Below the pieces are notes generated by a model. That model made no database searches. It was not told where the DNA came from and saw nothing but the letters and a program-made list of their open reading frames with translations. A stretch of DNA of 64,000 bases. It comes from Acidobacteriota bacterium. Its GTDB lineage: Bacteria; Acidobacteriota; Thermoanaerobaculia; Multivoradales; Multivoraceae. This document shows, piece after piece, positions 1-64,000 of the stretch. Numbering within the stretch: the first letter of the stretch is position 1; every line of letters begins with the position of its first letter. The position numbers were made by a program, and so were the translations under genes. The stretch covers positions 104,306 through 168,305 of the forward strand of contig WTGQ01000002.1 of assembly GCA_011525365.1 (NCBI GenBank). Reading direction: 5' to 3'.

Positions 1-1104
1 GCGACGACGCTCGTCGTGACCTTCTCCAACCGGCCTCGCTTCCAGGTCGATCGCTACCGCGCGGGCGTGCGGCTGCGGCTGCTGAGCGGGGTCATGGAGC
101 CGCGACGCCGGGTACGGTTGAACGATCCCCTCGTGCGCTGGATCGAAGTGCGCGAGCGGTCGGTCGATGTCGGTCTGGCGCCTCTCGCCGAGGCGTCCGA
201 ACCGTACCTCCTGGGCCGTCCGCCGCGGGTCCAGCTCGTCTTCGACATCACGCGGCGCCGGCCGGGACTGCAGCCGCGCGCGACGTCGCGGGCGGAGGAG
301 GAACGGCGCGAGTTCCGGATCGTCCTCGATCCGGGCCATGGCGGAACGGACAACGGCTTGCGAACTTCGTCCGGCGAGAGTGAGAAGGACCTCGCGCTCG
401 GGATCGCCGAGGCGCTCCGGTCCTACCTGGAGTTCGAGCTGGGCGCACGCGTGGTGCTTACGCGCAGCGGCGACAGCACGGTCACGCTCGAGAACCGGAC
501 CTCCCTGGCCAACCAGTACGAGGCCGACCTCTTCGTGTCGCTGCACGTGGGCGCCGGCGGCGCGCCCCGGCCGGGAAGCGCGTTCCAGACCTGGGTTCTC
601 GATCCGCCTCCGGCGCCGCTCGAGGAGGAGGCGACCGGGTCCGAGGAGGCGGCCGGCCCCGAGGTCGCCGAGGACGAACCGGAGCCGGCACCTGCACCGG
701 AGACGGACGCCTTCGAGGACGAGGATCTCGACGATCTCGAATCGGAACCGGTGGAAGAAGAGCCGCCGGTCGTGATTCCGCCGCTCGAACCCTGGGATCG
801 GGTCCACGACGCGGAGCTCGGGCGGAGCGCGCTGCTGGCCCGGCTGATCCAGACCCAGGTCGGTGACGTACTCGGCCTGCCGAACCGCGGCTTCCAGCGT
901 GCGCCGCTGCGGGTGTTGACCGGGGCGTCGATGCCTGCGGTCCTGATCGAGTTCGGGTACGAGGAAGTCGGGGAAGAGCGGATCCCGGTCTTCGACGGCC
1001 CGCGCGGCCGCGAGGTGTTCGAGGCGATCGGACGGGCGATCCGTCTCTTCCGGGGCGTCATGACCGGCGCCGCGGAGACGACCGCCGACGGGACGCGATC
1101 GTGA
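1..1104 (+). CDS. N-acetylmuramoyl-L-alanine amidase (Amidase_3) with N-terminal AMIN-like region, 5' end truncated by window
   Basis: FRIVLDPGHGGTDNG, LTR, SLHVGAG and VLIEFGYEE motifs; the frame is open to base 1 with AMIN-like beta-rich sequence; acidic/Pro insert inside the catalytic domain. Confidence 0.9.
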   Translation, partial: ATTLVVTFSNRPRFQVDRYRAGVRLRLLSGVMEPRRRVRLNDPLVRWIEVRERSVDVGLAPLAEASEPYLLGRPPRVQLVFDITRRRPGLQPRATSRAEEERREFRIVLDPGHGGTDNGLRTSSGESEKDLALGIAEALRSYLEFELGARVVLTRSGDSTVTLENRTSLANQYEADLFVSLHVGAGGAPRPGSAFQTWVLDPPPAPLEEEATGSEEAAGPEVAEDEPEPAPAPETDAFEDEDLDDLESEPVEEEPPVVIPPLEPWDRVHDAELGRSALLARLIQTQVGDVLGLPNRGFQRAPLRVLTGASMPAVLIEFGYEEVGEERIPVFDGPRGREVFEAIGRAIRLFRGVMTGAAETTADGTRS

Positions 1105-1724
1105 GGAGGCCGCGTTCGAGTCGTTGGCCCCTGGCCGCGGTCATGCTGCCCGTGTTGCTGGGGCTGCTTGCGGCCTGTGGCGACGGCGACGTGGAAGGTG
1201 ACCTCGACGGCGAGGTGGAACTCGTCCCGGAGGGCGAGGACTTCTTCGCGACCCTCTGCTTCCCGGCGGCCGACGGACTGCTTCGTTGCGAGCCGCGGGC
1301 GATCCCGGCCGCCGGCAGCGTCGAGGAGACGGCGGCGGCGATCGTCCAGGCGCTGATCGACGGTCCCGGTCCGGCCCCGGTCGGCGACGACACAACGGAA
1401 CCGGACGATGAACTGCTCCCCGTTCTGCCGTCCGCCGTCGGCCTGCAGGCGTTCGACCTGGTCAACGGCGTCGCCTACGTCGACCTGACCGTCGCGCGGA
1501 CCGGCTCCGCGCTGCGCTTCGAGCGGCCGGCGATGGGGTTGCGCGACGAACTGCTCGCCGTCTACGGCCTGGTGAACAGTCTGACCGCGAGCAACCTGGG
1601 CATCGAGCGCGTCGTGCTGATGTGGAACGGCGAGCAGCGTCTGACCTTCGCCGGCCACGTCGACACAAGCCGGCCGCTGCTGCCCGACCTCGACCGGAAC
1701 GCTGAGCCTTCCGCGGACTTCTGA
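1101..1724 (+). CDS. GerMN-domain lipoprotein
   Basis: Lipobox LLAAC after a short signal peptide; GerMN-like C-terminal pattern (VQALIDGP..., VNGVAYVDLT..., LVNSLTAS); ATGA-type overlap with the upstream amidase. Confidence 0.8.
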   Translation: MRRPRSSRWPLAAVMLPVLLGLLAACGDGDVEGDLDGEVELVPEGEDFFATLCFPAADGLLRCEPRAIPAAGSVEETAAAIVQALIDGPGPAPVGDDTTEPDDELLPVLPSAVGLQAFDLVNGVAYVDLTVARTGSALRFERPAMGLRDELLAVYGLVNSLTASNLGIERVVLMWNGEQRLTFAGHVDTSRPLLPDLDRNAEPSADF

Positions 1725-1727
1725 GCG

Positions 1728-2557
<830 letters not shown>

Positions 2558-2561
<4 letters not shown>

Positions 2562-3394
2562 CGAATCGAGGCGGCGGTTTCAGCCGGAGTGGAGACAGGT
2601 CGCCTTCCGCCCTGCGCCCGGTGACGATCGAGCTCGACGCGATGAAGTTCGCGGAGGGTTCGGCGCTGATCGAGTGCGGCGACACCCGGGTGCTCTGCTC
2701 CGCCAGCGTGGAGCGGCGGGTGCCGCCCTTCCTGGTCGGCAAGGGGCAGGGTTGGCTGACGGCCGAGTACGCGATGCTGCCGCGGGCGACCCTGACCCGT
2801 TCGAGGCGGGAGGTGTCGCGCGGGCGGCCTTCGGGGCGCACGGCGGAGATCCAGCGCCTGATCGGTCGTTCGCTCCGGTCGGCGGTCAACCTCCGGAAGC
2901 TCCCTGAAGTCACGATCGCGGTCGACTGCGACGTCATCCAGGCCGACGGCGGCACCCGCACCGCCTCGATCACCGGCGCCTACGTAGCGACCGTCGCGGC
3001 GCTGGCCAGGATGCTGCTCGAGGGCGACCTGAAGAGGTGGCCCATCGTCCATTCGGTGGCCGCGGTCTCGGTAGGGATCTGCCAGGACGAGTTGCTGCTC
3101 GACCTGGAGTACGTCGAGGACCGGGACGCCCAGGTTGACCTGAACGTGGTGGCGACCGGCGAGGGCAGCCTGATCGAGGTCCAGGGCACCGCGGAGGGCC
3201 GCGTGTTCACGCGGCCCGAGTTCGACGGCCTCCTCGACCTGGCGCTGGCCGGGATTGCCGAGCTGACCGAGCTGCAGAAGAGCTGTCTGGCTCCGCGCCT
3301 GGCTGAGATGGAAGAGGCGCTCGAGCGCCGCCGCAGCGGTCCGGCCAAGGCGAAGGACGAAGCCAGTATCTGGGGCCGGCCCCCGCGCTCCTAG
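2558..3394 (+). CDS. rph: ribonuclease PH (GTG start overlapping the murI stop)
   Basis: GDTRVLCSASVE, WLTAEYAMLPRAT, RSLRSAVNL, TIAVDCDVIQADGGTRTASITGAYVA; the supplied ORF start at 2315 is an upstream extension. Confidence 0.95.
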
Positions 3395-3402
3395 CCGGCG
3401 CC

Positions 3403-4815
3403 TTGGACATCCACCTGATCGCGATCGGCGGCACCGGCATGGCGCCGCTGGCATGCCTGCTCCGGGAACTCGGGCACCAGGTGCGAGGCTCGGACGGGCC
3501 CCTCTACCCGCCGACCAGCGACATCCTGGCCGACGCGGGAATCGAGCCGCTGGTCGGCTACGACCCGGCCCACCTCGAACCGCGGCCGGACCTCGTGATC
3601 GTCGGCAACGCGGTGCCGCGGACGAACCCGGAGGCGGTGGCGACGGAAGCGCTCGGCCTGCCGCGGCTGTCGATGCCCGAAGCGCTCGACCGCTTCGTCC
3701 TCCGGGACCGCCGGCCGCTGGTCGTCGCCGGCAGTCACGGCAAGACGACGACGACGGCGATGGCGGCCTGGGTCTACTCCCGCGCCGGCGCCGATCCCGG
3801 CTACCTCATCGGCGGCGCGCCGATCGGTCTGGCCTCGGGGTTCGCCCTCGGCGGCGGCTCTCGCTTCGCGATCGAAGGCGACGAGTACAACGCCTCCTAC
3901 TTCGACCGCGGGCCGAAGTTCTGGCACTACCGGCCGGAGACCGTGATCCTGACCAGCCTGGAGCACGATCACGTCGATCTCTATCCCGACTTCGACGGGC
4001 TGGAGCGGGCCTTCCTCGGCCTCGTCGAGCGTCTGCCGCCGACGGGACTCCTGATCGCCTGCGCGGACTATTCGACGGTGGAGCGACTGCTGCCGGCGAG
4101 CCCGTGCCGGGTCGTGACCTACGGGGCCGGGGCGGGCGACATCCGGCTGGCCGGTCCGGTCGAGAGGGGTGAGCGCGGGATCTCGTTCGAGCTGGAGGAA
4201 GAGGGCCGGCGGCAGCGGGTCGACCTCGGCGTCTGGGGCGAGCACAACGCGCTGAACGCGATGGCGGTGTGGGCGGCGGCTCGCGCCGACGGACTGGAGC
4301 GGGACGCGGTGCTGGACGCGCTCGCCACCTTCCGGGGCGTCAAGCGGCGGCTCGAGGTGATCGGCGAGAAGGCGGGGGTGGTCGTCATCGACGACTTCGC
4401 CCACCATGCCTCGGAGGTCGCGGCGTCGCTTGCGGCGCTCCGGCAGCGCTTCCCCGGCCGTCGGCTGGTCGCCCTGTTCGAGCCGCGAAGCCTGAGCGCG
4501 GGCAGGCTGCAGTTCGCGGCCGACATGGCGGCGTCGCTGGCTTCGGCCGACCGCGTCTTCCTGGCGCCCGTGTTCCACCGCGAACGGCTGGGCGATGAGG
4601 GGTTCGACCCGGAGCAGGTGGCCGCGGAGATCGAACGCCTCGGCGCGGCGGCTACCGCCTGCAGTTCGAACGACGAGCTGGCCGAGACCGTGCTCGCGGA
4701 GGCTCGGCCCGGCGATGTCCTGGTCACCATGTCGTCGGGGTCGTTCGACGGCATGCCCCGTCGTCTACAGATGGCTCTCCAGAATCTGCCGGTCGGAAAG
4801 CGCGGGCAGCCTTAG
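3403..4815 (+). CDS. mpl: UDP-N-acetylmuramate:L-alanyl-gamma-D-glutamyl-meso-diaminopimelate ligase (Mur ligase family)
   Basis: IHLIAIGGTGMAPLA..., VVAGSHGKTTTTAM, EGDEYNASYFDRGPKFWHY (Mpl-like), HNALNAMA, DDFAHHASEV; TTG start. Confidence 0.93.
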   Translation: MDIHLIAIGGTGMAPLACLLRELGHQVRGSDGPLYPPTSDILADAGIEPLVGYDPAHLEPRPDLVIVGNAVPRTNPEAVATEALGLPRLSMPEALDRFVLRDRRPLVVAGSHGKTTTTAMAAWVYSRAGADPGYLIGGAPIGLASGFALGGGSRFAIEGDEYNASYFDRGPKFWHYRPETVILTSLEHDHVDLYPDFDGLERAFLGLVERLPPTGLLIACADYSTVERLLPASPCRVVTYGAGAGDIRLAGPVERGERGISFELEEEGRRQRVDLGVWGEHNALNAMAVWAAARADGLERDAVLDALATFRGVKRRLEVIGEKAGVVVIDDFAHHASEVAASLAALRQRFPGRRLVALFEPRSLSAGRLQFAADMAASLASADRVFLAPVFHRERLGDEGFDPEQVAAEIERLGAAATACSSNDELAETVLAEARPGDVLVTMSSGSFDGMPRRLQMALQNLPVGKRGQP

Positions 4816-5646
4816 CGCCTCGGCGCCACCCGCGGGCACGACACGGCGCGGCGCCAGCCCGACGAGTTCCGTCTCGACGACGCGCACACCAACCGCGGCA
4901 GCCAGTTCGTCGGCTCTCCGGACGACGTCAAGCAGCGACGTCCGGTCGCAGTCGGTCAGGTTCACGCTGACCTGGGCCCGCCCGCGACTCTCCAGGAAGA
5001 ACCCCAGGGCGCGCACGCCCGGCAAACCGCCGCCGGACTCGCGCAGCGACGCCGCGATCCGTTTCGCCGCGTCGAGCTCGTCGGTGTCGAGCAGCAGGTT
5101 GAAGGCAACGAGCGGCGCCCGCGCCCCGACGCAGACGACACCGCCTGTCGGGTGCGGCCGGCGCGGGCCGCGGTCGGGTAGCCACGCACCGCTCACCATC
5201 CGTTCGCCGAGCCGCGCGAGACCGCCGCGGCGATGGTCGGCAAGGGCGGCGCGCCCTGGATCGGAGGCGGCCTCGCCGTAGAGGAACACCGGCAGATCGA
5301 GCGCGGCGAGCGCGTCCGCGGCGCGCAGCGCGGCGTCGACCGCCGCGGGCATCTGCTCGGTCTCCAGGGACACGAATGGCACGACGTCGAGGGCACCGAG
5401 AAACGGGTGCACGCCTGAGTGCCCGACCACGTCGATGCGCTCGATCGCTACCGCCGCCAACGCCGTCACAGCCCGCACCAGATCGCCGCCCGCGCCCAGC
5501 AACGTCAGCACCGTTCGGTTGTGGTCCGGGTCCGAAGACACGTCGAGCACCCGCACGCCGCGCGTCGAAGCCGCCTCCACGCAGGCGTCGATGACGTCGC
5601 GACGCCGCCCCTCGCTGATGTTCGGAACGCACTCCAGCCGGACCAT
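4765..5646 (-). CDS. glutamate formimidoyltransferase
   Basis: MVRLECVPNISEGRR, DVSSDPDHNRTVLTLLG, HPFLGALDVVPFV, ARAPLVAFNLLLDT. Confidence 0.9.
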   Translation of the reverse strand: MVRLECVPNISEGRRRDVIDACVEAASTRGVRVLDVSSDPDHNRTVLTLLGAGGDLVRAVTALAAVAIERIDVVGHSGVHPFLGALDVVPFVSLETEQMPAAVDAALRAADALAALDLPVFLYGEAASDPGRAALADHRRGGLARLGERMVSGAWLPDRGPRRPHPTGGVVCVGARAPLVAFNLLLDTDELDAAKRIAASLRESGGGLPGVRALGFFLESRGRAQVSVNLTDCDRTSLLDVVRRADELAAAVGVRVVETELVGLAPRRVVPAGGAEALRLPALSDRQILESHL

Positions 5647-5680
5647 GCGGTCAGGCTAGCGCGCCAGAAAGGTCGCCACA

Positions 5681-5729
5681 CACTGGGTACGCCGGCGTCC
5701 CCGCCGGCCGCCGCCGGAGGCGGCATCGA
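5681..5729 (+). repeat. Dispersed palindromic element, copy A (CTGGGTACGC box + two hairpins)
   Basis: actgggtacGCCGGCGtcccCGCCGGC then GCCGCCggaGGCGGC; intergenic between divergent genes. Confidence 0.75.
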
Positions 5730-5798
5730 ACCGCGCCGCGCAGCTGCGACCGATGTAGCTTCCGATACGTGCCTTTAGGTGCACAACCCCGAACACGC

Positions 5799-6599
5799 AT
5801 GATCGAAGGCCGCCACTTCGCGGCGGCCACCACGATCGGCGCGCGCAAGCGCCAGGAAGACGCCTGGAGCATCCACGTCGTGGCCGACGACGGCACAGAC
5901 GAAGAGCTGCTACTCGTGGCGGTTGCCGACGGTTTGGGCGGAATGCCGGCCGGCGACCGGGCGAGCCGGATCACGATCCGTAGCTTCGTCGGCAGCTACG
6001 CGCTGATCCCGGAACCGCCCGTTGAGCGCCTGCGTTTCGCGCTCGCCAACGCGAACGGCGAGGTGGCGCGTGCGATCGAGGCCGATCCGTCCCTTCGGGG
6101 CATGGGCACCACCCTGGTGGCCGCGTTGTTCTTCAGGGACCGTTTCCGCTGGCTCAGCGTCGGCGACTCGTTCATCTTCCACTGGCGCGCCGGCGACCTG
6201 GAGCGTGTTAACCCGCTCCACACCTACGGCCGTGAACTCGACGCCCGGGCCGCCCGCGGCGAGATCAGCGCGATGCACGCTGCCCTGCATCCGGAGCGCG
6301 CCGCGATCACCAGCGCGGTCATGGGCCTGCCACTCGACGACGTGGCGGAGGGCGCGGTCGACCTCGCCGACGGCGACGTCGTAGTTCTCGCCAGCGACGG
6401 CATCGAGACGCTCTCCGACGAAGAGATCGCCGCGATCTGCGGCGACCACCGGTCAGCGGGAGCGTCGCGGATCGCCGGGACGGTCATCCGGCGGATCGAG
6501 CAGCGGGCGACTCCCTGGCAGGACAACGCGACGGTCGTCGTCGTGTGCCCGCCTTCGCCACCGGACCAGGGCGAGGGAGCATCCGCTACGGTAGATTGA
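5799..6599 (+). CDS. PP2C-family serine/threonine phosphatase
   Basis: TIGARKRQEDAW, VADGLGGMPAGDRAS, GMGTTLVAALF, VGDSFIFHWR, VLASDGIETLSDEEI, DNATVVVV. Confidence 0.88.
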   Translation: MIEGRHFAAATTIGARKRQEDAWSIHVVADDGTDEELLLVAVADGLGGMPAGDRASRITIRSFVGSYALIPEPPVERLRFALANANGEVARAIEADPSLRGMGTTLVAALFFRDRFRWLSVGDSFIFHWRAGDLERVNPLHTYGRELDARAARGEISAMHAALHPERAAITSAVMGLPLDDVAEGAVDLADGDVVVLASDGIETLSDEEIAAICGDHRSAGASRIAGTVIRRIEQRATPWQDNATVVVVCPPSPPDQGEGASATVD

Positions 6600-6615
6600 C
6601 TCGGTCCCGATCCTG

Positions 6616-7470
6616 ATGACAGGGAGGATGCAGCCGATGAAGAGAGCCGTCGTGCATGCCGCGTTCCTGGCAGTTCTGCTGGCGGCGGCGGCCGCCGCCT
6701 TCGAAGCCCAGCCTGCGAGTCAGGAGCGCGCTGCCCTTGAGCCAGGGGACACGTTTTCGGACACCCTGAGTTCAGGCGCGCCGGGACCGGAGATGATCGT
6801 AGTCCCCGCCGGCACCTTTCGCATGGGGTGCCTCTCGGCCGAAGGGTGCAGTGAGTACGAGCTACCGGTCCGCGAAGTCACGATCGAGCAGCCGTTCGCG
6901 GTTTCGAAGTACGTCGTCACGCTCGAGCAGTTCAACCGCTTCGCGCCAGGTCGAGCTTGGGCCGGCTACAACTTCGAGGGTCCAGGCACGAGCCCGGCGA
7001 GTTGGCTGTCCTGGGCCGATGCCCGCGCCTACACGGAGTGGCTGTCCGAGGAGACGGGTGAGAAGTACCGTCTGTTGAGCGAGGCCGAATGGGAGTACGT
7101 GGTCCGGGCGGGCTCGACGACGCCATACCCGTGGGGCGAGGAGTTCGGCGCCAACCACGCGAACTGCTGGGCTTGTGGCGACGAGTTTCAGTTCACCGCG
7201 CCGGTCGGCCAGTTCGCGCCGAACGCGTGGGGCCTCTACGACGCGGTCGGCAACGGTTGGGAGTGGGTCGAGGACTGCTGGAACGATAATCACGAAGGCG
7301 CTCCCTCCGACGGAAGCGCCCGGCTGGAAGGCGATTGCTCGTATCGCGTGATCCGCGGCGGCTCATGGCGGGACGGCCCGAGGGAACTGCGCTCCGCGTT
7401 CCGCCGCCCGGTGGAGAAACGCTGGTTCAGTGGCGAGAACTTCCGCGTTGCGCGCGAGCTGGCTCCCTGA
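6616..7470 (+). CDS. SUMF1 / formylglycine-generating-enzyme-like domain protein, secreted
   Basis: Signal peptide; MIVVPAGTFRMGC, PASWLSWADARAYTEWLS, YRLLSEAEWEYVVRAGSTTPYPWG, RVIRGGSWRDGPRELRSAFR. Confidence 0.9.
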   Translation: MTGRMQPMKRAVVHAAFLAVLLAAAAAAFEAQPASQERAALEPGDTFSDTLSSGAPGPEMIVVPAGTFRMGCLSAEGCSEYELPVREVTIEQPFAVSKYVVTLEQFNRFAPGRAWAGYNFEGPGTSPASWLSWADARAYTEWLSEETGEKYRLLSEAEWEYVVRAGSTTPYPWGEEFGANHANCWACGDEFQFTAPVGQFAPNAWGLYDAVGNGWEWVEDCWNDNHEGAPSDGSARLEGDCSYRVIRGGSWRDGPRELRSAFRRPVEKRWFSGENFRVARELAP

Positions 7471-7515
7471 ACAGGCACGGGGGTTTTCCCGCGTTTTCCG
7501 CGCCCGCAACGGCCG

Positions 7516-7544
7516 TTGACCACCCCTTACAGCCGTGTTACGTT
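7516..7544 (+). promoter_or_regulatory. Candidate sigma70-type promoter for the ATP synthase operon
   Basis: TTGACC - 17 nt - TACGTT in the gap upstream of the first b-subunit gene; by eye only. Confidence 0.35.
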
Positions 7545-7601
7545 TCCGCCGCTTTCAGGCCCGGGTGAAGGTGCGCCCGGACGACCGCGGGACGAGTAGC
7601 T

Positions 7602-8024
7602 GTGGATTTCGACGCCAGCCTCCTGGTCATCATGGCGATCTTCTGGGCCACCTATGTGGTGGTCCGGTTCTACCTCGTCCGGCCGATCATGCGCATGCTC
7701 AAGGAGCGCGACAGCGAGATCGTGACGGCGCAGGAGACGTTCGACCGGGCCCAGGCCGAGGTCGAGGCGAGGATCGAGGCGCAGCGCGAGAAGCTGAAGA
7801 AAGCCCGCGCCGAGGCCGCCGCGCACCGCGACCGGATGCGCAAGGAGGCCCAGGAAGCCCGCGAGACGATGGTCGCCGAGGCTCGCCAGGAGGCGGATGC
7901 CGAGCTCCAGCAGGCGATCGCCGCGCTCGACGCCGAGACCGCGGAACAGCGCCGGACGCTCGAAGCACGAGCCGAGCGGCTCGCGGCCGACATGACGGCG
8001 AAGCTGATGGGAGCCCCTTCATGA
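7602..8024 (+). CDS. atpF: F0F1 ATP synthase subunit b-type (first of two b/b' genes)
   Basis: Single N-terminal TM then long charged coiled coil; ATGA overlap with next b-like gene; upstream of delta/alpha/gamma/beta/epsilon. Confidence 0.8.
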   Translation: MDFDASLLVIMAIFWATYVVVRFYLVRPIMRMLKERDSEIVTAQETFDRAQAEVEARIEAQREKLKKARAEAAAHRDRMRKEAQEARETMVAEARQEADAELQQAIAALDAETAEQRRTLEARAERLAADMTAKLMGAPS

Positions 8025-8638
8025 GGCGCTCCGTGACCCTGAAGGTCGCCTCGCTGGCGCTGCTCTGGACGCTGTTCGCCGGCGTCGCCGCAGCGTTCGG
8101 TGCCGAAGTGGGCGAAGCGACTCACTTCCTCGGCCTGCCGCGCTGGGTCTTCTCCTGGTTCAACATGCTCGTCTTCTTCGGCGGTCTCGGCTACCTGGTC
8201 GGGCCGATGGCAATCGCCGCGCTCGAGTCGCGCCGGAACCAGATCCGGGACAGCCTGATGACCGCCCGCCGCCAGCGCGCGGACGCGGAAGAGCTGCACG
8301 CCGGCCTCGACGGTCAGCTCGCCGCCCTGGAGGCGGAGGTCGCCCAGGCCGCCGAGCGCTCCCGGCAGGAGGGCGAACGCGATGCGCGGGAGATCGCGGC
8401 CCTGGCCGAGAGAGAGCGCGAGCGGATGCTGGAGCAGGCCCGCGCCGAGATCAGGAACCGCACGGCGCGCGCCCGGGTCGAGCTGGCGCAGCACGCGGCC
8501 CGGCTCGCCACCGCGCTCGCCGCGGAGCGGCTGGAGCGCGAAGTCGACTCGGCCGCCCGCCGCCGGATCCTCGATCGCGGACTGCTCAGCCTGGAGAGCC
8601 GCGCGGACGACGCCTCGGCCGGAGCCGACGCGCGATGA
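8021..8638 (+). CDS. atpF: F0F1 ATP synthase subunit b-type (second b/b' gene)
   Basis: Signal/TM regions then coiled coil; FNMLVFFGGLGYLVGPMAIAALESRRNQIRDSL; ATG at 8021 (the called ORF starts too early at 7535). Confidence 0.8.
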   Translation: MRRSVTLKVASLALLWTLFAGVAAAFGAEVGEATHFLGLPRWVFSWFNMLVFFGGLGYLVGPMAIAALESRRNQIRDSLMTARRQRADAEELHAGLDGQLAALEAEVAQAAERSRQEGERDAREIAALAERERERMLEQARAEIRNRTARARVELAQHAARLATALAAERLEREVDSAARRRILDRGLLSLESRADDASAGADAR

Positions 8639-9198
8639 TCTATCGCTACGCGAGGCCCTACGCCCAGGCCCTGATGGGCGCCGCCGGTTCGCTCGAGGCG
8701 GCGCAGGCGCCGCGCGATGAACTGGGCGCCTTCGCGGAGGCGATGCGGACAGTCCCCAGGCTGGGACGCATGGCCTCGAATCCCGGCGTGCCGCCGGCGA
8801 CGAAGCGCGCCGTGGTCGACGAGATCGCCGGCATGCAGGGCGCGGGCGCGCTGGCCCAGCGGATGCTGCGGCTGCTGCTCGACAACTACCGGCTGGTCCA
8901 CCTGCCGGCGATCCTGGAGGCGATCGACGAGTTGCTCGACCGGGCCCATGGCGTGGTCAGCGCCACGGTGACCGCGGCCGAGGAACTCGACGAGGAGCAG
9001 CGCGCGCGGCTGGAGAAGGCGCTCGAGCAGTTGTCCGGCGCCGAGGTCCGGCTGGAAGCCCGGGTCGACCCGAGCCTGATCGGGGGCTTCGTGGCCCAGT
9101 TCGGGAGTTACCGCTACGACGCGAGCGTTCGCGGCCAGTTGGCCGTGCTGGAATCCAGATTGACCGCCGAGTCGGCGACTGCGGCGGCGGAAGCCTAG
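8635..9198 (+). CDS. atpH: F0F1 ATP synthase subunit delta
   Basis: [13 protein letters not shown]..., [26 protein letters not shown]; position in operon. Confidence 0.9.
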
Positions 9199-9263
9199 AA
9201 ACGACACGACTTGGAGACGCTCCGCAGCCTCGGAGCGCCACCTATCAGGGGAGTGGAACGAAC

Positions 9264-10802
<1,539 letters not shown>

Positions 10803-10837
10803 GGACTCACGGGAAGGTTCCGAGGTAGGCCCGAACG

Positions 10838-13263
<2,426 letters not shown>

Positions 13264-13297
13264 AGGCGCCGAGACGGAACCAGCGGAGCGAACGAAC

Positions 13298-13702
13298 GTG
13301 GCCGGCTTGAACCTCATCCTCGTAACCCACGCCGAGAAGCTGCTCGAGATCGAGTGCTCGGATGTCGGTCTGCCCGGCCGCAAGGGCGACATGGGCATCC
13401 TGCCCGGCCACGCGGCGCTGATCAGCACGCTGCGCCCCGGCGAGCTCAGCTACCAGCCGGCCGACGGCGGCGCGCGGCGCTTCGTCGCCGTGGCGCCGGG
13501 CTTCTGCGAGGTCGCGGACGACACGGTGACGGTGCTGACCGAGACGGCGGAGCCGGCCGAGGACATCGACGCCGCGGCCGCCACAACCGAGCGCGACGAG
13601 CTGGCGGCGGAGTACGGCCGCGCCAGCTTCGAGGACCAGGCCGGACTCAAGGATCGCGTGGATACCGCGCAGGCGCGGGTCGACGTCGCGGCGCGGGCCT
13701 GA
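13298..13702 (+). CDS. atpC: F0F1 ATP synthase subunit epsilon
   Basis: LPGRKGDMGILPGHAALISTLRPGEL; position at end of atp operon. Confidence 0.92.
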   Translation: MAGLNLILVTHAEKLLEIECSDVGLPGRKGDMGILPGHAALISTLRPGELSYQPADGGARRFVAVAPGFCEVADDTVTVLTETAEPAEDIDAAAATTERDELAAEYGRASFEDQAGLKDRVDTAQARVDVAARA

Positions 13703-13722
13703 CGTCAGGGCCGCCGCGGTAA

Positions 13723-13786
13723 AGGTCGCCGGCCTCCGGCCGGCGGCTGTGTTTCTCGGAAGCGGACCAGAAGGTCCGCGCACCCA
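13723..13786 (-). repeat. Dispersed palindromic element, copy B (minus orientation)
   Basis: Reverse complement: CTGGGTGCGC-GGACCttctGGTCC-gcttccgagaaacaca-GCCGGCCggaGGCCGGC-GACC. Confidence 0.8.
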
Positions 13787-13890
13787 GAGCACGGCCTTGC
13801 CCAGTGGGCGAGTCTCTACTGCAAACCCACTGCTCGCAGTGACGCCATGTCATCTGCATGTAGAGAAGGCCGCCACACCGCTGCGGTTCT

Positions 13891-13959
13891 CTGGGTGCGC
13901 GGACCTTCTGGTCCGCTTGCCGCCGAAGGCGGCCAGGAAACGCGCCGCAAAGCGGCGAC
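13891..13959 (+). repeat. Dispersed palindromic element, copy C (plus orientation, inverted relative to copy B)
   Basis: CTGGGTGCGCGGACCttctGGTCCGCTTGCCGCCgaaGGCGGCCAGGAAACGCGCCGCaaaGCGGCGAC; first ~25 nt is an exact inverted repeat of copy B. Confidence 0.85.
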
Positions 13960-13982
13960 GATCCTCCGCCGCCAACCGCCGA

Positions 13983-14084
13983 CTACCGCAACCTCCGCTC
14001 AATCCGCTCCAGCACAGCCCGGAGCGCCGCCAGTTGACGGGCGATCTCGTACAGGTTGCGCTCGATGCCGCGAGTGTCACTCAT
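13983..14084 (-). CDS. Candidate 33-aa small protein, MSDTRGIERNLYEIARQLAALRAVLERIERRLR
   Basis: Manual translation; AGGAGG Shine-Dalgarno 6 nt upstream of ATG (minus strand ...CAGGAGGGGAGACATG); amphipathic helix/coiled-coil pattern; below the ORF track size cutoff. Confidence 0.6.
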   Translation of the reverse strand: MSDTRGIERNLYEIARQLAALRAVLERIERRLR

Positions 14085-14217
14085 GTCTCCCCTCCTGAGC
14101 GCGGGTTCACTCCCGCTCGCCTTGAGGTCAAGCGAATTCCATGCCGGACCAGAGCCCCGCAACCGGACCGGCGACCGCCCCCGGGCGCCGCCCGCCGCTG
14201 CTACACTCCCCTGCTCG

Positions 14218-14309
<92 letters not shown>

Positions 14310-14632
14310 CACGAGAGTTCCAAGCGCCTGGTTCTCCTGGATCAGGACCATAGCCAGCCGTTCTCGACTGGCGCCGCCGACTACGGCTGCCTCCGGCATG
14401 AGCCGCCAGCCTGGGTTCTAGTAGGCAACGACTGACGAGACGCTCGATCGCTCGGCACGCCGCGGTAGTCCGGTCTCGTCCTGCACGGACAACCTCCCAG
14501 GCGGCCGTCGCCTGTCCCTCTAGCTCTGTCACAGGACCCTCGGATCCCGCCCGACGTGTCGTTGGGCGACTCCTGGTGGCGTTCACCGAAAACCGCGTTC
14601 GCAGGCGTCATGCCCCGTGCTACCAACGGCGC

Positions 14633-16849
14633 ATGACACGACTGGCACTGGTTTTCTTCCTGGCTCTGCCGCTTAACGGATTCGCCGCTGAGCAGCGTCC
14701 GATCCAACCAGACGGCACGACTCACGTCGACGGAACCGTTCGCGACGCGACGGGTCTGCCGTTGCCTGGCGCGATGGTCGAAATCGACAATTCCCTGGTC
14801 GCCATTTCCGACGCCGAGGGTCACTTCGAGATCGCCCTGGTGTCCGGCACGAGTTACCTGGCGGTCGTGAAACTCCCTGGGTTCGACCCACATGAATCCG
14901 TTCTCGAGGTGAGCGACGGGGCGCGGCTCGACGTCGTGCTGGCGCTCAGCCCAATGCAGGAGCAGATAACCGTCACGCCCACGCTGCCGTCACCCGAGGA
15001 AGAGGTTGAGCGTCCTTTCCTGTTCCAACCTATCCAGGTCTACCGGACACCGGGCGCCGACGCCGATCTCTTCAGAGCCCTCCAGACACTGCCGGGCGTC
15101 AGCGCACCCGACGACGGCGCCGGCCTGTTTGTGCGTGGCGGTGACGTCAGCGAGGTGCTGGTGTCGCTCGATGACGCCGTGATCGCCCATCCCTACCGGA
15201 ATGAGACCCCGACCGGCGGATTTCGGGGCACCGTCAACCCGCTGCTCATATCGGGGCTCAGTTTCAGTACTGGTGGCTTCTCCGCCCGCTACGGCAACGT
15301 CCTCAGTGGTGTCCTTGACCTGCGCGGGCTCGAGCGGCCCGACACGCGGCAGACGACCGCGACGTTTGGACTCGCGGGTGTGTCCGCCTCCATCGCCGTC
15401 CCGATCGGCGACCGATTCGGGGTGCGGGGCGCGTTCAATCGAACCCTCACCCGCCTCCTCTTCTCGGTCAACGGGAGCCCGCGCTCATTCGACCCGCCGC
15501 CCGAAGGCTGGGATGGGTCCGCCGGGTTCACCTGGAATCTGGGAAGAGGCGGTCGACTCAAGGCCTTCGGGTTGACGCAGAGTGACCGGGTGGGCGTCGG
15601 AATCGAGCAGGACGCGTTCACGGGGCTGTTGCAATCCTCGACGACTCACAGGTTCGTCGGCACGCGGTGGGATGGTCCGCTTGGAGGGTGGGCGGCCTCG
15701 GCGTCTTTCGGCAGCGACGACTATCAGCGCAGCACCAATGTCGGCATCCTGGACCGGACCGTCACGGACCGCGTGGCATCGTGGCGATTCGATCTCAGCC
15801 CACCACCGGCCCGCGCGTTCGAGTGGCGCCTCGGCGCCAACGGCTCTCTCACCGAGGCGTCGATCGCGGGACGCGTTCCGGTGAGAGGTGGCGACCTGGG
15901 TGGCGTTGCCGGTGACGCCCGGTTTGATGCCGCCGTCGACGACTGGTTTGGAGGCACTTTTCTCGAGCTCACGACACACGTCGGAGCCGTGTCAGCCACG
16001 ATCGGGGCGCGCGCTGATCGGTACGGCCTGGCGCGCGCGACGACCATCGATCCACGGCTCAACGTCCGCATCGGTCTGGGCCGCACGCATGCGCTGCGCC
16101 TCGCAGCCGGCGTGTACCACCAGGCCCCCTCCCCCTCGTACTACGACAGCGAACGAGGGGCTGCGCGCCTGCCACCCATGCGGGCGCTGCACTACGTCGC
16201 CGGATACGAGACCGGTCGTGAGGCGGAAGGCCTTTACCTTCGGGCGGAGGGGTTCGTGAAGAAGTACGCCGACCTCTCCCTCGAAGATCACGTCCGAGGG
16301 TATACAGCCGACGGGTACGGCTCGGCCCGCGGGGTCGATCTGTTCGTCCAGTGGCTGTCAAGCCGAATCGAGGTGCGCGGCACCGCCAGCTGGCTGCGAG
16401 CCAAGCGGCGATGGACGCCGGTCGATCAGCGCGAGCGATACGACCTCCCGGACGGGACCTGGACACCGGACTTCGAGATTCCCTGGTGGGCGCAGATCAT
16501 CACCAGCGTGCCCCTCTCGCACGGTGTGAGCGTGAGCGCCTCGTGGCGGTCGGCCGCCGGACGACCCCACACCCCGATCGTCGGTGGCCGGGCGATCGGC
16601 GACGGCTTCCTTCCTGTCTTCGGTTCCGTCAACTCCGAGCGCCTTCCGCGCTACGAACGGCTTGATCTCTCCGCGAGCTGGCTCGTACCGGTTGGCGACG
16701 GGGCGGTGATCCTCTTCCTGTCCGTCGACAACGTCCTCGGACGAGCCAACTTCTTCGACTACGTCTACGCGCCCGACTATGCGTCGCGGCAGCCGGTCGT
16801 CAACGCTGCACCCCGCGCGATGTATGCCGGCGTTTCCATCAGGAGGTAA
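14633..16849 (+). CDS. TonB-dependent receptor with N-terminal carboxypeptidase-regulatory-like domain
   Basis: Signal peptide; DGTVRDATGLPLPGAMVEIDN; plug RALQTLPGVSAPDDGAGLFVRGGDVSEVLVSLDD; C-terminal NVLGRANFFDYVY... Confidence 0.88.
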   Translation: MTRLALVFFLALPLNGFAAEQRPIQPDGTTHVDGTVRDATGLPLPGAMVEIDNSLVAISDAEGHFEIALVSGTSYLAVVKLPGFDPHESVLEVSDGARLDVVLALSPMQEQITVTPTLPSPEEEVERPFLFQPIQVYRTPGADADLFRALQTLPGVSAPDDGAGLFVRGGDVSEVLVSLDDAVIAHPYRNETPTGGFRGTVNPLLISGLSFSTGGFSARYGNVLSGVLDLRGLERPDTRQTTATFGLAGVSASIAVPIGDRFGVRGAFNRTLTRLLFSVNGSPRSFDPPPEGWDGSAGFTWNLGRGGRLKAFGLTQSDRVGVGIEQDAFTGLLQSSTTHRFVGTRWDGPLGGWAASASFGSDDYQRSTNVGILDRTVTDRVASWRFDLSPPPARAFEWRLGANGSLTEASIAGRVPVRGGDLGGVAGDARFDAAVDDWFGGTFLELTTHVGAVSATIGARADRYGLARATTIDPRLNVRIGLGRTHALRLAAGVYHQAPSPSYYDSERGAARLPPMRALHYVAGYETGREAEGLYLRAEGFVKKYADLSLEDHVRGYTADGYGSARGVDLFVQWLSSRIEVRGTASWLRAKRRWTPVDQRERYDLPDGTWTPDFEIPWWAQIITSVPLSHGVSVSASWRSAAGRPHTPIVGGRAIGDGFLPVFGSVNSERLPRYERLDLSASWLVPVGDGAVILFLSVDNVLGRANFFDYVYAPDYASRQPVVNAAPRAMYAGVSIRR

Positions 16850-16851
16850 TC

Positions 16852-17628
16852 GTGGCAAGCACCCACATCGTGGCAGTCGCACTGGTCGCAGCGCTGACTG
16901 CGCCGGCACTTTCCGCAGCCGAGGAGGCCGCGTGGGCCGAACTCACCGAGCGGCTCGAACGCGCGGCACTGGCCGGGTCCGGGCAAGAGCTCCGGGCCGT
17001 TCGGATCGATCTCCTCAGACAACTGATTCATCCCGCGGAACAGGCGCCCGGGAAAGCACGGGTGGAGTACGCGATCGCCTACGTCGCGTGGCGGTCGGCC
17101 AACCTGACGGACGTCCCCGGGCAGGAACAGGCTGACCTTCTCCATGACGCCGTGGAGCGACTGGAGGCCCTGGTGGACGACGATCCGGAAGACACCGAAG
17201 CTCGCGCGTTGCTCGGAGCGCTCTACGGTTTGCAGATCGCGCGGGATCCGTCTCGTGGGGCCGAGTTGGGCGTGCGTGCCTCAGGCGCTCTCGGCCGCGC
17301 CGAGGCGGCCGCGCCCGACAACCCGCGCGTCACGCTTCTGCAAGGCATCAGCGCGTTCCACACGCCGGTCAGGTTCGGCGGTGGCCTCGACCGAGCAGAG
17401 CGCCTGCTTCGTCGCAGCCTCGATTCGTTCTCGCGCGAGCCGCCGGACAAACCGTGGCCCAACTGGGGACGATACGACGCCCACGTCTGGCTTGGCCAGA
17501 CACTCGCTCGACAGAACGACGCTTCGGGGGCCCGCGCCGAGTACGATGCGGCCTTGTCCTTGGCACCCGATTCGGGGTGGGTGAAGTTCGTGCTGCTGCC
17601 GGCCCTGAATGACGCCGATCGACCCTAG
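16852..17628 (+). CDS. Secreted TPR-like protein
   Basis: Signal peptide; helical repeats (AVERLEALVDDDPEDTEARALLGALYG..., HVWLGQTLARQNDASGARAEYDAALSLAPDSGWV); GTG start 2 nt after the receptor. Confidence 0.7.
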   Translation: MASTHIVAVALVAALTAPALSAAEEAAWAELTERLERAALAGSGQELRAVRIDLLRQLIHPAEQAPGKARVEYAIAYVAWRSANLTDVPGQEQADLLHDAVERLEALVDDDPEDTEARALLGALYGLQIARDPSRGAELGVRASGALGRAEAAAPDNPRVTLLQGISAFHTPVRFGGGLDRAERLLRRSLDSFSREPPDKPWPNWGRYDAHVWLGQTLARQNDASGARAEYDAALSLAPDSGWVKFVLLPALNDADRP

Positions 17629-17638
17629 AGGTGTAGAC

Positions 17639-18748
17639 ATGGCACAGGCTATTGACCCGTCGGGAACCCACAAGCGCTACCGCTTCTGGCTGGTTGTCGC
17701 CGGCTGGATGACGGCTGCCTTGATCCAGGCGCTCGCGCTGGATGCGTCGGCGGCGGCGCCGTTCGAGGCCGGGTTCCCGAACGGGGTCTTCAGTCATGCG
17801 GTGCTGGGCGTCCTCGTCTGGCAGGTGTGCCGGGCGCATGCCTACCTTGAGCTCTGGAAGCGCCGTCCCCTACGCGCGGTGTCTGTGCATGCCACCGCGG
17901 GGGTCGTAGCGCTGGCGATCTGGAGCGTGGCCGAGGTGACTTACACGCGCCTCCTGTACGGGGAGGACTTCTGGCCACTCGTGTACGCCAACAGCTGGGC
18001 GCTACAACTACTTAGCGGCGCGCTCCTGTACGCGGCGGCGGTCGGGCTCGGCGTCATCGTTCAGAGCTTCGACCGGGAGCAGCTCCGCCGCCAACGTGAA
18101 GCCGAGCTTGAGCTCGTGGCCCGGGACGCGGAGCTGACCGCCATCAAGTCGCAACTGCAGCCGCACTTCCTGCTGAACTCGCTCAACTCGATCCTGGCGC
18201 TCGTCGAGCACGATCCGGCGAGGGCGAGCGCCATGCTCGAACGGCTGGCCTCGTTTCTGCAGTCAGGGTTCGACCGTCTCGACGAACCGCTCGTTCTGCT
18301 GCGCCGTGAACTGGACACGGTTCGCGACTACCTGAAGATCGAGCAGGTTCGATTCGCGGATCGCCTGCGATTCACCATCGAAGCAGGCGGCGACACGGAG
18401 CAGGTATCCGTACCCCCGTTCCTGCTGCAGCCACTTGTCGAGAACGCTGTCAAACACGGTGTTCAGCCGCACGCGCGGCAGGGCGAAGTGCGTGTCGCGG
18501 CGCGTCGTCAGGGCGCCCGGGTTCACGTCACGGTGTCCGACACCGGGAGCGGTCCGAACGCCTCGCACGGTACGAGCGGCAGGGGTCTCGACCTGACTCG
18601 ACGGCAACTGCGGGCAACATATGGCGACGACGGGGCCTCGATGAGCATGTCCCGGGAAGAAAACGGGGGCTTCACGGTAAGTCTGGACCTCCCGGCAGAA
18701 GCTGAGCCACTGGGTGGCTCCTCCTCACCTGCTGTCCATGGCTCCTGA
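17639..18748 (+). CDS. LytS-type membrane sensor histidine kinase (His_kinase/HATPase)
   Basis: TM segments; LKSQLQPHFLLNSLNSILALVEHDP-type H-box (AIKSQLQPHFLLNSLNS), PPFLLQPLVENAVKHGV N-box, GRGLDLTRRQLRATYG. Confidence 0.92.
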   Translation: MAQAIDPSGTHKRYRFWLVVAGWMTAALIQALALDASAAAPFEAGFPNGVFSHAVLGVLVWQVCRAHAYLELWKRRPLRAVSVHATAGVVALAIWSVAEVTYTRLLYGEDFWPLVYANSWALQLLSGALLYAAAVGLGVIVQSFDREQLRRQREAELELVARDAELTAIKSQLQPHFLLNSLNSILALVEHDPARASAMLERLASFLQSGFDRLDEPLVLLRRELDTVRDYLKIEQVRFADRLRFTIEAGGDTEQVSVPPFLLQPLVENAVKHGVQPHARQGEVRVAARRQGARVHVTVSDTGSGPNASHGTSGRGLDLTRRQLRATYGDDGASMSMSREENGGFTVSLDLPAEAEPLGGSSSPAVHGS

Positions 18749-19496
18749 TCGCCTCCGCCTGATCGTGGCGGACGACGAGGTGCTGGCGCGGCAGCTCGTG
18801 CGGGACTACGTCGCCCGATGCAGCGGTGTGAGCATCGTGCACGAGTGCGGCGACGTGGAGACGCTAGCCGCCGCGCTTGAACAGGGCGGAGCGGACGCGG
18901 CCATGCTCGACATCCGAATGCCGGGACGCGACGTGTTCGAGGTCCTTGAGGACATCAGGCAACACCAGCCGTTGCCCGCGCTTGTCTTTGCGACTGCGTA
19001 TGACCGCTACGCTGTGCGCGCGTTCGAGATGAACGCCGTTGATTTCCTCGTGAAACCCTTCACGGAAACGCGTTTCGCGGAGACGATTGGGCGACTGCGG
19101 CAGGGCCGACGGCCAGGTGCTCCCGACGACGGCGTCCCGCGCCTGCTGCGTGATCTTGGCCGTCGCCCTGACCGGTTGCTCGTGCCTGAGGGGCGTGGGC
19201 GACGCATCGTACCCGTCGCCGTCTCCACCATCGGCTGGATACAAGCGGAAGGGGATTATGCGCGAATTCACGCCGGCAACAAGAGTTACCTCGTGTACCG
19301 CACGCTCAACGAACTTGAAGAGAGGTTGGACCCAGCCGAGTTCCTGCGGGTCCATCGCTCCGCGATCGTGCGGCTCGATCAGATTCTCGAGGTGGTACCC
19401 GTCGGAAGTGGCCGCTATCGCTTGGCTCTGAAGGGTGGTGGAGCCCCGACTGTCAGCCGTGGCCGCGCCCAGGCCCTCAAACGGCTCATCCTGTGA
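18738..19496 (+). CDS. LytTR-family response regulator
   Basis: REC: LIVADDEVLARQLV, AAMLDIRMPGRDVFEV, FATAYDRYAVRAFEMNAVDFLVKPF; LytTR: IGWIQAEGDYARIHAGNKSYLVYRTLNELEERLDPAEFLRVHRSAIV. Confidence 0.93.
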   Translation: MAPDRLRLIVADDEVLARQLVRDYVARCSGVSIVHECGDVETLAAALEQGGADAAMLDIRMPGRDVFEVLEDIRQHQPLPALVFATAYDRYAVRAFEMNAVDFLVKPFTETRFAETIGRLRQGRRPGAPDDGVPRLLRDLGRRPDRLLVPEGRGRRIVPVAVSTIGWIQAEGDYARIHAGNKSYLVYRTLNELEERLDPAEFLRVHRSAIVRLDQILEVVPVGSGRYRLALKGGGAPTVSRGRAQALKRLIL

Positions 19497-19556
19497 CACG
19501 AGAGTGACTTCGGAGTCCGGGGCGAGCAGGACCTGCGCGGCGCGATGCCGGGGCGA

Positions 19557-20285
19557 TCAGAAGAAGAACGGCTCCAGCAGGAGGTGGATCCCGTTTGCCG
19601 CGCTGTGGCAGACGATCGAGTAGGGGAGGCCCCATCGCCAGAACATCCAGCCGAGCAGGAGGCCCGCGATGCTGCTCTTCACGGCCATGCCCATCATGTA
19701 GATCGGCCCCGCTACGCCGCCGTAGAAGATGTGCGCAATGCCGAACGTCAACGCCGACACGCCCAAGGCCACACGGAAGATGGTGCGGGGATTGTCTGTG
19801 AAGCGAGCGGTGAGCCAAGCCAGGCCACTCAGCAGGCCGAGCCGGAAGACAATCTCCTCCATGATCGGCCCCTTGACGACAACTGACAGAGAAGAGAACT
19901 CAGACCAACGCACGACCATCTGCTCGTAGATGGCCGAATCCGCTGTTGCCATGCCGTAGTTGGCACCCAGATTCGCAACGCCGAAAGCGACGCCCAGACC
20001 GAGCGACAGAGCCGCGAGCCGGAGATGCTCGGCCGAGGTCCGCTGAGGCATTGGCCGGCACTGAGCCAACGCGGCCAGGCCCAGCATCGCCGCGATGAGC
20101 GCCGAAAGCCCGCCAAGTAGGGCCCCGCTACCGTCGGTTCGGTCGGGGAAGTACAAGAGCAGCAACACGGCGAACGCGATCGCGACAGCGGCGAGGAGCC
20201 TCGCCGACCAGGGTCGGGCCACGGCCGCCTCGCCCGTCGGTTCCGTGGACAAGACGCCCTGCGTGCTTCCGATCTCTTCGCTCAT
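19557..20285 (-). CDS. CPBP/ABI-family intramembrane metalloprotease
   Basis: Multi-TM; MEEIVFRLGLLSGL and LTFGIAHIFYG motifs. Confidence 0.85.
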   Translation of the reverse strand: MSEEIGSTQGVLSTEPTGEAAVARPWSARLLAAVAIAFAVLLLLYFPDRTDGSGALLGGLSALIAAMLGLAALAQCRPMPQRTSAEHLRLAALSLGLGVAFGVANLGANYGMATADSAIYEQMVVRWSEFSSLSVVVKGPIMEEIVFRLGLLSGLAWLTARFTDNPRTIFRVALGVSALTFGIAHIFYGGVAGPIYMMGMAVKSSIAGLLLGWMFWRWGLPYSIVCHSAANGIHLLLEPFFF

Positions 20286-20337
20286 GGCTTCCCTTACGGA
20301 TGCGAGCCGTCCGTGGTTACCGGTTCAACACCGCAAA

Positions 20338-20366
20338 CGGACCGGAGATTCGTCGGGTCCGGTCCG
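20338..20366. promoter_or_regulatory. Perfect 9-bp inverted repeat CGGACCGGA-N11-TCCGGTCCG in a divergent intergenic region
   Basis: Seen directly; between CPBP gene (-) and amidohydrolase gene (+). Confidence 0.5.
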
Positions 20367-20416
20367 CGTAGGGAACTTGGGATCGCTGGCAACCGTGTAG
20401 AGGTCGAGAGCTTCTC

Positions 20417-21838
20417 ATGGGCACGTCATCGCCTTCGATCGTCAGCGTTTTCGGCCTCGGTGCTCTGCTGGCTGCGTGCGGAGGACCAGATCTCCCGTCG
20501 TCTGCCACTTCCGCCGTCTTTCGGGACACGGCCTTCGTGGGCGTGAACGTCCTGTCCATGGCGGAAAACGAAGTCGCGGCAGTTCCCGATCAGACGGTGC
20601 TGGTGTCCAGCGGTGTAATCGCCCACGTCGGGAACCGGGACCAGGTCAGCGTGCCTGAGACCTTCACCGTAGTTGAGGGAGCCGGTAGGTACCTCATGCC
20701 CGGCCTCGCCGACATGCACGTGCATCTCGAGTACTTCGATGATCCGCGGGTGCTCGATCTGTTCCTGGCGAACGGAGTCACGACCGTTCGGAACATGGAC
20801 GGCCGTCCCTACATCCTCGAGTGGCGGGACCGAATCGCGGGCCGTGAGTGGCCCGGGCCCAGGATCCACACCGCCGGCCCCATTCTGGACGGCGACCCGC
20901 CCCTTCGCGACGACAATCTGGCGTTGGGGTCCGCTGGCGACGCCCGCCGAGCAGTACGCGACCAGAAGGCAGCGGGGTACGACTTCATCAAGGTCTACAC
21001 GAACCTCTCAGCCGAGGCCTATTCGGTCGTCGTCGAGACGGCCAGGGAGAACGGTCTCCCGGTAGCGGGACACGTGCCACGCGGCCTGGACGTAGAGGAT
21101 GCTCTGATCTCCGGTATCCGTTCTATTGAACACATAACGGAGTTGGGGGACCTGGTGGAGGCGGAAGACTCCCCGTTCCTCAACGGTTGGCACTGGTCGA
21201 AGTTGTACCTGGGAATGCCGGTCGACACGACCCGTTTCGCCCGTGCCGCTCGCCTCGTGGCGGACTCTCGGGTCTGGATCGTCCCAACGATGATCCAGGC
21301 CGACAGGGCGATTGCGCCGCGCGCAACGATCGACGCGTGGCTTGCAGAGCCTGCGTTGGCCTATGTCGGTGCTAGACGTCGCCGTATCTGGCAGTCGCTG
21401 GTAGGGCGTTCACTTGATCGGATGGATTCTGAAGACTGGGCGCTCGTCGAGGCGGGTCGCGCGAACCGTTTGCGGTTTGTGAGTTCGCTCCACGACGCAG
21501 GGGTGGCGCTGCTCCCCGGCACCGATACGCCGAATCCGTTCGTAGTACCCGGCTTCTCGATACACGACGAGTTGGCGAACTTCGAGGCGGCGGGTATCGA
21601 CCGTGGGCGGATCCTGGCGTTGGCTACTCGAGAAGCTGCGGTCCTCCTGGAAACCGACAGCGAAGTCGGCACGGTGGAGGTCGGCAAGGTTGCGGATCTG
21701 CTTCTCCTCGACGACAGTCCGCTCAAGTCGCTTGATGTACTTCGAAGGCCCGTGGGCGTGATGGTTGGCGGTGCCTGGCTGCCGTCCGAGACACTCGCCG
21801 ACGCGTTGGGCTCGATCCGGTCGAGTGGTGGACTGTAG
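20417..21838 (+). CDS. Amidohydrolase-family lipoprotein (imidazolonepropionase-like)
   Basis: Lipobox LLAAC; YLMPGLADMHVHLEYF, GVTTVRNMDG, GYDFIKVYTNLSAEAY, LPGTDTPNPFVVPG, GTVEVGKVADLLLLDDSPL. Confidence 0.88.
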   Translation: MGTSSPSIVSVFGLGALLAACGGPDLPSSATSAVFRDTAFVGVNVLSMAENEVAAVPDQTVLVSSGVIAHVGNRDQVSVPETFTVVEGAGRYLMPGLADMHVHLEYFDDPRVLDLFLANGVTTVRNMDGRPYILEWRDRIAGREWPGPRIHTAGPILDGDPPLRDDNLALGSAGDARRAVRDQKAAGYDFIKVYTNLSAEAYSVVVETARENGLPVAGHVPRGLDVEDALISGIRSIEHITELGDLVEAEDSPFLNGWHWSKLYLGMPVDTTRFARAARLVADSRVWIVPTMIQADRAIAPRATIDAWLAEPALAYVGARRRRIWQSLVGRSLDRMDSEDWALVEAGRANRLRFVSSLHDAGVALLPGTDTPNPFVVPGFSIHDELANFEAAGIDRGRILALATREAAVLLETDSEVGTVEVGKVADLLLLDDSPLKSLDVLRRPVGVMVGGAWLPSETLADALGSIRSSGGL

Positions 21839-21948
21839 GACGGGGCCCGCGGTGCCGTACGAGCCAGCGGGTAGGTTCCCGGCCGCGGCGGGGCAGGGGA
21901 ACGGAACCCGGGACGTCCGCCTCCCGGTGCGGGACGACGTCAGACTGG

Positions 21949-21962
21949 TATGGTTATCCATA
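21949..21962. promoter_or_regulatory. Candidate VapB operator, inverted repeat TATGGttatCCATA abutting the vapB start
   Basis: 5-bp arms with 4-nt spacer, last base overlaps the ATG at 21962. Confidence 0.4.
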
Positions 21963-22201
21963 TGAAGACGACTCTCAACATCGATGATTCCGTCATGCAG
22001 CGACTCCGGGAAGAGGCGGCGAGGCGAAGAACCACGATGTCCGCTCTGGTCGAGGCCGGACTGCGACGCGTGCTCGCGCCAGAAGTCCCGGCGAGCGAAC
22101 CGGATGAACTGCCGCCGCTGCCGACGTGGGATAGCGGAGGACATCTGGTCGACATCGACGACCGCGACGCTCTGTATCGGGCGATGGAAGAGGGCGCATG
22201 A
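21962..22201 (+). CDS. vapB: Type II antitoxin, ribbon-helix-helix VapB-like
   Basis: MKTTLNIDDSVMQRLREEAARRRTTMSALVEAGLRRVLA; coupled to downstream PIN gene. Confidence 0.85.
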   Translation: MKTTLNIDDSVMQRLREEAARRRTTMSALVEAGLRRVLAPEVPASEPDELPPLPTWDSGGHLVDIDDRDALYRAMEEGA

Positions 22202-22645
22202 GTGCTCGTCTTCGATACGAACGTGCTCATTCATGCGGCGGACGAGCACTCGAACCTCGGTGAGTCCTGCCGAAGGCGACTTGACGACGCGCGTCGAGAC
22301 TCGGCGCCGGCGTTCCTCACTTGGAGTGTCTGCTACGAGTTCCTGCGGGTCAGCACCCACTCTCGCGTGTTCCGGTCCCCGTGGAGGCCATCGGCTGCTT
22401 GGGGCTTCCTCGAGCAGCTTCTTGCAGCGCCCGGGTTCGATCTACTGGTGGCAACCTCACGTCACTCCGCGGTTCTGACTCAGACCCTGGCCGAGTTGCC
22501 CGACCTGCGTGGCAACGTGTTGCACGACGCGCACATCGCGGTCCTCATGCGCGAGCACGGCGTCAGTCGTATCTGCACCCGTGATGCCGGCTTCCAGCGG
22601 TTCCCGTTCCTGACCGTTCTGGATCCACTCGGAGAGTGGCGCTGA
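22202..22645 (+). CDS. vapC: Type II toxin, PIN-domain VapC-like RNase
   Basis: MLVFDTNVLIHAADEHS with conserved acidic residues (...DARRDSAPAFLTWSVCYEF, LRGNVLHDAHIAVLMREHG, ICTRDAGFQRFP); GTG start adjacent to the vapB stop. Confidence 0.9.
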   Translation: MLVFDTNVLIHAADEHSNLGESCRRRLDDARRDSAPAFLTWSVCYEFLRVSTHSRVFRSPWRPSAAWGFLEQLLAAPGFDLLVATSRHSAVLTQTLAELPDLRGNVLHDAHIAVLMREHGVSRICTRDAGFQRFPFLTVLDPLGEWR

Positions 22646-22744
22646 CCGAGTGGAGCGCGTACCGCAGGTCGCGGCGGGTCGCGGACTGGTGGGGCAGTGC
22701 CCAGCGGCTTGACAGCCTGATCGTGAGGCCGCCAGAGTCGGCCG

Positions 22745-22984
22745 ATGAGAGCGCTTCCAGTGGCTGAGTTGAAGGCCAGGTTCTCGAAGGTCCTCGCCGA
22801 CGTGCGTCGCGGCGAGCGCATCGGCGTTCTGTACGGGAGATCGAAGACGCCGGTCGCCATGATCGTTCCGTGGGCGTCGACACCTGCTGGCCGGCGGGAC
22901 CTCGGCTCCCTCGATGGGGAGGTGACAATCGAGTTCGCCGATGACTTCGAGATGACGGAGGAGAAGTTCATCGGCAGTGCGTGA
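22745..22984 (+). CDS. Phd/YefM-family antitoxin without adjacent PIN/Doc toxin
   Basis: LPVAELKARFSKVLADVRRGERIGVLYGRSKTPVAMIVP. Confidence 0.8.
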   Translation: MRALPVAELKARFSKVLADVRRGERIGVLYGRSKTPVAMIVPWASTPAGRRDLGSLDGEVTIEFADDFEMTEEKFIGSA

Positions 22985-23081
22985 CGGGCCAGGACCCAGT
23001 ACTTCCCCTCGCGGGTTCAGGCGCCGCGCCGCAGCAGCTTGCGCTCCGGATCGGCGGTAGTCTCAGACGGCCGACCCGACC

Positions 23082-23504
23082 ATGAGCAAGCACACGCGCA
23101 CGTATCACCTCGCCGGCGAACAGACGCGCGGACTCGCGTATGGTCCACTCAGCGAGAGAGGAACACTCGACGGCGTGCTGGTTCGAGTGGGAGGCAAGGA
23201 TGACACCGTGCCGGTCCATCTACTCGATGGCGACAAGGTCCACATCTGCAACGCGAACCGTGAGGTAGCACGTCGCCTCGCGCCGCATCTCTTCGGCGCG
23301 ATCCTCCGCGTGCACGGCGAGGGACGTTGGGAGCGCGACCAGGACGGCAACTGGAACCTGCTGCGATTCGACATTCGCGACTTCGAGCCGCTCGAGGACG
23401 TGCCGCTCGGGGAAGCCGTCCGGCGCTTGCGGGCGGTGAAGGGGAGCCGTTGGCAGCGAATCTCGGAGTCGGCCCGCGAGCTTCATCTACTCCGCGGCGG
23501 GTGA
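23082..23504 (+). CDS. Hypothetical protein, 140 aa
   Basis: Open frame with coherent composition (LDGVLVRVGGKDDTVPVHLLDGDKVHICNANREVARRLAPHLFG...); no family recognised. Confidence 0.6.
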   Translation: MSKHTRTYHLAGEQTRGLAYGPLSERGTLDGVLVRVGGKDDTVPVHLLDGDKVHICNANREVARRLAPHLFGAILRVHGEGRWERDQDGNWNLLRFDIRDFEPLEDVPLGEAVRRLRAVKGSRWQRISESARELHLLRGG

Positions 23505-23656
23505 GGCGCCTACTGCCGCAGGTGTTTGGTGGCTCGATAGAGCCTCCGTCGGCTGCCACGACCGGATCGCTTCGAGCCGCCATCGACTTCGCTTCGGCAG
23601 AGCTGAACTCTGCTCCGGTCTTGCGGCGCGCATAGCCCACCAACCAAGGGACTGAA

Positions 23657-24769
23657 GTGTCACATCCTTATCTGCTGTTCTGCCCTTACCTCTGCATGGA
23701 GGAGCCAGTGACGTTCGCCGGCTGGGAACTGGGACCACTGGACTTCTTTCGGGATCGGTGGGCTGACTCACGGTTCAAGGATCAGGCCATCGCTTTCTTA
23801 CGCAAGTTCGTCGGGACCGACAGTGAGTCGATCGAGAACCCGGCGATTCTGTGTAGGGAAGGACAACAACTGGACGGTGAAATGCCGTCGCCGGAGGAGG
23901 TGGGGGCGCTTCAGCTCGCTCTTATCTTCGCCTTCGTCGACCGCAACCCACGGAGCCGCCCCGAGAACCAGGATCGCGGCTGGGCGATAGGGACAGCCGA
24001 CAATGCGGACTTGCACGTATGGCCCATTGACCTGGAGCAGGGCCGGGTCGTCAAGAGGACTGGCTACCTAGTGGCAACACACACGGTCGCCTTCGGGGCG
24101 AACGATCGCGAACTGGTCCTGAGCCCACCAGTCGACCTCCACATGCCCTTTAGGGCTCCCAGCCCGGATTCCCTGATCTTGACTGGCATCTACGAGACGG
24201 TTCTAGGATCACTGCGGTCACCCGGTGCGAACCATGAAGCCGATGCCCTTCGCGTAGCTGTTGACTGGTTCGCGAGAGCCTGGAGGAACACTGCAACCGT
24301 CGAGTACCCGGAGCGTCTCGTCTATCTGAAGATAGCCTTTGAAGCGCTGACAGGTACGAGCAGGAACTGGCAGAGTGCCCGCTGGCTCCGGGAGACGTTC
24401 GAGGCCTTGCCCGGCACGACGGCTTCGGACTCCGAGATCTTGGTGTGGTCTCCGGAGGAAGAACCCGTTCATCCACGATGCTGGAAGGACAAGTGTGGTC
24501 ACGTCCAGCGCACATGCATCACGGACCTGGAGCACTGGTTCATGGCGTTCGGTACGGCACGGAACACGATCATCCATGAGGGCACGGTGCCGGACCTCAC
24601 CTACACCGGCCAGAACCCCGCCTACGGCGGCCCGTTCTTCTTCACGGCCGAGTTCCTGTTTCGCGCTGTCATCAAGGTGCAGTTGTCGAAGCTCGGATAC
24701 CACGACGCTTGGCACCCTGAGTCTTGGAGGGCCCTCAGAGACGCTCTTAGGGAGCAGATCGATCGTTGA
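23657..24769 (+). CDS. Large HEPN-containing (Apea-like) protein, 370 aa
   Basis: C-terminal MAFGTARNTIIHEGTVPD has the RNxxxH HEPN motif (24560-24577); upstream FEALTG segment typical of Apea-like HEPN. Confidence 0.6.
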   Translation: MSHPYLLFCPYLCMEEPVTFAGWELGPLDFFRDRWADSRFKDQAIAFLRKFVGTDSESIENPAILCREGQQLDGEMPSPEEVGALQLALIFAFVDRNPRSRPENQDRGWAIGTADNADLHVWPIDLEQGRVVKRTGYLVATHTVAFGANDRELVLSPPVDLHMPFRAPSPDSLILTGIYETVLGSLRSPGANHEADALRVAVDWFARAWRNTATVEYPERLVYLKIAFEALTGTSRNWQSARWLRETFEALPGTTASDSEILVWSPEEEPVHPRCWKDKCGHVQRTCITDLEHWFMAFGTARNTIIHEGTVPDLTYTGQNPAYGGPFFFTAEFLFRAVIKVQLSKLGYHDAWHPESWRALRDALREQIDR

Positions 24770-24936
24770 AACCGTACGACTTTGGCGGGGCCCAAGGAAC
24801 CGTCGAGGGTGTCTCCACCTTCCTCCGATGGCGGGCGGAGGTAGGTTCGGATTCGTTTGGGACTTCAAGCCTCCGCGTCAGGTGTCGCGAACCCGGCGGT
24901 TGCCTGCTAAGGCGAACACCTGCGCCGGCTGGTCCT

Positions 24937-25506
24937 CTACTCCCCCCGCTGCAACACCGGATAGAACTGCGTGAACACGTTGTCGGTCGCAGCATGCTCC
25001 GCGTGGCAGTTGTAGCACCGTTCCCGCGGGAACGCTGACGCCGACTCCCTCAACCCTCCGGACCGGTCGCGGAAGCTGAGGTAGGCCCAGCCTTCGGGGT
25101 ACCGATCGCTGTCCTTGACCGCCACTTCCATCCCCAGGAAGTCCTTCTCGAAGTAGCCGGCCTGGTTGATGGACTCGCGGGAGCCGGGGCGGAAGATGTC
25201 CATGGGGAGCATGGTTCCCTCGGGGAACTCGCCGGTCGCCATGAAGTAGCGGTAGGCCTCGGGCTGGATGTAGACGTTGGTGAAGGCGCCAGGACCTTCG
25301 CGTTCGGCGGCGTCTTCGTTGTAGCTGAGGCCGAGGGACGCACCGACGAAGACCCAGGTGCGGTAGCCGTCGGGGCGGATGAGGTCGCCGTCGGCGGTGT
25401 AGGCGGGGAGGGCCATGCCGTCGAGGGAGGGCTTGGCGTCCTGCGCGGCCACTACCAGCGCGGCGACCAGGGTGACTAGGGCTGCTACGGTGATGGTGTT
25501 TCGCAC
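24937..25506 (-). CDS. Cytochrome P460-family protein
   Basis: Signal peptide; RTWVFVGASLG, FTNVYIQPEAYRYFMATGEFPEGTMLPMDIF, CYNCHAEHAATDNVFTQFYPVL (one CxxCH). Confidence 0.85.
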   Translation of the reverse strand: MRNTITVAALVTLVAALVVAAQDAKPSLDGMALPAYTADGDLIRPDGYRTWVFVGASLGLSYNEDAAEREGPGAFTNVYIQPEAYRYFMATGEFPEGTMLPMDIFRPGSRESINQAGYFEKDFLGMEVAVKDSDRYPEGWAYLSFRDRSGGLRESASAFPRERCYNCHAEHAATDNVFTQFYPVLQRGE

Positions 25507-25536
25507 GGCAGGGAGATTCTAGCGACGCGGCAGTGT

Positions 25537-25605
25537 GGTCGCCGCTTCGCGGCGCGTTTTCCTGGCCGCCTTCGGCGGCAGCGGGTCAGAAGACCCGCGC
25601 ACCCA
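25537..25605 (-). repeat. Dispersed palindromic element, copy D (minus orientation)
   Basis: Reverse complement CTGGGTGCGCGGGTCttctGACCCGCTGCCGCCgaaGGCGGCCAGGAAAACGCGCCGCgaaGCGGCGACC; near-identical layout to copy C with compensatory stem I changes. Confidence 0.85.
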
Positions 25606-25609
25606 GTGG

Positions 25610-27802
25610 TCAGGTCCAGCTCAGGTCGTGCTTCGAGATCGGCAGGGAGCGGATCCGCTTGCCGGTCACCGCGAAGATCGCGTTGCACAAGGCCGGCGGG
25701 ACCGGCGGCAACGCCGGCTCACCCAGGCCGGTGGGCTGGTTGTCGCTCATCACCCAGTGGACTTCCACCGGCGGTGCCTGGTCGATACGGAGCAGCTTGA
25801 AGTTGTGGAAGTTGCTCTCGTTGGTGCGGCCGCCGTCGAAGGTGATTTCCTGGTCGAGCGCCTGGCCGAGGCCGTCGAGCGCCGCGCCCTGGACCTGGTT
25901 GACGGCGTTGCTCGGGTTGACGAGCTGCCTGCCGACGTCGCCGGCGACCCAGATCCTGTCGACACCGAGTTCGCCGTCCTTGCTGACCGTGGCCTGGACG
26001 ACTTCGGCGAAGTAGCCGCGGTGGCTGAAGTGGAACGCGACGCCCTGGGCTGTGCCCTCCGGCAGGTCCGCCTTGCCCCATCCGGACTTTTCGCGCACGA
26101 GTTCGAGCACGGCCTTCATCCTCTGCGGATCGAACGCCGTCCTGGTCCCGGCGGGAGCCGAGTCGAGCAGGTCGAGCCGGAACTGGAGCGGATCCTTGCC
26201 GGCCTCGGCCGCGAGTTCGTCGATGAACGACTGGACGACGAAGGAGATCGCGTTGCTGGTCGGAGCGCGCAGCGCCCCGGTCGGGATGCCGAGCGGCATC
26301 TTCGACGCCCCGAGCTCGAAGTTCGGCACGAAGCCCTGCGGGAACTCGTTCGGCGCCATGTTGGCGCTCGAAGCGAAGCTGCGGCCCTGGCCGAAGCTGA
26401 CGAAGTGGTCGCGCCAGGCCGTCAGGTTGCCGGCCTCGTCGAGACCGCCTTCCAGGTAGTGGTAGCCGCCGGGGCGGTAGTAGTCGAAGCGCGTGTCGTC
26501 TTCGCGGTTCCACACCAGCTTGACCGGGACTCCGGCCTGCTTGGCGATCAGGCCGGCCTCTAGCATGTAGTCGTTCGTCAGCCGCCGGCCGAAGCCGCCG
26601 CCCATGCGGGTCAGGTGGATCGTGATCCTGTCCTGAGGAACGCCGAGCGCCCTGCTGAGGTCGCCGCCGGCGAACTGGGGCGTCTGGGTCGGTGCCCAGA
26701 ACTCGGCCTCGCCGTCGCGGACGTGGGCCGTCGTGTTCTGCGGCTCGAGCGGCGCGTGGGCGAGGAAGGGATACTGGTAGGCGGCCTTGATCGTCTTCGC
26801 CGCCGACGCCATCGCTTCGGCCGCGTCGCCGTCGCTCTTGAGATTCTGCTCGGGCGCCTGCTTCGACAGGGCTTCAGCCTGGCTGTCGAAGGACCCGGTG
26901 CTCTGGGACGCGGTCGGCCCCTCGTCCCAGGTGACCTCCAGCTTGCTGCGGGCCTCGTTGACCAGCCACCACGAGTCGCCGACGATGGCGACGCCGTTGG
27001 TCGGCTGGCGGGTGGCGGTGGAGTCGACGACGAAGGCGTCGACAACACCGGGCGACGCCTTGACCGCGTCGAGGTTGGCGCTCTTCACCTTGCCGCCGTG
27101 GACCCGGCACTTCTCGAACACGGCGTACTTCATGCCGGGCACGGTGACGTCGATGCCGAAGAGCGGCTTGCCGGTGACGATCTGCGGGTTGTCGACGCCG
27201 GGGATCTCCTGGCCGATGATCTTGAAGTCCTTCGCGTCCTTGAGCGGGACGGTGCGGGGATTCGGCGGCTCGACCTCGGCCGCGGCGCTCGCCAGCTCGC
27301 CGTAGGACAGCGACTTGTTCTTGAAGTGGACGGCGCCGGCCTCGGTGGTGCACTTCTCGGGCTTGGTCTTCCATTCCTTCGCCGCGGCTTCGACGAGCAT
27401 GGCGCGGGCGGCGGCGCCGACGCGGCGCATCGACTCGTAGTGCATCGGCGTAGCCATGCTGCCGCCGGCCATCTGGCCGCGGTACTTCGTCGCGTCGAAG
27501 TCCGCCTGCTCGACGCGCACCTGGCTCCAGGGGATGTCGAGTTCCTCGGCGATCAGCATCGGCAGCATCGTCTTGACGCCCTGACCGATCTCGGGGTTCT
27601 GGGCCATGATCGTGGCGATGCCGTCCGGCGTCAGGCGGATGAACGCGTTGAGCGCCGTCTCGGCGTCGGCGGTGGCGGCGAAGGCGCTGCGCGCGCCGTC
27701 CAGCGGGAAGCGGGCTCCGAGGAGCATGCCGCCGCCGGCAAGGGCGGTGACGTGAAGGAAACCGCGCCGGGAGAGGTTGCCTGTCTTGTCCACGGCGTTC
27801 AT
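25610..27802 (-). CDS. Xanthine dehydrogenase-family molybdopterin-binding subunit (isoquinoline 1-oxidoreductase beta-like)
   Basis: Tat-like [73 protein letters not shown]. Confidence 0.92.
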
Positions 27803-28311
27803 GCCTCACTCCCTCCCGCGCCCGTGGCCGTTTCGTGACTGGTGGCCGATGGAGCCTGGGCGATATCCGCGGCGCGGTGGATGGCCGTTCGGATGCGGTT
27901 GTAGGTCGCGCAGCGGCAGATGTTCCCGCTCATCGCCTCGTCGATGTCGCCGTCGGTCGGCGCCGGGTTGCTCGCGAGGAGCGCCGAAGCCGACATGATC
28001 TGGCCGGCCTGGCAGTAGCCGCACTGCGGTACGTCGATCTCCTGCCAGGCGAGCTGCACGGGATGGGCGCCGTCCTCGGACAGGCCCTCGATCGTCGTGA
28101 TCTCCTTGCCCTCGGCGCGCGACACCGGCATGCGGCAGCTGCGCTCCGGCTCGCCGTCGACGTGCACGGTGCAGGCTCCGCAGAAGGACCGGCCGCAGCC
28201 GAACTTGGTGCCCTTGAGGTCGAGTTCGTCGCGGAGTACCCAGAGCAGGGGCATCTCCGGCGGCGCGTCGACCGTCGTCGACTTGCCGTTCAGGGTGAAG
28301 GCGATCGCCAT
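27799..28311 (-). CDS. (2Fe-2S)-binding subunit, isoquinoline 1-oxidoreductase alpha-like
   Basis: [22 protein letters not shown] and [12 protein letters not shown]...[19 protein letters not shown] overlap with the large subunit. Confidence 0.93.
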
Positions 28312-28415
28312 GAGTTCGTTCTCCTCGAGGGCCGTTGCGGGGCGGCGACTTACTGGCTGGCCATACAGTGAATGAATCGCGGGGTGAGGTCAAGGGCTCG
28401 CCCGCGATCTAGCGC

Positions 28416-29960
28416 TCAGTTCTGAAACGCCTCGAGCTTTCGCCTGAGGGACCGGCAGAGGCTGGAACCGTCATCGCCCGTCTCGAAGACGTAGCGGTCG
28501 GGCCGAATCAACACGCTGGACGCGTTGTTTCGACCAAGCCAGCGAGTGAGTTCACCGTTCGCGTCGGACAGGTCGCGGCCGAGCTGGAGGACGGTGCCGC
28601 CGAGGACCTCCCTGAACCAGTCCATGTCGGCGCCGGTGGTCGGGGAGCTCGTAACGAGGGAGAACTCCGGACCCAGCAGGTCGTCGAGCCAGGTTTCACC
28701 GCCGGCGGTCGTCACGCGGGGCCTGATCATGCGTCCTCCGGAGGCCTCCGACCCTCCGATCAGCCCCTGTTGATAGGGCTGCCGGTTCGTCATGCGCCGC
28801 ATCAGGGAGAAGCCGGTCTTTCTCTTCCTGCGGCCGCGGAAGAAGGAGTAGTTGCGGTTCGCGATGGCGAGCGGAGTCGAGGCGCTGATCATCCTGCCCC
28901 GCTTCGATGCGCCCTCGATCAGGCGCGCGCAGTGGTCCCAGCACTCTTCCTGGTAGGTGTCCAGAAGCGCCGGTCCGGCCAGCCCTCGAAACAGGAGTTC
29001 GAACTTGAAGGCCAGGTTCAGGGCGTCGCGGATGCCCATGTTGAGGCCCTGGCCGGAGAAGGGCGGCGACTGATGGGCGGCATCTCCTGCGAGCAGCAGT
29101 CGACCGGCGCGCCACGCCTTCGGCATCGAGCCATGGAAGAGGAAGGGCTGAACACGGAGGATCTCGCACGAAGCCGGGTCGAAGTACTCGGAGATCGCCT
29201 CGAGGGCATCTTCGGCGGTGAAGTTCCGGGCTAGCGCCTCCCCGGCTTCGAAGTCGAAACGGACATGCTTGTGGTGCCCCTTGAAGTACACAACGGAACG
29301 GTTGCGCCGGCACCTGATTTCGGAGCCGTCCGGAAGGGAATCGAAGAGCTTCTGGTCGTGGACGACGAGGTCGACGACGATCCATTGGCGCCGGTAACCG
29401 AAGTCGACCCGCTCCGAACCCATCGCGGAGCGGCAGAAGCTGCCGCCGCCGTCAGCTCCGACGGCGAAGCGGCCGGTGAACTCGTGGCGCTCGCCCGTGT
29501 CGCGGTGCGTCGCGACCACCTTCGCGGCTTCGCCCGAACCGTCGACGGCGCACACGTCGTAGCCGAAGAACGCGTCGACGGCGACGTCCTTCGCGAAGTC
29601 GTCGCGCAGCAGGCGCTCGAGCGCGGGCTGGTGAAACACCATGCCGCCCATCGGGAACCCGAACCGCTTCGGGGCCCGCAGAAAGTCGAGCGTCATGAGC
29701 GGCCGGCGTTTCCCGTCGACGAACTCGTTCCGCGCGTACGGCGAGGCGTCCTCGGGGATCAGCTTCTCGAGGATCCCCATGGACGTGTAGATGCGACAGC
29801 TCTCCGGGTCGAGGACCATCGCCCGGGGCGTGGGGTAGACGTCCGGCTCTCGGTCGAAGATCGCCACCGACCGGCCGCGCGCCCGAAGCAGGTTGGCCAA
29901 CGTGGCGCCCGTCGGTCCGCAGCCGATGATCAGTACGTCGTACTTCCTGTTCTCGGTCAC
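28416..29960 (-). CDS. FAD-dependent aromatic monooxygenase (MhpA/PheA-like)
   Basis: VLIIGCGPTGATLANLLRARGRSVAIFDRE, GADGGGSFCRSAMG, LLLAGDAAHQSPPFSGQGLNMGIRDALNLAFK. Confidence 0.9.
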   Translation of the reverse strand: MTENRKYDVLIIGCGPTGATLANLLRARGRSVAIFDREPDVYPTPRAMVLDPESCRIYTSMGILEKLIPEDASPYARNEFVDGKRRPLMTLDFLRAPKRFGFPMGGMVFHQPALERLLRDDFAKDVAVDAFFGYDVCAVDGSGEAAKVVATHRDTGERHEFTGRFAVGADGGGSFCRSAMGSERVDFGYRRQWIVVDLVVHDQKLFDSLPDGSEIRCRRNRSVVYFKGHHKHVRFDFEAGEALARNFTAEDALEAISEYFDPASCEILRVQPFLFHGSMPKAWRAGRLLLAGDAAHQSPPFSGQGLNMGIRDALNLAFKFELLFRGLAGPALLDTYQEECWDHCARLIEGASKRGRMISASTPLAIANRNYSFFRGRRKRKTGFSLMRRMTNRQPYQQGLIGGSEASGGRMIRPRVTTAGGETWLDDLLGPEFSLVTSSPTTGADMDWFREVLGGTVLQLGRDLSDANGELTRWLGRNNASSVLIRPDRYVFETGDDGSSLCRSLRRKLEAFQN

Positions 29961-30059
29961 GACGCGGCGCCAGAAGCCTGAAACCGGGGCAGGCTAGCAG
30001 ACAGAAGACGGGGCTGGCGCGAGAGAGCCGGCCGACTCCGGTGCTACCGTGCTGCCGAC

Positions 30060-30962
30060 ATGAGCAGCTTCCAGCAGATCGCCGATTTCCGGGACGAGTG
30101 CGATTGCCTCGCCGAGGTTCTGGAGCCTCTTTCCGACGCCGACTTCGAGCGGGCCACGCTGTTCAAGGGGTGGACTCTCCACGACGTCGTCGCGCATCTC
30201 CACATCTTCAACTATGCCGCCGACGCCTCGTACCACGATCAGTCCGCCTTCGACGGCTTCAAGCAGTTCATGGCCGAGCGTCGCGGCCGGCTCAACCTCC
30301 GCGAGCTGACCGACGAGTGGTTCGAGGGCAAGCGCAACCGCGCCGTTTACGACGTCTGGCGCGAGTACTACCCGAGGATGTGCGAGCGGCTCGAAGGGGT
30401 CGATCCGAGGAGGCGGGTGGAGTGGTTCGGACCGCCGATGAGCGTGCGCAGCTCGGTCACCGCGCGGCAGATGGAGACCTGGGCCCACGGCCAGGAGGTC
30501 TTCGACGTGCTCGGCCTCGACCGCGCCGAGGCCGACAGGATCAGGAACATCGTCTTCCTGGGATTCAACACCTTCGGCTGGACCTACGCGGTGCGCGGCC
30601 TCGAAGTGCCGGGCATCGTTCCGGCGCTCGAGCTGACGGCGCCGTCCGGCGAGGTCTGGACCTGGAACGCGGACGAGACGACCAACCGGATCACCGGCGC
30701 CGCGGTCGAGTTCGCCCAGGTGGTCACGCAGGTCCGCAACATCGCCGATACGTCGCTGGAGGTTGTGGGCCCCGTCGCCACCGAGTGGATGGGGATGGCC
30801 CAATGCTTCGCCGGCGGACCCGAGACGCCGCCGGCGCCGGGCACGCGGCACAAGGCGGGGCTTGAGGGGATAGCCGGGAAGTTCTCGGACGACTTCTTCG
30901 CCGAAGGGAGACAGCAGCCGAAGATGCAACACCGGCCGGCTTTGGACGACGCCTTCGACTGA
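30060..30962 (+). CDS. TIGR03084-like / DinB-fold metal-binding protein
   Basis: GWTLHDVVAHLHIFNYAADAS, VRSSVTARQMETWAHGQEVFD; C-terminal SCP2-like segment. Confidence 0.75.
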   Translation: MSSFQQIADFRDECDCLAEVLEPLSDADFERATLFKGWTLHDVVAHLHIFNYAADASYHDQSAFDGFKQFMAERRGRLNLRELTDEWFEGKRNRAVYDVWREYYPRMCERLEGVDPRRRVEWFGPPMSVRSSVTARQMETWAHGQEVFDVLGLDRAEADRIRNIVFLGFNTFGWTYAVRGLEVPGIVPALELTAPSGEVWTWNADETTNRITGAAVEFAQVVTQVRNIADTSLEVVGPVATEWMGMAQCFAGGPETPPAPGTRHKAGLEGIAGKFSDDFFAEGRQQPKMQHRPALDDAFD

Positions 30963-31033
30963 TGTGCATCAGGGTGCGACCGGCGGACAATCGCCACCGT
31001 TCGCGGTAAACTGCGCGGCTTGGCCGCTACCGC

Positions 31034-31107
31034 TGGGAGGTCGTCTAACGGTAGGACATGCGGCTCTGGACCGTAGAATCGGGGTTCGAATCCCTGCCTC
31101 CCAGCCA
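31034..31107 (+). tRNA. tRNA-Gln(CTG), CCA encoded
   Basis: Acceptor TGGGAGG/CCTCCCA, anticodon loop ctCTGga (CTG at 31066-31068), GGTTCGAATCC T-arm, CCA end. Confidence 0.95.
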
Positions 31108-31142
31108 CATAAGAGCGCCTGAGCAGCGTTGCGCCGCGAGGC

Positions 31143-31430
31143 CTACACGCCCTCGACGATCACGACATCCGTGTTGGCGGCCTGGCTGAGCTTCTCTCTC
31201 AGGTCGGCGAAGTCGGCCCCGTCCTGCCATTCCCTGGCCTGTTCGACGCTGTCGAACTCGACGATGACGAGACGGTCGGGCTTCCAGTCGCCCCTGATGG
31301 CCTCGGCGGCGCCGCCGCGCACCAGGTAGCGGCCGCCGTGGGTCTCGACGACCGCCGGCACCTGCTCGAGAGCGCTGTTGTAGGCGGCTTCGTCTTTCAC
31401 TTGAACACTGATGATCGCGTATCCAGCCAT
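31143..31430 (-). CDS. DUF1330-family protein
   Basis: MAGYAIISVQVKDEAAYNSALEQVPAVVETHGGRYLVRGG...LVIVEFDSVEQAREW. Confidence 0.9.
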   Translation of the reverse strand: MAGYAIISVQVKDEAAYNSALEQVPAVVETHGGRYLVRGGAAEAIRGDWKPDRLVIVEFDSVEQAREWQDGADFADLREKLSQAANTDVVIVEGV

Positions 31431-31459
31431 GGTGGGGCCTCCTAGGCGTAGGTTGAGTG

Positions 31460-33232
31460 TCAGGGCAGTGCGAACACGAACAGGTTGTTGCCCGAGCTGG
31501 GACGCAGCTCCGGCGTGAGCCCGGACAGCAGGGCCGCCGACCGGTTGCCCGTGCTGGCCGCGACGTACTGGCGTCCGTCGACGGCGTAGGTGATCGGGAA
31601 GCCGGTCACGGGCGAGCCGAGGTTGATCTCCCAGAGGCTCTCGCCGGTCTCGTCGTCCAGGGCGCGGAACCGGCCGTTGCCGTCGCCGACGAAGACGAGG
31701 CCTCCGCCCGTGACGAAGAGCGACATCAGGCCGGCACGCTGCTCGTAGGTCCAGAGCGACTTGCCCGTTTCGGCGGATACGGCGTGGACGGATCCGCTCA
31801 GGTCGGTGCCGGGCGCGATCTGGTGCTCGGCGTCCAGGGCGTAGATCTGGAGCCGGCCGGAGCGGGTCGCCGTCATCAGGGCGCAGGAGTTGCGCATCGG
31901 CACGTACATCGCGTTCGTCAGCGGGCTGTAGGCGCCGGCCTGCCAGTCCTTGCCGCCGATGTAGGTGGGGCAGACGTAGGCCTCCTGGCCGAGTTCCCGG
32001 AACACGACTTCCGAGTTCTCGGTGACCGCGCCGGTGGCGCCGTCGATCATGGAGATCACGTTCTGGCGGATCGTCGGCCGCGCCCAGAGGAACTCGCCGG
32101 TCTCGCGGTCGAGGGTGTAGACGACGCCGGTCTTGCCGGGGACGCCGGTGATCACCTTGCGCGTCTCTCCCGGTTCGATGCGGGGGTTGATCCAGTCGAC
32201 CTCGTCGGCGTCGGGGGAGACCGCCGTATCGACCAGCATGCGCTCGAAGGGATGGTCGAGGTCCCAGTGGTCGTTCAGATGCTGGTAGTGCCAGGCGATC
32301 TCACCGCTGTTCGCGTCGAGCGCGAGGGTCGAGTTGTGGTACAGGTGCCGGAGTTCCCTGCCGCCGAGCAGGAATTTCGGCGCCGGCGACGTCACCGAGG
32401 TGCCGATGTAGATCAGCTCCAGGCCCGGGTCGTAGCTCGGCACCATCCAGGTGCCGACGTGCGTGCGGTCCTCGAACGGCGTGTCGCCCCAGGTCTCGTC
32501 GCCCGGTTCGCCGGGAGCGGGAATCGTGCGGGTGCGCCAGAGTTCGGCCCCGGTTTTCGCGTCGTGAGCGACGATGACGCAGGCGTCCGGGCCGCCGCGG
32601 GGCAGGCAGCTTCGGCCCGAGATGACCTTGCCGTCGGCGATGATCGGGCCGGAGCTCTGCATCGCCGGATGCGTCTTGTAGTCGAGGATCATCGTCTCCC
32701 AGACCAGCTCGCCGGTTGCGGCGTCCAGGGCGAAGACGAACTCGTCGACGCTCGTGTCGATGATCAGGCCGCCGTGGATCGCGATGTTCCGGTTGTTCGC
32801 GGCGAGCCCGCCGACCTGCTGGAGGATGTTCTCCGGGTGCTCGCGCCGGTACTCCCAGATGAGGTCGCCGGTCACCGCGTCGATGGCCTGGATGACGTCG
32901 ATGGGGTTCGGCATGTACATCACGCCGTCGTAGACGAGCGGCGTCCCCTGCTGGCGCCCTTCGCTCATGCCGCGGGACCAGACCAGCCGCAGGTCGTCGA
33001 CGTTCTCGGGCGTGATCTGGTCGAGCGGGCTGTAGCCCCAGCCGTCGAGCGTGCGGCGCCACATCAGCCAGTCGTCGTCGCTCGGGTTCTGGAGCATGGC
33101 GTCCGTCACCGGGACGAAGTCGCCGCGTTCGGGCTCGGGAGCCGATTGTGCTTCGGCGAGCGGGATCTTCGAGGAGACCGAAAGAAGGGCAAGCAGGAGT
33201 GCCGCTCGCAGGAGGAGACCGCGCTGATTCAC
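31460..33232 (-). CDS. PQQ-dependent dehydrogenase-like beta-propeller protein
   Basis: WLMWRRTLDGWGYSPLDQITPENVDDLRLVWS, VYDGVMYMPNPIDVIQAIDAVTGDLIWEYRRE, repeated GxLxW blades. Confidence 0.88.
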   Translation of the reverse strand: MNQRGLLLRAALLLALLSVSSKIPLAEAQSAPEPERGDFVPVTDAMLQNPSDDDWLMWRRTLDGWGYSPLDQITPENVDDLRLVWSRGMSEGRQQGTPLVYDGVMYMPNPIDVIQAIDAVTGDLIWEYRREHPENILQQVGGLAANNRNIAIHGGLIIDTSVDEFVFALDAATGELVWETMILDYKTHPAMQSSGPIIADGKVISGRSCLPRGGPDACVIVAHDAKTGAELWRTRTIPAPGEPGDETWGDTPFEDRTHVGTWMVPSYDPGLELIYIGTSVTSPAPKFLLGGRELRHLYHNSTLALDANSGEIAWHYQHLNDHWDLDHPFERMLVDTAVSPDADEVDWINPRIEPGETRKVITGVPGKTGVVYTLDRETGEFLWARPTIRQNVISMIDGATGAVTENSEVVFRELGQEAYVCPTYIGGKDWQAGAYSPLTNAMYVPMRNSCALMTATRSGRLQIYALDAEHQIAPGTDLSGSVHAVSAETGKSLWTYEQRAGLMSLFVTGGGLVFVGDGNGRFRALDDETGESLWEINLGSPVTGFPITYAVDGRQYVAASTGNRSAALLSGLTPELRPSSGNNLFVFALP

Positions 33233-33261
33233 AGAATCAGCGACTCTAGCTGAGTTGGGTG

Positions 33262-34395
33262 CTAGCGCGGCGCGGAGAGCCGAACTTCGGTCTCGGTTTC
33301 CTCTTCGCCGCGGAGCAGGCTCACGGTGACCGAGTCGCCCGGCTGCTGCCGTTCAAGCAGTGCCCGGATGTCGCTGACCGACTGGACCGGTTGGCCTTCG
33401 ATCGCGGTGATCACGTCGCCGAGGACGATGCCCTGGCGGGTGCGTCGGGTGGGGCGCAGGCCCGCGCGGTCGGCCCCGGAGTTGCGGACGACCTCCAGGA
33501 CCAGCACACCGTCCACCTGCGGCCGCACCCGGGCGCCCTCCACCAGGGTGACGCCCAGTTGCGGGCGGTTCACTCGCCCGTGCGCGACCAGCTCCGGCAC
33601 AACCCAGTTCACCGTGTCGACCGGAATCGCGAAGCCGATGCCGGCCCAGGCGCCGCCGGACGAGACGATCTGCGTGTTCACGCCGATCAGCCGGCCGCTC
33701 GAGTCGAGGAGCGGACCGCCGGAGTTGCCCGGGTTGATCGCGGCGTCGGTCTGGATGACCCCCTGTAGCTCGCGTCCGCCGACCGACTGGACTTCCCGGT
33801 CGAGGGCGCTGATCACGCCGGTCGTCAGGGTGTAGTCGAGACCGAAGGGGTTGCCGATCGCCAGAACGGATTGCCCGACCTGCAGGTCGCTCGACGAGCC
33901 GACCGGGATCGGCCGCAGCTCCTGGGCGGGCGCCTCGATTCGGAGCACGGCGAGGTCCATCTCCGGGTCTTGTCCGACGAACGTGGCGGGCCAGGTCGTC
34001 TGGTCGTGGAGGGTGACCTGGTAGGTGTCGGCATTCCGGATCACATGGAAGTTCGTGACGACGTGGCCCTTGTCGTCCCACAGGAAGCCGCTGCCGGTAC
34101 CGTCCTGAACGCGGTCGAAGCGACGTCCGAGAAAGCTGACCCGCTGCTCGCGCTGCGTCGTGATGTAGACGACCGACGGCTGCGTCTCGCGAAACAGGTT
34201 GACCGTTGCGCGCTCTTCGGGGAGCAGCCCCGAACTCGGCGTCACCCGCCGCGGCTCGCCCTGGCCTTCCGCCTGAAGCACGTTGCCCTGCCAGCGCGAG
34301 CCCAGCAGGAAGGCGAGCCCGGCGAGCACGAGCAGGCCCGCCGTGGCGGCGATTCGCGGCCGTTCGGTGGGGCCGTTTGAAGGTGCGCGGAGCAT
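33262..34395 (-). CDS. HtrA/DegP-like serine protease with PDZ domain
   Basis: VVTNFHVIRNAD, MDLAVLRIE, TDAAINPGNSGGPLLDSSGRLIGVNTQI; C-terminal PDZ. Confidence 0.93.
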   Translation of the reverse strand: MLRAPSNGPTERPRIAATAGLLVLAGLAFLLGSRWQGNVLQAEGQGEPRRVTPSSGLLPEERATVNLFRETQPSVVYITTQREQRVSFLGRRFDRVQDGTGSGFLWDDKGHVVTNFHVIRNADTYQVTLHDQTTWPATFVGQDPEMDLAVLRIEAPAQELRPIPVGSSSDLQVGQSVLAIGNPFGLDYTLTTGVISALDREVQSVGGRELQGVIQTDAAINPGNSGGPLLDSSGRLIGVNTQIVSSGGAWAGIGFAIPVDTVNWVVPELVAHGRVNRPQLGVTLVEGARVRPQVDGVLVLEVVRNSGADRAGLRPTRRTRQGIVLGDVITAIEGQPVQSVSDIRALLERQQPGDSVTVSLLRGEEETETEVRLSAPR

Positions 34396-34449
34396 CGGCC
34401 AAAACTAACAGGCGGCAAGTGGGAGTTGTTCCGGAGCTACACTCGACGC

Positions 34450-35553
34450 ATGATCCTCACAGACAGGAACGTGTCCAGAACGGAGTTCGAGGCCGGCACG
34501 GGCTGGGCCCTCAAACCGGAGGGCGCCTGCAAGGGCGCGGCCTGCGTGCCTCTCTTCGACCGTGCCCCGGCGTCGTCGGGCCCGATCGACGGGCTTGCCG
34601 TGGCCGAGGCCATCGGTCTGCCGGTCGTACACGACGAGGAGCACGGTGTGTGGGCGGTGGGCCCCGAGTCGATCGGCTCGCGAGCGCTCGTGTCCGCCGA
34701 GGACGCCGAGTTCGAACTGCCCGATCTCGACGGGAAGCCGTTCCGGCTCTCGAGCCTGCGCGGGCGGAAGGTCGTCGTCTACGCCTGGGCGCCCTACTGA
34801 GGGTGCTCGGCTCACCTGCCCGGGTGGCAGGCGCTGCGCGACGAGCTTCATCCGCGGGGCTTCGAACTGGTCACGGTCGGTCTCGACACGTTGGGGGCCG
34901 AGGGCTGCCGCCCGTTCATCGAGGCCGCTAGCCCCAAGCACCCCTCGCTGGTCGACCGTCACCACCTGCTGGCCAGGGTCTTCGGCGTGATCAACATCCC
35001 CAGTTCGGTCTGGCTCGACGAGTCGGGCACGATCGTACGGCCTGCGGAGAACGCGCCGGCGCCGCCGACGGGCGACGCGCCGAAGCTGGGGTCTCGCTCC
35101 CCCATTCCCGGTCGCTTCGGTGAGATGCTGGAGGAGGCGGCGAAGATCCCGGCCGACACCGACGACTACCACCTTGCGCTGCGCGATTGGGTTGAGAAGG
35201 GTGCCGAGAGTCGATTCGCGCTTTCGCCGGACGAAGTGATCGAACGATCGCGGCCGCGCGACGCGAACGTGTCCCTCGGCCACGCCCACTTCGAACTCGC
35301 TTCGCACCTGGAGCTCGAGGGTCACCACGACGCGGCGGTCCGCCACTTCCGCGAGGCGCACCGCCTGGTTCCCGACAGTTGGTCCTTCCGCCGCCAGGCC
35401 TGGTCGCTCGAAGGAGGCGCCGAGGGTCCATTCGCGCGCTTCTGGCAGGGCCCGAGCGAAGCGGACCCCGAGGCATGGCCCTACGAGGGCGATTGGCTCA
35501 GCGACATTCGGGAGGAGGGGCCGGAGAACTACGCCGAGCGCTTCGAGCCCTGA
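34450..35553 (+). CDS. Candidate selenoprotein: thioredoxin/redoxin (ResA-like) protein with in-frame TGA at 34798-34800 read as Sec, C-terminal TPR-like region
   Basis: ORFs 34426..34800 and 34891..35553 are in the same frame; reading through TGA gives KVVVYAWAPY-U-GCSAHLPGWQALRDELHPRGFELVTVGLDTLGAEGC with U at the WAxxC redox-Cys position; perfect CCTGCC-cgggt-GGCAGG hairpin at 34815-34831. Confidence 0.85.
34815..34831 (+). promoter_or_regulatory. Candidate bacterial SECIS hairpin
   Basis: CCTGCC cgggt GGCAGG, 14 nt after the TGA, G-containing apical loop. Confidence 0.6.
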
Positions 35554-35602
35554 CTGGGTGCGCCGGCGTCCCCGCCGGCATCCGCCCGCAGGGCGGAATC
35601 CG
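35553..35602 (+). repeat. Dispersed palindromic element, copy E
   Basis: ACTGGGTGCGCCGGCGtcccCGCCGGCATCCGCCCgcaGGGCGGAATCC; starts in the stop codon of the upstream gene; ~32 nt identical to copy F in reverse complement. Confidence 0.85.
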
Positions 35603-35638
35603 GTCGCGTTGCGGGCGGCGCTACCATCCGCCACCGTG

Positions 35639-37261
35639 ATGCAAGTCGAGGCGGACTCCAGGCTCATCGCGGCGTTGGAGCGTCGCCGCCGCCAGTGGCG
35701 CGACCTCGATGGCACTGCCCGCCTGTGGTCCCGCGACGCCTCGCTCTGGAGCGATTCGGGTGAGGAGGACTGGCTCGGCTGGCTCGATGTCGAACGCCTG
35801 GGCCACCTGGCGCTCCTCGACGTCGCCGGCAAGCGTCTCGCGAAACGGGCATCTGCGCTCGTCGAGCATCTCGCCGGACCGCCGTTCGAGCGGTGCCTTC
35901 TCCTCGGCATGGGCGGCTCGGCGCTGGGCGCGGACCTGCTGTGGCGGGCGCTGCCTCGCCAGGTCGACGCGGAGTTCATCTGCCTCGACACGACGGACCC
36001 TCGCGAGATCGCCTGCGCGCTCGACGGAGTCGATCCGTCGGCGCTGCGGGTCATAGCGGCGTCGAAGTCGGGCGGTACTCTCGAAACCCGGCTGGCGTTC
36101 GAACTGCTGCTAGACCGGCTGGGTGATGCGGCTTTGGTCTCCGCACTGGCGATCACCGATCGAGGCTCAGCGCTGGAAAGGCGAGCGCGGACTGCCGGAA
36201 CCCCGGTCGTCTTCGGCCAGCCTGACGTCGGCGGCCGGTTCTCCGTTCTCTCCGCGTTCGGTCTGGCTCCGGCCGCGCTCGCCGGGATCGATGTCGAGCC
36301 GCTGGTTCTGAGCGCGCGGCAAATGGCCACCGGGTGCCGCCTGTCGGACGATGGTGAAGAGACGAACCCGGGAGTCGAACTGGGCCTGCTGCTCGCCGCT
36401 GCGCACGACTGCGGCCGCGACAAGCTCTACCTCCATGCGCCGGACGGCTGCGCGGAGATGGTCGCCTGGGTCGAGCAGCTCCTCGCCGAGTCGCTCGGCA
36501 AGGGCGGCGTGCTGCTGCTGCCCGTCACGGCGGCGGGCTTGCCGGCGGAGTCAGCGCCTGACCGACTCGACATCGCATTGGGCAGCGGCGCGAGTGCCGG
36601 TGTGCCCGCGGGAGCGCCACTCGCGCATATCGAGGCGGACCTTCCCTCGGAGCTCGGCGGCGAGTTCTTCCGCTGGCAGTTCGCCACGGCAGTTGCCGGC
36701 GCACTGCTGGGCGTCAACCCCTTCGACCAGCCGGACGTGGAGTCGTCCAAGGTCGTCACCCGGAACTACGTGGAGCGGATGAAGGCCGGCGATGCTGGAA
36801 CGCCCGTCGGCGTGGTCCGGCTGAGCGAGGTCAGCGAGCTTGGGCTGGCCCAGCTCCTGGGCACCCACCTCGCGACGTTTCCAGACCGTGGCTACGCCGC
36901 CATTTCGGCATACCTCGACCGCAGCCGCCGCAACTGCGAGCTGCTCGACACGCTGCGGCGCAGCGTCGCCGGGCGCACCGGCGGCGCGTCCGTGCTCGGC
37001 TTCGGCCCCAGCTTCCTCCACTCCACGGGCCAGGCCCACAAGGGCGGCCCCAACTGCGGCCTGTTCCTGCAGATCACCGCCGACCCGCCGGCCGCCGACC
37101 TCCCGGTGCCGGGCGAAGACCTGACTTTCGGCCAGGTCCAGCTCGCCCAGGCTTGGGGCGACTACGAGGTGCTGGTCGAGCGGGACCGGCGGGTGCTGGC
37201 CGTACACATCGACGGTGCTGTCGAAGCGGGGCTACGGCGCTTGGTCGAGGCGGTCGGCTAG
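35639..37261 (+). CDS. pgi: Glucose-6-phosphate isomerase (resembling the PGI half of transaldolase/PGI fusions)
   Basis: CLLLGMGGSALGADLLWRAL, VIAASKSGGTLETRLAFELLL, GGRFSVLSAFGLAPAALAGID. Confidence 0.85.
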   Translation: MQVEADSRLIAALERRRRQWRDLDGTARLWSRDASLWSDSGEEDWLGWLDVERLGHLALLDVAGKRLAKRASALVEHLAGPPFERCLLLGMGGSALGADLLWRALPRQVDAEFICLDTTDPREIACALDGVDPSALRVIAASKSGGTLETRLAFELLLDRLGDAALVSALAITDRGSALERRARTAGTPVVFGQPDVGGRFSVLSAFGLAPAALAGIDVEPLVLSARQMATGCRLSDDGEETNPGVELGLLLAAAHDCGRDKLYLHAPDGCAEMVAWVEQLLAESLGKGGVLLLPVTAAGLPAESAPDRLDIALGSGASAGVPAGAPLAHIEADLPSELGGEFFRWQFATAVAGALLGVNPFDQPDVESSKVVTRNYVERMKAGDAGTPVGVVRLSEVSELGLAQLLGTHLATFPDRGYAAISAYLDRSRRNCELLDTLRRSVAGRTGGASVLGFGPSFLHSTGQAHKGGPNCGLFLQITADPPAADLPVPGEDLTFGQVQLAQAWGDYEVLVERDRRVLAVHIDGAVEAGLRRLVEAVG

Positions 37262-37282
37262 CCAAGATTCGGAACGAGGCAG

Positions 37283-37309
37283 ACCACACTGCCGTGGCAG
37301 CGCTGTGGT
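37283..37309 (+). terminator. Hairpin after pgi (possible terminator or leader structure)
   Basis: aCCACACTGCCgtGGCAGcgcTGTGGt; no clear poly-T. Confidence 0.3.
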
Positions 37310-37441
37310 AGTGTCCTGAACTCCTGCCACGCGAGGAAGGCTGTCTGTGCGGACAGCGAGTACCGCATGGTGGTGTCCCCGTGGCACAGCGAGGTTCCCC
37401 GGCGGTACCGATGGTTGGGAAGGGTCTTCTGCGAGGAGGCC

Positions 37442-39619
37442 ATGACGGTAGCCAGTTCCTCCGTCTCTCTGCATCGGCCAGAATCGGTTCGTTTCGGGCC
37501 GTTTCGGTTCGACCGTGCCTCGGGAATCCTCTATCGCGGCGTTGAGGAGCTCTATCTGCCGCCGCGCGCACTCAACGTGCTTCGGGTTCTCGTGGACCGG
37601 AGCGGCGAGGTGGTGTCCAAGGACGAGCTGGTCGAGGCCGTCTGGCACGACGTCACGGTCACCGATCAGTCTCCCGCCGAAGCCATAGGAGTGGTGCGGG
37701 AGGTCTTGGGCGACGACTGCCACCATCCGACGTTCATCCAGACGGTTCACCGGCGCGGCTACCGCTTCATCGCCGACGTGGAAGCCGATGACGCCGAGGT
37801 CCGGCCCGCCAGACCCGAAGTGGTCGGTCCCGTCGACTCGCGCGGGGTGCTCACCCTCGCGCCGGCCGGGCCGGTCCGTCCGAAGCTCCTGAGGCCGGCG
37901 GTCCTCTCGGTCGCCGTCCCGGTGCTACTCGCCGGAGTCGGGCTTTCCGTCTGGCTCGCCCGGGGTGTTGACGAAGCTCGGCCCCCGGCGCTTCACCTGC
38001 CGGTCGCGCTTCCCCATCCGGTCCTGCCCGCCACCCCGACCAGCGTGGCCCTCTCTCCCGACGGCACCCGCCTGGTCTACCGGGCCGCTTTCGACCGCGG
38101 CGACGGCCTCTTCGTCCTCCACCTCGACCGCCGCGGCCAGCGTCCGCTCGAAGGCACCGAGGGCGGCTTCGGTCCCTTCTTCTCCCCCGATGGCCAGTGG
38201 GTCGGCTACTTCAACGAAGAGGGCCGCCTGTGGAAGATCTTCCTGAGCGGCGGGCCGCCGGTGGAGGTGGCCAGGGCCACCGAGGGTCCGGTGAGCGGCG
38301 CCAGTTGGGCGGACGATGGAACGATCGTGTTCGCCAAGGGCCCGCGTTCGATGCTGTGGCGGGTCTCGGCCGAGGGTGGCCGCCCGACGCTGCTGGCGGC
38401 GCCCGACCCCAGCACCGGCGAGAACGGCTACCTCTGGCCCGAGGTTCTTCCCGGCAGCGAATGGGTGCTGTTCACGGTCGAGCCGGTGGGCGTCGCCGGC
38501 GTCGAGGACTTCAGACTGGCGAGCCTCTCGCTTGAGACCGGAGAGGTGCGCCGCCTGGAGGTGGGAGGAGGCATGCAGCCTCGCCGTTTGGGAAGCGGGC
38601 AGCTTGTCTTCGCTCGCCGCGCCTCCCTCTTCGCGGCGCCGTTCGACCCGGACGGACCCGAAGTGACCGGTCCGGCCCTGCCCATCGTGCAGAACGTGAT
38701 GACGCTCAGCCGGGGCGCCGGCCAGTTCGCGGTGAGCGAGGCCGGAGTGCTGGCCTACGTGCCCGGGGATGCCCTTGTCAGCACCCTGCAGTGGGCCGGC
38801 GGAGAGGACGGCGAGGAGATGCCGCTGCTGGAGGGTACGTTGGGGCGCCACCGACTCTCGCCCGACCACCGGTTCCTGGCGCTGGAGATCGACGGCGACA
38901 TCTGGACCTACGATCTCCGGCGCGATGCCCTGACCCGTTTCACCACCGACGAAGCGGGCGAGCTGCTGCCGCTGTGGGCGACCGACGGCGCCAGCCTGGT
39001 CTTCTCGTCCAACCGCGAGGGACCGCTTCACCTCTTCATCAAGCCGGTCGACGGAGCGGGCGCCGAGGCCTTGCTGTTCCGCAGCGCCTACCCCAAGCTG
39101 GCCGATTCCTGGTCTTCGGACGGCCGCTGGCTCGCCTACACCGAGATTCACCCGGAGACCGGTCGTGACTTGTGGCTGCTGCCGATGCCGGAGGCCGGAG
39201 AGGCGCGACCGCTGCTGCGGACCGGCTTCGACGAATCGCAGGCGAGCTTCTCGCCCGACGGAAGCTGGGTCGCCTTCGTCTCCAACGAGGCCGGCTCCTT
39301 CGAGGTGTTCGTGCAGCCGTTCCCGCAGCCGGGCCCGCGCTACCAGGTCTCGACCCGGGGCGGCAGCTCTCCACAGTGGTCGCCGTCGGGAGACGAGCTG
39401 TTCTTCGCCGTCGGCGAGACCCTGATGGCGGTCACGATCGAGTCGGCGTCGCCGTTTCGGGTGGGAGCGCCGCGCCGGATCCTGGACGTTCCCAACAGCA
39501 ACTCCTTCTTCGCCGTCGGTCCGGAAGGCCGGCGCCTGCTAGTGGGCAAGCGGCAGCAATCGGTCCGGCCGGACCGGTTGCACCTGGTGACCGATGGCGC
39601 CTCGCTGATCCCGGGCTGA
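37442..39619 (+). CDS. CadC-like winged-helix regulator with TM and periplasmic TolB/WD40-like propeller
   Basis: FGPFRFDRASGILYRGVEELYLPPRALNVLRVLVDRSGEVVSKDELVEAVWHDVTV...HRRGYRFIADV; TM AVLSVAVPVLLAGVGLSVWLA; repeated SPDG..(W/R)LVY propeller blades. Confidence 0.88.
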   Translation: MTVASSSVSLHRPESVRFGPFRFDRASGILYRGVEELYLPPRALNVLRVLVDRSGEVVSKDELVEAVWHDVTVTDQSPAEAIGVVREVLGDDCHHPTFIQTVHRRGYRFIADVEADDAEVRPARPEVVGPVDSRGVLTLAPAGPVRPKLLRPAVLSVAVPVLLAGVGLSVWLARGVDEARPPALHLPVALPHPVLPATPTSVALSPDGTRLVYRAAFDRGDGLFVLHLDRRGQRPLEGTEGGFGPFFSPDGQWVGYFNEEGRLWKIFLSGGPPVEVARATEGPVSGASWADDGTIVFAKGPRSMLWRVSAEGGRPTLLAAPDPSTGENGYLWPEVLPGSEWVLFTVEPVGVAGVEDFRLASLSLETGEVRRLEVGGGMQPRRLGSGQLVFARRASLFAAPFDPDGPEVTGPALPIVQNVMTLSRGAGQFAVSEAGVLAYVPGDALVSTLQWAGGEDGEEMPLLEGTLGRHRLSPDHRFLALEIDGDIWTYDLRRDALTRFTTDEAGELLPLWATDGASLVFSSNREGPLHLFIKPVDGAGAEALLFRSAYPKLADSWSSDGRWLAYTEIHPETGRDLWLLPMPEAGEARPLLRTGFDESQASFSPDGSWVAFVSNEAGSFEVFVQPFPQPGPRYQVSTRGGSSPQWSPSGDELFFAVGETLMAVTIESASPFRVGAPRRILDVPNSNSFFAVGPEGRRLLVGKRQQSVRPDRLHLVTDGASLIPG

Positions 39620-39814
39620 TCCTGTGAGTGGCCTGCCTCTCCGGCGCTTCGAAACTCCTTAGTACAAGTTTCCAGTCTTCTTCGATCCGGCTTTGAGACT
39701 GGCGCCGGGGGGCTGCGTAGCGTAGTGGAGGGAGAACAGAAGCTCCCGACAACTCAAGGGTCATCGTGCCCGCCAGGCTCAGGTCGCGCTGGCCCCTGTC
39801 CAGGAGGAGGCACC

Positions 39815-42604
39815 ATGAAGGTCTCACCGCTTCGCTGCTCTTCGCCCCTTGACCCGCGCCCGCTGCCGCTCCGCGCGTTGGCTGCCGGCCTGCTCTTGCT
39901 GGTGCCTGTCCTGCCCGCGGTCGCCCAGACGACGCCGGACACGGCGAGCATCTCGGGCTACGTGACCAACGCCGGGGGCGAATCGCTGCCCGGGGTCACC
40001 GTCGTGATCGAGGACGTCGAACGCGGCGTGAGCATCACACGCATGACCGACCAGAGCGGTTACTTCGTGCTCCCGAACGCCAGCCCGGGGCTGTACTCCG
40101 TCACGCTCAGCCTCGACGGCCATCAGGAGATGGTCTACGAGGACATCGACGCCCGTCCGAACGCGCGGCTTCGCTTCGAGTTCGAGATGGAGCCGCAGGT
40201 GGAGGTGCGGGAGACGGTGACGGTGAGCGCCCAGGCCCCGGCGATCGAAACGACCGAGGCGGCGATCAAGAGCAGCGTCTCCTACGAGGAGTTCGACCGG
40301 CTGCCGGTGCTCAGCCGCAACTTCCAGGAGGTCGTGGACCTCCTGCCCGGCGTCACCAAGACCGGGGCGAACTTCAATATCGCCGGCTCCCGCGCCAACC
40401 AGAACATCTTTCTGATCGACGGCGCGCGCAACAACGATCTGAGCGGCACCTCGGAGCGATTCAGCCGGAGCGTCTACTTCATCGTCGCCTCTCAGAACCC
40501 CGACGATCCGACCGTGGGCCTGCAGACCGGCTTCAACCTGCAGTCGTACAACCTGGACGCCATCGCGGACATCCAGGTGGTCACTTCCGCCTACTCGGCC
40601 GAGTTCGGGCAGGGTTCCGGCGGAGTGATCAACCTCATCACCCGGGCCGGCACCGACCAGTTGAAGGGCGGCGTCACGCTGAACTACCAGGACGAGTCGC
40701 TGAACGACGACGAGTCCTTCGACTCGCTGGGGCGCACCCAGGTTTCCTTCTCGCTCGGGGGCCCGATGGTCCGGGGCCGTAACTGGTACTTCGTCAGCTT
40801 TGAGCGGGACGACTACGAAGTCGGCTTCGACAACCGGCGCATCGCCCTTCCCGGCGAGTCGCACTTCGCCAAGATCCGCTCCTTCGTGCTCGACACCAAC
40901 CTCCTGCAGAGCGACACCAGCCAGGATCGCTTCGCCTCGAAGTTCTCGTTCCAGATCAACGATGACAACCTCCTGAACCTCACCGTCAACGTCAACGAGG
41001 AGACGTCACTCTTCAACCAGGCGATCAACCGCCCCTCGGTCGACGAGATCGAGCCGCGGCACGGCGCCAACGACAGCTTCAGCCTGCTGCTCAACGACTA
41101 CCACACCCTCTCCGACCGGACCTTCGTCCATAGCCTGCTGCGCTACGGGGAGACGGACCGCAGGAGCCGTTCCGATCTCGGCGTCGACGGCTACCAGCCG
41201 ATCATCGTCAACGACGCGGGGAGGTTCATCGACTACTACGTCACCGGCGCGTTCGGCGAGGTGCTCGATGCCCAGCTCGACGTGCTCGAGTGGAAGGAGA
41301 CCGTGACCTGGCTGACGGAGAGCCACGGCGCCAAGTTCGGCTTCGACTGGGAGCGCTTCGAAGAGGACCTGTTGGTGCCGGCGCGCGAGCTGTACGTGTC
41401 GCACAACGTCGATGCCGCCGGCAACGTCATCCCGGTAAGCGGGCCGGTTGCGCCGCCGTCGTCGCTGTTCATCTTCTTCTCGACCGGCACCCCGATCGAC
41501 CAGCAGGCCAACGTGGCGCTCAACACCTACTCCGCCTTCGGCCTCGACGACTGGAACATCAACCCTCGCTGGACCCTGAGCTACGGCCTGCGGTACGACT
41601 ACGACGACTTCCTGAAGAACCACGAGTTCTCACCGCGGATCCACACCGCCTACTCCGCCAGCCCGCGGCTGGTGATCCGGGGTGGCGCCGGGATCTTCCG
41701 CGATCGCTCGACGCTGCTCTCCACCGAGGAGGACACCGTGGTCCGTTCGCGCGGCATCGGTTGGGACAAGGCCACCGGCATGCCGCGCTCCAACCCGAAC
41801 GTGCTGCCGGACGACAACGTGTTCCTGACCGACAGCTTCAACTCGCCGATCACCAATCAGGCCAACATCGGTTTCGAGTACGACCTGGGCAACAGCTACA
41901 TCTTCGGAGCCAACTACATCTACAAGGACTTCGAGGATCTGGTGTGGACCGAGATCATCAACAAGCGGTCGATCGAGGGCGTGCCCACCGATCCCTCGAT
42001 TCCCGTCAACTCCAAGCTGATCGGCAACTTCGGTTACCTGGAGGACCAGCTTCTCGAGGTGGTGTTCCGCAAGCGCTTCTCTGGCGGCGCCTACTTCAAC
42101 GTCAACTACACGTTCGAGGACACGGCGGGCAACACCTCCCAGGAGGTGGCGGCGCGCAACGAGACGGTGATCAACTCGATCGTCGAGGCGGAGAGTCAGG
42201 CCGAGCGACGGCATCCGGCGGACTACGAGGTCGAGCACGCGCTGAAGGCCTCGGGCGTCTTCCTGCTGCCGTGGGGCGTCAACGTCTCCACGGTGGCCAA
42301 GTACCGGACCGGTAGGCCGTGGACGCCCGAGGAGCGGATCGGCACCCCGTTCGCGTACTTCATCGCGCCCGAGGGAATCAACGCCCGCAACCTGCCCGAC
42401 GAGTTCCAGTGGGACGTGCGGCTGGCCAAAGCGTTCAGGTTCGGCAACGACCAGGAGATCGAGATCTACGGCGACGTGTTCAACGTCACCGACCGCGACA
42501 ACGTGCGCTCAGTGAACCAGATCATCACGTTCGCCGGCTACTCCGAGCCGACCTCGTTCAAGCTGCCGCGCACTGTCCAGCTCGGCATCAAGTACCGGCA
42601 CTAG
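39815..42604 (+). CDS. OAR-type TonB-dependent receptor with carboxypeptidase-regulatory-like domain
   Basis: ISGYVTNAGGESLPGVTVVIEDVERG, plug LPVLSRNFQEVVDLLPGV, SAEFGQGSGGVINLITRAGTDQLKGG, C-terminal outer-membrane strands. Confidence 0.92.
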   Translation: MKVSPLRCSSPLDPRPLPLRALAAGLLLLVPVLPAVAQTTPDTASISGYVTNAGGESLPGVTVVIEDVERGVSITRMTDQSGYFVLPNASPGLYSVTLSLDGHQEMVYEDIDARPNARLRFEFEMEPQVEVRETVTVSAQAPAIETTEAAIKSSVSYEEFDRLPVLSRNFQEVVDLLPGVTKTGANFNIAGSRANQNIFLIDGARNNDLSGTSERFSRSVYFIVASQNPDDPTVGLQTGFNLQSYNLDAIADIQVVTSAYSAEFGQGSGGVINLITRAGTDQLKGGVTLNYQDESLNDDESFDSLGRTQVSFSLGGPMVRGRNWYFVSFERDDYEVGFDNRRIALPGESHFAKIRSFVLDTNLLQSDTSQDRFASKFSFQINDDNLLNLTVNVNEETSLFNQAINRPSVDEIEPRHGANDSFSLLLNDYHTLSDRTFVHSLLRYGETDRRSRSDLGVDGYQPIIVNDAGRFIDYYVTGAFGEVLDAQLDVLEWKETVTWLTESHGAKFGFDWERFEEDLLVPARELYVSHNVDAAGNVIPVSGPVAPPSSLFIFFSTGTPIDQQANVALNTYSAFGLDDWNINPRWTLSYGLRYDYDDFLKNHEFSPRIHTAYSASPRLVIRGGAGIFRDRSTLLSTEEDTVVRSRGIGWDKATGMPRSNPNVLPDDNVFLTDSFNSPITNQANIGFEYDLGNSYIFGANYIYKDFEDLVWTEIINKRSIEGVPTDPSIPVNSKLIGNFGYLEDQLLEVVFRKRFSGGAYFNVNYTFEDTAGNTSQEVAARNETVINSIVEAESQAERRHPADYEVEHALKASGVFLLPWGVNVSTVAKYRTGRPWTPEERIGTPFAYFIAPEGINARNLPDEFQWDVRLAKAFRFGNDQEIEIYGDVFNVTDRDNVRSVNQIITFAGYSEPTSFKLPRTVQLGIKYRH

Positions 42605-42627
42605 CAGCCGGGCGACCCGGCCGGGGA

Positions 42628-45108
42628 TCAGGCGCCGCCGAGCAGGCGGGAGACCAGCAGGTCGCGGTCCGCGTTGCTGCCCACCCCGCCGATCTCAACG
42701 GTGATCACCACGCTTTGCTCGGTGCCGACGGCGACTCCGCTGCCAGCCGGTTCCTCGACGGGCAGCAGAAGCTCACCGGCGCCCGTGGCCGCGATGGCGT
42801 CCGGTAGCGTGGCGCCGGTGGAGAAGGCGACGTCGATGCCGTCGAGCAGCGAGCCGGGAACGCCGGCGAGTCGGCCCGGCCGCACGCGGTCCTGAACGAA
42901 GCGGACGCCCAGCCGGTTGAGAAAGTCGCGCCCGTCCAGATCGCGGGCCAGGTTCTGCCCCGCCAGGATCAGGCGCCCCGATTCGAGGAACCGGCTCAGC
43001 AGGCGCTCTTCGGTCTCCGACAGCGTCCGGTAGGCCTCTTCGCCCTTGATCCACACCACGGTTTCGTACCGCGACAGGTCGGGGAGGCGGGCGCGCGGCT
43101 CCGGCCAGTGGGACAGCAGGTCGAACGGCACGCCGAGACGCTCGAGGCTCTTCGTCCATTCCGTCTCGTAGAAGCCTCCGCCGTCGTCGTCCACGAGGAG
43201 GACCCGGCTGCCCCAGACGGGGAGCTCGAACTTCAGTTCCCGGCGCCCCGCCGTGCCGAGGTTCACGACCAGGGTCAGCGGGACTCGTGAGCCGGGCTCC
43301 GCTTCGGCGGTGACGTCCACCGTGAAGGACACCGTCTGGCGCTGGCCGAGCGCCTCGAGCCGCTGGCGCGGCCGCGGGATCGAAACCGCTTCGCCGGCGG
43401 CGAGAAGCTCCAGCTCGGTGCCGCGGTCGGGGGCGCCGGGATTCTCGACATCGAGTTCCACGACCACCCGACTGCCGGGGTGGAGCAGCCCAGCGCTCGT
43501 CTCACCCGTCCCGGGCTGCCGGAAGCGGATCGCCGTCAGACGCGGCAGCGGCACGCTCCCCAGCATGATGGCGTCGTACGCCTGCACCAGGCCGGCGCCG
43601 GTGTAGGGGTCGGTGCCGATCTCGCCGATGTCCAGACTGCTGCGAATCAGGCGCTCGCGAATCTGATCGGGCATCAACTCCGGCTCGTGCTCCAGGAGCA
43701 GGGCGACGACTCCGGCCACGTGGGGTGAGGTGAGCGAACTGCCCGCCTGGTTGCCGAGGACCTCGTACCCGCGCAGCCGGAAGTGGACGGTGGGGAAGTT
43801 GCCCCACGGCGCGCTTAGCGCCACGACTCCCGCCACGCCCTCGGGTAGCGGATAGTCGTCGAACGGCGGCACGCCGCTCCAGGTCACCGGCCCTCGGCTG
43901 CTCAGCGGCGGCAGGGAGCCGTCCTTCATCAGGCCTCCCGTGGCGATCACGGCCGGCACGTTCGCCGGCGGCAGGATCTGCCGCGGCACGGAATAGGCGC
44001 CGCGCCAGTTGCCGGTCCCCGCGACCATCACGACTCCGGCCGCCACCGCGTTCGTGGCGGCGTGGCGCCAGGCGGCGTCGAGCGGTTTCTCCGCCGGCTC
44101 CCAACTGAAGCTCATGTTGATGACGTGCGCTCCCTCGGCCACGGCGTACTGGAGCGCCTCGAAGGCGTCGTACTGGAACGCCTGCCAGAGGATGCGGTTG
44201 TCGTGGCGGGTGCGCTGGTCGTACATGCGCAGCGTCATCAACCGGGCGCCGGGGGCGATGCCGGTGAGCATGCCGCCGCGGCCGTCGCCCACCATCACGC
44301 TGGCCGACGAGTTGCCGTGGAAGAAGTCGTCCTCGATGTTGCCGTTGCCGTTGGCGAAGTTGAAGCCGTAGATGTCGTCGACGTAGCCGTTGCCGTCGTC
44401 GTCCTCGAGGTTGCGCTCCACCTCCCCCTCGTTGCGCCAGAGGTGGTAGCGGAAATCGCTGTGACGGTAGTTGACGCCGCTGTCCATGATCCCGACCACG
44501 ACGCCGCGCCCGAGGAGCCCGAGCCGCGACCACACCTGGTCCGCCTGAATGCTGGTGAGGTTCCACGACAGCTCCTCGTGGGCCAGCACGTCATCGATCG
44601 TCAGGGCTTTGCCGGCCGGCTGCTCGAAGGACCTCGTGTACTTGCCCTCGGTGGCGATTAGATCGTCGGGCTTCTCGGTGCGCAGGTAGACCCTCGCCAC
44701 GCGCGGCGATCGTCCAAGCCACTCGATCCCCGGCCGGTCGAGCTTGAGGCCGAGTCCGTTGACGATCCAGAAGCGGTGCGTTTCCGGGGAGCGGTGCCCG
44801 GCGGCTGCGAGTTCGTCCAGGAGCGCGTCTTGCGAGCGGCCGGCAAGGGTCTGGAGTTCGTCGATCACCGACCGGCGCCAGGTCTCCTTCCGGAATTCGG
44901 TCTCCCGCCTCCAGCTCCGCTCGTCCAGCCCGGACTGCTCCTCGAGGAGCACGAACAGCGGGATGTCGTTCCCGGTGTCCTCGAGGGCCTGCCTGAGATC
45001 GGCATCGAGCCGCTCGTGGCCCGGCTCCTGCGCGGCGGACCCGCCGGCGCCGCCGGCGCCCAGAGCCAAGGCGAGGGCGATGGCCAGGGTGTTCGGCTTC
45101 GCGCTCAC
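42628..45108 (-). CDS. S8 subtilisin-like serine peptidase with C-terminal beta/GATase-like region
   Basis: VVVGIMDSGVNYRHSDF, FFHGNSSASVMVG, GSSLTSPHVAGVVALLLEHEP; GTG start at 45108 overlapping the M28 stop (called ORF start at 46002 is an extension). Confidence 0.87.
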   Translation of the reverse strand: MSAKPNTLAIALALALGAGGAGGSAAQEPGHERLDADLRQALEDTGNDIPLFVLLEEQSGLDERSWRRETEFRKETWRRSVIDELQTLAGRSQDALLDELAAAGHRSPETHRFWIVNGLGLKLDRPGIEWLGRSPRVARVYLRTEKPDDLIATEGKYTRSFEQPAGKALTIDDVLAHEELSWNLTSIQADQVWSRLGLLGRGVVVGIMDSGVNYRHSDFRYHLWRNEGEVERNLEDDDGNGYVDDIYGFNFANGNGNIEDDFFHGNSSASVMVGDGRGGMLTGIAPGARLMTLRMYDQRTRHDNRILWQAFQYDAFEALQYAVAEGAHVINMSFSWEPAEKPLDAAWRHAATNAVAAGVVMVAGTGNWRGAYSVPRQILPPANVPAVIATGGLMKDGSLPPLSSRGPVTWSGVPPFDDYPLPEGVAGVVALSAPWGNFPTVHFRLRGYEVLGNQAGSSLTSPHVAGVVALLLEHEPELMPDQIRERLIRSSLDIGEIGTDPYTGAGLVQAYDAIMLGSVPLPRLTAIRFRQPGTGETSAGLLHPGSRVVVELDVENPGAPDRGTELELLAAGEAVSIPRPRQRLEALGQRQTVSFTVDVTAEAEPGSRVPLTLVVNLGTAGRRELKFELPVWGSRVLLVDDDGGGFYETEWTKSLERLGVPFDLLSHWPEPRARLPDLSRYETVVWIKGEEAYRTLSETEERLLSRFLESGRLILAGQNLARDLDGRDFLNRLGVRFVQDRVRPGRLAGVPGSLLDGIDVAFSTGATLPDAIAATGAGELLLPVEEPAGSGVAVGTEQSVVITVEIGGVGSNADRDLLVSRLLGGA

Positions 45109-47072
45109 GAGGCCCCGATGCGCAGCGCGAAATGGCCGCGAAGACGGTCGAGGAGCGCCTCGACGCGCTCCCGTCCGACGCCGGCCTCGACCAGCCGGCT
45201 GATGAACTCGCGCGGCTGCGAATCGCCGGCGTCGAACACGAGGGCGACGTCGGCGCCGGGGTCGAGGAGACGCTCGGAGAGTTCGCCCGCCGCCGTCACG
45301 CGCACCAGCTCCGGAGCCTCCTCCAGCTCGCCGGGGCCGAGGAACAGGACGCGCAGGGGCGTCCCCTCCTCCCGGCTGGTCAGCTCGGCCGGCGTGCTCA
45401 CCACCCTGACGGATGCCGGCACGCTCGCTCGGAGGGCCTCCGTCTGCCGCCGGCCGGCCGGCTCGACGAGCACGAGATCGAAGCCTCGCGCGCGCAGTGT
45501 CTCCCAGGCGACCGGCCCGTCGCCCGGTGTGACGATGCCGGTGACGACGCCGTAGCGCCACAGGTAGCGCGCCAGGCGGTCGGAGGTGTCGTAGGAACCG
45601 GCCGGAACGTCGGCGGCCGCGCGCAGCGCCTGCGCGGAGAAGCGTCCAACGACCCGCAGCATCTCGGGCGAGATCGTGCCGGCGTCGTCCTCCGGGGTGT
45701 GCACGTAGGGCTGCGGTGCGTCGGCATGGGCGAAGAGCGCGGGAATACCGTGAATCTGGAAGCTCCAGCCGTCGCTGCCTCCGGCGCCGCGCAGCCTGAA
45801 GTGGCTGAAGAGGTCCTCCGCAACGCCCGCCCGCACCAGCGCGAGCTCCTCCGGGAAGTTGTGCGCACCGAAGAGACGGAAGCGGTCCTCGCCGACGCCG
45901 ACGTTGTCCAGGGTCAGGGTGAAGACGACCCTGTCCCGCGGCCATCGTGCCTGTTCCATGAAGCGGCTCGACCCCCAGAGCCCCTGCTCCTCGGCGCCCC
46001 ACAGGGCGAACATCACCGAGCGGGCGGAAGGTCCCTCCGCCGCCATCACCCTGGCCAGCTCGAGTACGGCCGCGGTACCCGATGCGTTGTCCTCCGCGCC
46101 GTTGTAGATGGTGCCGTCCGGATCCTCGCCGCCGCCGTCGTAGTGGGCCCCCACCAGCACGAGTTCGTCGGCGAGCTCGGGATCGCTGCCCTCGAGCAGG
46201 CCGAGGACGTTCGCTCCGACCTTCTCGGTGACGTAGTCCACGCTCACCTGCCAGGCCACCGTCCTGCCGGTGGAGTACGACGCGTGCTCCCCCCGGTCGA
46301 TCCGCTGCTTCAGCGGGACGCCCCGGCCGTCGAGCAGCGCCTGGGCCACGTCAACGCTCACCTTGGCGAGGAAGAAGCCGGGAAGGTAGTTGTCGGGACG
46401 GAAGACCCAGATCCGCATCCGGTCCAGCTCCGCGGGCCCGCCCGGATCGGAGACGAAGAGCAGGCCCGCGGCGCCGAGCTCCCGAGCCCGTTTCGCCTTG
46501 TTGATGTTGGCGGCCAGCCGGCGTTCCAGCCTGCTCTGCGGCGGCATGCCCTCGATCGCCAGCAGTACCTTGCCCCGGATGTCGACGCCCTCGAGCTCGT
46601 CGAGCTTCGGGGTGGCCAGGCCGTAGCCGACGAACACCACCTCCGCTTCGCCGCTCGTCGCCGAGGAGCCGTTGAGGAAGAAGTAGTCCTCGCCGTAGAC
46701 GAGTTCCTTCCCGCCCGGGCTCGACTCTGCTTGCGCGTCGGCGGCGCCTTGCGTCGCGCCTGGAGCGGCCGGGTCGATGGCGAGCCGGACCGGCTGCACG
46801 AAGCGGTAGAAGGGGAAGGTGAAGCGGTGGAGATACGAGCCGTCGTCGCCGGCCGGAGCGAGCCCCGACTGCTCGAAGGCCTCTGCGATCAGCCGCGCGG
46901 CTTCGTCACCGCCGGCGGTGCCGGTCCGCCGGCCGTCGAGCTGGTCGGCCGCCAGCGTCTCGACCCAGGCGTGGGCGCGTGCGGCGTCGAACTCCGGGGT
47001 CTGTTGTCGGCAGGCGGAGGGCAGGGTCGCGAGCAACGCGACCAGCAGCAGTTCGGGGCGCTTCGGATTCAT
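45105..47072 (-). CDS. M28-family metallopeptidase with PA domain
   Basis: Lipobox-like PSAC; LVLVGAHYDGGGEDPDGTIYNGAEDNASGTAAVLELARVMA, ALWGAEEQGLWGS. Confidence 0.9.
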   Translation of the reverse strand: MNPKRPELLLVALLATLPSACRQQTPEFDAARAHAWVETLAADQLDGRRTGTAGGDEAARLIAEAFEQSGLAPAGDDGSYLHRFTFPFYRFVQPVRLAIDPAAPGATQGAADAQAESSPGGKELVYGEDYFFLNGSSATSGEAEVVFVGYGLATPKLDELEGVDIRGKVLLAIEGMPPQSRLERRLAANINKAKRARELGAAGLLFVSDPGGPAELDRMRIWVFRPDNYLPGFFLAKVSVDVAQALLDGRGVPLKQRIDRGEHASYSTGRTVAWQVSVDYVTEKVGANVLGLLEGSDPELADELVLVGAHYDGGGEDPDGTIYNGAEDNASGTAAVLELARVMAAEGPSARSVMFALWGAEEQGLWGSSRFMEQARWPRDRVVFTLTLDNVGVGEDRFRLFGAHNFPEELALVRAGVAEDLFSHFRLRGAGGSDGWSFQIHGIPALFAHADAPQPYVHTPEDDAGTISPEMLRVVGRFSAQALRAAADVPAGSYDTSDRLARYLWRYGVVTGIVTPGDGPVAWETLRARGFDLVLVEPAGRRQTEALRASVPASVRVVSTPAELTSREEGTPLRVLFLGPGELEEAPELVRVTAAGELSERLLDPGADVALVFDAGDSQPREFISRLVEAGVGRERVEALLDRLRGHFALRIGAS

Positions 47073-47230
47073 GTCAGTCCCTCCACTGCACCCCTTGCAC
47101 CACGCACGCCCGTCGTTGCGCCGAGGCCATGCATGACATGGTGACGGCGCCCTGTCCGCAAGTCTCTAAGCCGCTTCGAAAGAACCACAAAGGATCGTCG
47201 AACAGCCCGGGCTCACGCCGCGGCGGGGGC

Positions 47231-49690
47231 TTAGCGCTCCAGGTGCGTCTCGAACAGTCCGAGAATGCGCCGGAAGCGATCGAGCCAACTGCTTGGGTGC
47301 ACGAAGCCGTGAGACTCGAGCGGGTAGACGGCCAGCTCCCAGCCCGTCTTCTCGAGTTCGATCAGGCGCTGCACCAACTGGATGGTGTCCTGAAAGTGGA
47401 CGGTGCGGTCCACCATTCCGTGACTGATCAGGAGCGGGCTCTCCAGTCCCGCGGCGTACTCGATCGGGGAGCTGCGGCGGTAGGCCTCCGGGTCGAGATC
47501 CGGCGGGTTGAGAATGTCGGAAGTCCACGGATAGTTGTAGTGGCCCCAGTCGGTCACGGGGTTGATCGCCACTCCCGCGGCGAAGAGCCGGGGCCTCTTG
47601 AACAGGGCCATCAGCGTGAGGAAGCCGCCGTACGAGTCTCCGTAGAGGCCGACGCGCTCGCGGTCGACCCCATGGTTGCGGACGAGCCAGTCGACACCGA
47701 CCTCGAGATCCTGGACCTCCGGCTCCCCCATGTGCCGGTAGATCGCCGTGCGCCAGTCGCGGCCGTAGCCCCGTGACGCCCGGTAGTCCATCTCGAGCAC
47801 CACGTAGCCGCGCTGGACCAGCAGACTGTGGAACATGAACTCCCTCGCGTACCACGGTTCCCAGCCCGCATGGGCGTTCTGGAAGTAGCCGGCCGCGTGG
47901 ACGAGGAACACGGCCGGACGGGGAGAGGCGCTCGCGGGCTGGTCGGAGCGGTAGAGCCGGGCGTAGATGGGCCGCTCGGTGTGCGGCGAGTGAATCGCCA
48001 CCAGTTCCGGCACGACCCACGGCGTCTCGAGGAACGCCTGGCTGGTCGTTTGGGTCAGTTGCCGCGCGGCGGCGCCGGCCTCGGCTCGCTGCACGTACAG
48101 CTCCGCCGGGCGGTTGGAGCGGGTCACCGTGAGCAGGAGCCGCCGGCCGTCGGGCGAGACGGCGAAGGTGGTCATGCCGCCGAAATCGGTCAGGCGTTCG
48201 ACCTCCCCGCTGGACACGTCGGCGCGGTAGACCTCCCAGATGCCGGGGTGTTCGCGATTGGCGGTGAAGTACAGGTGGCGGCCGTCGCGGCTGAGTGTGG
48301 GTCTCGAGACGGTGTATTGCCCCTCGGTAAGCGTCCGGCGCTCGCCCCCGTCGAGCGGGTGCAGGACCAGATGGGAGTAGCCGGTCTCCTCGGAGAGATA
48401 GAACAGGGTGCGACCGTCCCGCAGCCAGCCGACGTCCCGGAACACGCGGGTGACCCAGGCCGGATCGTGCATTCGCACGATCGGGACGACCCGCCGCGAC
48501 TCGAGGTCGATCTCGGCGATCCAGCGGTCCTTGCAGTCGAGTGAGAACAACTGCACCGCCACCCGCTGACCGTCGTCGGACCAGAGGATGTTCCAGAAGT
48601 GGACCGGTCGCTCCGGAGCGGTCGCCGCCGGCTCTTCACCGGCGCCGACGGTCCGAGCACCCTCTTCCGCCCCGCCGCGCTCGGCGGCCGCTCGCCGCAG
48701 GTCCGCCAGCGGATCCTCGTCCATGCCGGGGAGCGCGCTCAGGTCGATGGCGATCCGCTCGTGCGTGGAGCGGTCGAGCAGCCACAGCGTCTCCTCCCGT
48801 TCCTCGAAGTCCTCCGCCTTCGGACGCCCCGGATCGGGGGCGACGTGGCCGCTGTCGGTCACGTAGCGCGGGACCACCTCCGGCATACGCGGCCTGGCGG
48901 CCTTGGTCGCGGTAGTGAGTAGGAGCCACCGTTCGTCCGGTGAGATCGAGAGGCGGCGCACCTCGACGTTGTCTCCCAGGTACCAGGCGGGATCGGCCAG
49001 CGTGGGATCCCTGCGTCGTTCGTCCAGCTCGCGGTCGCGCGCCAGCTTCCTCTCGTCCCGTTCGACTCGGAGCACGTCGAACAGCCGTCGCTGCTGGCGC
49101 TCCACGTGCCCGGCCTGCTGCTCTTCTTCTCGCTCGACTTCCGCGGGGTCGCGTTCGAGCAGCAGGACGAACGGCTCCTCTTCCAGGCCGCTCGCGAGAT
49201 CTCGCACGAACAGGCGAGCGCCCCGGCGGTAGGCGACCCGTCCCTCGGCGAGCGGCCGCGGGTCGCTCTCGGTTTCGTGGGTGCGGGTGAGCTGCCGTCT
49301 CTGTCCGCTGATGAGGTCGTGGGCCCAGATGTCCCCTTCCCGGGCGTAGACCTTGAGGCGTCGATCGCGGCTGAGCCTGCCGCCCCCGGCGTCGACGCCT
49401 CCCCGCTCCCCGAGCGGCACTACGCGCGTCTCTCCCGTTTCGATCTCGAGCTCGACGAGATCGCGGCTCCGGTCGCCCGTGCGCTTCCGGAAGTAGAGGA
49501 CGGAGGCGCCGTCCTCCGCCCAGTAGGCCCTTTCGGGCGCGTTGCCCAGCCAGTCCAGGTCTGACGCGATCAGCTCGAGCGTGATCGGCTCGGCGCCGCC
49601 GCCGCTCGGCTGGGAGCGAGCCTCCGGCACGAACAGGCAGACGCTCAGGACGGCGGCGAGCGCGAGGATCGCGGAACGGGATCCGGTCAC
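47231..49690 (-). CDS. S9 prolyl oligopeptidase/DPP-IV-like peptidase
   Basis: N-terminal propeller; VGLYGDSYGGFLTLMALFKRP, ISHGMVDRTVHFQDTIQL, VYPLESHGFVHPSSW. Confidence 0.92.
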   Translation of the reverse strand: MTGSRSAILALAAVLSVCLFVPEARSQPSGGGAEPITLELIASDLDWLGNAPERAYWAEDGASVLYFRKRTGDRSRDLVELEIETGETRVVPLGERGGVDAGGGRLSRDRRLKVYAREGDIWAHDLISGQRRQLTRTHETESDPRPLAEGRVAYRRGARLFVRDLASGLEEEPFVLLLERDPAEVEREEEQQAGHVERQQRRLFDVLRVERDERKLARDRELDERRRDPTLADPAWYLGDNVEVRRLSISPDERWLLLTTATKAARPRMPEVVPRYVTDSGHVAPDPGRPKAEDFEEREETLWLLDRSTHERIAIDLSALPGMDEDPLADLRRAAAERGGAEEGARTVGAGEEPAATAPERPVHFWNILWSDDGQRVAVQLFSLDCKDRWIAEIDLESRRVVPIVRMHDPAWVTRVFRDVGWLRDGRTLFYLSEETGYSHLVLHPLDGGERRTLTEGQYTVSRPTLSRDGRHLYFTANREHPGIWEVYRADVSSGEVERLTDFGGMTTFAVSPDGRRLLLTVTRSNRPAELYVQRAEAGAAARQLTQTTSQAFLETPWVVPELVAIHSPHTERPIYARLYRSDQPASASPRPAVFLVHAAGYFQNAHAGWEPWYAREFMFHSLLVQRGYVVLEMDYRASRGYGRDWRTAIYRHMGEPEVQDLEVGVDWLVRNHGVDRERVGLYGDSYGGFLTLMALFKRPRLFAAGVAINPVTDWGHYNYPWTSDILNPPDLDPEAYRRSSPIEYAAGLESPLLISHGMVDRTVHFQDTIQLVQRLIELEKTGWELAVYPLESHGFVHPSSWLDRFRRILGLFETHLER

Positions 49691-50925
49691 TCGCTCGGCA
49701 TCCGTTGGCCGTTGATGAACACGTGGAGCACCTGGGAACGGGGATCGAACGGGGGACCTGACAGGACGACGACGTCGCCGTCCATCCCGGGTCGCAGGCG
49801 TCCCAGCCGGTCGGCGACGCCGAGAAGCTCTGCCGGCCAGGACGTGATCGCCCGCAGCGCGTCCTCCCGGGCGAGTCCGTGCTTGAGCAGATAGCCGGCG
49901 TTGAACAGGAGGTCGCCGCCGCCGTAGGGGTTGCCTTCGCCGAGCTGCAGCGCGATGCGCACCCCCGCGTCGAGCAGTTGCGCCGCGTTCCGTTCGCTGA
50001 AGCTCTCCTTCTCGTACCGGTACCAGAGCCCCTTGATCGAGGCCAGGACGACCGGCACGTCGCGACGTGCGAGTTCCCCGGCGATCAGGTGCGCCTGGGT
50101 CGCGTAGGCGAGGATCACGTCGAAGCCGAACTCATCGCTCAGCCGCAGCGCGTTGGCGATGTCCTTCGTCGTGTAGGCCTGCACCAGCGCGGGCAGTTCT
50201 CCGCGCAGGAGCGCGGCGGTTGTTTCGAAGTCGGCGTCGACGGCCGGCCGTTCGCCGTTCTGTTCGGCCTGGTTGCGCTCCTCTTCGTACTTGCGCGCGC
50301 GGCTCAGATGCTCGCGCAGCAGGGCGACCTCGCCCATGCGGGTCCTGGGCGCCGCGTTCGTGCGCTTCGGCTCGTCGCCGAGGCTCATCTTCAGGACCGC
50401 CGGCTGCCGCACGACGTTCTCGTCGCCGACGGCCGGCGCCGTCTTGATCAGGACGCCGCTGCCGCCGATCAGGTTCTTGCCGCCTGGGGTCGCCAGCACC
50501 GTGGTGATGCCGGAGCGTCGCGCGGACGCCACGTCCGCGGCGAAGGCGTAGAAGGCGTCGCGCGCGTGGAGGTCGGCCGTGATCGGCCTGGTGTCCTCGT
50601 CGGTGTCCCAGCCGACACCGTCGCCGTGAAGGCCGGTCTGGGAGTGCGCCTCGATCAGTCCGGGCAGGATGAAACCGTCGGTCACGTCGATCACCTCGAC
50701 GTCGTCCGGGGCTTCCAGGTCAGGCCCGACTGCCGCGATCGTGCCGTCGCGTAGCAGCACCTCGCCGCCGGCGACGAAACCGTCCCCGTCGCTCCACAGC
50801 GTTCCCGCGCGTACGAGCCAGCCGGCCGGCTGGTCGGGGACGAGTTCCTGACCGGCTGAGGGTCCCGACCACAGCATCCCGGCCAGGACCGGGATGCACC
50901 AGCTACTCAGTCGCTGCACGCTCAT
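49687..50925 (-). CDS. Amidohydrolase-family protein (1)
   Basis: GFILPGLIEAHSQTGLHG, ITTVLATPGG..., LGRLRPGMDGDVVVLSGPPFDPRSQVLHVFINGQ. Confidence 0.85.
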   Translation of the reverse strand: MSVQRLSSWCIPVLAGMLWSGPSAGQELVPDQPAGWLVRAGTLWSDGDGFVAGGEVLLRDGTIAAVGPDLEAPDDVEVIDVTDGFILPGLIEAHSQTGLHGDGVGWDTDEDTRPITADLHARDAFYAFAADVASARRSGITTVLATPGGKNLIGGSGVLIKTAPAVGDENVVRQPAVLKMSLGDEPKRTNAAPRTRMGEVALLREHLSRARKYEEERNQAEQNGERPAVDADFETTAALLRGELPALVQAYTTKDIANALRLSDEFGFDVILAYATQAHLIAGELARRDVPVVLASIKGLWYRYEKESFSERNAAQLLDAGVRIALQLGEGNPYGGGDLLFNAGYLLKHGLAREDALRAITSWPAELLGVADRLGRLRPGMDGDVVVLSGPPFDPRSQVLHVFINGQRMPSE

Positions 50926-52219
50926 AGACGGTTTCCCCTTCGATCAGGACGCGGACGACGTTCGTCGACAGCGCCAGCGGCTCGCCGTCCAGCACGATGA
51001 GGTCGGCGTCCTTGCCGGGCTCCAGACTGCCGACCCGATCCGCGAGCCCGATGGCGCGAGCGGGGTTCAGGGTGATGGCGCGCAGGGCCTCCTCCTCTTC
51101 CAATCCCAGATGCACCGCGAAGCAGGCCTGCAGGAAGAGGTCCGGCACGTAACTGTCGGTCATGATCGACACCTCGACTCCGGCCTTGCCCAGCCGGCCA
51201 GAGACGTCGACCGGCCGTGGCGGATTCCGGCCCCGGTACCAGCCGTCGAGCTTCGGTCCGACGACGACCGGAACTTCGCTGCGGGCGATCTCGTCGGCCA
51301 CGAGGTAGCCCTCGTAGACATGACCGAGGGAGCCCTCTAGCCCGTAAGTGCGCATGAGGCGGAGGGCGGTCAGGATGTCGTCGGCGCGGACCGCGTGGAT
51401 GTGAACCAGGGCCTCGCCGGCCACGGCCGCAGCCAGCACCTCGAGCTCCCGGTCCACCTCCCCGGCCTGCCTCGGCTCCCCCCGCCGCACCAGCCTCGCG
51501 GCCTCCTCGAAGCGTGCCCTCAGCATCGCGCTGGAGCCCATGCGGGTCTTCGGCGAGCGCTCCCTGCGGCCGTGAGCCGACTTGGGGTTCATGCCGAGCG
51601 CCATCTTCAGCACCGGCCGCGAGTCGATCAGCATCCGGTCGAGGCCGCCGTCGCGGTTCTTGAGCGCCCAACCCAGCCCGCTCACCAGGTTGCTGCTTCC
51701 GGGAAGCACGAGCAGCGTCGTCGCGCCGAGCCCGCGGACCTTGTCGAACACCGGATCGTCCGGATCCAGGGCGTCGCGGACATCGGCATGGGGCGTGAAC
51801 GGCTGGCTGCTCTCGGCCATGTCGAAACGTCCCGGAGTCAGGTGGACGTTGCGCAGTCCGTAGTGGGTGTGCGCGTCGACGAGACCGGGCATCACGATCC
51901 GGTCGGAGGCGTCGATCACTGCGTAGCCCGGCGGCGTTTCGGTGCCGGCCCGCACTTCCTCGATCTTGCCGTCGGCAATGAGGACCACCCCTGGAGACAG
52001 GGAGCCGTGCGAGATCGTGTTCACGGTCTTCGCCACGACGGCCACCCGCTGCGCCGACGCGTCCTCGCTCGGCATCGCGGCGATCGTCACCGCTGCCAGG
52101 ACGAAGGCCCGCCACGAACCCGATACGCGCACCGCGGACCAGTCCCGGCAAGCCCAACGCCGTTTCCTGACCGGGCCCATGGCAGCGATGCTGCCGAGGG
52201 GGTCTCGCCAAGTCCTCAA
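50903..52219 (-). CDS. Amidohydrolase-family protein (2)
   Basis: RIVMPGLVDAHTHYGLRN, GATTLLVLPGSSN, VGSLEPGKDADLIVLDGEPLALSTNVVRVLIEGETV. Confidence 0.85.
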   Translation of the reverse strand: MRTWRDPLGSIAAMGPVRKRRWACRDWSAVRVSGSWRAFVLAAVTIAAMPSEDASAQRVAVVAKTVNTISHGSLSPGVVLIADGKIEEVRAGTETPPGYAVIDASDRIVMPGLVDAHTHYGLRNVHLTPGRFDMAESSQPFTPHADVRDALDPDDPVFDKVRGLGATTLLVLPGSSNLVSGLGWALKNRDGGLDRMLIDSRPVLKMALGMNPKSAHGRRERSPKTRMGSSAMLRARFEEAARLVRRGEPRQAGEVDRELEVLAAAVAGEALVHIHAVRADDILTALRLMRTYGLEGSLGHVYEGYLVADEIARSEVPVVVGPKLDGWYRGRNPPRPVDVSGRLGKAGVEVSIMTDSYVPDLFLQACFAVHLGLEEEEALRAITLNPARAIGLADRVGSLEPGKDADLIVLDGEPLALSTNVVRVLIEGETVYERAATE

Positions 52220-52259
52220 GTCTCGGCTAAGGATCCCCCAAGAATCGCCGAAGAGCGCC

Positions 52260-52517
52260 CTAGCGCTGCCCTCTGCCTCGAGGTCCGCCGGTCGGCTTGC
52301 CCGTCAACTCGTCGAGCCCGACGTTGAACTCGGCCACGATGCGGATCAGGACGTCCAGGCTGACGCGGAGTTCGTCCCGTTCGATCCGTGAGAGATCCGA
52401 CGCCGGAATCCCGACGCGTTCGGCCAGGGCCGGCTGCGTCAGCTTGTTCTTCCGCCGCAGCCGCCGGATCCGGTGGCCCATGAGCTGGACCTGCTGGACT
52501 GTGGCTTCCTGGTTCAT
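52260..52517 (-). CDS. XRE-family HTH regulator, 85 aa
   Basis: MGHRIRRLRRKNKLTQPALAERVGIPASDLSRIERDELRVSLDVLIRIVAEFNVGL. Confidence 0.85.
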   Translation of the reverse strand: MNQEATVQQVQLMGHRIRRLRRKNKLTQPALAERVGIPASDLSRIERDELRVSLDVLIRIVAEFNVGLDELTGKPTGGPRGRGQR

Positions 52518-52577
52518 CGCCGGCTCGATCGGGGGAGTTCGAGAATTGTACGCGGTGCAGGCGTTCCAGACCCTGGA

Positions 52578-53309
52578 TCAGATCGACGTCCGGAGATTCT
52601 CGTTGGCGGCGATTTGCGCGCCGCGTGCCTTGTAGCGTTCCCGGCGCTCCTTGCTGAAGCTGTCGACTTCGTCCTTCGGCACGCCGTAGGCGACTCCGCG
52701 ATCCACGCCCGGGCGGGCGCGAACGCGCTTCATCCACTCCACCACTTTGGGCTGGGTCGTGATGTCCACCTTCGCCCACTTGTACGCGCGGATCCAGGGG
52801 AACACGGAGATGTCGGCAACCGTGAAGGTGTCGCCGCAGATGTAGGGGTGCTTCTCGAACCGGCGGCCGAGAATCGCCACTAGTCGCAGCGACTCCCTGC
52901 CGAATCGTTCCAGCGGATGCGCCTTCTCTTCGTCGGGCACGTCGATGTAGCGCGTGTAGCTCAGCTTGTTGCCGAAGGCCGGGCCGAGATTGGCGGCTTG
53001 CCAGTAGAGCCATGGAAGCACGTCCCAGCGCCGCTCGTCCGTAGGGTAGAGCGGGGTCGGGTACTTCTCGCCTAGGTACTGCAGGATGGCGCAGCTCTCC
53101 ATGACGGCACGACCGTCGTCGACCAGGGCCGGGAGCTTCTGATTCGGGTTGATCGCGGTGAACTCGGGCGTGAACTGGTCGCCGGCCGAGAGATCGACCA
53201 TGTGGATGCGCGTCTCGGGCAGTTCGACTCCCGCCTCGCGCAGCTCCTCCAGCATGATCGAGATCTTCCAGCCGTTGGGCGTCGCGCCCGTGTAGACGTC
53301 AAGAGCCAT
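52578..53309 (-). CDS. Glutathione S-transferase family protein
   Basis: MALDVYTGATPNGWKISIMLEEL, NPNQKLPALVDDGRAVMESCAILQYLGEKY. Confidence 0.92.
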   Translation of the reverse strand: MALDVYTGATPNGWKISIMLEELREAGVELPETRIHMVDLSAGDQFTPEFTAINPNQKLPALVDDGRAVMESCAILQYLGEKYPTPLYPTDERRWDVLPWLYWQAANLGPAFGNKLSYTRYIDVPDEEKAHPLERFGRESLRLVAILGRRFEKHPYICGDTFTVADISVFPWIRAYKWAKVDITTQPKVVEWMKRVRARPGVDRGVAYGVPKDEVDSFSKERRERYKARGAQIAANENLRTSI

Positions 53310-53315
53310 TGGTCG

Positions 53316-54479
53316 TCAGTTTGTCACCTTGATCTCGCGGATCTTCCTGAGCGGGACCGCGGTGATCTTCTCCGTCAGCGGGTACTCCATGTCGCCCGGG
53401 TAGATCACCCACAAGTGTTGGAGACCGAGGTCCCTGCTGACCGAGTGCATCGACTTGGTCGTCCTCGGGGCGTCCGCGCACTTGAACTCGAAACCCCAGC
53501 GCCTGCCGCCGCGGAGCAGCATGAGGTCGAGTTCGGCGCCCCGATGGGTTCCCCAGAAGTACGCCTGGCGGGCACCGAATGCGATCAGGGTCTGTTCCAG
53601 GGCGAAGCCCTCCCAACTGGGGCCATAGACGGGGTGGCGAACGAGGTCGTTCATCGACTCCAGCCCCAGCAGGTAGTGGAGGATGCCTGAGTCGCGCAGG
53701 TAGACCTTCGGCGCCTTGACGACGCGCTTGCCGACGTTCTCGAACCACGGCTGGAGCAGGCGGATCATGAACGTCCCGGCCAGCAGGTCGCGGTAGCGGT
53801 TCAGGGCGTTGACGCCGACTCCCATCGAGCGGCTGAGGGCCGACGCGTTCCAGGTTTGCCCGTGCACATGCGCGAGCATCGTCCAGAAGCGGCCGAGGGC
53901 CTCAGGAGACACCCTCGATCCGAGTCCCGGCACGTCCCGCTCCAGGAACGTGCGCGTGAACGACTCCATCCACAGCGTGCAGGCGGCGTCCGACTCCGCG
54001 AGATAGGCCAACGGAAAGCCGCCGCGGATCCAGAGACGGTCCTGGTTCTCGACCCCGACCTCGTCGAGAGAGAAGCCGCTCACGTCCACGAACGAGATCC
54101 GTCCGGCCAGAGTCTCGGAGACGCCCCGGATCAGATCCCAGGAGGCGCTTCCCAGGAGCAGGAAGACCGCCTTGCGGTCGGGGTCGTCGCAGATCGGGCG
54201 GAGGATCTCGAACAGCTCGGGTACGCGCTGCACCTCGTCGATCACGACCAGGCCCTCGCCGCCTCGAAGCAGCCGCTCCGGAGTCGTGTGGAACGCCTCC
54301 CGCACCGCTGGCACCTCCAGGTCGTAGACCGTGGAAGGCCCCTCCCACGCCGCCACGATCTGCTGGGCCAGAGTCGTCTTTCCCACCTGCCGGGCCCCCA
54401 GAAGAGCGGTGACCGGCGACTGGGAGAGTCTCCAGAGTGTGGCGTTGAGCAGGCGCTGTCGGGCAGTAGATTGTCGCAT
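53316..54479 (-). CDS. AAA_14 / DUF4143 ATPase
   Basis: ALLGARQVGKTTLAQQIV Walker A, GLVVIDEVQRVPELFEILRP Walker B, FLLLGSAS, C-terminal WGTHRGAELDLMLLRGGRRWGFEFKCADAP (nuclease-like). Confidence 0.92.
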   Translation of the reverse strand: MRQSTARQRLLNATLWRLSQSPVTALLGARQVGKTTLAQQIVAAWEGPSTVYDLEVPAVREAFHTTPERLLRGGEGLVVIDEVQRVPELFEILRPICDDPDRKAVFLLLGSASWDLIRGVSETLAGRISFVDVSGFSLDEVGVENQDRLWIRGGFPLAYLAESDAACTLWMESFTRTFLERDVPGLGSRVSPEALGRFWTMLAHVHGQTWNASALSRSMGVGVNALNRYRDLLAGTFMIRLLQPWFENVGKRVVKAPKVYLRDSGILHYLLGLESMNDLVRHPVYGPSWEGFALEQTLIAFGARQAYFWGTHRGAELDLMLLRGGRRWGFEFKCADAPRTTKSMHSVSRDLGLQHLWVIYPGDMEYPLTEKITAVPLRKIREIKVTN

Positions 54480-54481
54480 AT

Positions 54482-54497
54482 TCACCTTCAAAGGTGA
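54482..54497. promoter_or_regulatory. Perfect palindrome TCACCTTcaAAGGTGA immediately upstream of the AAA_14 ATPase ATG
   Basis: 7-bp arms, 2-nt spacer, 3-18 nt upstream of the ATG at 54479 (minus strand). Confidence 0.5.
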
Positions 54498-54539
54498 GAT
54501 TTACGACAATAAACGGCTTCCGAGAGCTTGTCCAGTCGT

Positions 54540-55709
54540 TCAGATCGTGCGTCCGACGATCCACGCCCCCGCGATGAAGGTGGCCAGCACGCTGCCCAGG
54601 TTGCACAGGACGACGACCAGGAGGATGCGGGTGAGGCGGTTGCTCCAGAAGCCGCGCACGGAGCCCAGGCTGTCGGCCAGGTTCTCCAGATCGGCAACCA
54701 GGGGCTTGCGGAGCAGCGCCTGGACGAGGCCCGCGACCCAGCCGGCCGCCATCAGGGGGTTCAGGCTGGTCAGGGGCGCGGCGGCGAACGCGGTCAGGAT
54801 CGTGACCGGGTGGGCGAGGGCGATGGCAGCGCCGAGGGCCGCCAGGCCGCCGTTGAGCCCGACCCAGATGTACACCGATTCGACGGTGCGCTCCCGGTCG
54901 CCCCAGACGAGACCATAGGCGAAGAGGGCGACGATCAGGATCGGCACCAGCCAGGCGACGACGCGCGGCCACACCGGCGGGTCCGGCACCTTCTCGAGTT
55001 CCTCGAGGTCGCAGGTGGCGTCTGCAAGGCCGGAGATTCCGGGCAGGTGCCCGGCGCCGACCACGGCCACCGTGCGCGGGCCCGCCGACTGGCGGAGCTT
55101 CTCCGCCATGTAGGCGTCGCGCTCGTCGATCAGGGCGCCCTTGACGCTGGGCAGGGCCTCGGCGAGGGCGCTCATCAGGTCCGTGAGGTTGGCGCTGTCG
55201 CGCAGCTTCTCGATGTCCTCTTCCTTCAGGTCGTCGCCGACGAAGATGCTGCCGGTCAACTGGGTCATCACTTTCGCCCGCTGCCAGAAGCCGAGCGAGG
55301 CCCAGGTCCGCTTGAGCGAAATCTGGATGTCGCGGTCGATCAGCTCCAGCCGGGCGCCCCGGTCCCTTGCCTGGGCGATCGCCGCCCGCATCTCGGCGCC
55401 GGGTTCGATGCCGAAGCGCTGGGCGATGCGGCGCTGGAAGGAGTGCATGAGGAAGGAACTCAGGAGGAGCGCCGCCTTGCCCTCGCGCAGGACCTGGAAG
55501 ATGTCGAGCTTGCGCCAGGACTCCTGGTTCTCGAGGTTCTGGTAGCGCGCTTCGCAGAGCTCGACGCAGACGGTGTCTGGCTCGATGGCCTCGATCGTCT
55601 CGTTCGTGTCCCGAACGCTTTGCGGCGAGACGTGGGCGGTGCCCACCAGGAAGACCTCGCGGTCTTCGAGTTCGAGACGCTGGACCGAGGCGGGGAGAGC
55701 GGAGGTCAT
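54540..55709 (-). CDS. TraB/PrgY-family protein (pheromone-shutdown-like)
   Basis: VFLVGTAHVSPQSVRDTNETIEAIEPDTVCVELCEARYQ, LIDERDAYMAEKLRQ, VAVVGAGHLPGI, C-terminal TM segments; true start at 55709. Confidence 0.9.
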   Translation of the reverse strand: MTSALPASVQRLELEDREVFLVGTAHVSPQSVRDTNETIEAIEPDTVCVELCEARYQNLENQESWRKLDIFQVLREGKAALLLSSFLMHSFQRRIAQRFGIEPGAEMRAAIAQARDRGARLELIDRDIQISLKRTWASLGFWQRAKVMTQLTGSIFVGDDLKEEDIEKLRDSANLTDLMSALAEALPSVKGALIDERDAYMAEKLRQSAGPRTVAVVGAGHLPGISGLADATCDLEELEKVPDPPVWPRVVAWLVPILIVALFAYGLVWGDRERTVESVYIWVGLNGGLAALGAAIALAHPVTILTAFAAAPLTSLNPLMAAGWVAGLVQALLRKPLVADLENLADSLGSVRGFWSNRLTRILLVVVLCNLGSVLATFIAGAWIVGRTI

Positions 55710-55740
55710 GGCAGCGCGGAGCCTAGCGCGGCAGAACGTC

Positions 55741-55792
55741 CGGAAGCCGGCGCTTTGCGCCGGATGCCGGCGGGGACGCCGGCGCACCCAGT
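55741..55792 (-). repeat. Dispersed palindromic element, copy F (minus orientation)
   Basis: Reverse complement ACTGGGTGCGCCGGCGtcccCGCCGGCATCCGGCGCaaaGCGCCGGCTTCCG. Confidence 0.85.
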
Positions 55793-55850
55793 TTCTGCCG
55801 CGCAGACTCCGCGGCCCACGAAGCAGGCGCGCGTCCGTTACGCTCTTCGG

Positions 55851-57359
55851 ATGCGCCGTGGATGGAGGAAGGCAGTGGTGGCGGCGGCCGCGCTCGCGTT
55901 GGCCTGCGGCGCGCCCGAGGCCGACGCTCCGGCCGCGGACTCCGGCGTCAGCCCGCCCAACATCGTCCTGATCCTCGCCGACGATCTCGGCTACGGCGAC
56001 ATCGGCATCTACGGCAGCGAGATCATCTCGACGCCGCACATCGACGCGCTGGCCGCGACCGGCGTGCTGTTCACGGCGGGCTACGTCAGCCACCCGGTGT
56101 GCAGCCCGTCGCGGGCGGGGCTGATCACCGGCCGCTACCAGCAGCGCCACGGCTGGGAGTTCAACCCGGCCGGGCGCGACAGGACGAGCGGCATGAGTCT
56201 GGACGAGGCGACCCTCGCCGACCGTCTGAAGGCGCTCGGCTACCGGACCGGCATGGTCGGCAAGTGGCATCTCGGCCACGAGGAGCCCCACCACCCGGCG
56301 AGCCGCGGCTTCGACGAGTACTTCGGCGTGCTCGAAGGCGGCAGCATCTTCATCGACTCCAGCCTGCCGGGCGTCGAGTACGGCTCGATTCGGGGCGAGA
56401 GCGGGCCGACGGAGCGCCGGAACAAGGTCCTGCGCGGCTTCGAGGAGGAGAAGGTCGAGCGCTACCTGACCGACGTCTTCACCGACGAGGCGGTCGGCTT
56501 CATCGAGCGCAGCACGGCGGGTGACGAGCCGTTCTTCCTCTACCTGAGCCACACCACGCCGCACACTCCGCTGCAGGCGACGGCTGAGTACGTCGACGGC
56601 TACCGTCACATCGAGGACCCGCGCACGCGGGTCTACGCGGCGATGGTCGCGTCACTCGACGAGAGCGTGCGCCGCGTGGTCGAGACGCTGAAGGCGCAGG
56701 GCGTGTACGAGAACACCCTGATCGCCTTCGCGAGCGACAACGGCTGCGCCGGCTACATCGGCCACGCCTGCTCGAACGCGCCGCTGTTCGGCTTCAAGCG
56801 GTACCACCACGAGGGCGGCGTCCGCGTCCCGTTCATCATGAGCTGGCCGGCAGCCGTCGAGGGCGGCCAGACGTTCACGCATCCGGTGATCACGCTCGAC
56901 TACATGGCGACGTTCACCGCGGCCGCGGGCGAAGAGGCGGAGACCGAAGACAGCGTGAACCTGCTGCCCTACATGACGGGAGAAGCCGAAGGCGCGCCGC
57001 ACGAGTACCTCTACTGGCGGGCCGGCGCGAGCCTGGCGATCCGGGACGCGCGGTACAAGCTGATCAAGCTGAACCGGACGGACTTGCGGCCCGACGACCT
57101 GCGCGGGGACGGCCGTCTGCAGCCGCCGGAGGGCGGCTGGCCGACCGACTCGCCCCACGGCCAGCTCACCCTGCTCTACGACCTCGACGCGGATATCGGC
57201 GAGCTGAACAACCTGGCGGCGGATCAACCGGACGTCGTCGCGCGGCTGGAGGCCGAGCTCGATTCCTGGCGCGGCACCCTGCTCGCCGAGTCGATCCTGC
57301 CCGGCGTGCGCTCGACGATCACCCAGATCGATGGAGAGTGGGTGCAGTTGGTATTCTGA
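55851..57359 (+). CDS. Sulfatase (arylsulfatase-like)
   Basis: PPNIVLILADDLGYGDIGIYGSEIISTPHIDALAATGVLFT, HPVCSPSRAGLITGRYQQRHG (Cys-type FGly motif), MVGKWHLGHE. Confidence 0.95.
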   Translation: MRRGWRKAVVAAAALALACGAPEADAPAADSGVSPPNIVLILADDLGYGDIGIYGSEIISTPHIDALAATGVLFTAGYVSHPVCSPSRAGLITGRYQQRHGWEFNPAGRDRTSGMSLDEATLADRLKALGYRTGMVGKWHLGHEEPHHPASRGFDEYFGVLEGGSIFIDSSLPGVEYGSIRGESGPTERRNKVLRGFEEEKVERYLTDVFTDEAVGFIERSTAGDEPFFLYLSHTTPHTPLQATAEYVDGYRHIEDPRTRVYAAMVASLDESVRRVVETLKAQGVYENTLIAFASDNGCAGYIGHACSNAPLFGFKRYHHEGGVRVPFIMSWPAAVEGGQTFTHPVITLDYMATFTAAAGEEAETEDSVNLLPYMTGEAEGAPHEYLYWRAGASLAIRDARYKLIKLNRTDLRPDDLRGDGRLQPPEGGWPTDSPHGQLTLLYDLDADIGELNNLAADQPDVVARLEAELDSWRGTLLAESILPGVRSTITQIDGEWVQLVF

Positions 57360-57384
57360 GCCGCCTTCCAGGCGCGGCGAGGAA

Positions 57385-59199
57385 ATGAGCGGTAACCGGA
57401 AGAACGCTGGGCGCGGCGCTGCGGAGACGTGGCGCGTTCTCTGGCCCCCGCGCCGCTGGGTCCAGGCGGTGCTGGTGCTGGCGCTCGCGGTGGCGGCCGT
57501 CCTCCTGTTCCGGGTCCGGCAGGACGAGCGCCAGGCGCTCCTCGACCTTCGGATGGCGGACGCCGCGATAGCGGGCGGGGACTTCGAAGTTCTCGCCGAG
57601 CGGGCGCCGCAACTGCTCGGCCTTGCTGCCCGCCAGGCGGCCGGAGAGAGTCGCTGGCGGGAGGTGGCCGATCTCTACGACGAGTACGCCGAGCACCTGC
57701 CGCCGGCACTGCTGGAGGCCGCCGAGGTCGAACTCGGGTTGAACCGTGCGGCCACGGAGGCTACGGCGGACGCAGCCGCCGAAGCGGCGGAGGAGTCACC
57801 GATCGAGCCGCCCGCGTCGGCCTTCGAGCAGCGGCTGCGACGGGCGCAACGGGTCGACGCCTCGGGCATCCAGCAACTGCTCTTCGACCGTCGGGGCCGG
57901 CCGCTGGGATCGATCGGCGATGACCGCTCGTTGACCCTGGAGGAGGACCTGCCGGCGGGGCTGGTCCCGCCCGAACTCGCGACTCACCTGCTGCCTCCGG
58001 CACTTCAGCCGCCCGGCCTGGCCGCCGCCGGACCGGGGGCGATGGCCGTCTCCACGGCCGGCGCCAGGGCGCTGAGGCTGACGATCGACCGGGCCTGGAG
58101 CGAGGCGGCCGCCAGGGCGCTGGGGCGGGAGGAGGGTGCGATCACCATCCTCGAGATCCCGTCGGGCGCGGTGCTGGCGGCGGTCAGCAACAGGAACCGA
58201 AGAAGCCGCTGGCGGGCGCGCGGCGACAGCGTGCTCGATCCGCGCGAGCCGGCCTCGATCGCCAAGCTGATCACCACGACCGCCGCGATGCGGGCCGGCC
58301 TCGACCCGGATAGCGAGATCGCCGACATGACCTGCCGCGGCTCCGTGCTGATGGACGGCGAACGTCTCTACTGCGCCGCGATCGGCGGTCGGCTGAGGGG
58401 GCTCACCGCGGCGATGGCCAGCAGTTGCAACGTCGCTTTCGCCAGGCTCGCGATGGACGTTGGAGACCGGGCCCTGGTGGAGGAGTACGAACGCTACGGC
58501 TTCGTGATCGGCGGCGCCCAGGGCGAGGCCGTGCCGAGGAACGCCGTCGGCGTGGTGCACGAGTACCGCCATCCCGGCAAGCGGCTCGGCGAACTCTCGA
58601 TCGGTCTGGAGGAGGCTTCCATCACACCCCTCGGCGCGGCCGTGTTCGCCGCCACGCTCTCGGACGGGTTGCGGCGCGAGCCCAGGTTCGTGCTGCAGGC
58701 GGACGGCCTGCTCGGCATCTCGCCGCGGACGCCGGTCGCCAACGACCCGGAGGCGGTCGCGGTCCTGGACCCGTCCTGGCTGCCGGCGCTCCACGAGTCG
58801 ATGCGGGCCGTCGTGTCGCCGGGGGGTACCGCGAACCGGGTGGCGCCGCGGCGCCTGCGGGTGGCGATGAAGACGGGGACCGCGCGCGGCCCGGACAAGC
58901 CGTTCCACGTGAACTACGTCGGCTTCTTCCCCTCGGGCGGGAGCCAGCCGCCGCGATACGCCTTCGCGGTGCGGGTGACCGCGCAACCGACCTCGTCCCG
59001 AATTCGGCGCGCGGGCTATGCCGTGACGAATCGCCTGCTGCGGGCACTCGACGGGCTGGTCGGCGAAGAGATCGAGGCCGGCGCTCGCGAGGCGGTGCGG
59101 CTTACGGGAACCCTGGCGGCGCGTCCTCGCGCCGACAGCGTCGCAGTCCGAGCGCCCGTCCGCGGGCGGTCGGATGCCGCGACCGGAGCGAGGCCGTGA
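57385..59199 (+). CDS. Penicillin-binding transpeptidase-domain protein
   Basis: SxxK in PASIAKLITTTAAM, SxN in ASSCNVAFARLA, KTGT in VAMKTGTARGP; N-terminal TM. Confidence 0.85.
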   Translation: MSGNRKNAGRGAAETWRVLWPPRRWVQAVLVLALAVAAVLLFRVRQDERQALLDLRMADAAIAGGDFEVLAERAPQLLGLAARQAAGESRWREVADLYDEYAEHLPPALLEAAEVELGLNRAATEATADAAAEAAEESPIEPPASAFEQRLRRAQRVDASGIQQLLFDRRGRPLGSIGDDRSLTLEEDLPAGLVPPELATHLLPPALQPPGLAAAGPGAMAVSTAGARALRLTIDRAWSEAAARALGREEGAITILEIPSGAVLAAVSNRNRRSRWRARGDSVLDPREPASIAKLITTTAAMRAGLDPDSEIADMTCRGSVLMDGERLYCAAIGGRLRGLTAAMASSCNVAFARLAMDVGDRALVEEYERYGFVIGGAQGEAVPRNAVGVVHEYRHPGKRLGELSIGLEEASITPLGAAVFAATLSDGLRREPRFVLQADGLLGISPRTPVANDPEAVAVLDPSWLPALHESMRAVVSPGGTANRVAPRRLRVAMKTGTARGPDKPFHVNYVGFFPSGGSQPPRYAFAVRVTAQPTSSRIRRAGYAVTNRLLRALDGLVGEEIEAGAREAVRLTGTLAARPRADSVAVRAPVRGRSDAATGARP

Positions 59200-62048
59200 C
59201 CGCGGACGCGGGCTCCGCTCAGCGGCCCCCGCGACGTCGCTACCGGCCGGTCATCGGCCCCCGGCTGAAGCCGCTCCTGTGGGTGGTCTTCGGGCTCTTC
59301 GCGCTGCTCGCGGTGAACTCGTTCTACCTCTCCGGCGTCCGCGTGGCCGAGGCGGCGACGGGCGAGACATACCAGAACTGGTTCTACATCTCGATGTTCC
59401 TGCTGCACCTGGCGGTGGGGGCGCTGTTCGTGCTGCCCGTGATCTGGTTCGGCCTGGCCCACATGCGGAACGCGCGGACGCGGCCGAACCGGCGCGCCGT
59501 GAAGGTCGGCTACGCGCTCTTCGGTACGGCGCTGGTCCTCGTGTTCAGCGGCATCGTCCTGACCCGGATCGAAGGCGTGATCACGGTGAACGATCCGACG
59601 GTGCGCGGCGTCGCCTACTGGCTCCACGTACTGACGCCGCTGGTGGCGGTCTGGCTGTTCGTGCTCCACCGGCTCGCGGGCAAGCGGATCAACTGGCGGA
59701 TCGGTGGCCGAGTCGCCGCGGCGGCCGTCGTGCTGGTGGGCGTGGCCCTGGTGCTCCAGTTCCAGGACCCGCGGGCCTGGAACGTGGAGGGTCCGGCGTC
59801 GGGCGAGCAGTACTTCTTCCCGTCGCTGGCGCGCACTGCGAGCGGCGGCTTCATCCCGGAACACGCGCTGAGCAACGACGCCTACTGCCTGGACTGCCAC
59901 GGGGACATCCACAGCCGCTGGGCCTACAGCGCCCACCGGTTCAGCTCGTTCAACAATCCGGCGTACAGCTTCTCGGTGCAGCAGACGCGCGACAAGGCCT
60001 ACGAGCGCTCGGGCGACGTCCAGGCGTCCCGCTTCTGCGCTGGCTGCCACGACCCGGTCGTCTTCTTCTCGGGCGCCTTCGACGACCCGGACTTCGACAT
60101 CGACCAGCCGGCGGCCCACGCCGGGATCACCTGCACGTCCTGCCACGCGATCACCCACATCAACAGCCCGCGCGGCAACGCCGACTACACGATCGAGGAA
60201 CCCCAGCACTACCCCTTCGCGTTCTCGGACTCCGGAATGCTCCGCTTCGTCAACCATCAGCTCGTCAAGGCCAAGCCGGAGTTGCACAAGCGGACGTTCC
60301 TCAAGCCCCTGCACACGACCTCCGAGTTCTGCGGCTCCTGCCACAAGGTCCACCTGCCGGAGGAGCTGAACCACTACAAGTTCCTGCGCGGGCAGAACCA
60401 CTACGACTCGCACCTGCTCTCAGGCGTTTCGGGCCATGGGGTGGCGAGCTTCTACTACCCGCCCAGGGCGGAGCCCAACTGCAACGGCTGCCACATGGAG
60501 CTGCTGCCATCGGAGGACTTCGGTTCCCGGCGCTATCCGGAGAGCGAGCAGCCGGACGTCACCCAGGTCCACGACCACCTCTTCCCCTCGGCGAACACCG
60601 GCATTCCCCACCTCCTCGACTTTCCGGACTGGGTGATCGAGGCGCACCGCGAGTTCAACGAGGGCGTGGTCGACGTCGACATCTTCGGCGTCAAGCCGGG
60701 CGGAACGATCGAGGACGAGCTGATCGCGCCGCTCCGGCCGGAGGTCCCCGCCCTCGAGCCGGGAGAGGACTACCTGCTGGAAGTCGTCGTGCGCACCCTG
60801 GGCCTGGGCCACCACCTGACCCAGGGCACCGTGGACTCGAACCAGCTCTGGCTCGACGTCGAGGTGCGCGACGAGCTGGGCAACCTGGTCGGCCGCAGCG
60901 GCGGCCTCGGCGAGGGCAACCGGGTCGATCCCTGGTCGCACTTCATCAACGTCTACATGCTCGATCGGGACGGCGCGCGGATCGACCGCCGCAACGCGGA
61001 GGACATCTTCGTGCCGCTCTACGACCACCAGATCCCGCCGGGAGCGGGCGACGTGGTCCACTACCGGCTGGAGGTGCCGCCGGCGGGCGGCGCTGCGGCG
61101 CTGACGGTGGAGGCGGCGCTTCGCTACCGCAAGTTCGACACGACCTACCTGCGCCACATCTACGGTCCGGCGACGGCGAACGAACTGCCGATCCTCGACC
61201 TGGCCCGGGACTCGGTGACGTTCCAGGTCGGCGGCGCGGCGGCGCCCGACGCTGACGCCGGGTCATCCGCGGCGGCCGCCCGCGAACCCGCCAAGCTGCT
61301 GTGGCAGCGCTGGAACGACTACGGCATCGGCCTGCTGCGCAAGGGCGGCACCGGCCGCGGCGAGCTCCGCCAGGCGATCGAGGCCTTCACGCGGGTCGAG
61401 GAACTGGGTCGCCCGGACGGTCCGCTCAACCTGGCGCGCGTCTACCTGGCCCAGGGCACGGTGCGGGACGACGCCATCGCGGCGCTGGAGCGCGCGGCGG
61501 CCTTCGATCCGCCGGCGCCGAGCTGGTCGGTGGCCTGGTTCTCGGGCCTGGTGAACCTGCAGAACGGCGCGATCGACGATGCGATCTCGAACTTCCGCTC
61601 CATCCTCGAGGCGGACAGCGAGGAGATGCGCCGGCGCGGCTTCGACTTCAGCCGCGACGTGCGGCTGCACAACGAACTCGGACTGGCCCTGTTCGAGGGC
61701 GCCAAGCGGGAGCGCGGCCCGGCCCGGGCCGATGCGCGGGCGGAGCGGCTGCACGAAGCCCGCGAGTCGTTCGAGCGGGCGCTCGTCATCGACCCGGAGA
61801 ACGTGACGGCCCACTACAACCTCGGCCTGATCCACGCCCAGCTCGGCGACTCCGACAGCGCGGTCCGGCATCGCGAGCTTCACGCGCGCTACAAGCCCGA
61901 CGACAACGCCCGCGACCGGGCGATCGCCATCGCCAGGCGCGCCGACCCGGCGGCCGACCACGCCGCGGAGGCGATCGTCATCTACGACCTGCACCGGCCC
62001 GAGCGCTTCGAGGGCAGCCGGGCGGGCGTTGCCGGAGGCGGCGGTTGA
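59196..62048 (+). CDS. Membrane-anchored multiheme (5x CxxCH) cytochrome with C-terminal TPR region
   Basis: Four N-terminal TM helices with His pairs; CLDCH, CAGCH, CTSCH, CGSCH, CNGCH; TPR-like NVTAHYNLGLIHAQLGDSDSAVRH; GTG start overlapping the PBP stop. Confidence 0.85.
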   Translation: MTADAGSAQRPPRRRYRPVIGPRLKPLLWVVFGLFALLAVNSFYLSGVRVAEAATGETYQNWFYISMFLLHLAVGALFVLPVIWFGLAHMRNARTRPNRRAVKVGYALFGTALVLVFSGIVLTRIEGVITVNDPTVRGVAYWLHVLTPLVAVWLFVLHRLAGKRINWRIGGRVAAAAVVLVGVALVLQFQDPRAWNVEGPASGEQYFFPSLARTASGGFIPEHALSNDAYCLDCHGDIHSRWAYSAHRFSSFNNPAYSFSVQQTRDKAYERSGDVQASRFCAGCHDPVVFFSGAFDDPDFDIDQPAAHAGITCTSCHAITHINSPRGNADYTIEEPQHYPFAFSDSGMLRFVNHQLVKAKPELHKRTFLKPLHTTSEFCGSCHKVHLPEELNHYKFLRGQNHYDSHLLSGVSGHGVASFYYPPRAEPNCNGCHMELLPSEDFGSRRYPESEQPDVTQVHDHLFPSANTGIPHLLDFPDWVIEAHREFNEGVVDVDIFGVKPGGTIEDELIAPLRPEVPALEPGEDYLLEVVVRTLGLGHHLTQGTVDSNQLWLDVEVRDELGNLVGRSGGLGEGNRVDPWSHFINVYMLDRDGARIDRRNAEDIFVPLYDHQIPPGAGDVVHYRLEVPPAGGAAALTVEAALRYRKFDTTYLRHIYGPATANELPILDLARDSVTFQVGGAAAPDADAGSSAAAAREPAKLLWQRWNDYGIGLLRKGGTGRGELRQAIEAFTRVEELGRPDGPLNLARVYLAQGTVRDDAIAALERAAAFDPPAPSWSVAWFSGLVNLQNGAIDDAISNFRSILEADSEEMRRRGFDFSRDVRLHNELGLALFEGAKRERGPARADARAERLHEARESFERALVIDPENVTAHYNLGLIHAQLGDSDSAVRHRELHARYKPDDNARDRAIAIARRADPAADHAAEAIVIYDLHRPERFEGSRAGVAGGGG

Positions 62049-63988
62049 GGCCGGATCGCCCGGGCGAGGAGCCGGAGGAGCCGCAGACGCCGCCGGGGGC
62101 CGGGGAATCGGTCCCGGAGGAGGAACTCGCGCCGGAAGACGACGCCGTCATCGGCCGCGTCTTCGCCCGCTCGCTGAAAGTGCTGGCGGCCCTGGCGGCC
62201 GCCGCGCTCATCGTCGTGGCGCTCCGCTACGTGTTCCGGTCCGGGCCGGAAGAGGCGGTCGAGATTCCGGTGGCCGCGCCGCGCGCCGTCGAGGCGACGC
62301 CTCAGGACGTGCCCGTGGTGCCGTTTACGGACATCACCGCGGAGGCCGGCATCGACTTCGTCCATGTCAACGGCGCCGCGGGCGAGGCCCTGCTGCCGGA
62401 GACGATGGGCGCCGGCGGGGCCTTCTTTGACTTCGACCGCGACGGCGACCAGGACCTCCTGCTCGTCAACTCGACGACCTGGGGTGCGGTTCTCTCGGAC
62501 GCAGAGGCTGGGCCGGCCGCCGGACCAACGATGTCGCTCTATGAGAATGATGGCGCCGGGACGTTCGCGGACCGCACGGCTGGCTCGGGCCTGGAGGTCA
62601 GCTTCTACGGCACGGGCGTCGCGGCCGGCGACGTCGACGGTGACGGCTGGACGGATATCTTCGTCTCGGCGGTCGGCCTGAACCGATTGTTCCGCAATGT
62701 GGAAGGCGCCCGTTTCGAGGACGTCACCGCGGCGGCCGGCGTCGCCGGCGCCGCTACCGAGTGGGGCAGCAGCAGCGCCTTCTTCGACGCCGACGGAGAC
62801 GGCGACCTCGACCTGCTGGTCGGGAACTACGTGCGCTGGTCAAGGGAGATCGACATCGAGGTCGGCTACCAGTTGACCGGCGTCGGGCGCGCCTACGGTC
62901 CGCCGCTCAACTACGGCGGTACGACGATGGACCTCTACCGGAACGATGGATCGGGCGTGTTCACCGACGTCTCCGAGGAGGCCGGCCTGCACATCCTGAA
63001 TCCGGCGACGGACACGCCGGTGGCGAAGACCCTCGGACTGGCGCCGGTGGACATCGAAGGCGACGGCGACATCGATGTCGTCGTCGCGAACGACACGGTG
63101 CGTAACTTCCTGCTGGTCAACGACGGCAGCGGTGCCTTCAGCGAGGAGGGAGAGTTCTACGGACTCGCCTACGGCCGGGACGGCGAGGCGACCGGAGCGA
63201 TGGGCGCCGACGCCGCCGACTTCCGCAACGACGGCGAGCTCGCGTTCGCCATCGCGAACTTCGCGAACGAGATGACCTCCCTCTACGTCTCCCAGGGCGA
63301 CCCCACGCTCTGGAGCGACGAGGCGATCACCGCCGGCATCGGCGCGCCGAGCCGCCGCGTGCTGAGCTTCGGGCTGTTCTTCTTCGACTACGACCTGGAC
63401 GGTCGCCTCGACCTGCTCCAGGTCAACGGCCACCTGGAGGACGACATCGAGGTCGTCGAGCCCAGCCAGCAGTACCGGCAGGCGCCGCAGTTGTTCTGGA
63501 ACGCGGGGCCCGCCGCGGCGTCGACCTTCGTGCCGGTCGAGCCCGCGCCGGGAGACGGCCTGACGGTGGAGCTCGTCGGCCGCGGATCGAGCTACGCCGA
63601 CATCGACGGCGACGGCGACCTCGATGTCCTGCTGCTGCAGACCGGCGACCGGCCGCTGTTGTTGCGCAACGACCAGGACACCGGCCACCGCTGGCTGCGC
63701 TTCCTGCTCCGCGGCGACGGCGAGCGCGTGAACCGGGACGCGGTCGGCGCCTGGGTCGAGGTCGAGCAGCGGACCTCGGCCGGACCGGTCGTCCAGCGGC
63801 GTCGCGTCATGCCGACCCGGAGCTACCAGAGCCAGGTCGAACCGGTGGTGACGATCGGCCTGGGCGATGTGGCGTCGGTTGACGAGTTGACACGGGTCGA
63901 GGTCTTGTGGCCCGACGGTTCCCGGCAGGCGGTGGAAGTGGCCGGTCTGGACAGGGTCGTGGAAGTGACGTACTGGTCCGCGAACTAG
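62045..63988 (+). CDS. CRTAC1-like FG-GAP/ASPIC-UnbV repeat protein, membrane anchored
   Basis: FTDITAEAGIDFVHVNGAAGEALLPETMGAGGAFFDFDRDGDQDLLLVN, repeated DxDGDGxxD motifs, C-terminal RRRVMPTRSYQSQVEPVVTIGLGDVASVDELTRVEVLWPDGS; TTG start likely. Confidence 0.9.
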   Translation: MRPDRPGEEPEEPQTPPGAGESVPEEELAPEDDAVIGRVFARSLKVLAALAAAALIVVALRYVFRSGPEEAVEIPVAAPRAVEATPQDVPVVPFTDITAEAGIDFVHVNGAAGEALLPETMGAGGAFFDFDRDGDQDLLLVNSTTWGAVLSDAEAGPAAGPTMSLYENDGAGTFADRTAGSGLEVSFYGTGVAAGDVDGDGWTDIFVSAVGLNRLFRNVEGARFEDVTAAAGVAGAATEWGSSSAFFDADGDGDLDLLVGNYVRWSREIDIEVGYQLTGVGRAYGPPLNYGGTTMDLYRNDGSGVFTDVSEEAGLHILNPATDTPVAKTLGLAPVDIEGDGDIDVVVANDTVRNFLLVNDGSGAFSEEGEFYGLAYGRDGEATGAMGADAADFRNDGELAFAIANFANEMTSLYVSQGDPTLWSDEAITAGIGAPSRRVLSFGLFFFDYDLDGRLDLLQVNGHLEDDIEVVEPSQQYRQAPQLFWNAGPAAASTFVPVEPAPGDGLTVELVGRGSSYADIDGDGDLDVLLLQTGDRPLLLRNDQDTGHRWLRFLLRGDGERVNRDAVGAWVEVEQRTSAGPVVQRRRVMPTRSYQSQVEPVVTIGLGDVASVDELTRVEVLWPDGSRQAVEVAGLDRVVEVTYWSAN

Positions 63989-64000
63989 CGGAGCCGGCCA

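Follow-up and report, generated by a model that had tools for sequence, protein, structure and literature searches.

The question raised by this locus, which lies in a 64,000-nucleotide stretch of DNA from an Acidobacteriota bacterium (hereafter the window), is whether an in-frame TGA at 34798-34800 ends a short gene or is read through as selenocysteine (Sec) at the active site of a longer redox protein. We consider it almost certain that the gene encodes a true selenoprotein, a member of family NF041054, in which Sec would be inserted at the UGA by means of tRNA-Sec, SelB and an mRNA hairpin, giving a three-domain and probably cytosolic oxidoreductase. The features on which this reading is built are as follows:

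34450..35553, + strand: predicted selenoprotein gene, 367 codons plus stop, with the read-through TGA as codon 117 and a match to the NF041054 profile
34450..34683, + strand: N-terminal domain (residues 1-78) with Cys27-x4-Cys32
34684..35064, + strand: thioredoxin/ResA-like redox domain (about residues 79-205), with a conserved Pro184 in NIP
34798..34800, + strand: in-frame TGA, predicted Sec117 of the WAPY-U-G-C motif
34804..34806, + strand: codon of Cys119, the invariant partner in UxC
34815..34831, + strand: SECIS-like mRNA hairpin, with a 6-bp stem CCTGCC/GGCAGG, a 5-nt loop CGGGT and an invariant G at loop position 2
35107..35550, + strand: C-terminal helical TPR-like domain (about residues 220-367), from Pfam and the structure model

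Reading frame, domains and probable function

Two open reading frames of the forward strand, 34426..34800 and 34891..35553, lie in the same frame and, as a preliminary description of this DNA had claimed, are parted only by the TGA at 34798-34800, no other stop intervening from the ATG at 34450 up to the final TGA (35551-35553). Read-through yields a product of 367 aa, residue 117 being U (VVVYAWAPY-U-GCSAHLPGWQ), which matches the NCBIfam profile NF041054 with 489.2 bits and E 8e-147, residues 1-366 being aligned to positions 1-353 of the 354 in the profile; a whole-genome profile search gave a score of 482 bits for NF041054, whose curated cut-off is 300 bits. Because the alignment runs from residue 1 to 366 against profile positions 1-353, it supports ATG 34450 as the likely gene start, and not TTG 34426, which stems from ORF calling. 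The TTG at 34891 that opens the second ORF is an internal artefact of ORF calling, which bears out the earlier suspicion that the caller had truncated the gene and begun its second half internally.

NF041054 carries the name WAxxUGC_long and the description 'ResA-like WAxxUGC motif-containing protein', and the naming motif is found here as WAPYUGC with a TGA-encoded U. Judged by its profile match, the predicted gene product is a member of this family, from which nothing material sets it apart; the 'WAxxUG...LPxWQ' selenoprotein type mentioned in the preliminary description proved to be the same one.

The AlphaFold2 model has a mean pLDDT of 91.1 and a pTM of 0.91. Its central domain found ResA as the best Foldseek match (E 1.9e-10, TM normalised to the target 0.75), and TlpA/ResA chains were also the closest in the sequence comparison with structures. 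Alignment to ResA/TlpA places Sec117 at the first, attacking Cys, with the second Cys one residue nearer, leaving the UxC arrangement that had been proposed. Pfam searches returned AhpC-TSA (E 1e-12) and Redoxin domains, a sub-threshold GSHPx match and weak TPR repeats, and no family for the N-terminal domain (residues 1-78). No signal peptide or membrane anchor was evident when the translation was inspected by eye, the N-terminus being polar and without a hydrophobic segment, and on this ground, by inspection only, a cytosolic location is probable, in contrast to ResA and TlpA.

From this we infer a selenol/thiol oxidoreductase using Sec117 and Cys119. The Sec117 selenolate, located where the first thioredoxin helix begins, would act as the nucleophile and attack a disulfide or peroxide substrate, Cys119 would resolve the intermediate to a selenenylsulfide (UxC, not UxxC), and either Cys27/Cys32 or an external thiol would then reduce it. 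The invariant Cys27/Cys32 pair may relay electrons or bind metal, and partner binding is the probable task of the TPR-like tail; the catalytic roles proposed for Cys119 and Cys27/32 are drawn from conservation only.

The alternative that survives best concerns function only and is compatible with the selenoprotein reading, namely that the enzyme is mainly a peroxidase of the peroxiredoxin or glutathione-peroxidase-like kind, as might be suggested by the AhpC-TSA, Redoxin and sub-threshold GSHPx matches and by a superficial resemblance of UG-C-S to U-G-x-T, the motif of glutathione peroxidases (GPx). The corresponding peroxiredoxin motif is PxxxTxxC, and PxxxTxxC(U) is absent here, A-W-A-P-Y-U having no Thr at -3; moreover, the closest solved structures by both sequence and fold are those of ResA/TlpA, and the presence of another invariant Cys at position +2 agrees with chemistry of the dithiol type. 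On the grounds of the missing PxxxT and of the closeness of the fold to ResA, a disulfide oxidoreductase is favoured, and a mainly peroxidatic role appears possible but rather unlikely.

A more specific version of the oxidoreductase reading, offered tentatively and slightly more doubtful still, is that of a mobile and self-contained cytosolic selenoenzyme, in which the Cys27-x4-Cys32 module would reduce Sec117-Cys119 within one chain and the TPR-like tail would dock a partner. No description of such a single-chain architecture with a TPR-like docking tail was found in the literature searched.

Conservation across the TGA codon

The homologue alignment comprised 60 distinct sequences from Acidobacteriota, Pseudomonadota, Actinomycetota and Chloroflexota. 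Residue 117 is U (TGA) in 59 of them and Cys in the remaining one, which is the U/C column that the preliminary description had proposed to look for; Cys119 is invariant (60/60), as are Cys27 and Cys32 in the 59 rows that cover them. The natural Cys variant (L034, with WASWCGC) comes from an acidobacterial genome, G183, that still has tRNA-Sec, and loss of tRNA-Sec from this genome was therefore rejected. That Cys occurs in L034 in spite of this tRNA-Sec indicates that Sec is not strictly needed.

Among 17 near relatives dN/dS was 0.188 before the TGA and 0.118 after it, so that, at the level of sequence, both halves of the frame are translated and constrained by purifying selection. Over the entire gene synonymous differences stood at 0.30, but in codons 118-135 they dropped to 0.12, which fits an RNA element overlapping that stretch. 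With a full-length match at E = 8e-147, the TGA retained in 59/60 and the low downstream dN/dS, the apparent continuity of the frame lies far beyond chance, and a sequencing error at the TGA seems implausible because the codon recurs in 12 of the 14 sampled genomes of the genus.

It could be argued that the locus encodes two proteins, a truncated N-terminal one of 116 residues and a downstream one made from an internal start, for which the mechanical ORF list offers the TTG at 34891. Such a split would, however, cut the thioredoxin fold within its active site, across which both the profile match and the structure model run unbroken, and would leave the hairpin and the tRNA-Sec/selB linkage described below unexplained; we regard it as very improbable. 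Still less credence is given to a nonsense mutation or pseudogene, in which the TGA would be a recent stop and the remainder would be decaying: the frame is indeed split by a stop codon, but the TGA is kept in 59/60 across four phyla, dN/dS downstream is below the upstream value and the frame has no other stop. This reading can be considered already refuted by conservation across phyla, in line with the earlier argument that the fold continues on both sides of the codon. Decoding of the TGA at 34798-34800 as selenocysteine, at a thioredoxin-like active site, is thus predicted as very probable.

SECIS-like hairpin and selenocysteine machinery

Bacterial SECIS elements are known as hairpins placed just 3' of the UGA and in frame. 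RNAalifold, applied to three homologue groups, folded 34815-34831 each time into a stem of 6 bp with 5 nt in the loop, the stem beginning 14 nt and the loop 20 nt beyond the UGA. Standard pairs occupy 272 of the 282 pair cells (47 distinct sequences), above every one of 2000 trials of synonymous shuffling within columns (265.5 +/- 1.3 pair cells, maximum 270), a test that takes no account of shared ancestry, and the hairpin ranks best among 295 candidate 6-bp hairpins in the stretch. The two outer stem pairs show changes on both sides, from C-G to T-A. An Rfam search of the window returned no SECIS match; the hairpin, by its comparative pairing, nevertheless fits the bacterial pattern as a putative SECIS-like element.

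The window's genome (4.22 Mb in 3 contigs, 98% complete) contains tRNA-Sec with anticodon UCA and has selA, selB and selD each over the profile cut-off, so the selA/selB/selC/selD set is complete. Both the hairpin at its expected place and the sel genes, selC being the tRNA-Sec, had been named in the preliminary description as things to be sought. The selD (L018, G000:C1:2991853-2992794) makes up the C-terminal portion of a fused frame some 850 residues long, whose N-terminal portion is an NAD(P)H-dehydrogenase-like domain (named by inspection), and the active-site region of this SelD reads CGGCAAK, the Cys form.

With this machinery the ribosome would read UGA 34798-34800 as selenocysteine by means of tRNA-Sec and SelB, the hairpin downstream directing the insertion, and in the event of failing Sec delivery it would halt at the UGA and release an inactive 116-residue fragment. 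Recoding of the UGA as some other amino acid, through a reassigned code or natural suppression, would involve the same read-through but is extremely improbable, given that the gene's own terminal codon is TGA, so that TGA also acts as a stop, that the alternative residue in homologues is Cys, and that the Sec machinery is complete and accompanied by a SECIS-like hairpin.

Other selenoproteins of the genome were sought via the AhpC-TSA and molybdopterin oxidoreductase families only, and three more AhpC-TSA/redoxin genes, each interrupted once by an in-frame TGA, at its redox motif, were found outside the window:

G000:C1:93690-94112: redoxin gene L166
C1:1614237-1614677: redoxin gene L167
C1:1754887-1755264: redoxin gene L168

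The redox motifs of this set are SAVWUPYC, RGGWUPYC and TAGUTM, and the three are probable selenoproteins of the known UxxC and TxxU types; since the genome holds them, its Sec trait is independent of the NF041054 gene. Further in-frame TGAs between two coding-like stretches occur within the window at 1722 (+) and 53318 (-), and these are probably normal stops before the start of the next gene, because an ATG follows each within about 12 nt.

Distribution of the gene and comparison with known systems

The gene is present in 12 of the 14 sampled congeners, and in the two that do not carry it (G176 and G334, loci L142 and L141) the flanks lie about 0.2 kb apart, compared with about 1.26 kb, constituting an empty site between two neighbours:

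33262..34395, - strand: trypsin-like/PDZ protease frame, HtrA-like by inspection, the conserved flank of the empty site
35639..37261, + strand: glucose-6-phosphate isomerase-like gene (pgi-like), by inspection, the other flank

As both of these congeners keep tRNA-Sec, the gene is dispensable, and its loss through loss of Sec was rejected. No high-scoring tRNA-Sec was found in G302, a congener that carries the gene, possibly owing to an assembly gap; outside the genus, tRNA-Sec scored over the cut-off in all checked homologue-bearing Acidobacteriota genomes, including G183.

On a Burkholderiales contig (L077, 2845-6098) a selB homologue, 46% identical over 379 aa to the SelB of the window's genome, is followed on one strand by tRNA-Sec (4807-4900) and the NF041054 gene (from 5001), an arrangement that may represent a compact mobile selenoprotein cassette. 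Except for this selB-selC case, flanking ORFs differ across phyla, and no pathway could be assigned from the neighbourhood. The distribution of the gene is patchy. In the tree the genus clade branches amid sequences from Pseudomonadota, a long way from the remaining copies in Acidobacteriota, and the label Acidobacteriota requires at least 3 changes on supported branches; the simplest reading is that the gene probably spread laterally, with long branches leaving the deep tree unsure. Among the metagenome-assembled genomes, some organism labels (Klebsiella, Bordetella) are probably wrong. No relative was found in the viral contigs searched, and plasmid records gave only distant TlpA-type matches and a C-terminal relic in Rhodococcus, with no sign of plasmid carriage. 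The latter (L140, plasmid NZ_CP063236.1, 148812-149093) is an orphan stretch, 45% similar to the C-terminal domain only, which is annotated as a short hypothetical protein and looks like a relic. In a separate TGA-bearing match, L049 in G319, no clear protein was resolved.

Starting from raw sequence, the analysis bears out that a gene cut in two by routine ORF calling is a real selenoprotein gene, of a functionally uncharacterised family. Purifying selection across the TGA, a covarying hairpin and selB-selC linkage were not found reported for NF041054 in the literature searched. A tractable entry point to the family exists in the invariant combination of Cys-x4-Cys with UxC, together with a single natural Cys variant and species without the gene.

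With regard to published relatives, a literature search on the name 'WAxxUGC' gave no match. The families of selenoproteins reported in 2008 from Global Ocean Sampling data include 'Prx-like (UGC-containing)' (PMC2398784), a 'UGC-containing Prx-like protein' is listed again in Table 1 of PMC9312934, and a 'UGC-containing TlpA disulfide reductase family protein' was tabulated in 2026 (PMC13188914). These published selenoproteins share with the present one the U-G-C motif, a pfam00578/cd02966 domain and the prediction of Sec from metagenomes, and the UGC-type family (representatives MBL6689828.1 and MDE0950781.1) is likely the same as NF041054, judged by agreement of motif and domain only. The proposal of an unannotated selenoprotein therefore holds as regards the selenoprotein but not its novelty: the type is already named in NCBIfam and described among UGC-type families, and the locus adds a new member rather than a new kind of system.

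The redoxins L166-L168 have in common with the NF041054 protein an in-frame TGA in an AhpC-TSA domain, and differ in their motifs, UxxC or TxxU, and in carrying in-frame N-terminal extensions that resemble signal peptides on inspection. ResA, TlpA and DsbE (PDB 1st9, 2f9s, 1jfu) resemble it in thioredoxin-domain sequence and fold, in the WA before the redox motif and in the conserved Pro, whereas their active site is CxxC and that of the NF041054 protein is UGC (UxC), one residue shorter. The initial description as thioredoxin/ResA-like is accordingly correct for the fold, although the protein is not simply a ResA or TlpA, lacking CxxC and any evident signal or anchor and possessing two domains that ResA, TlpA and DsbE do not have, the N-terminal one with Cys-x4-Cys and the C-terminal TPR-like one.
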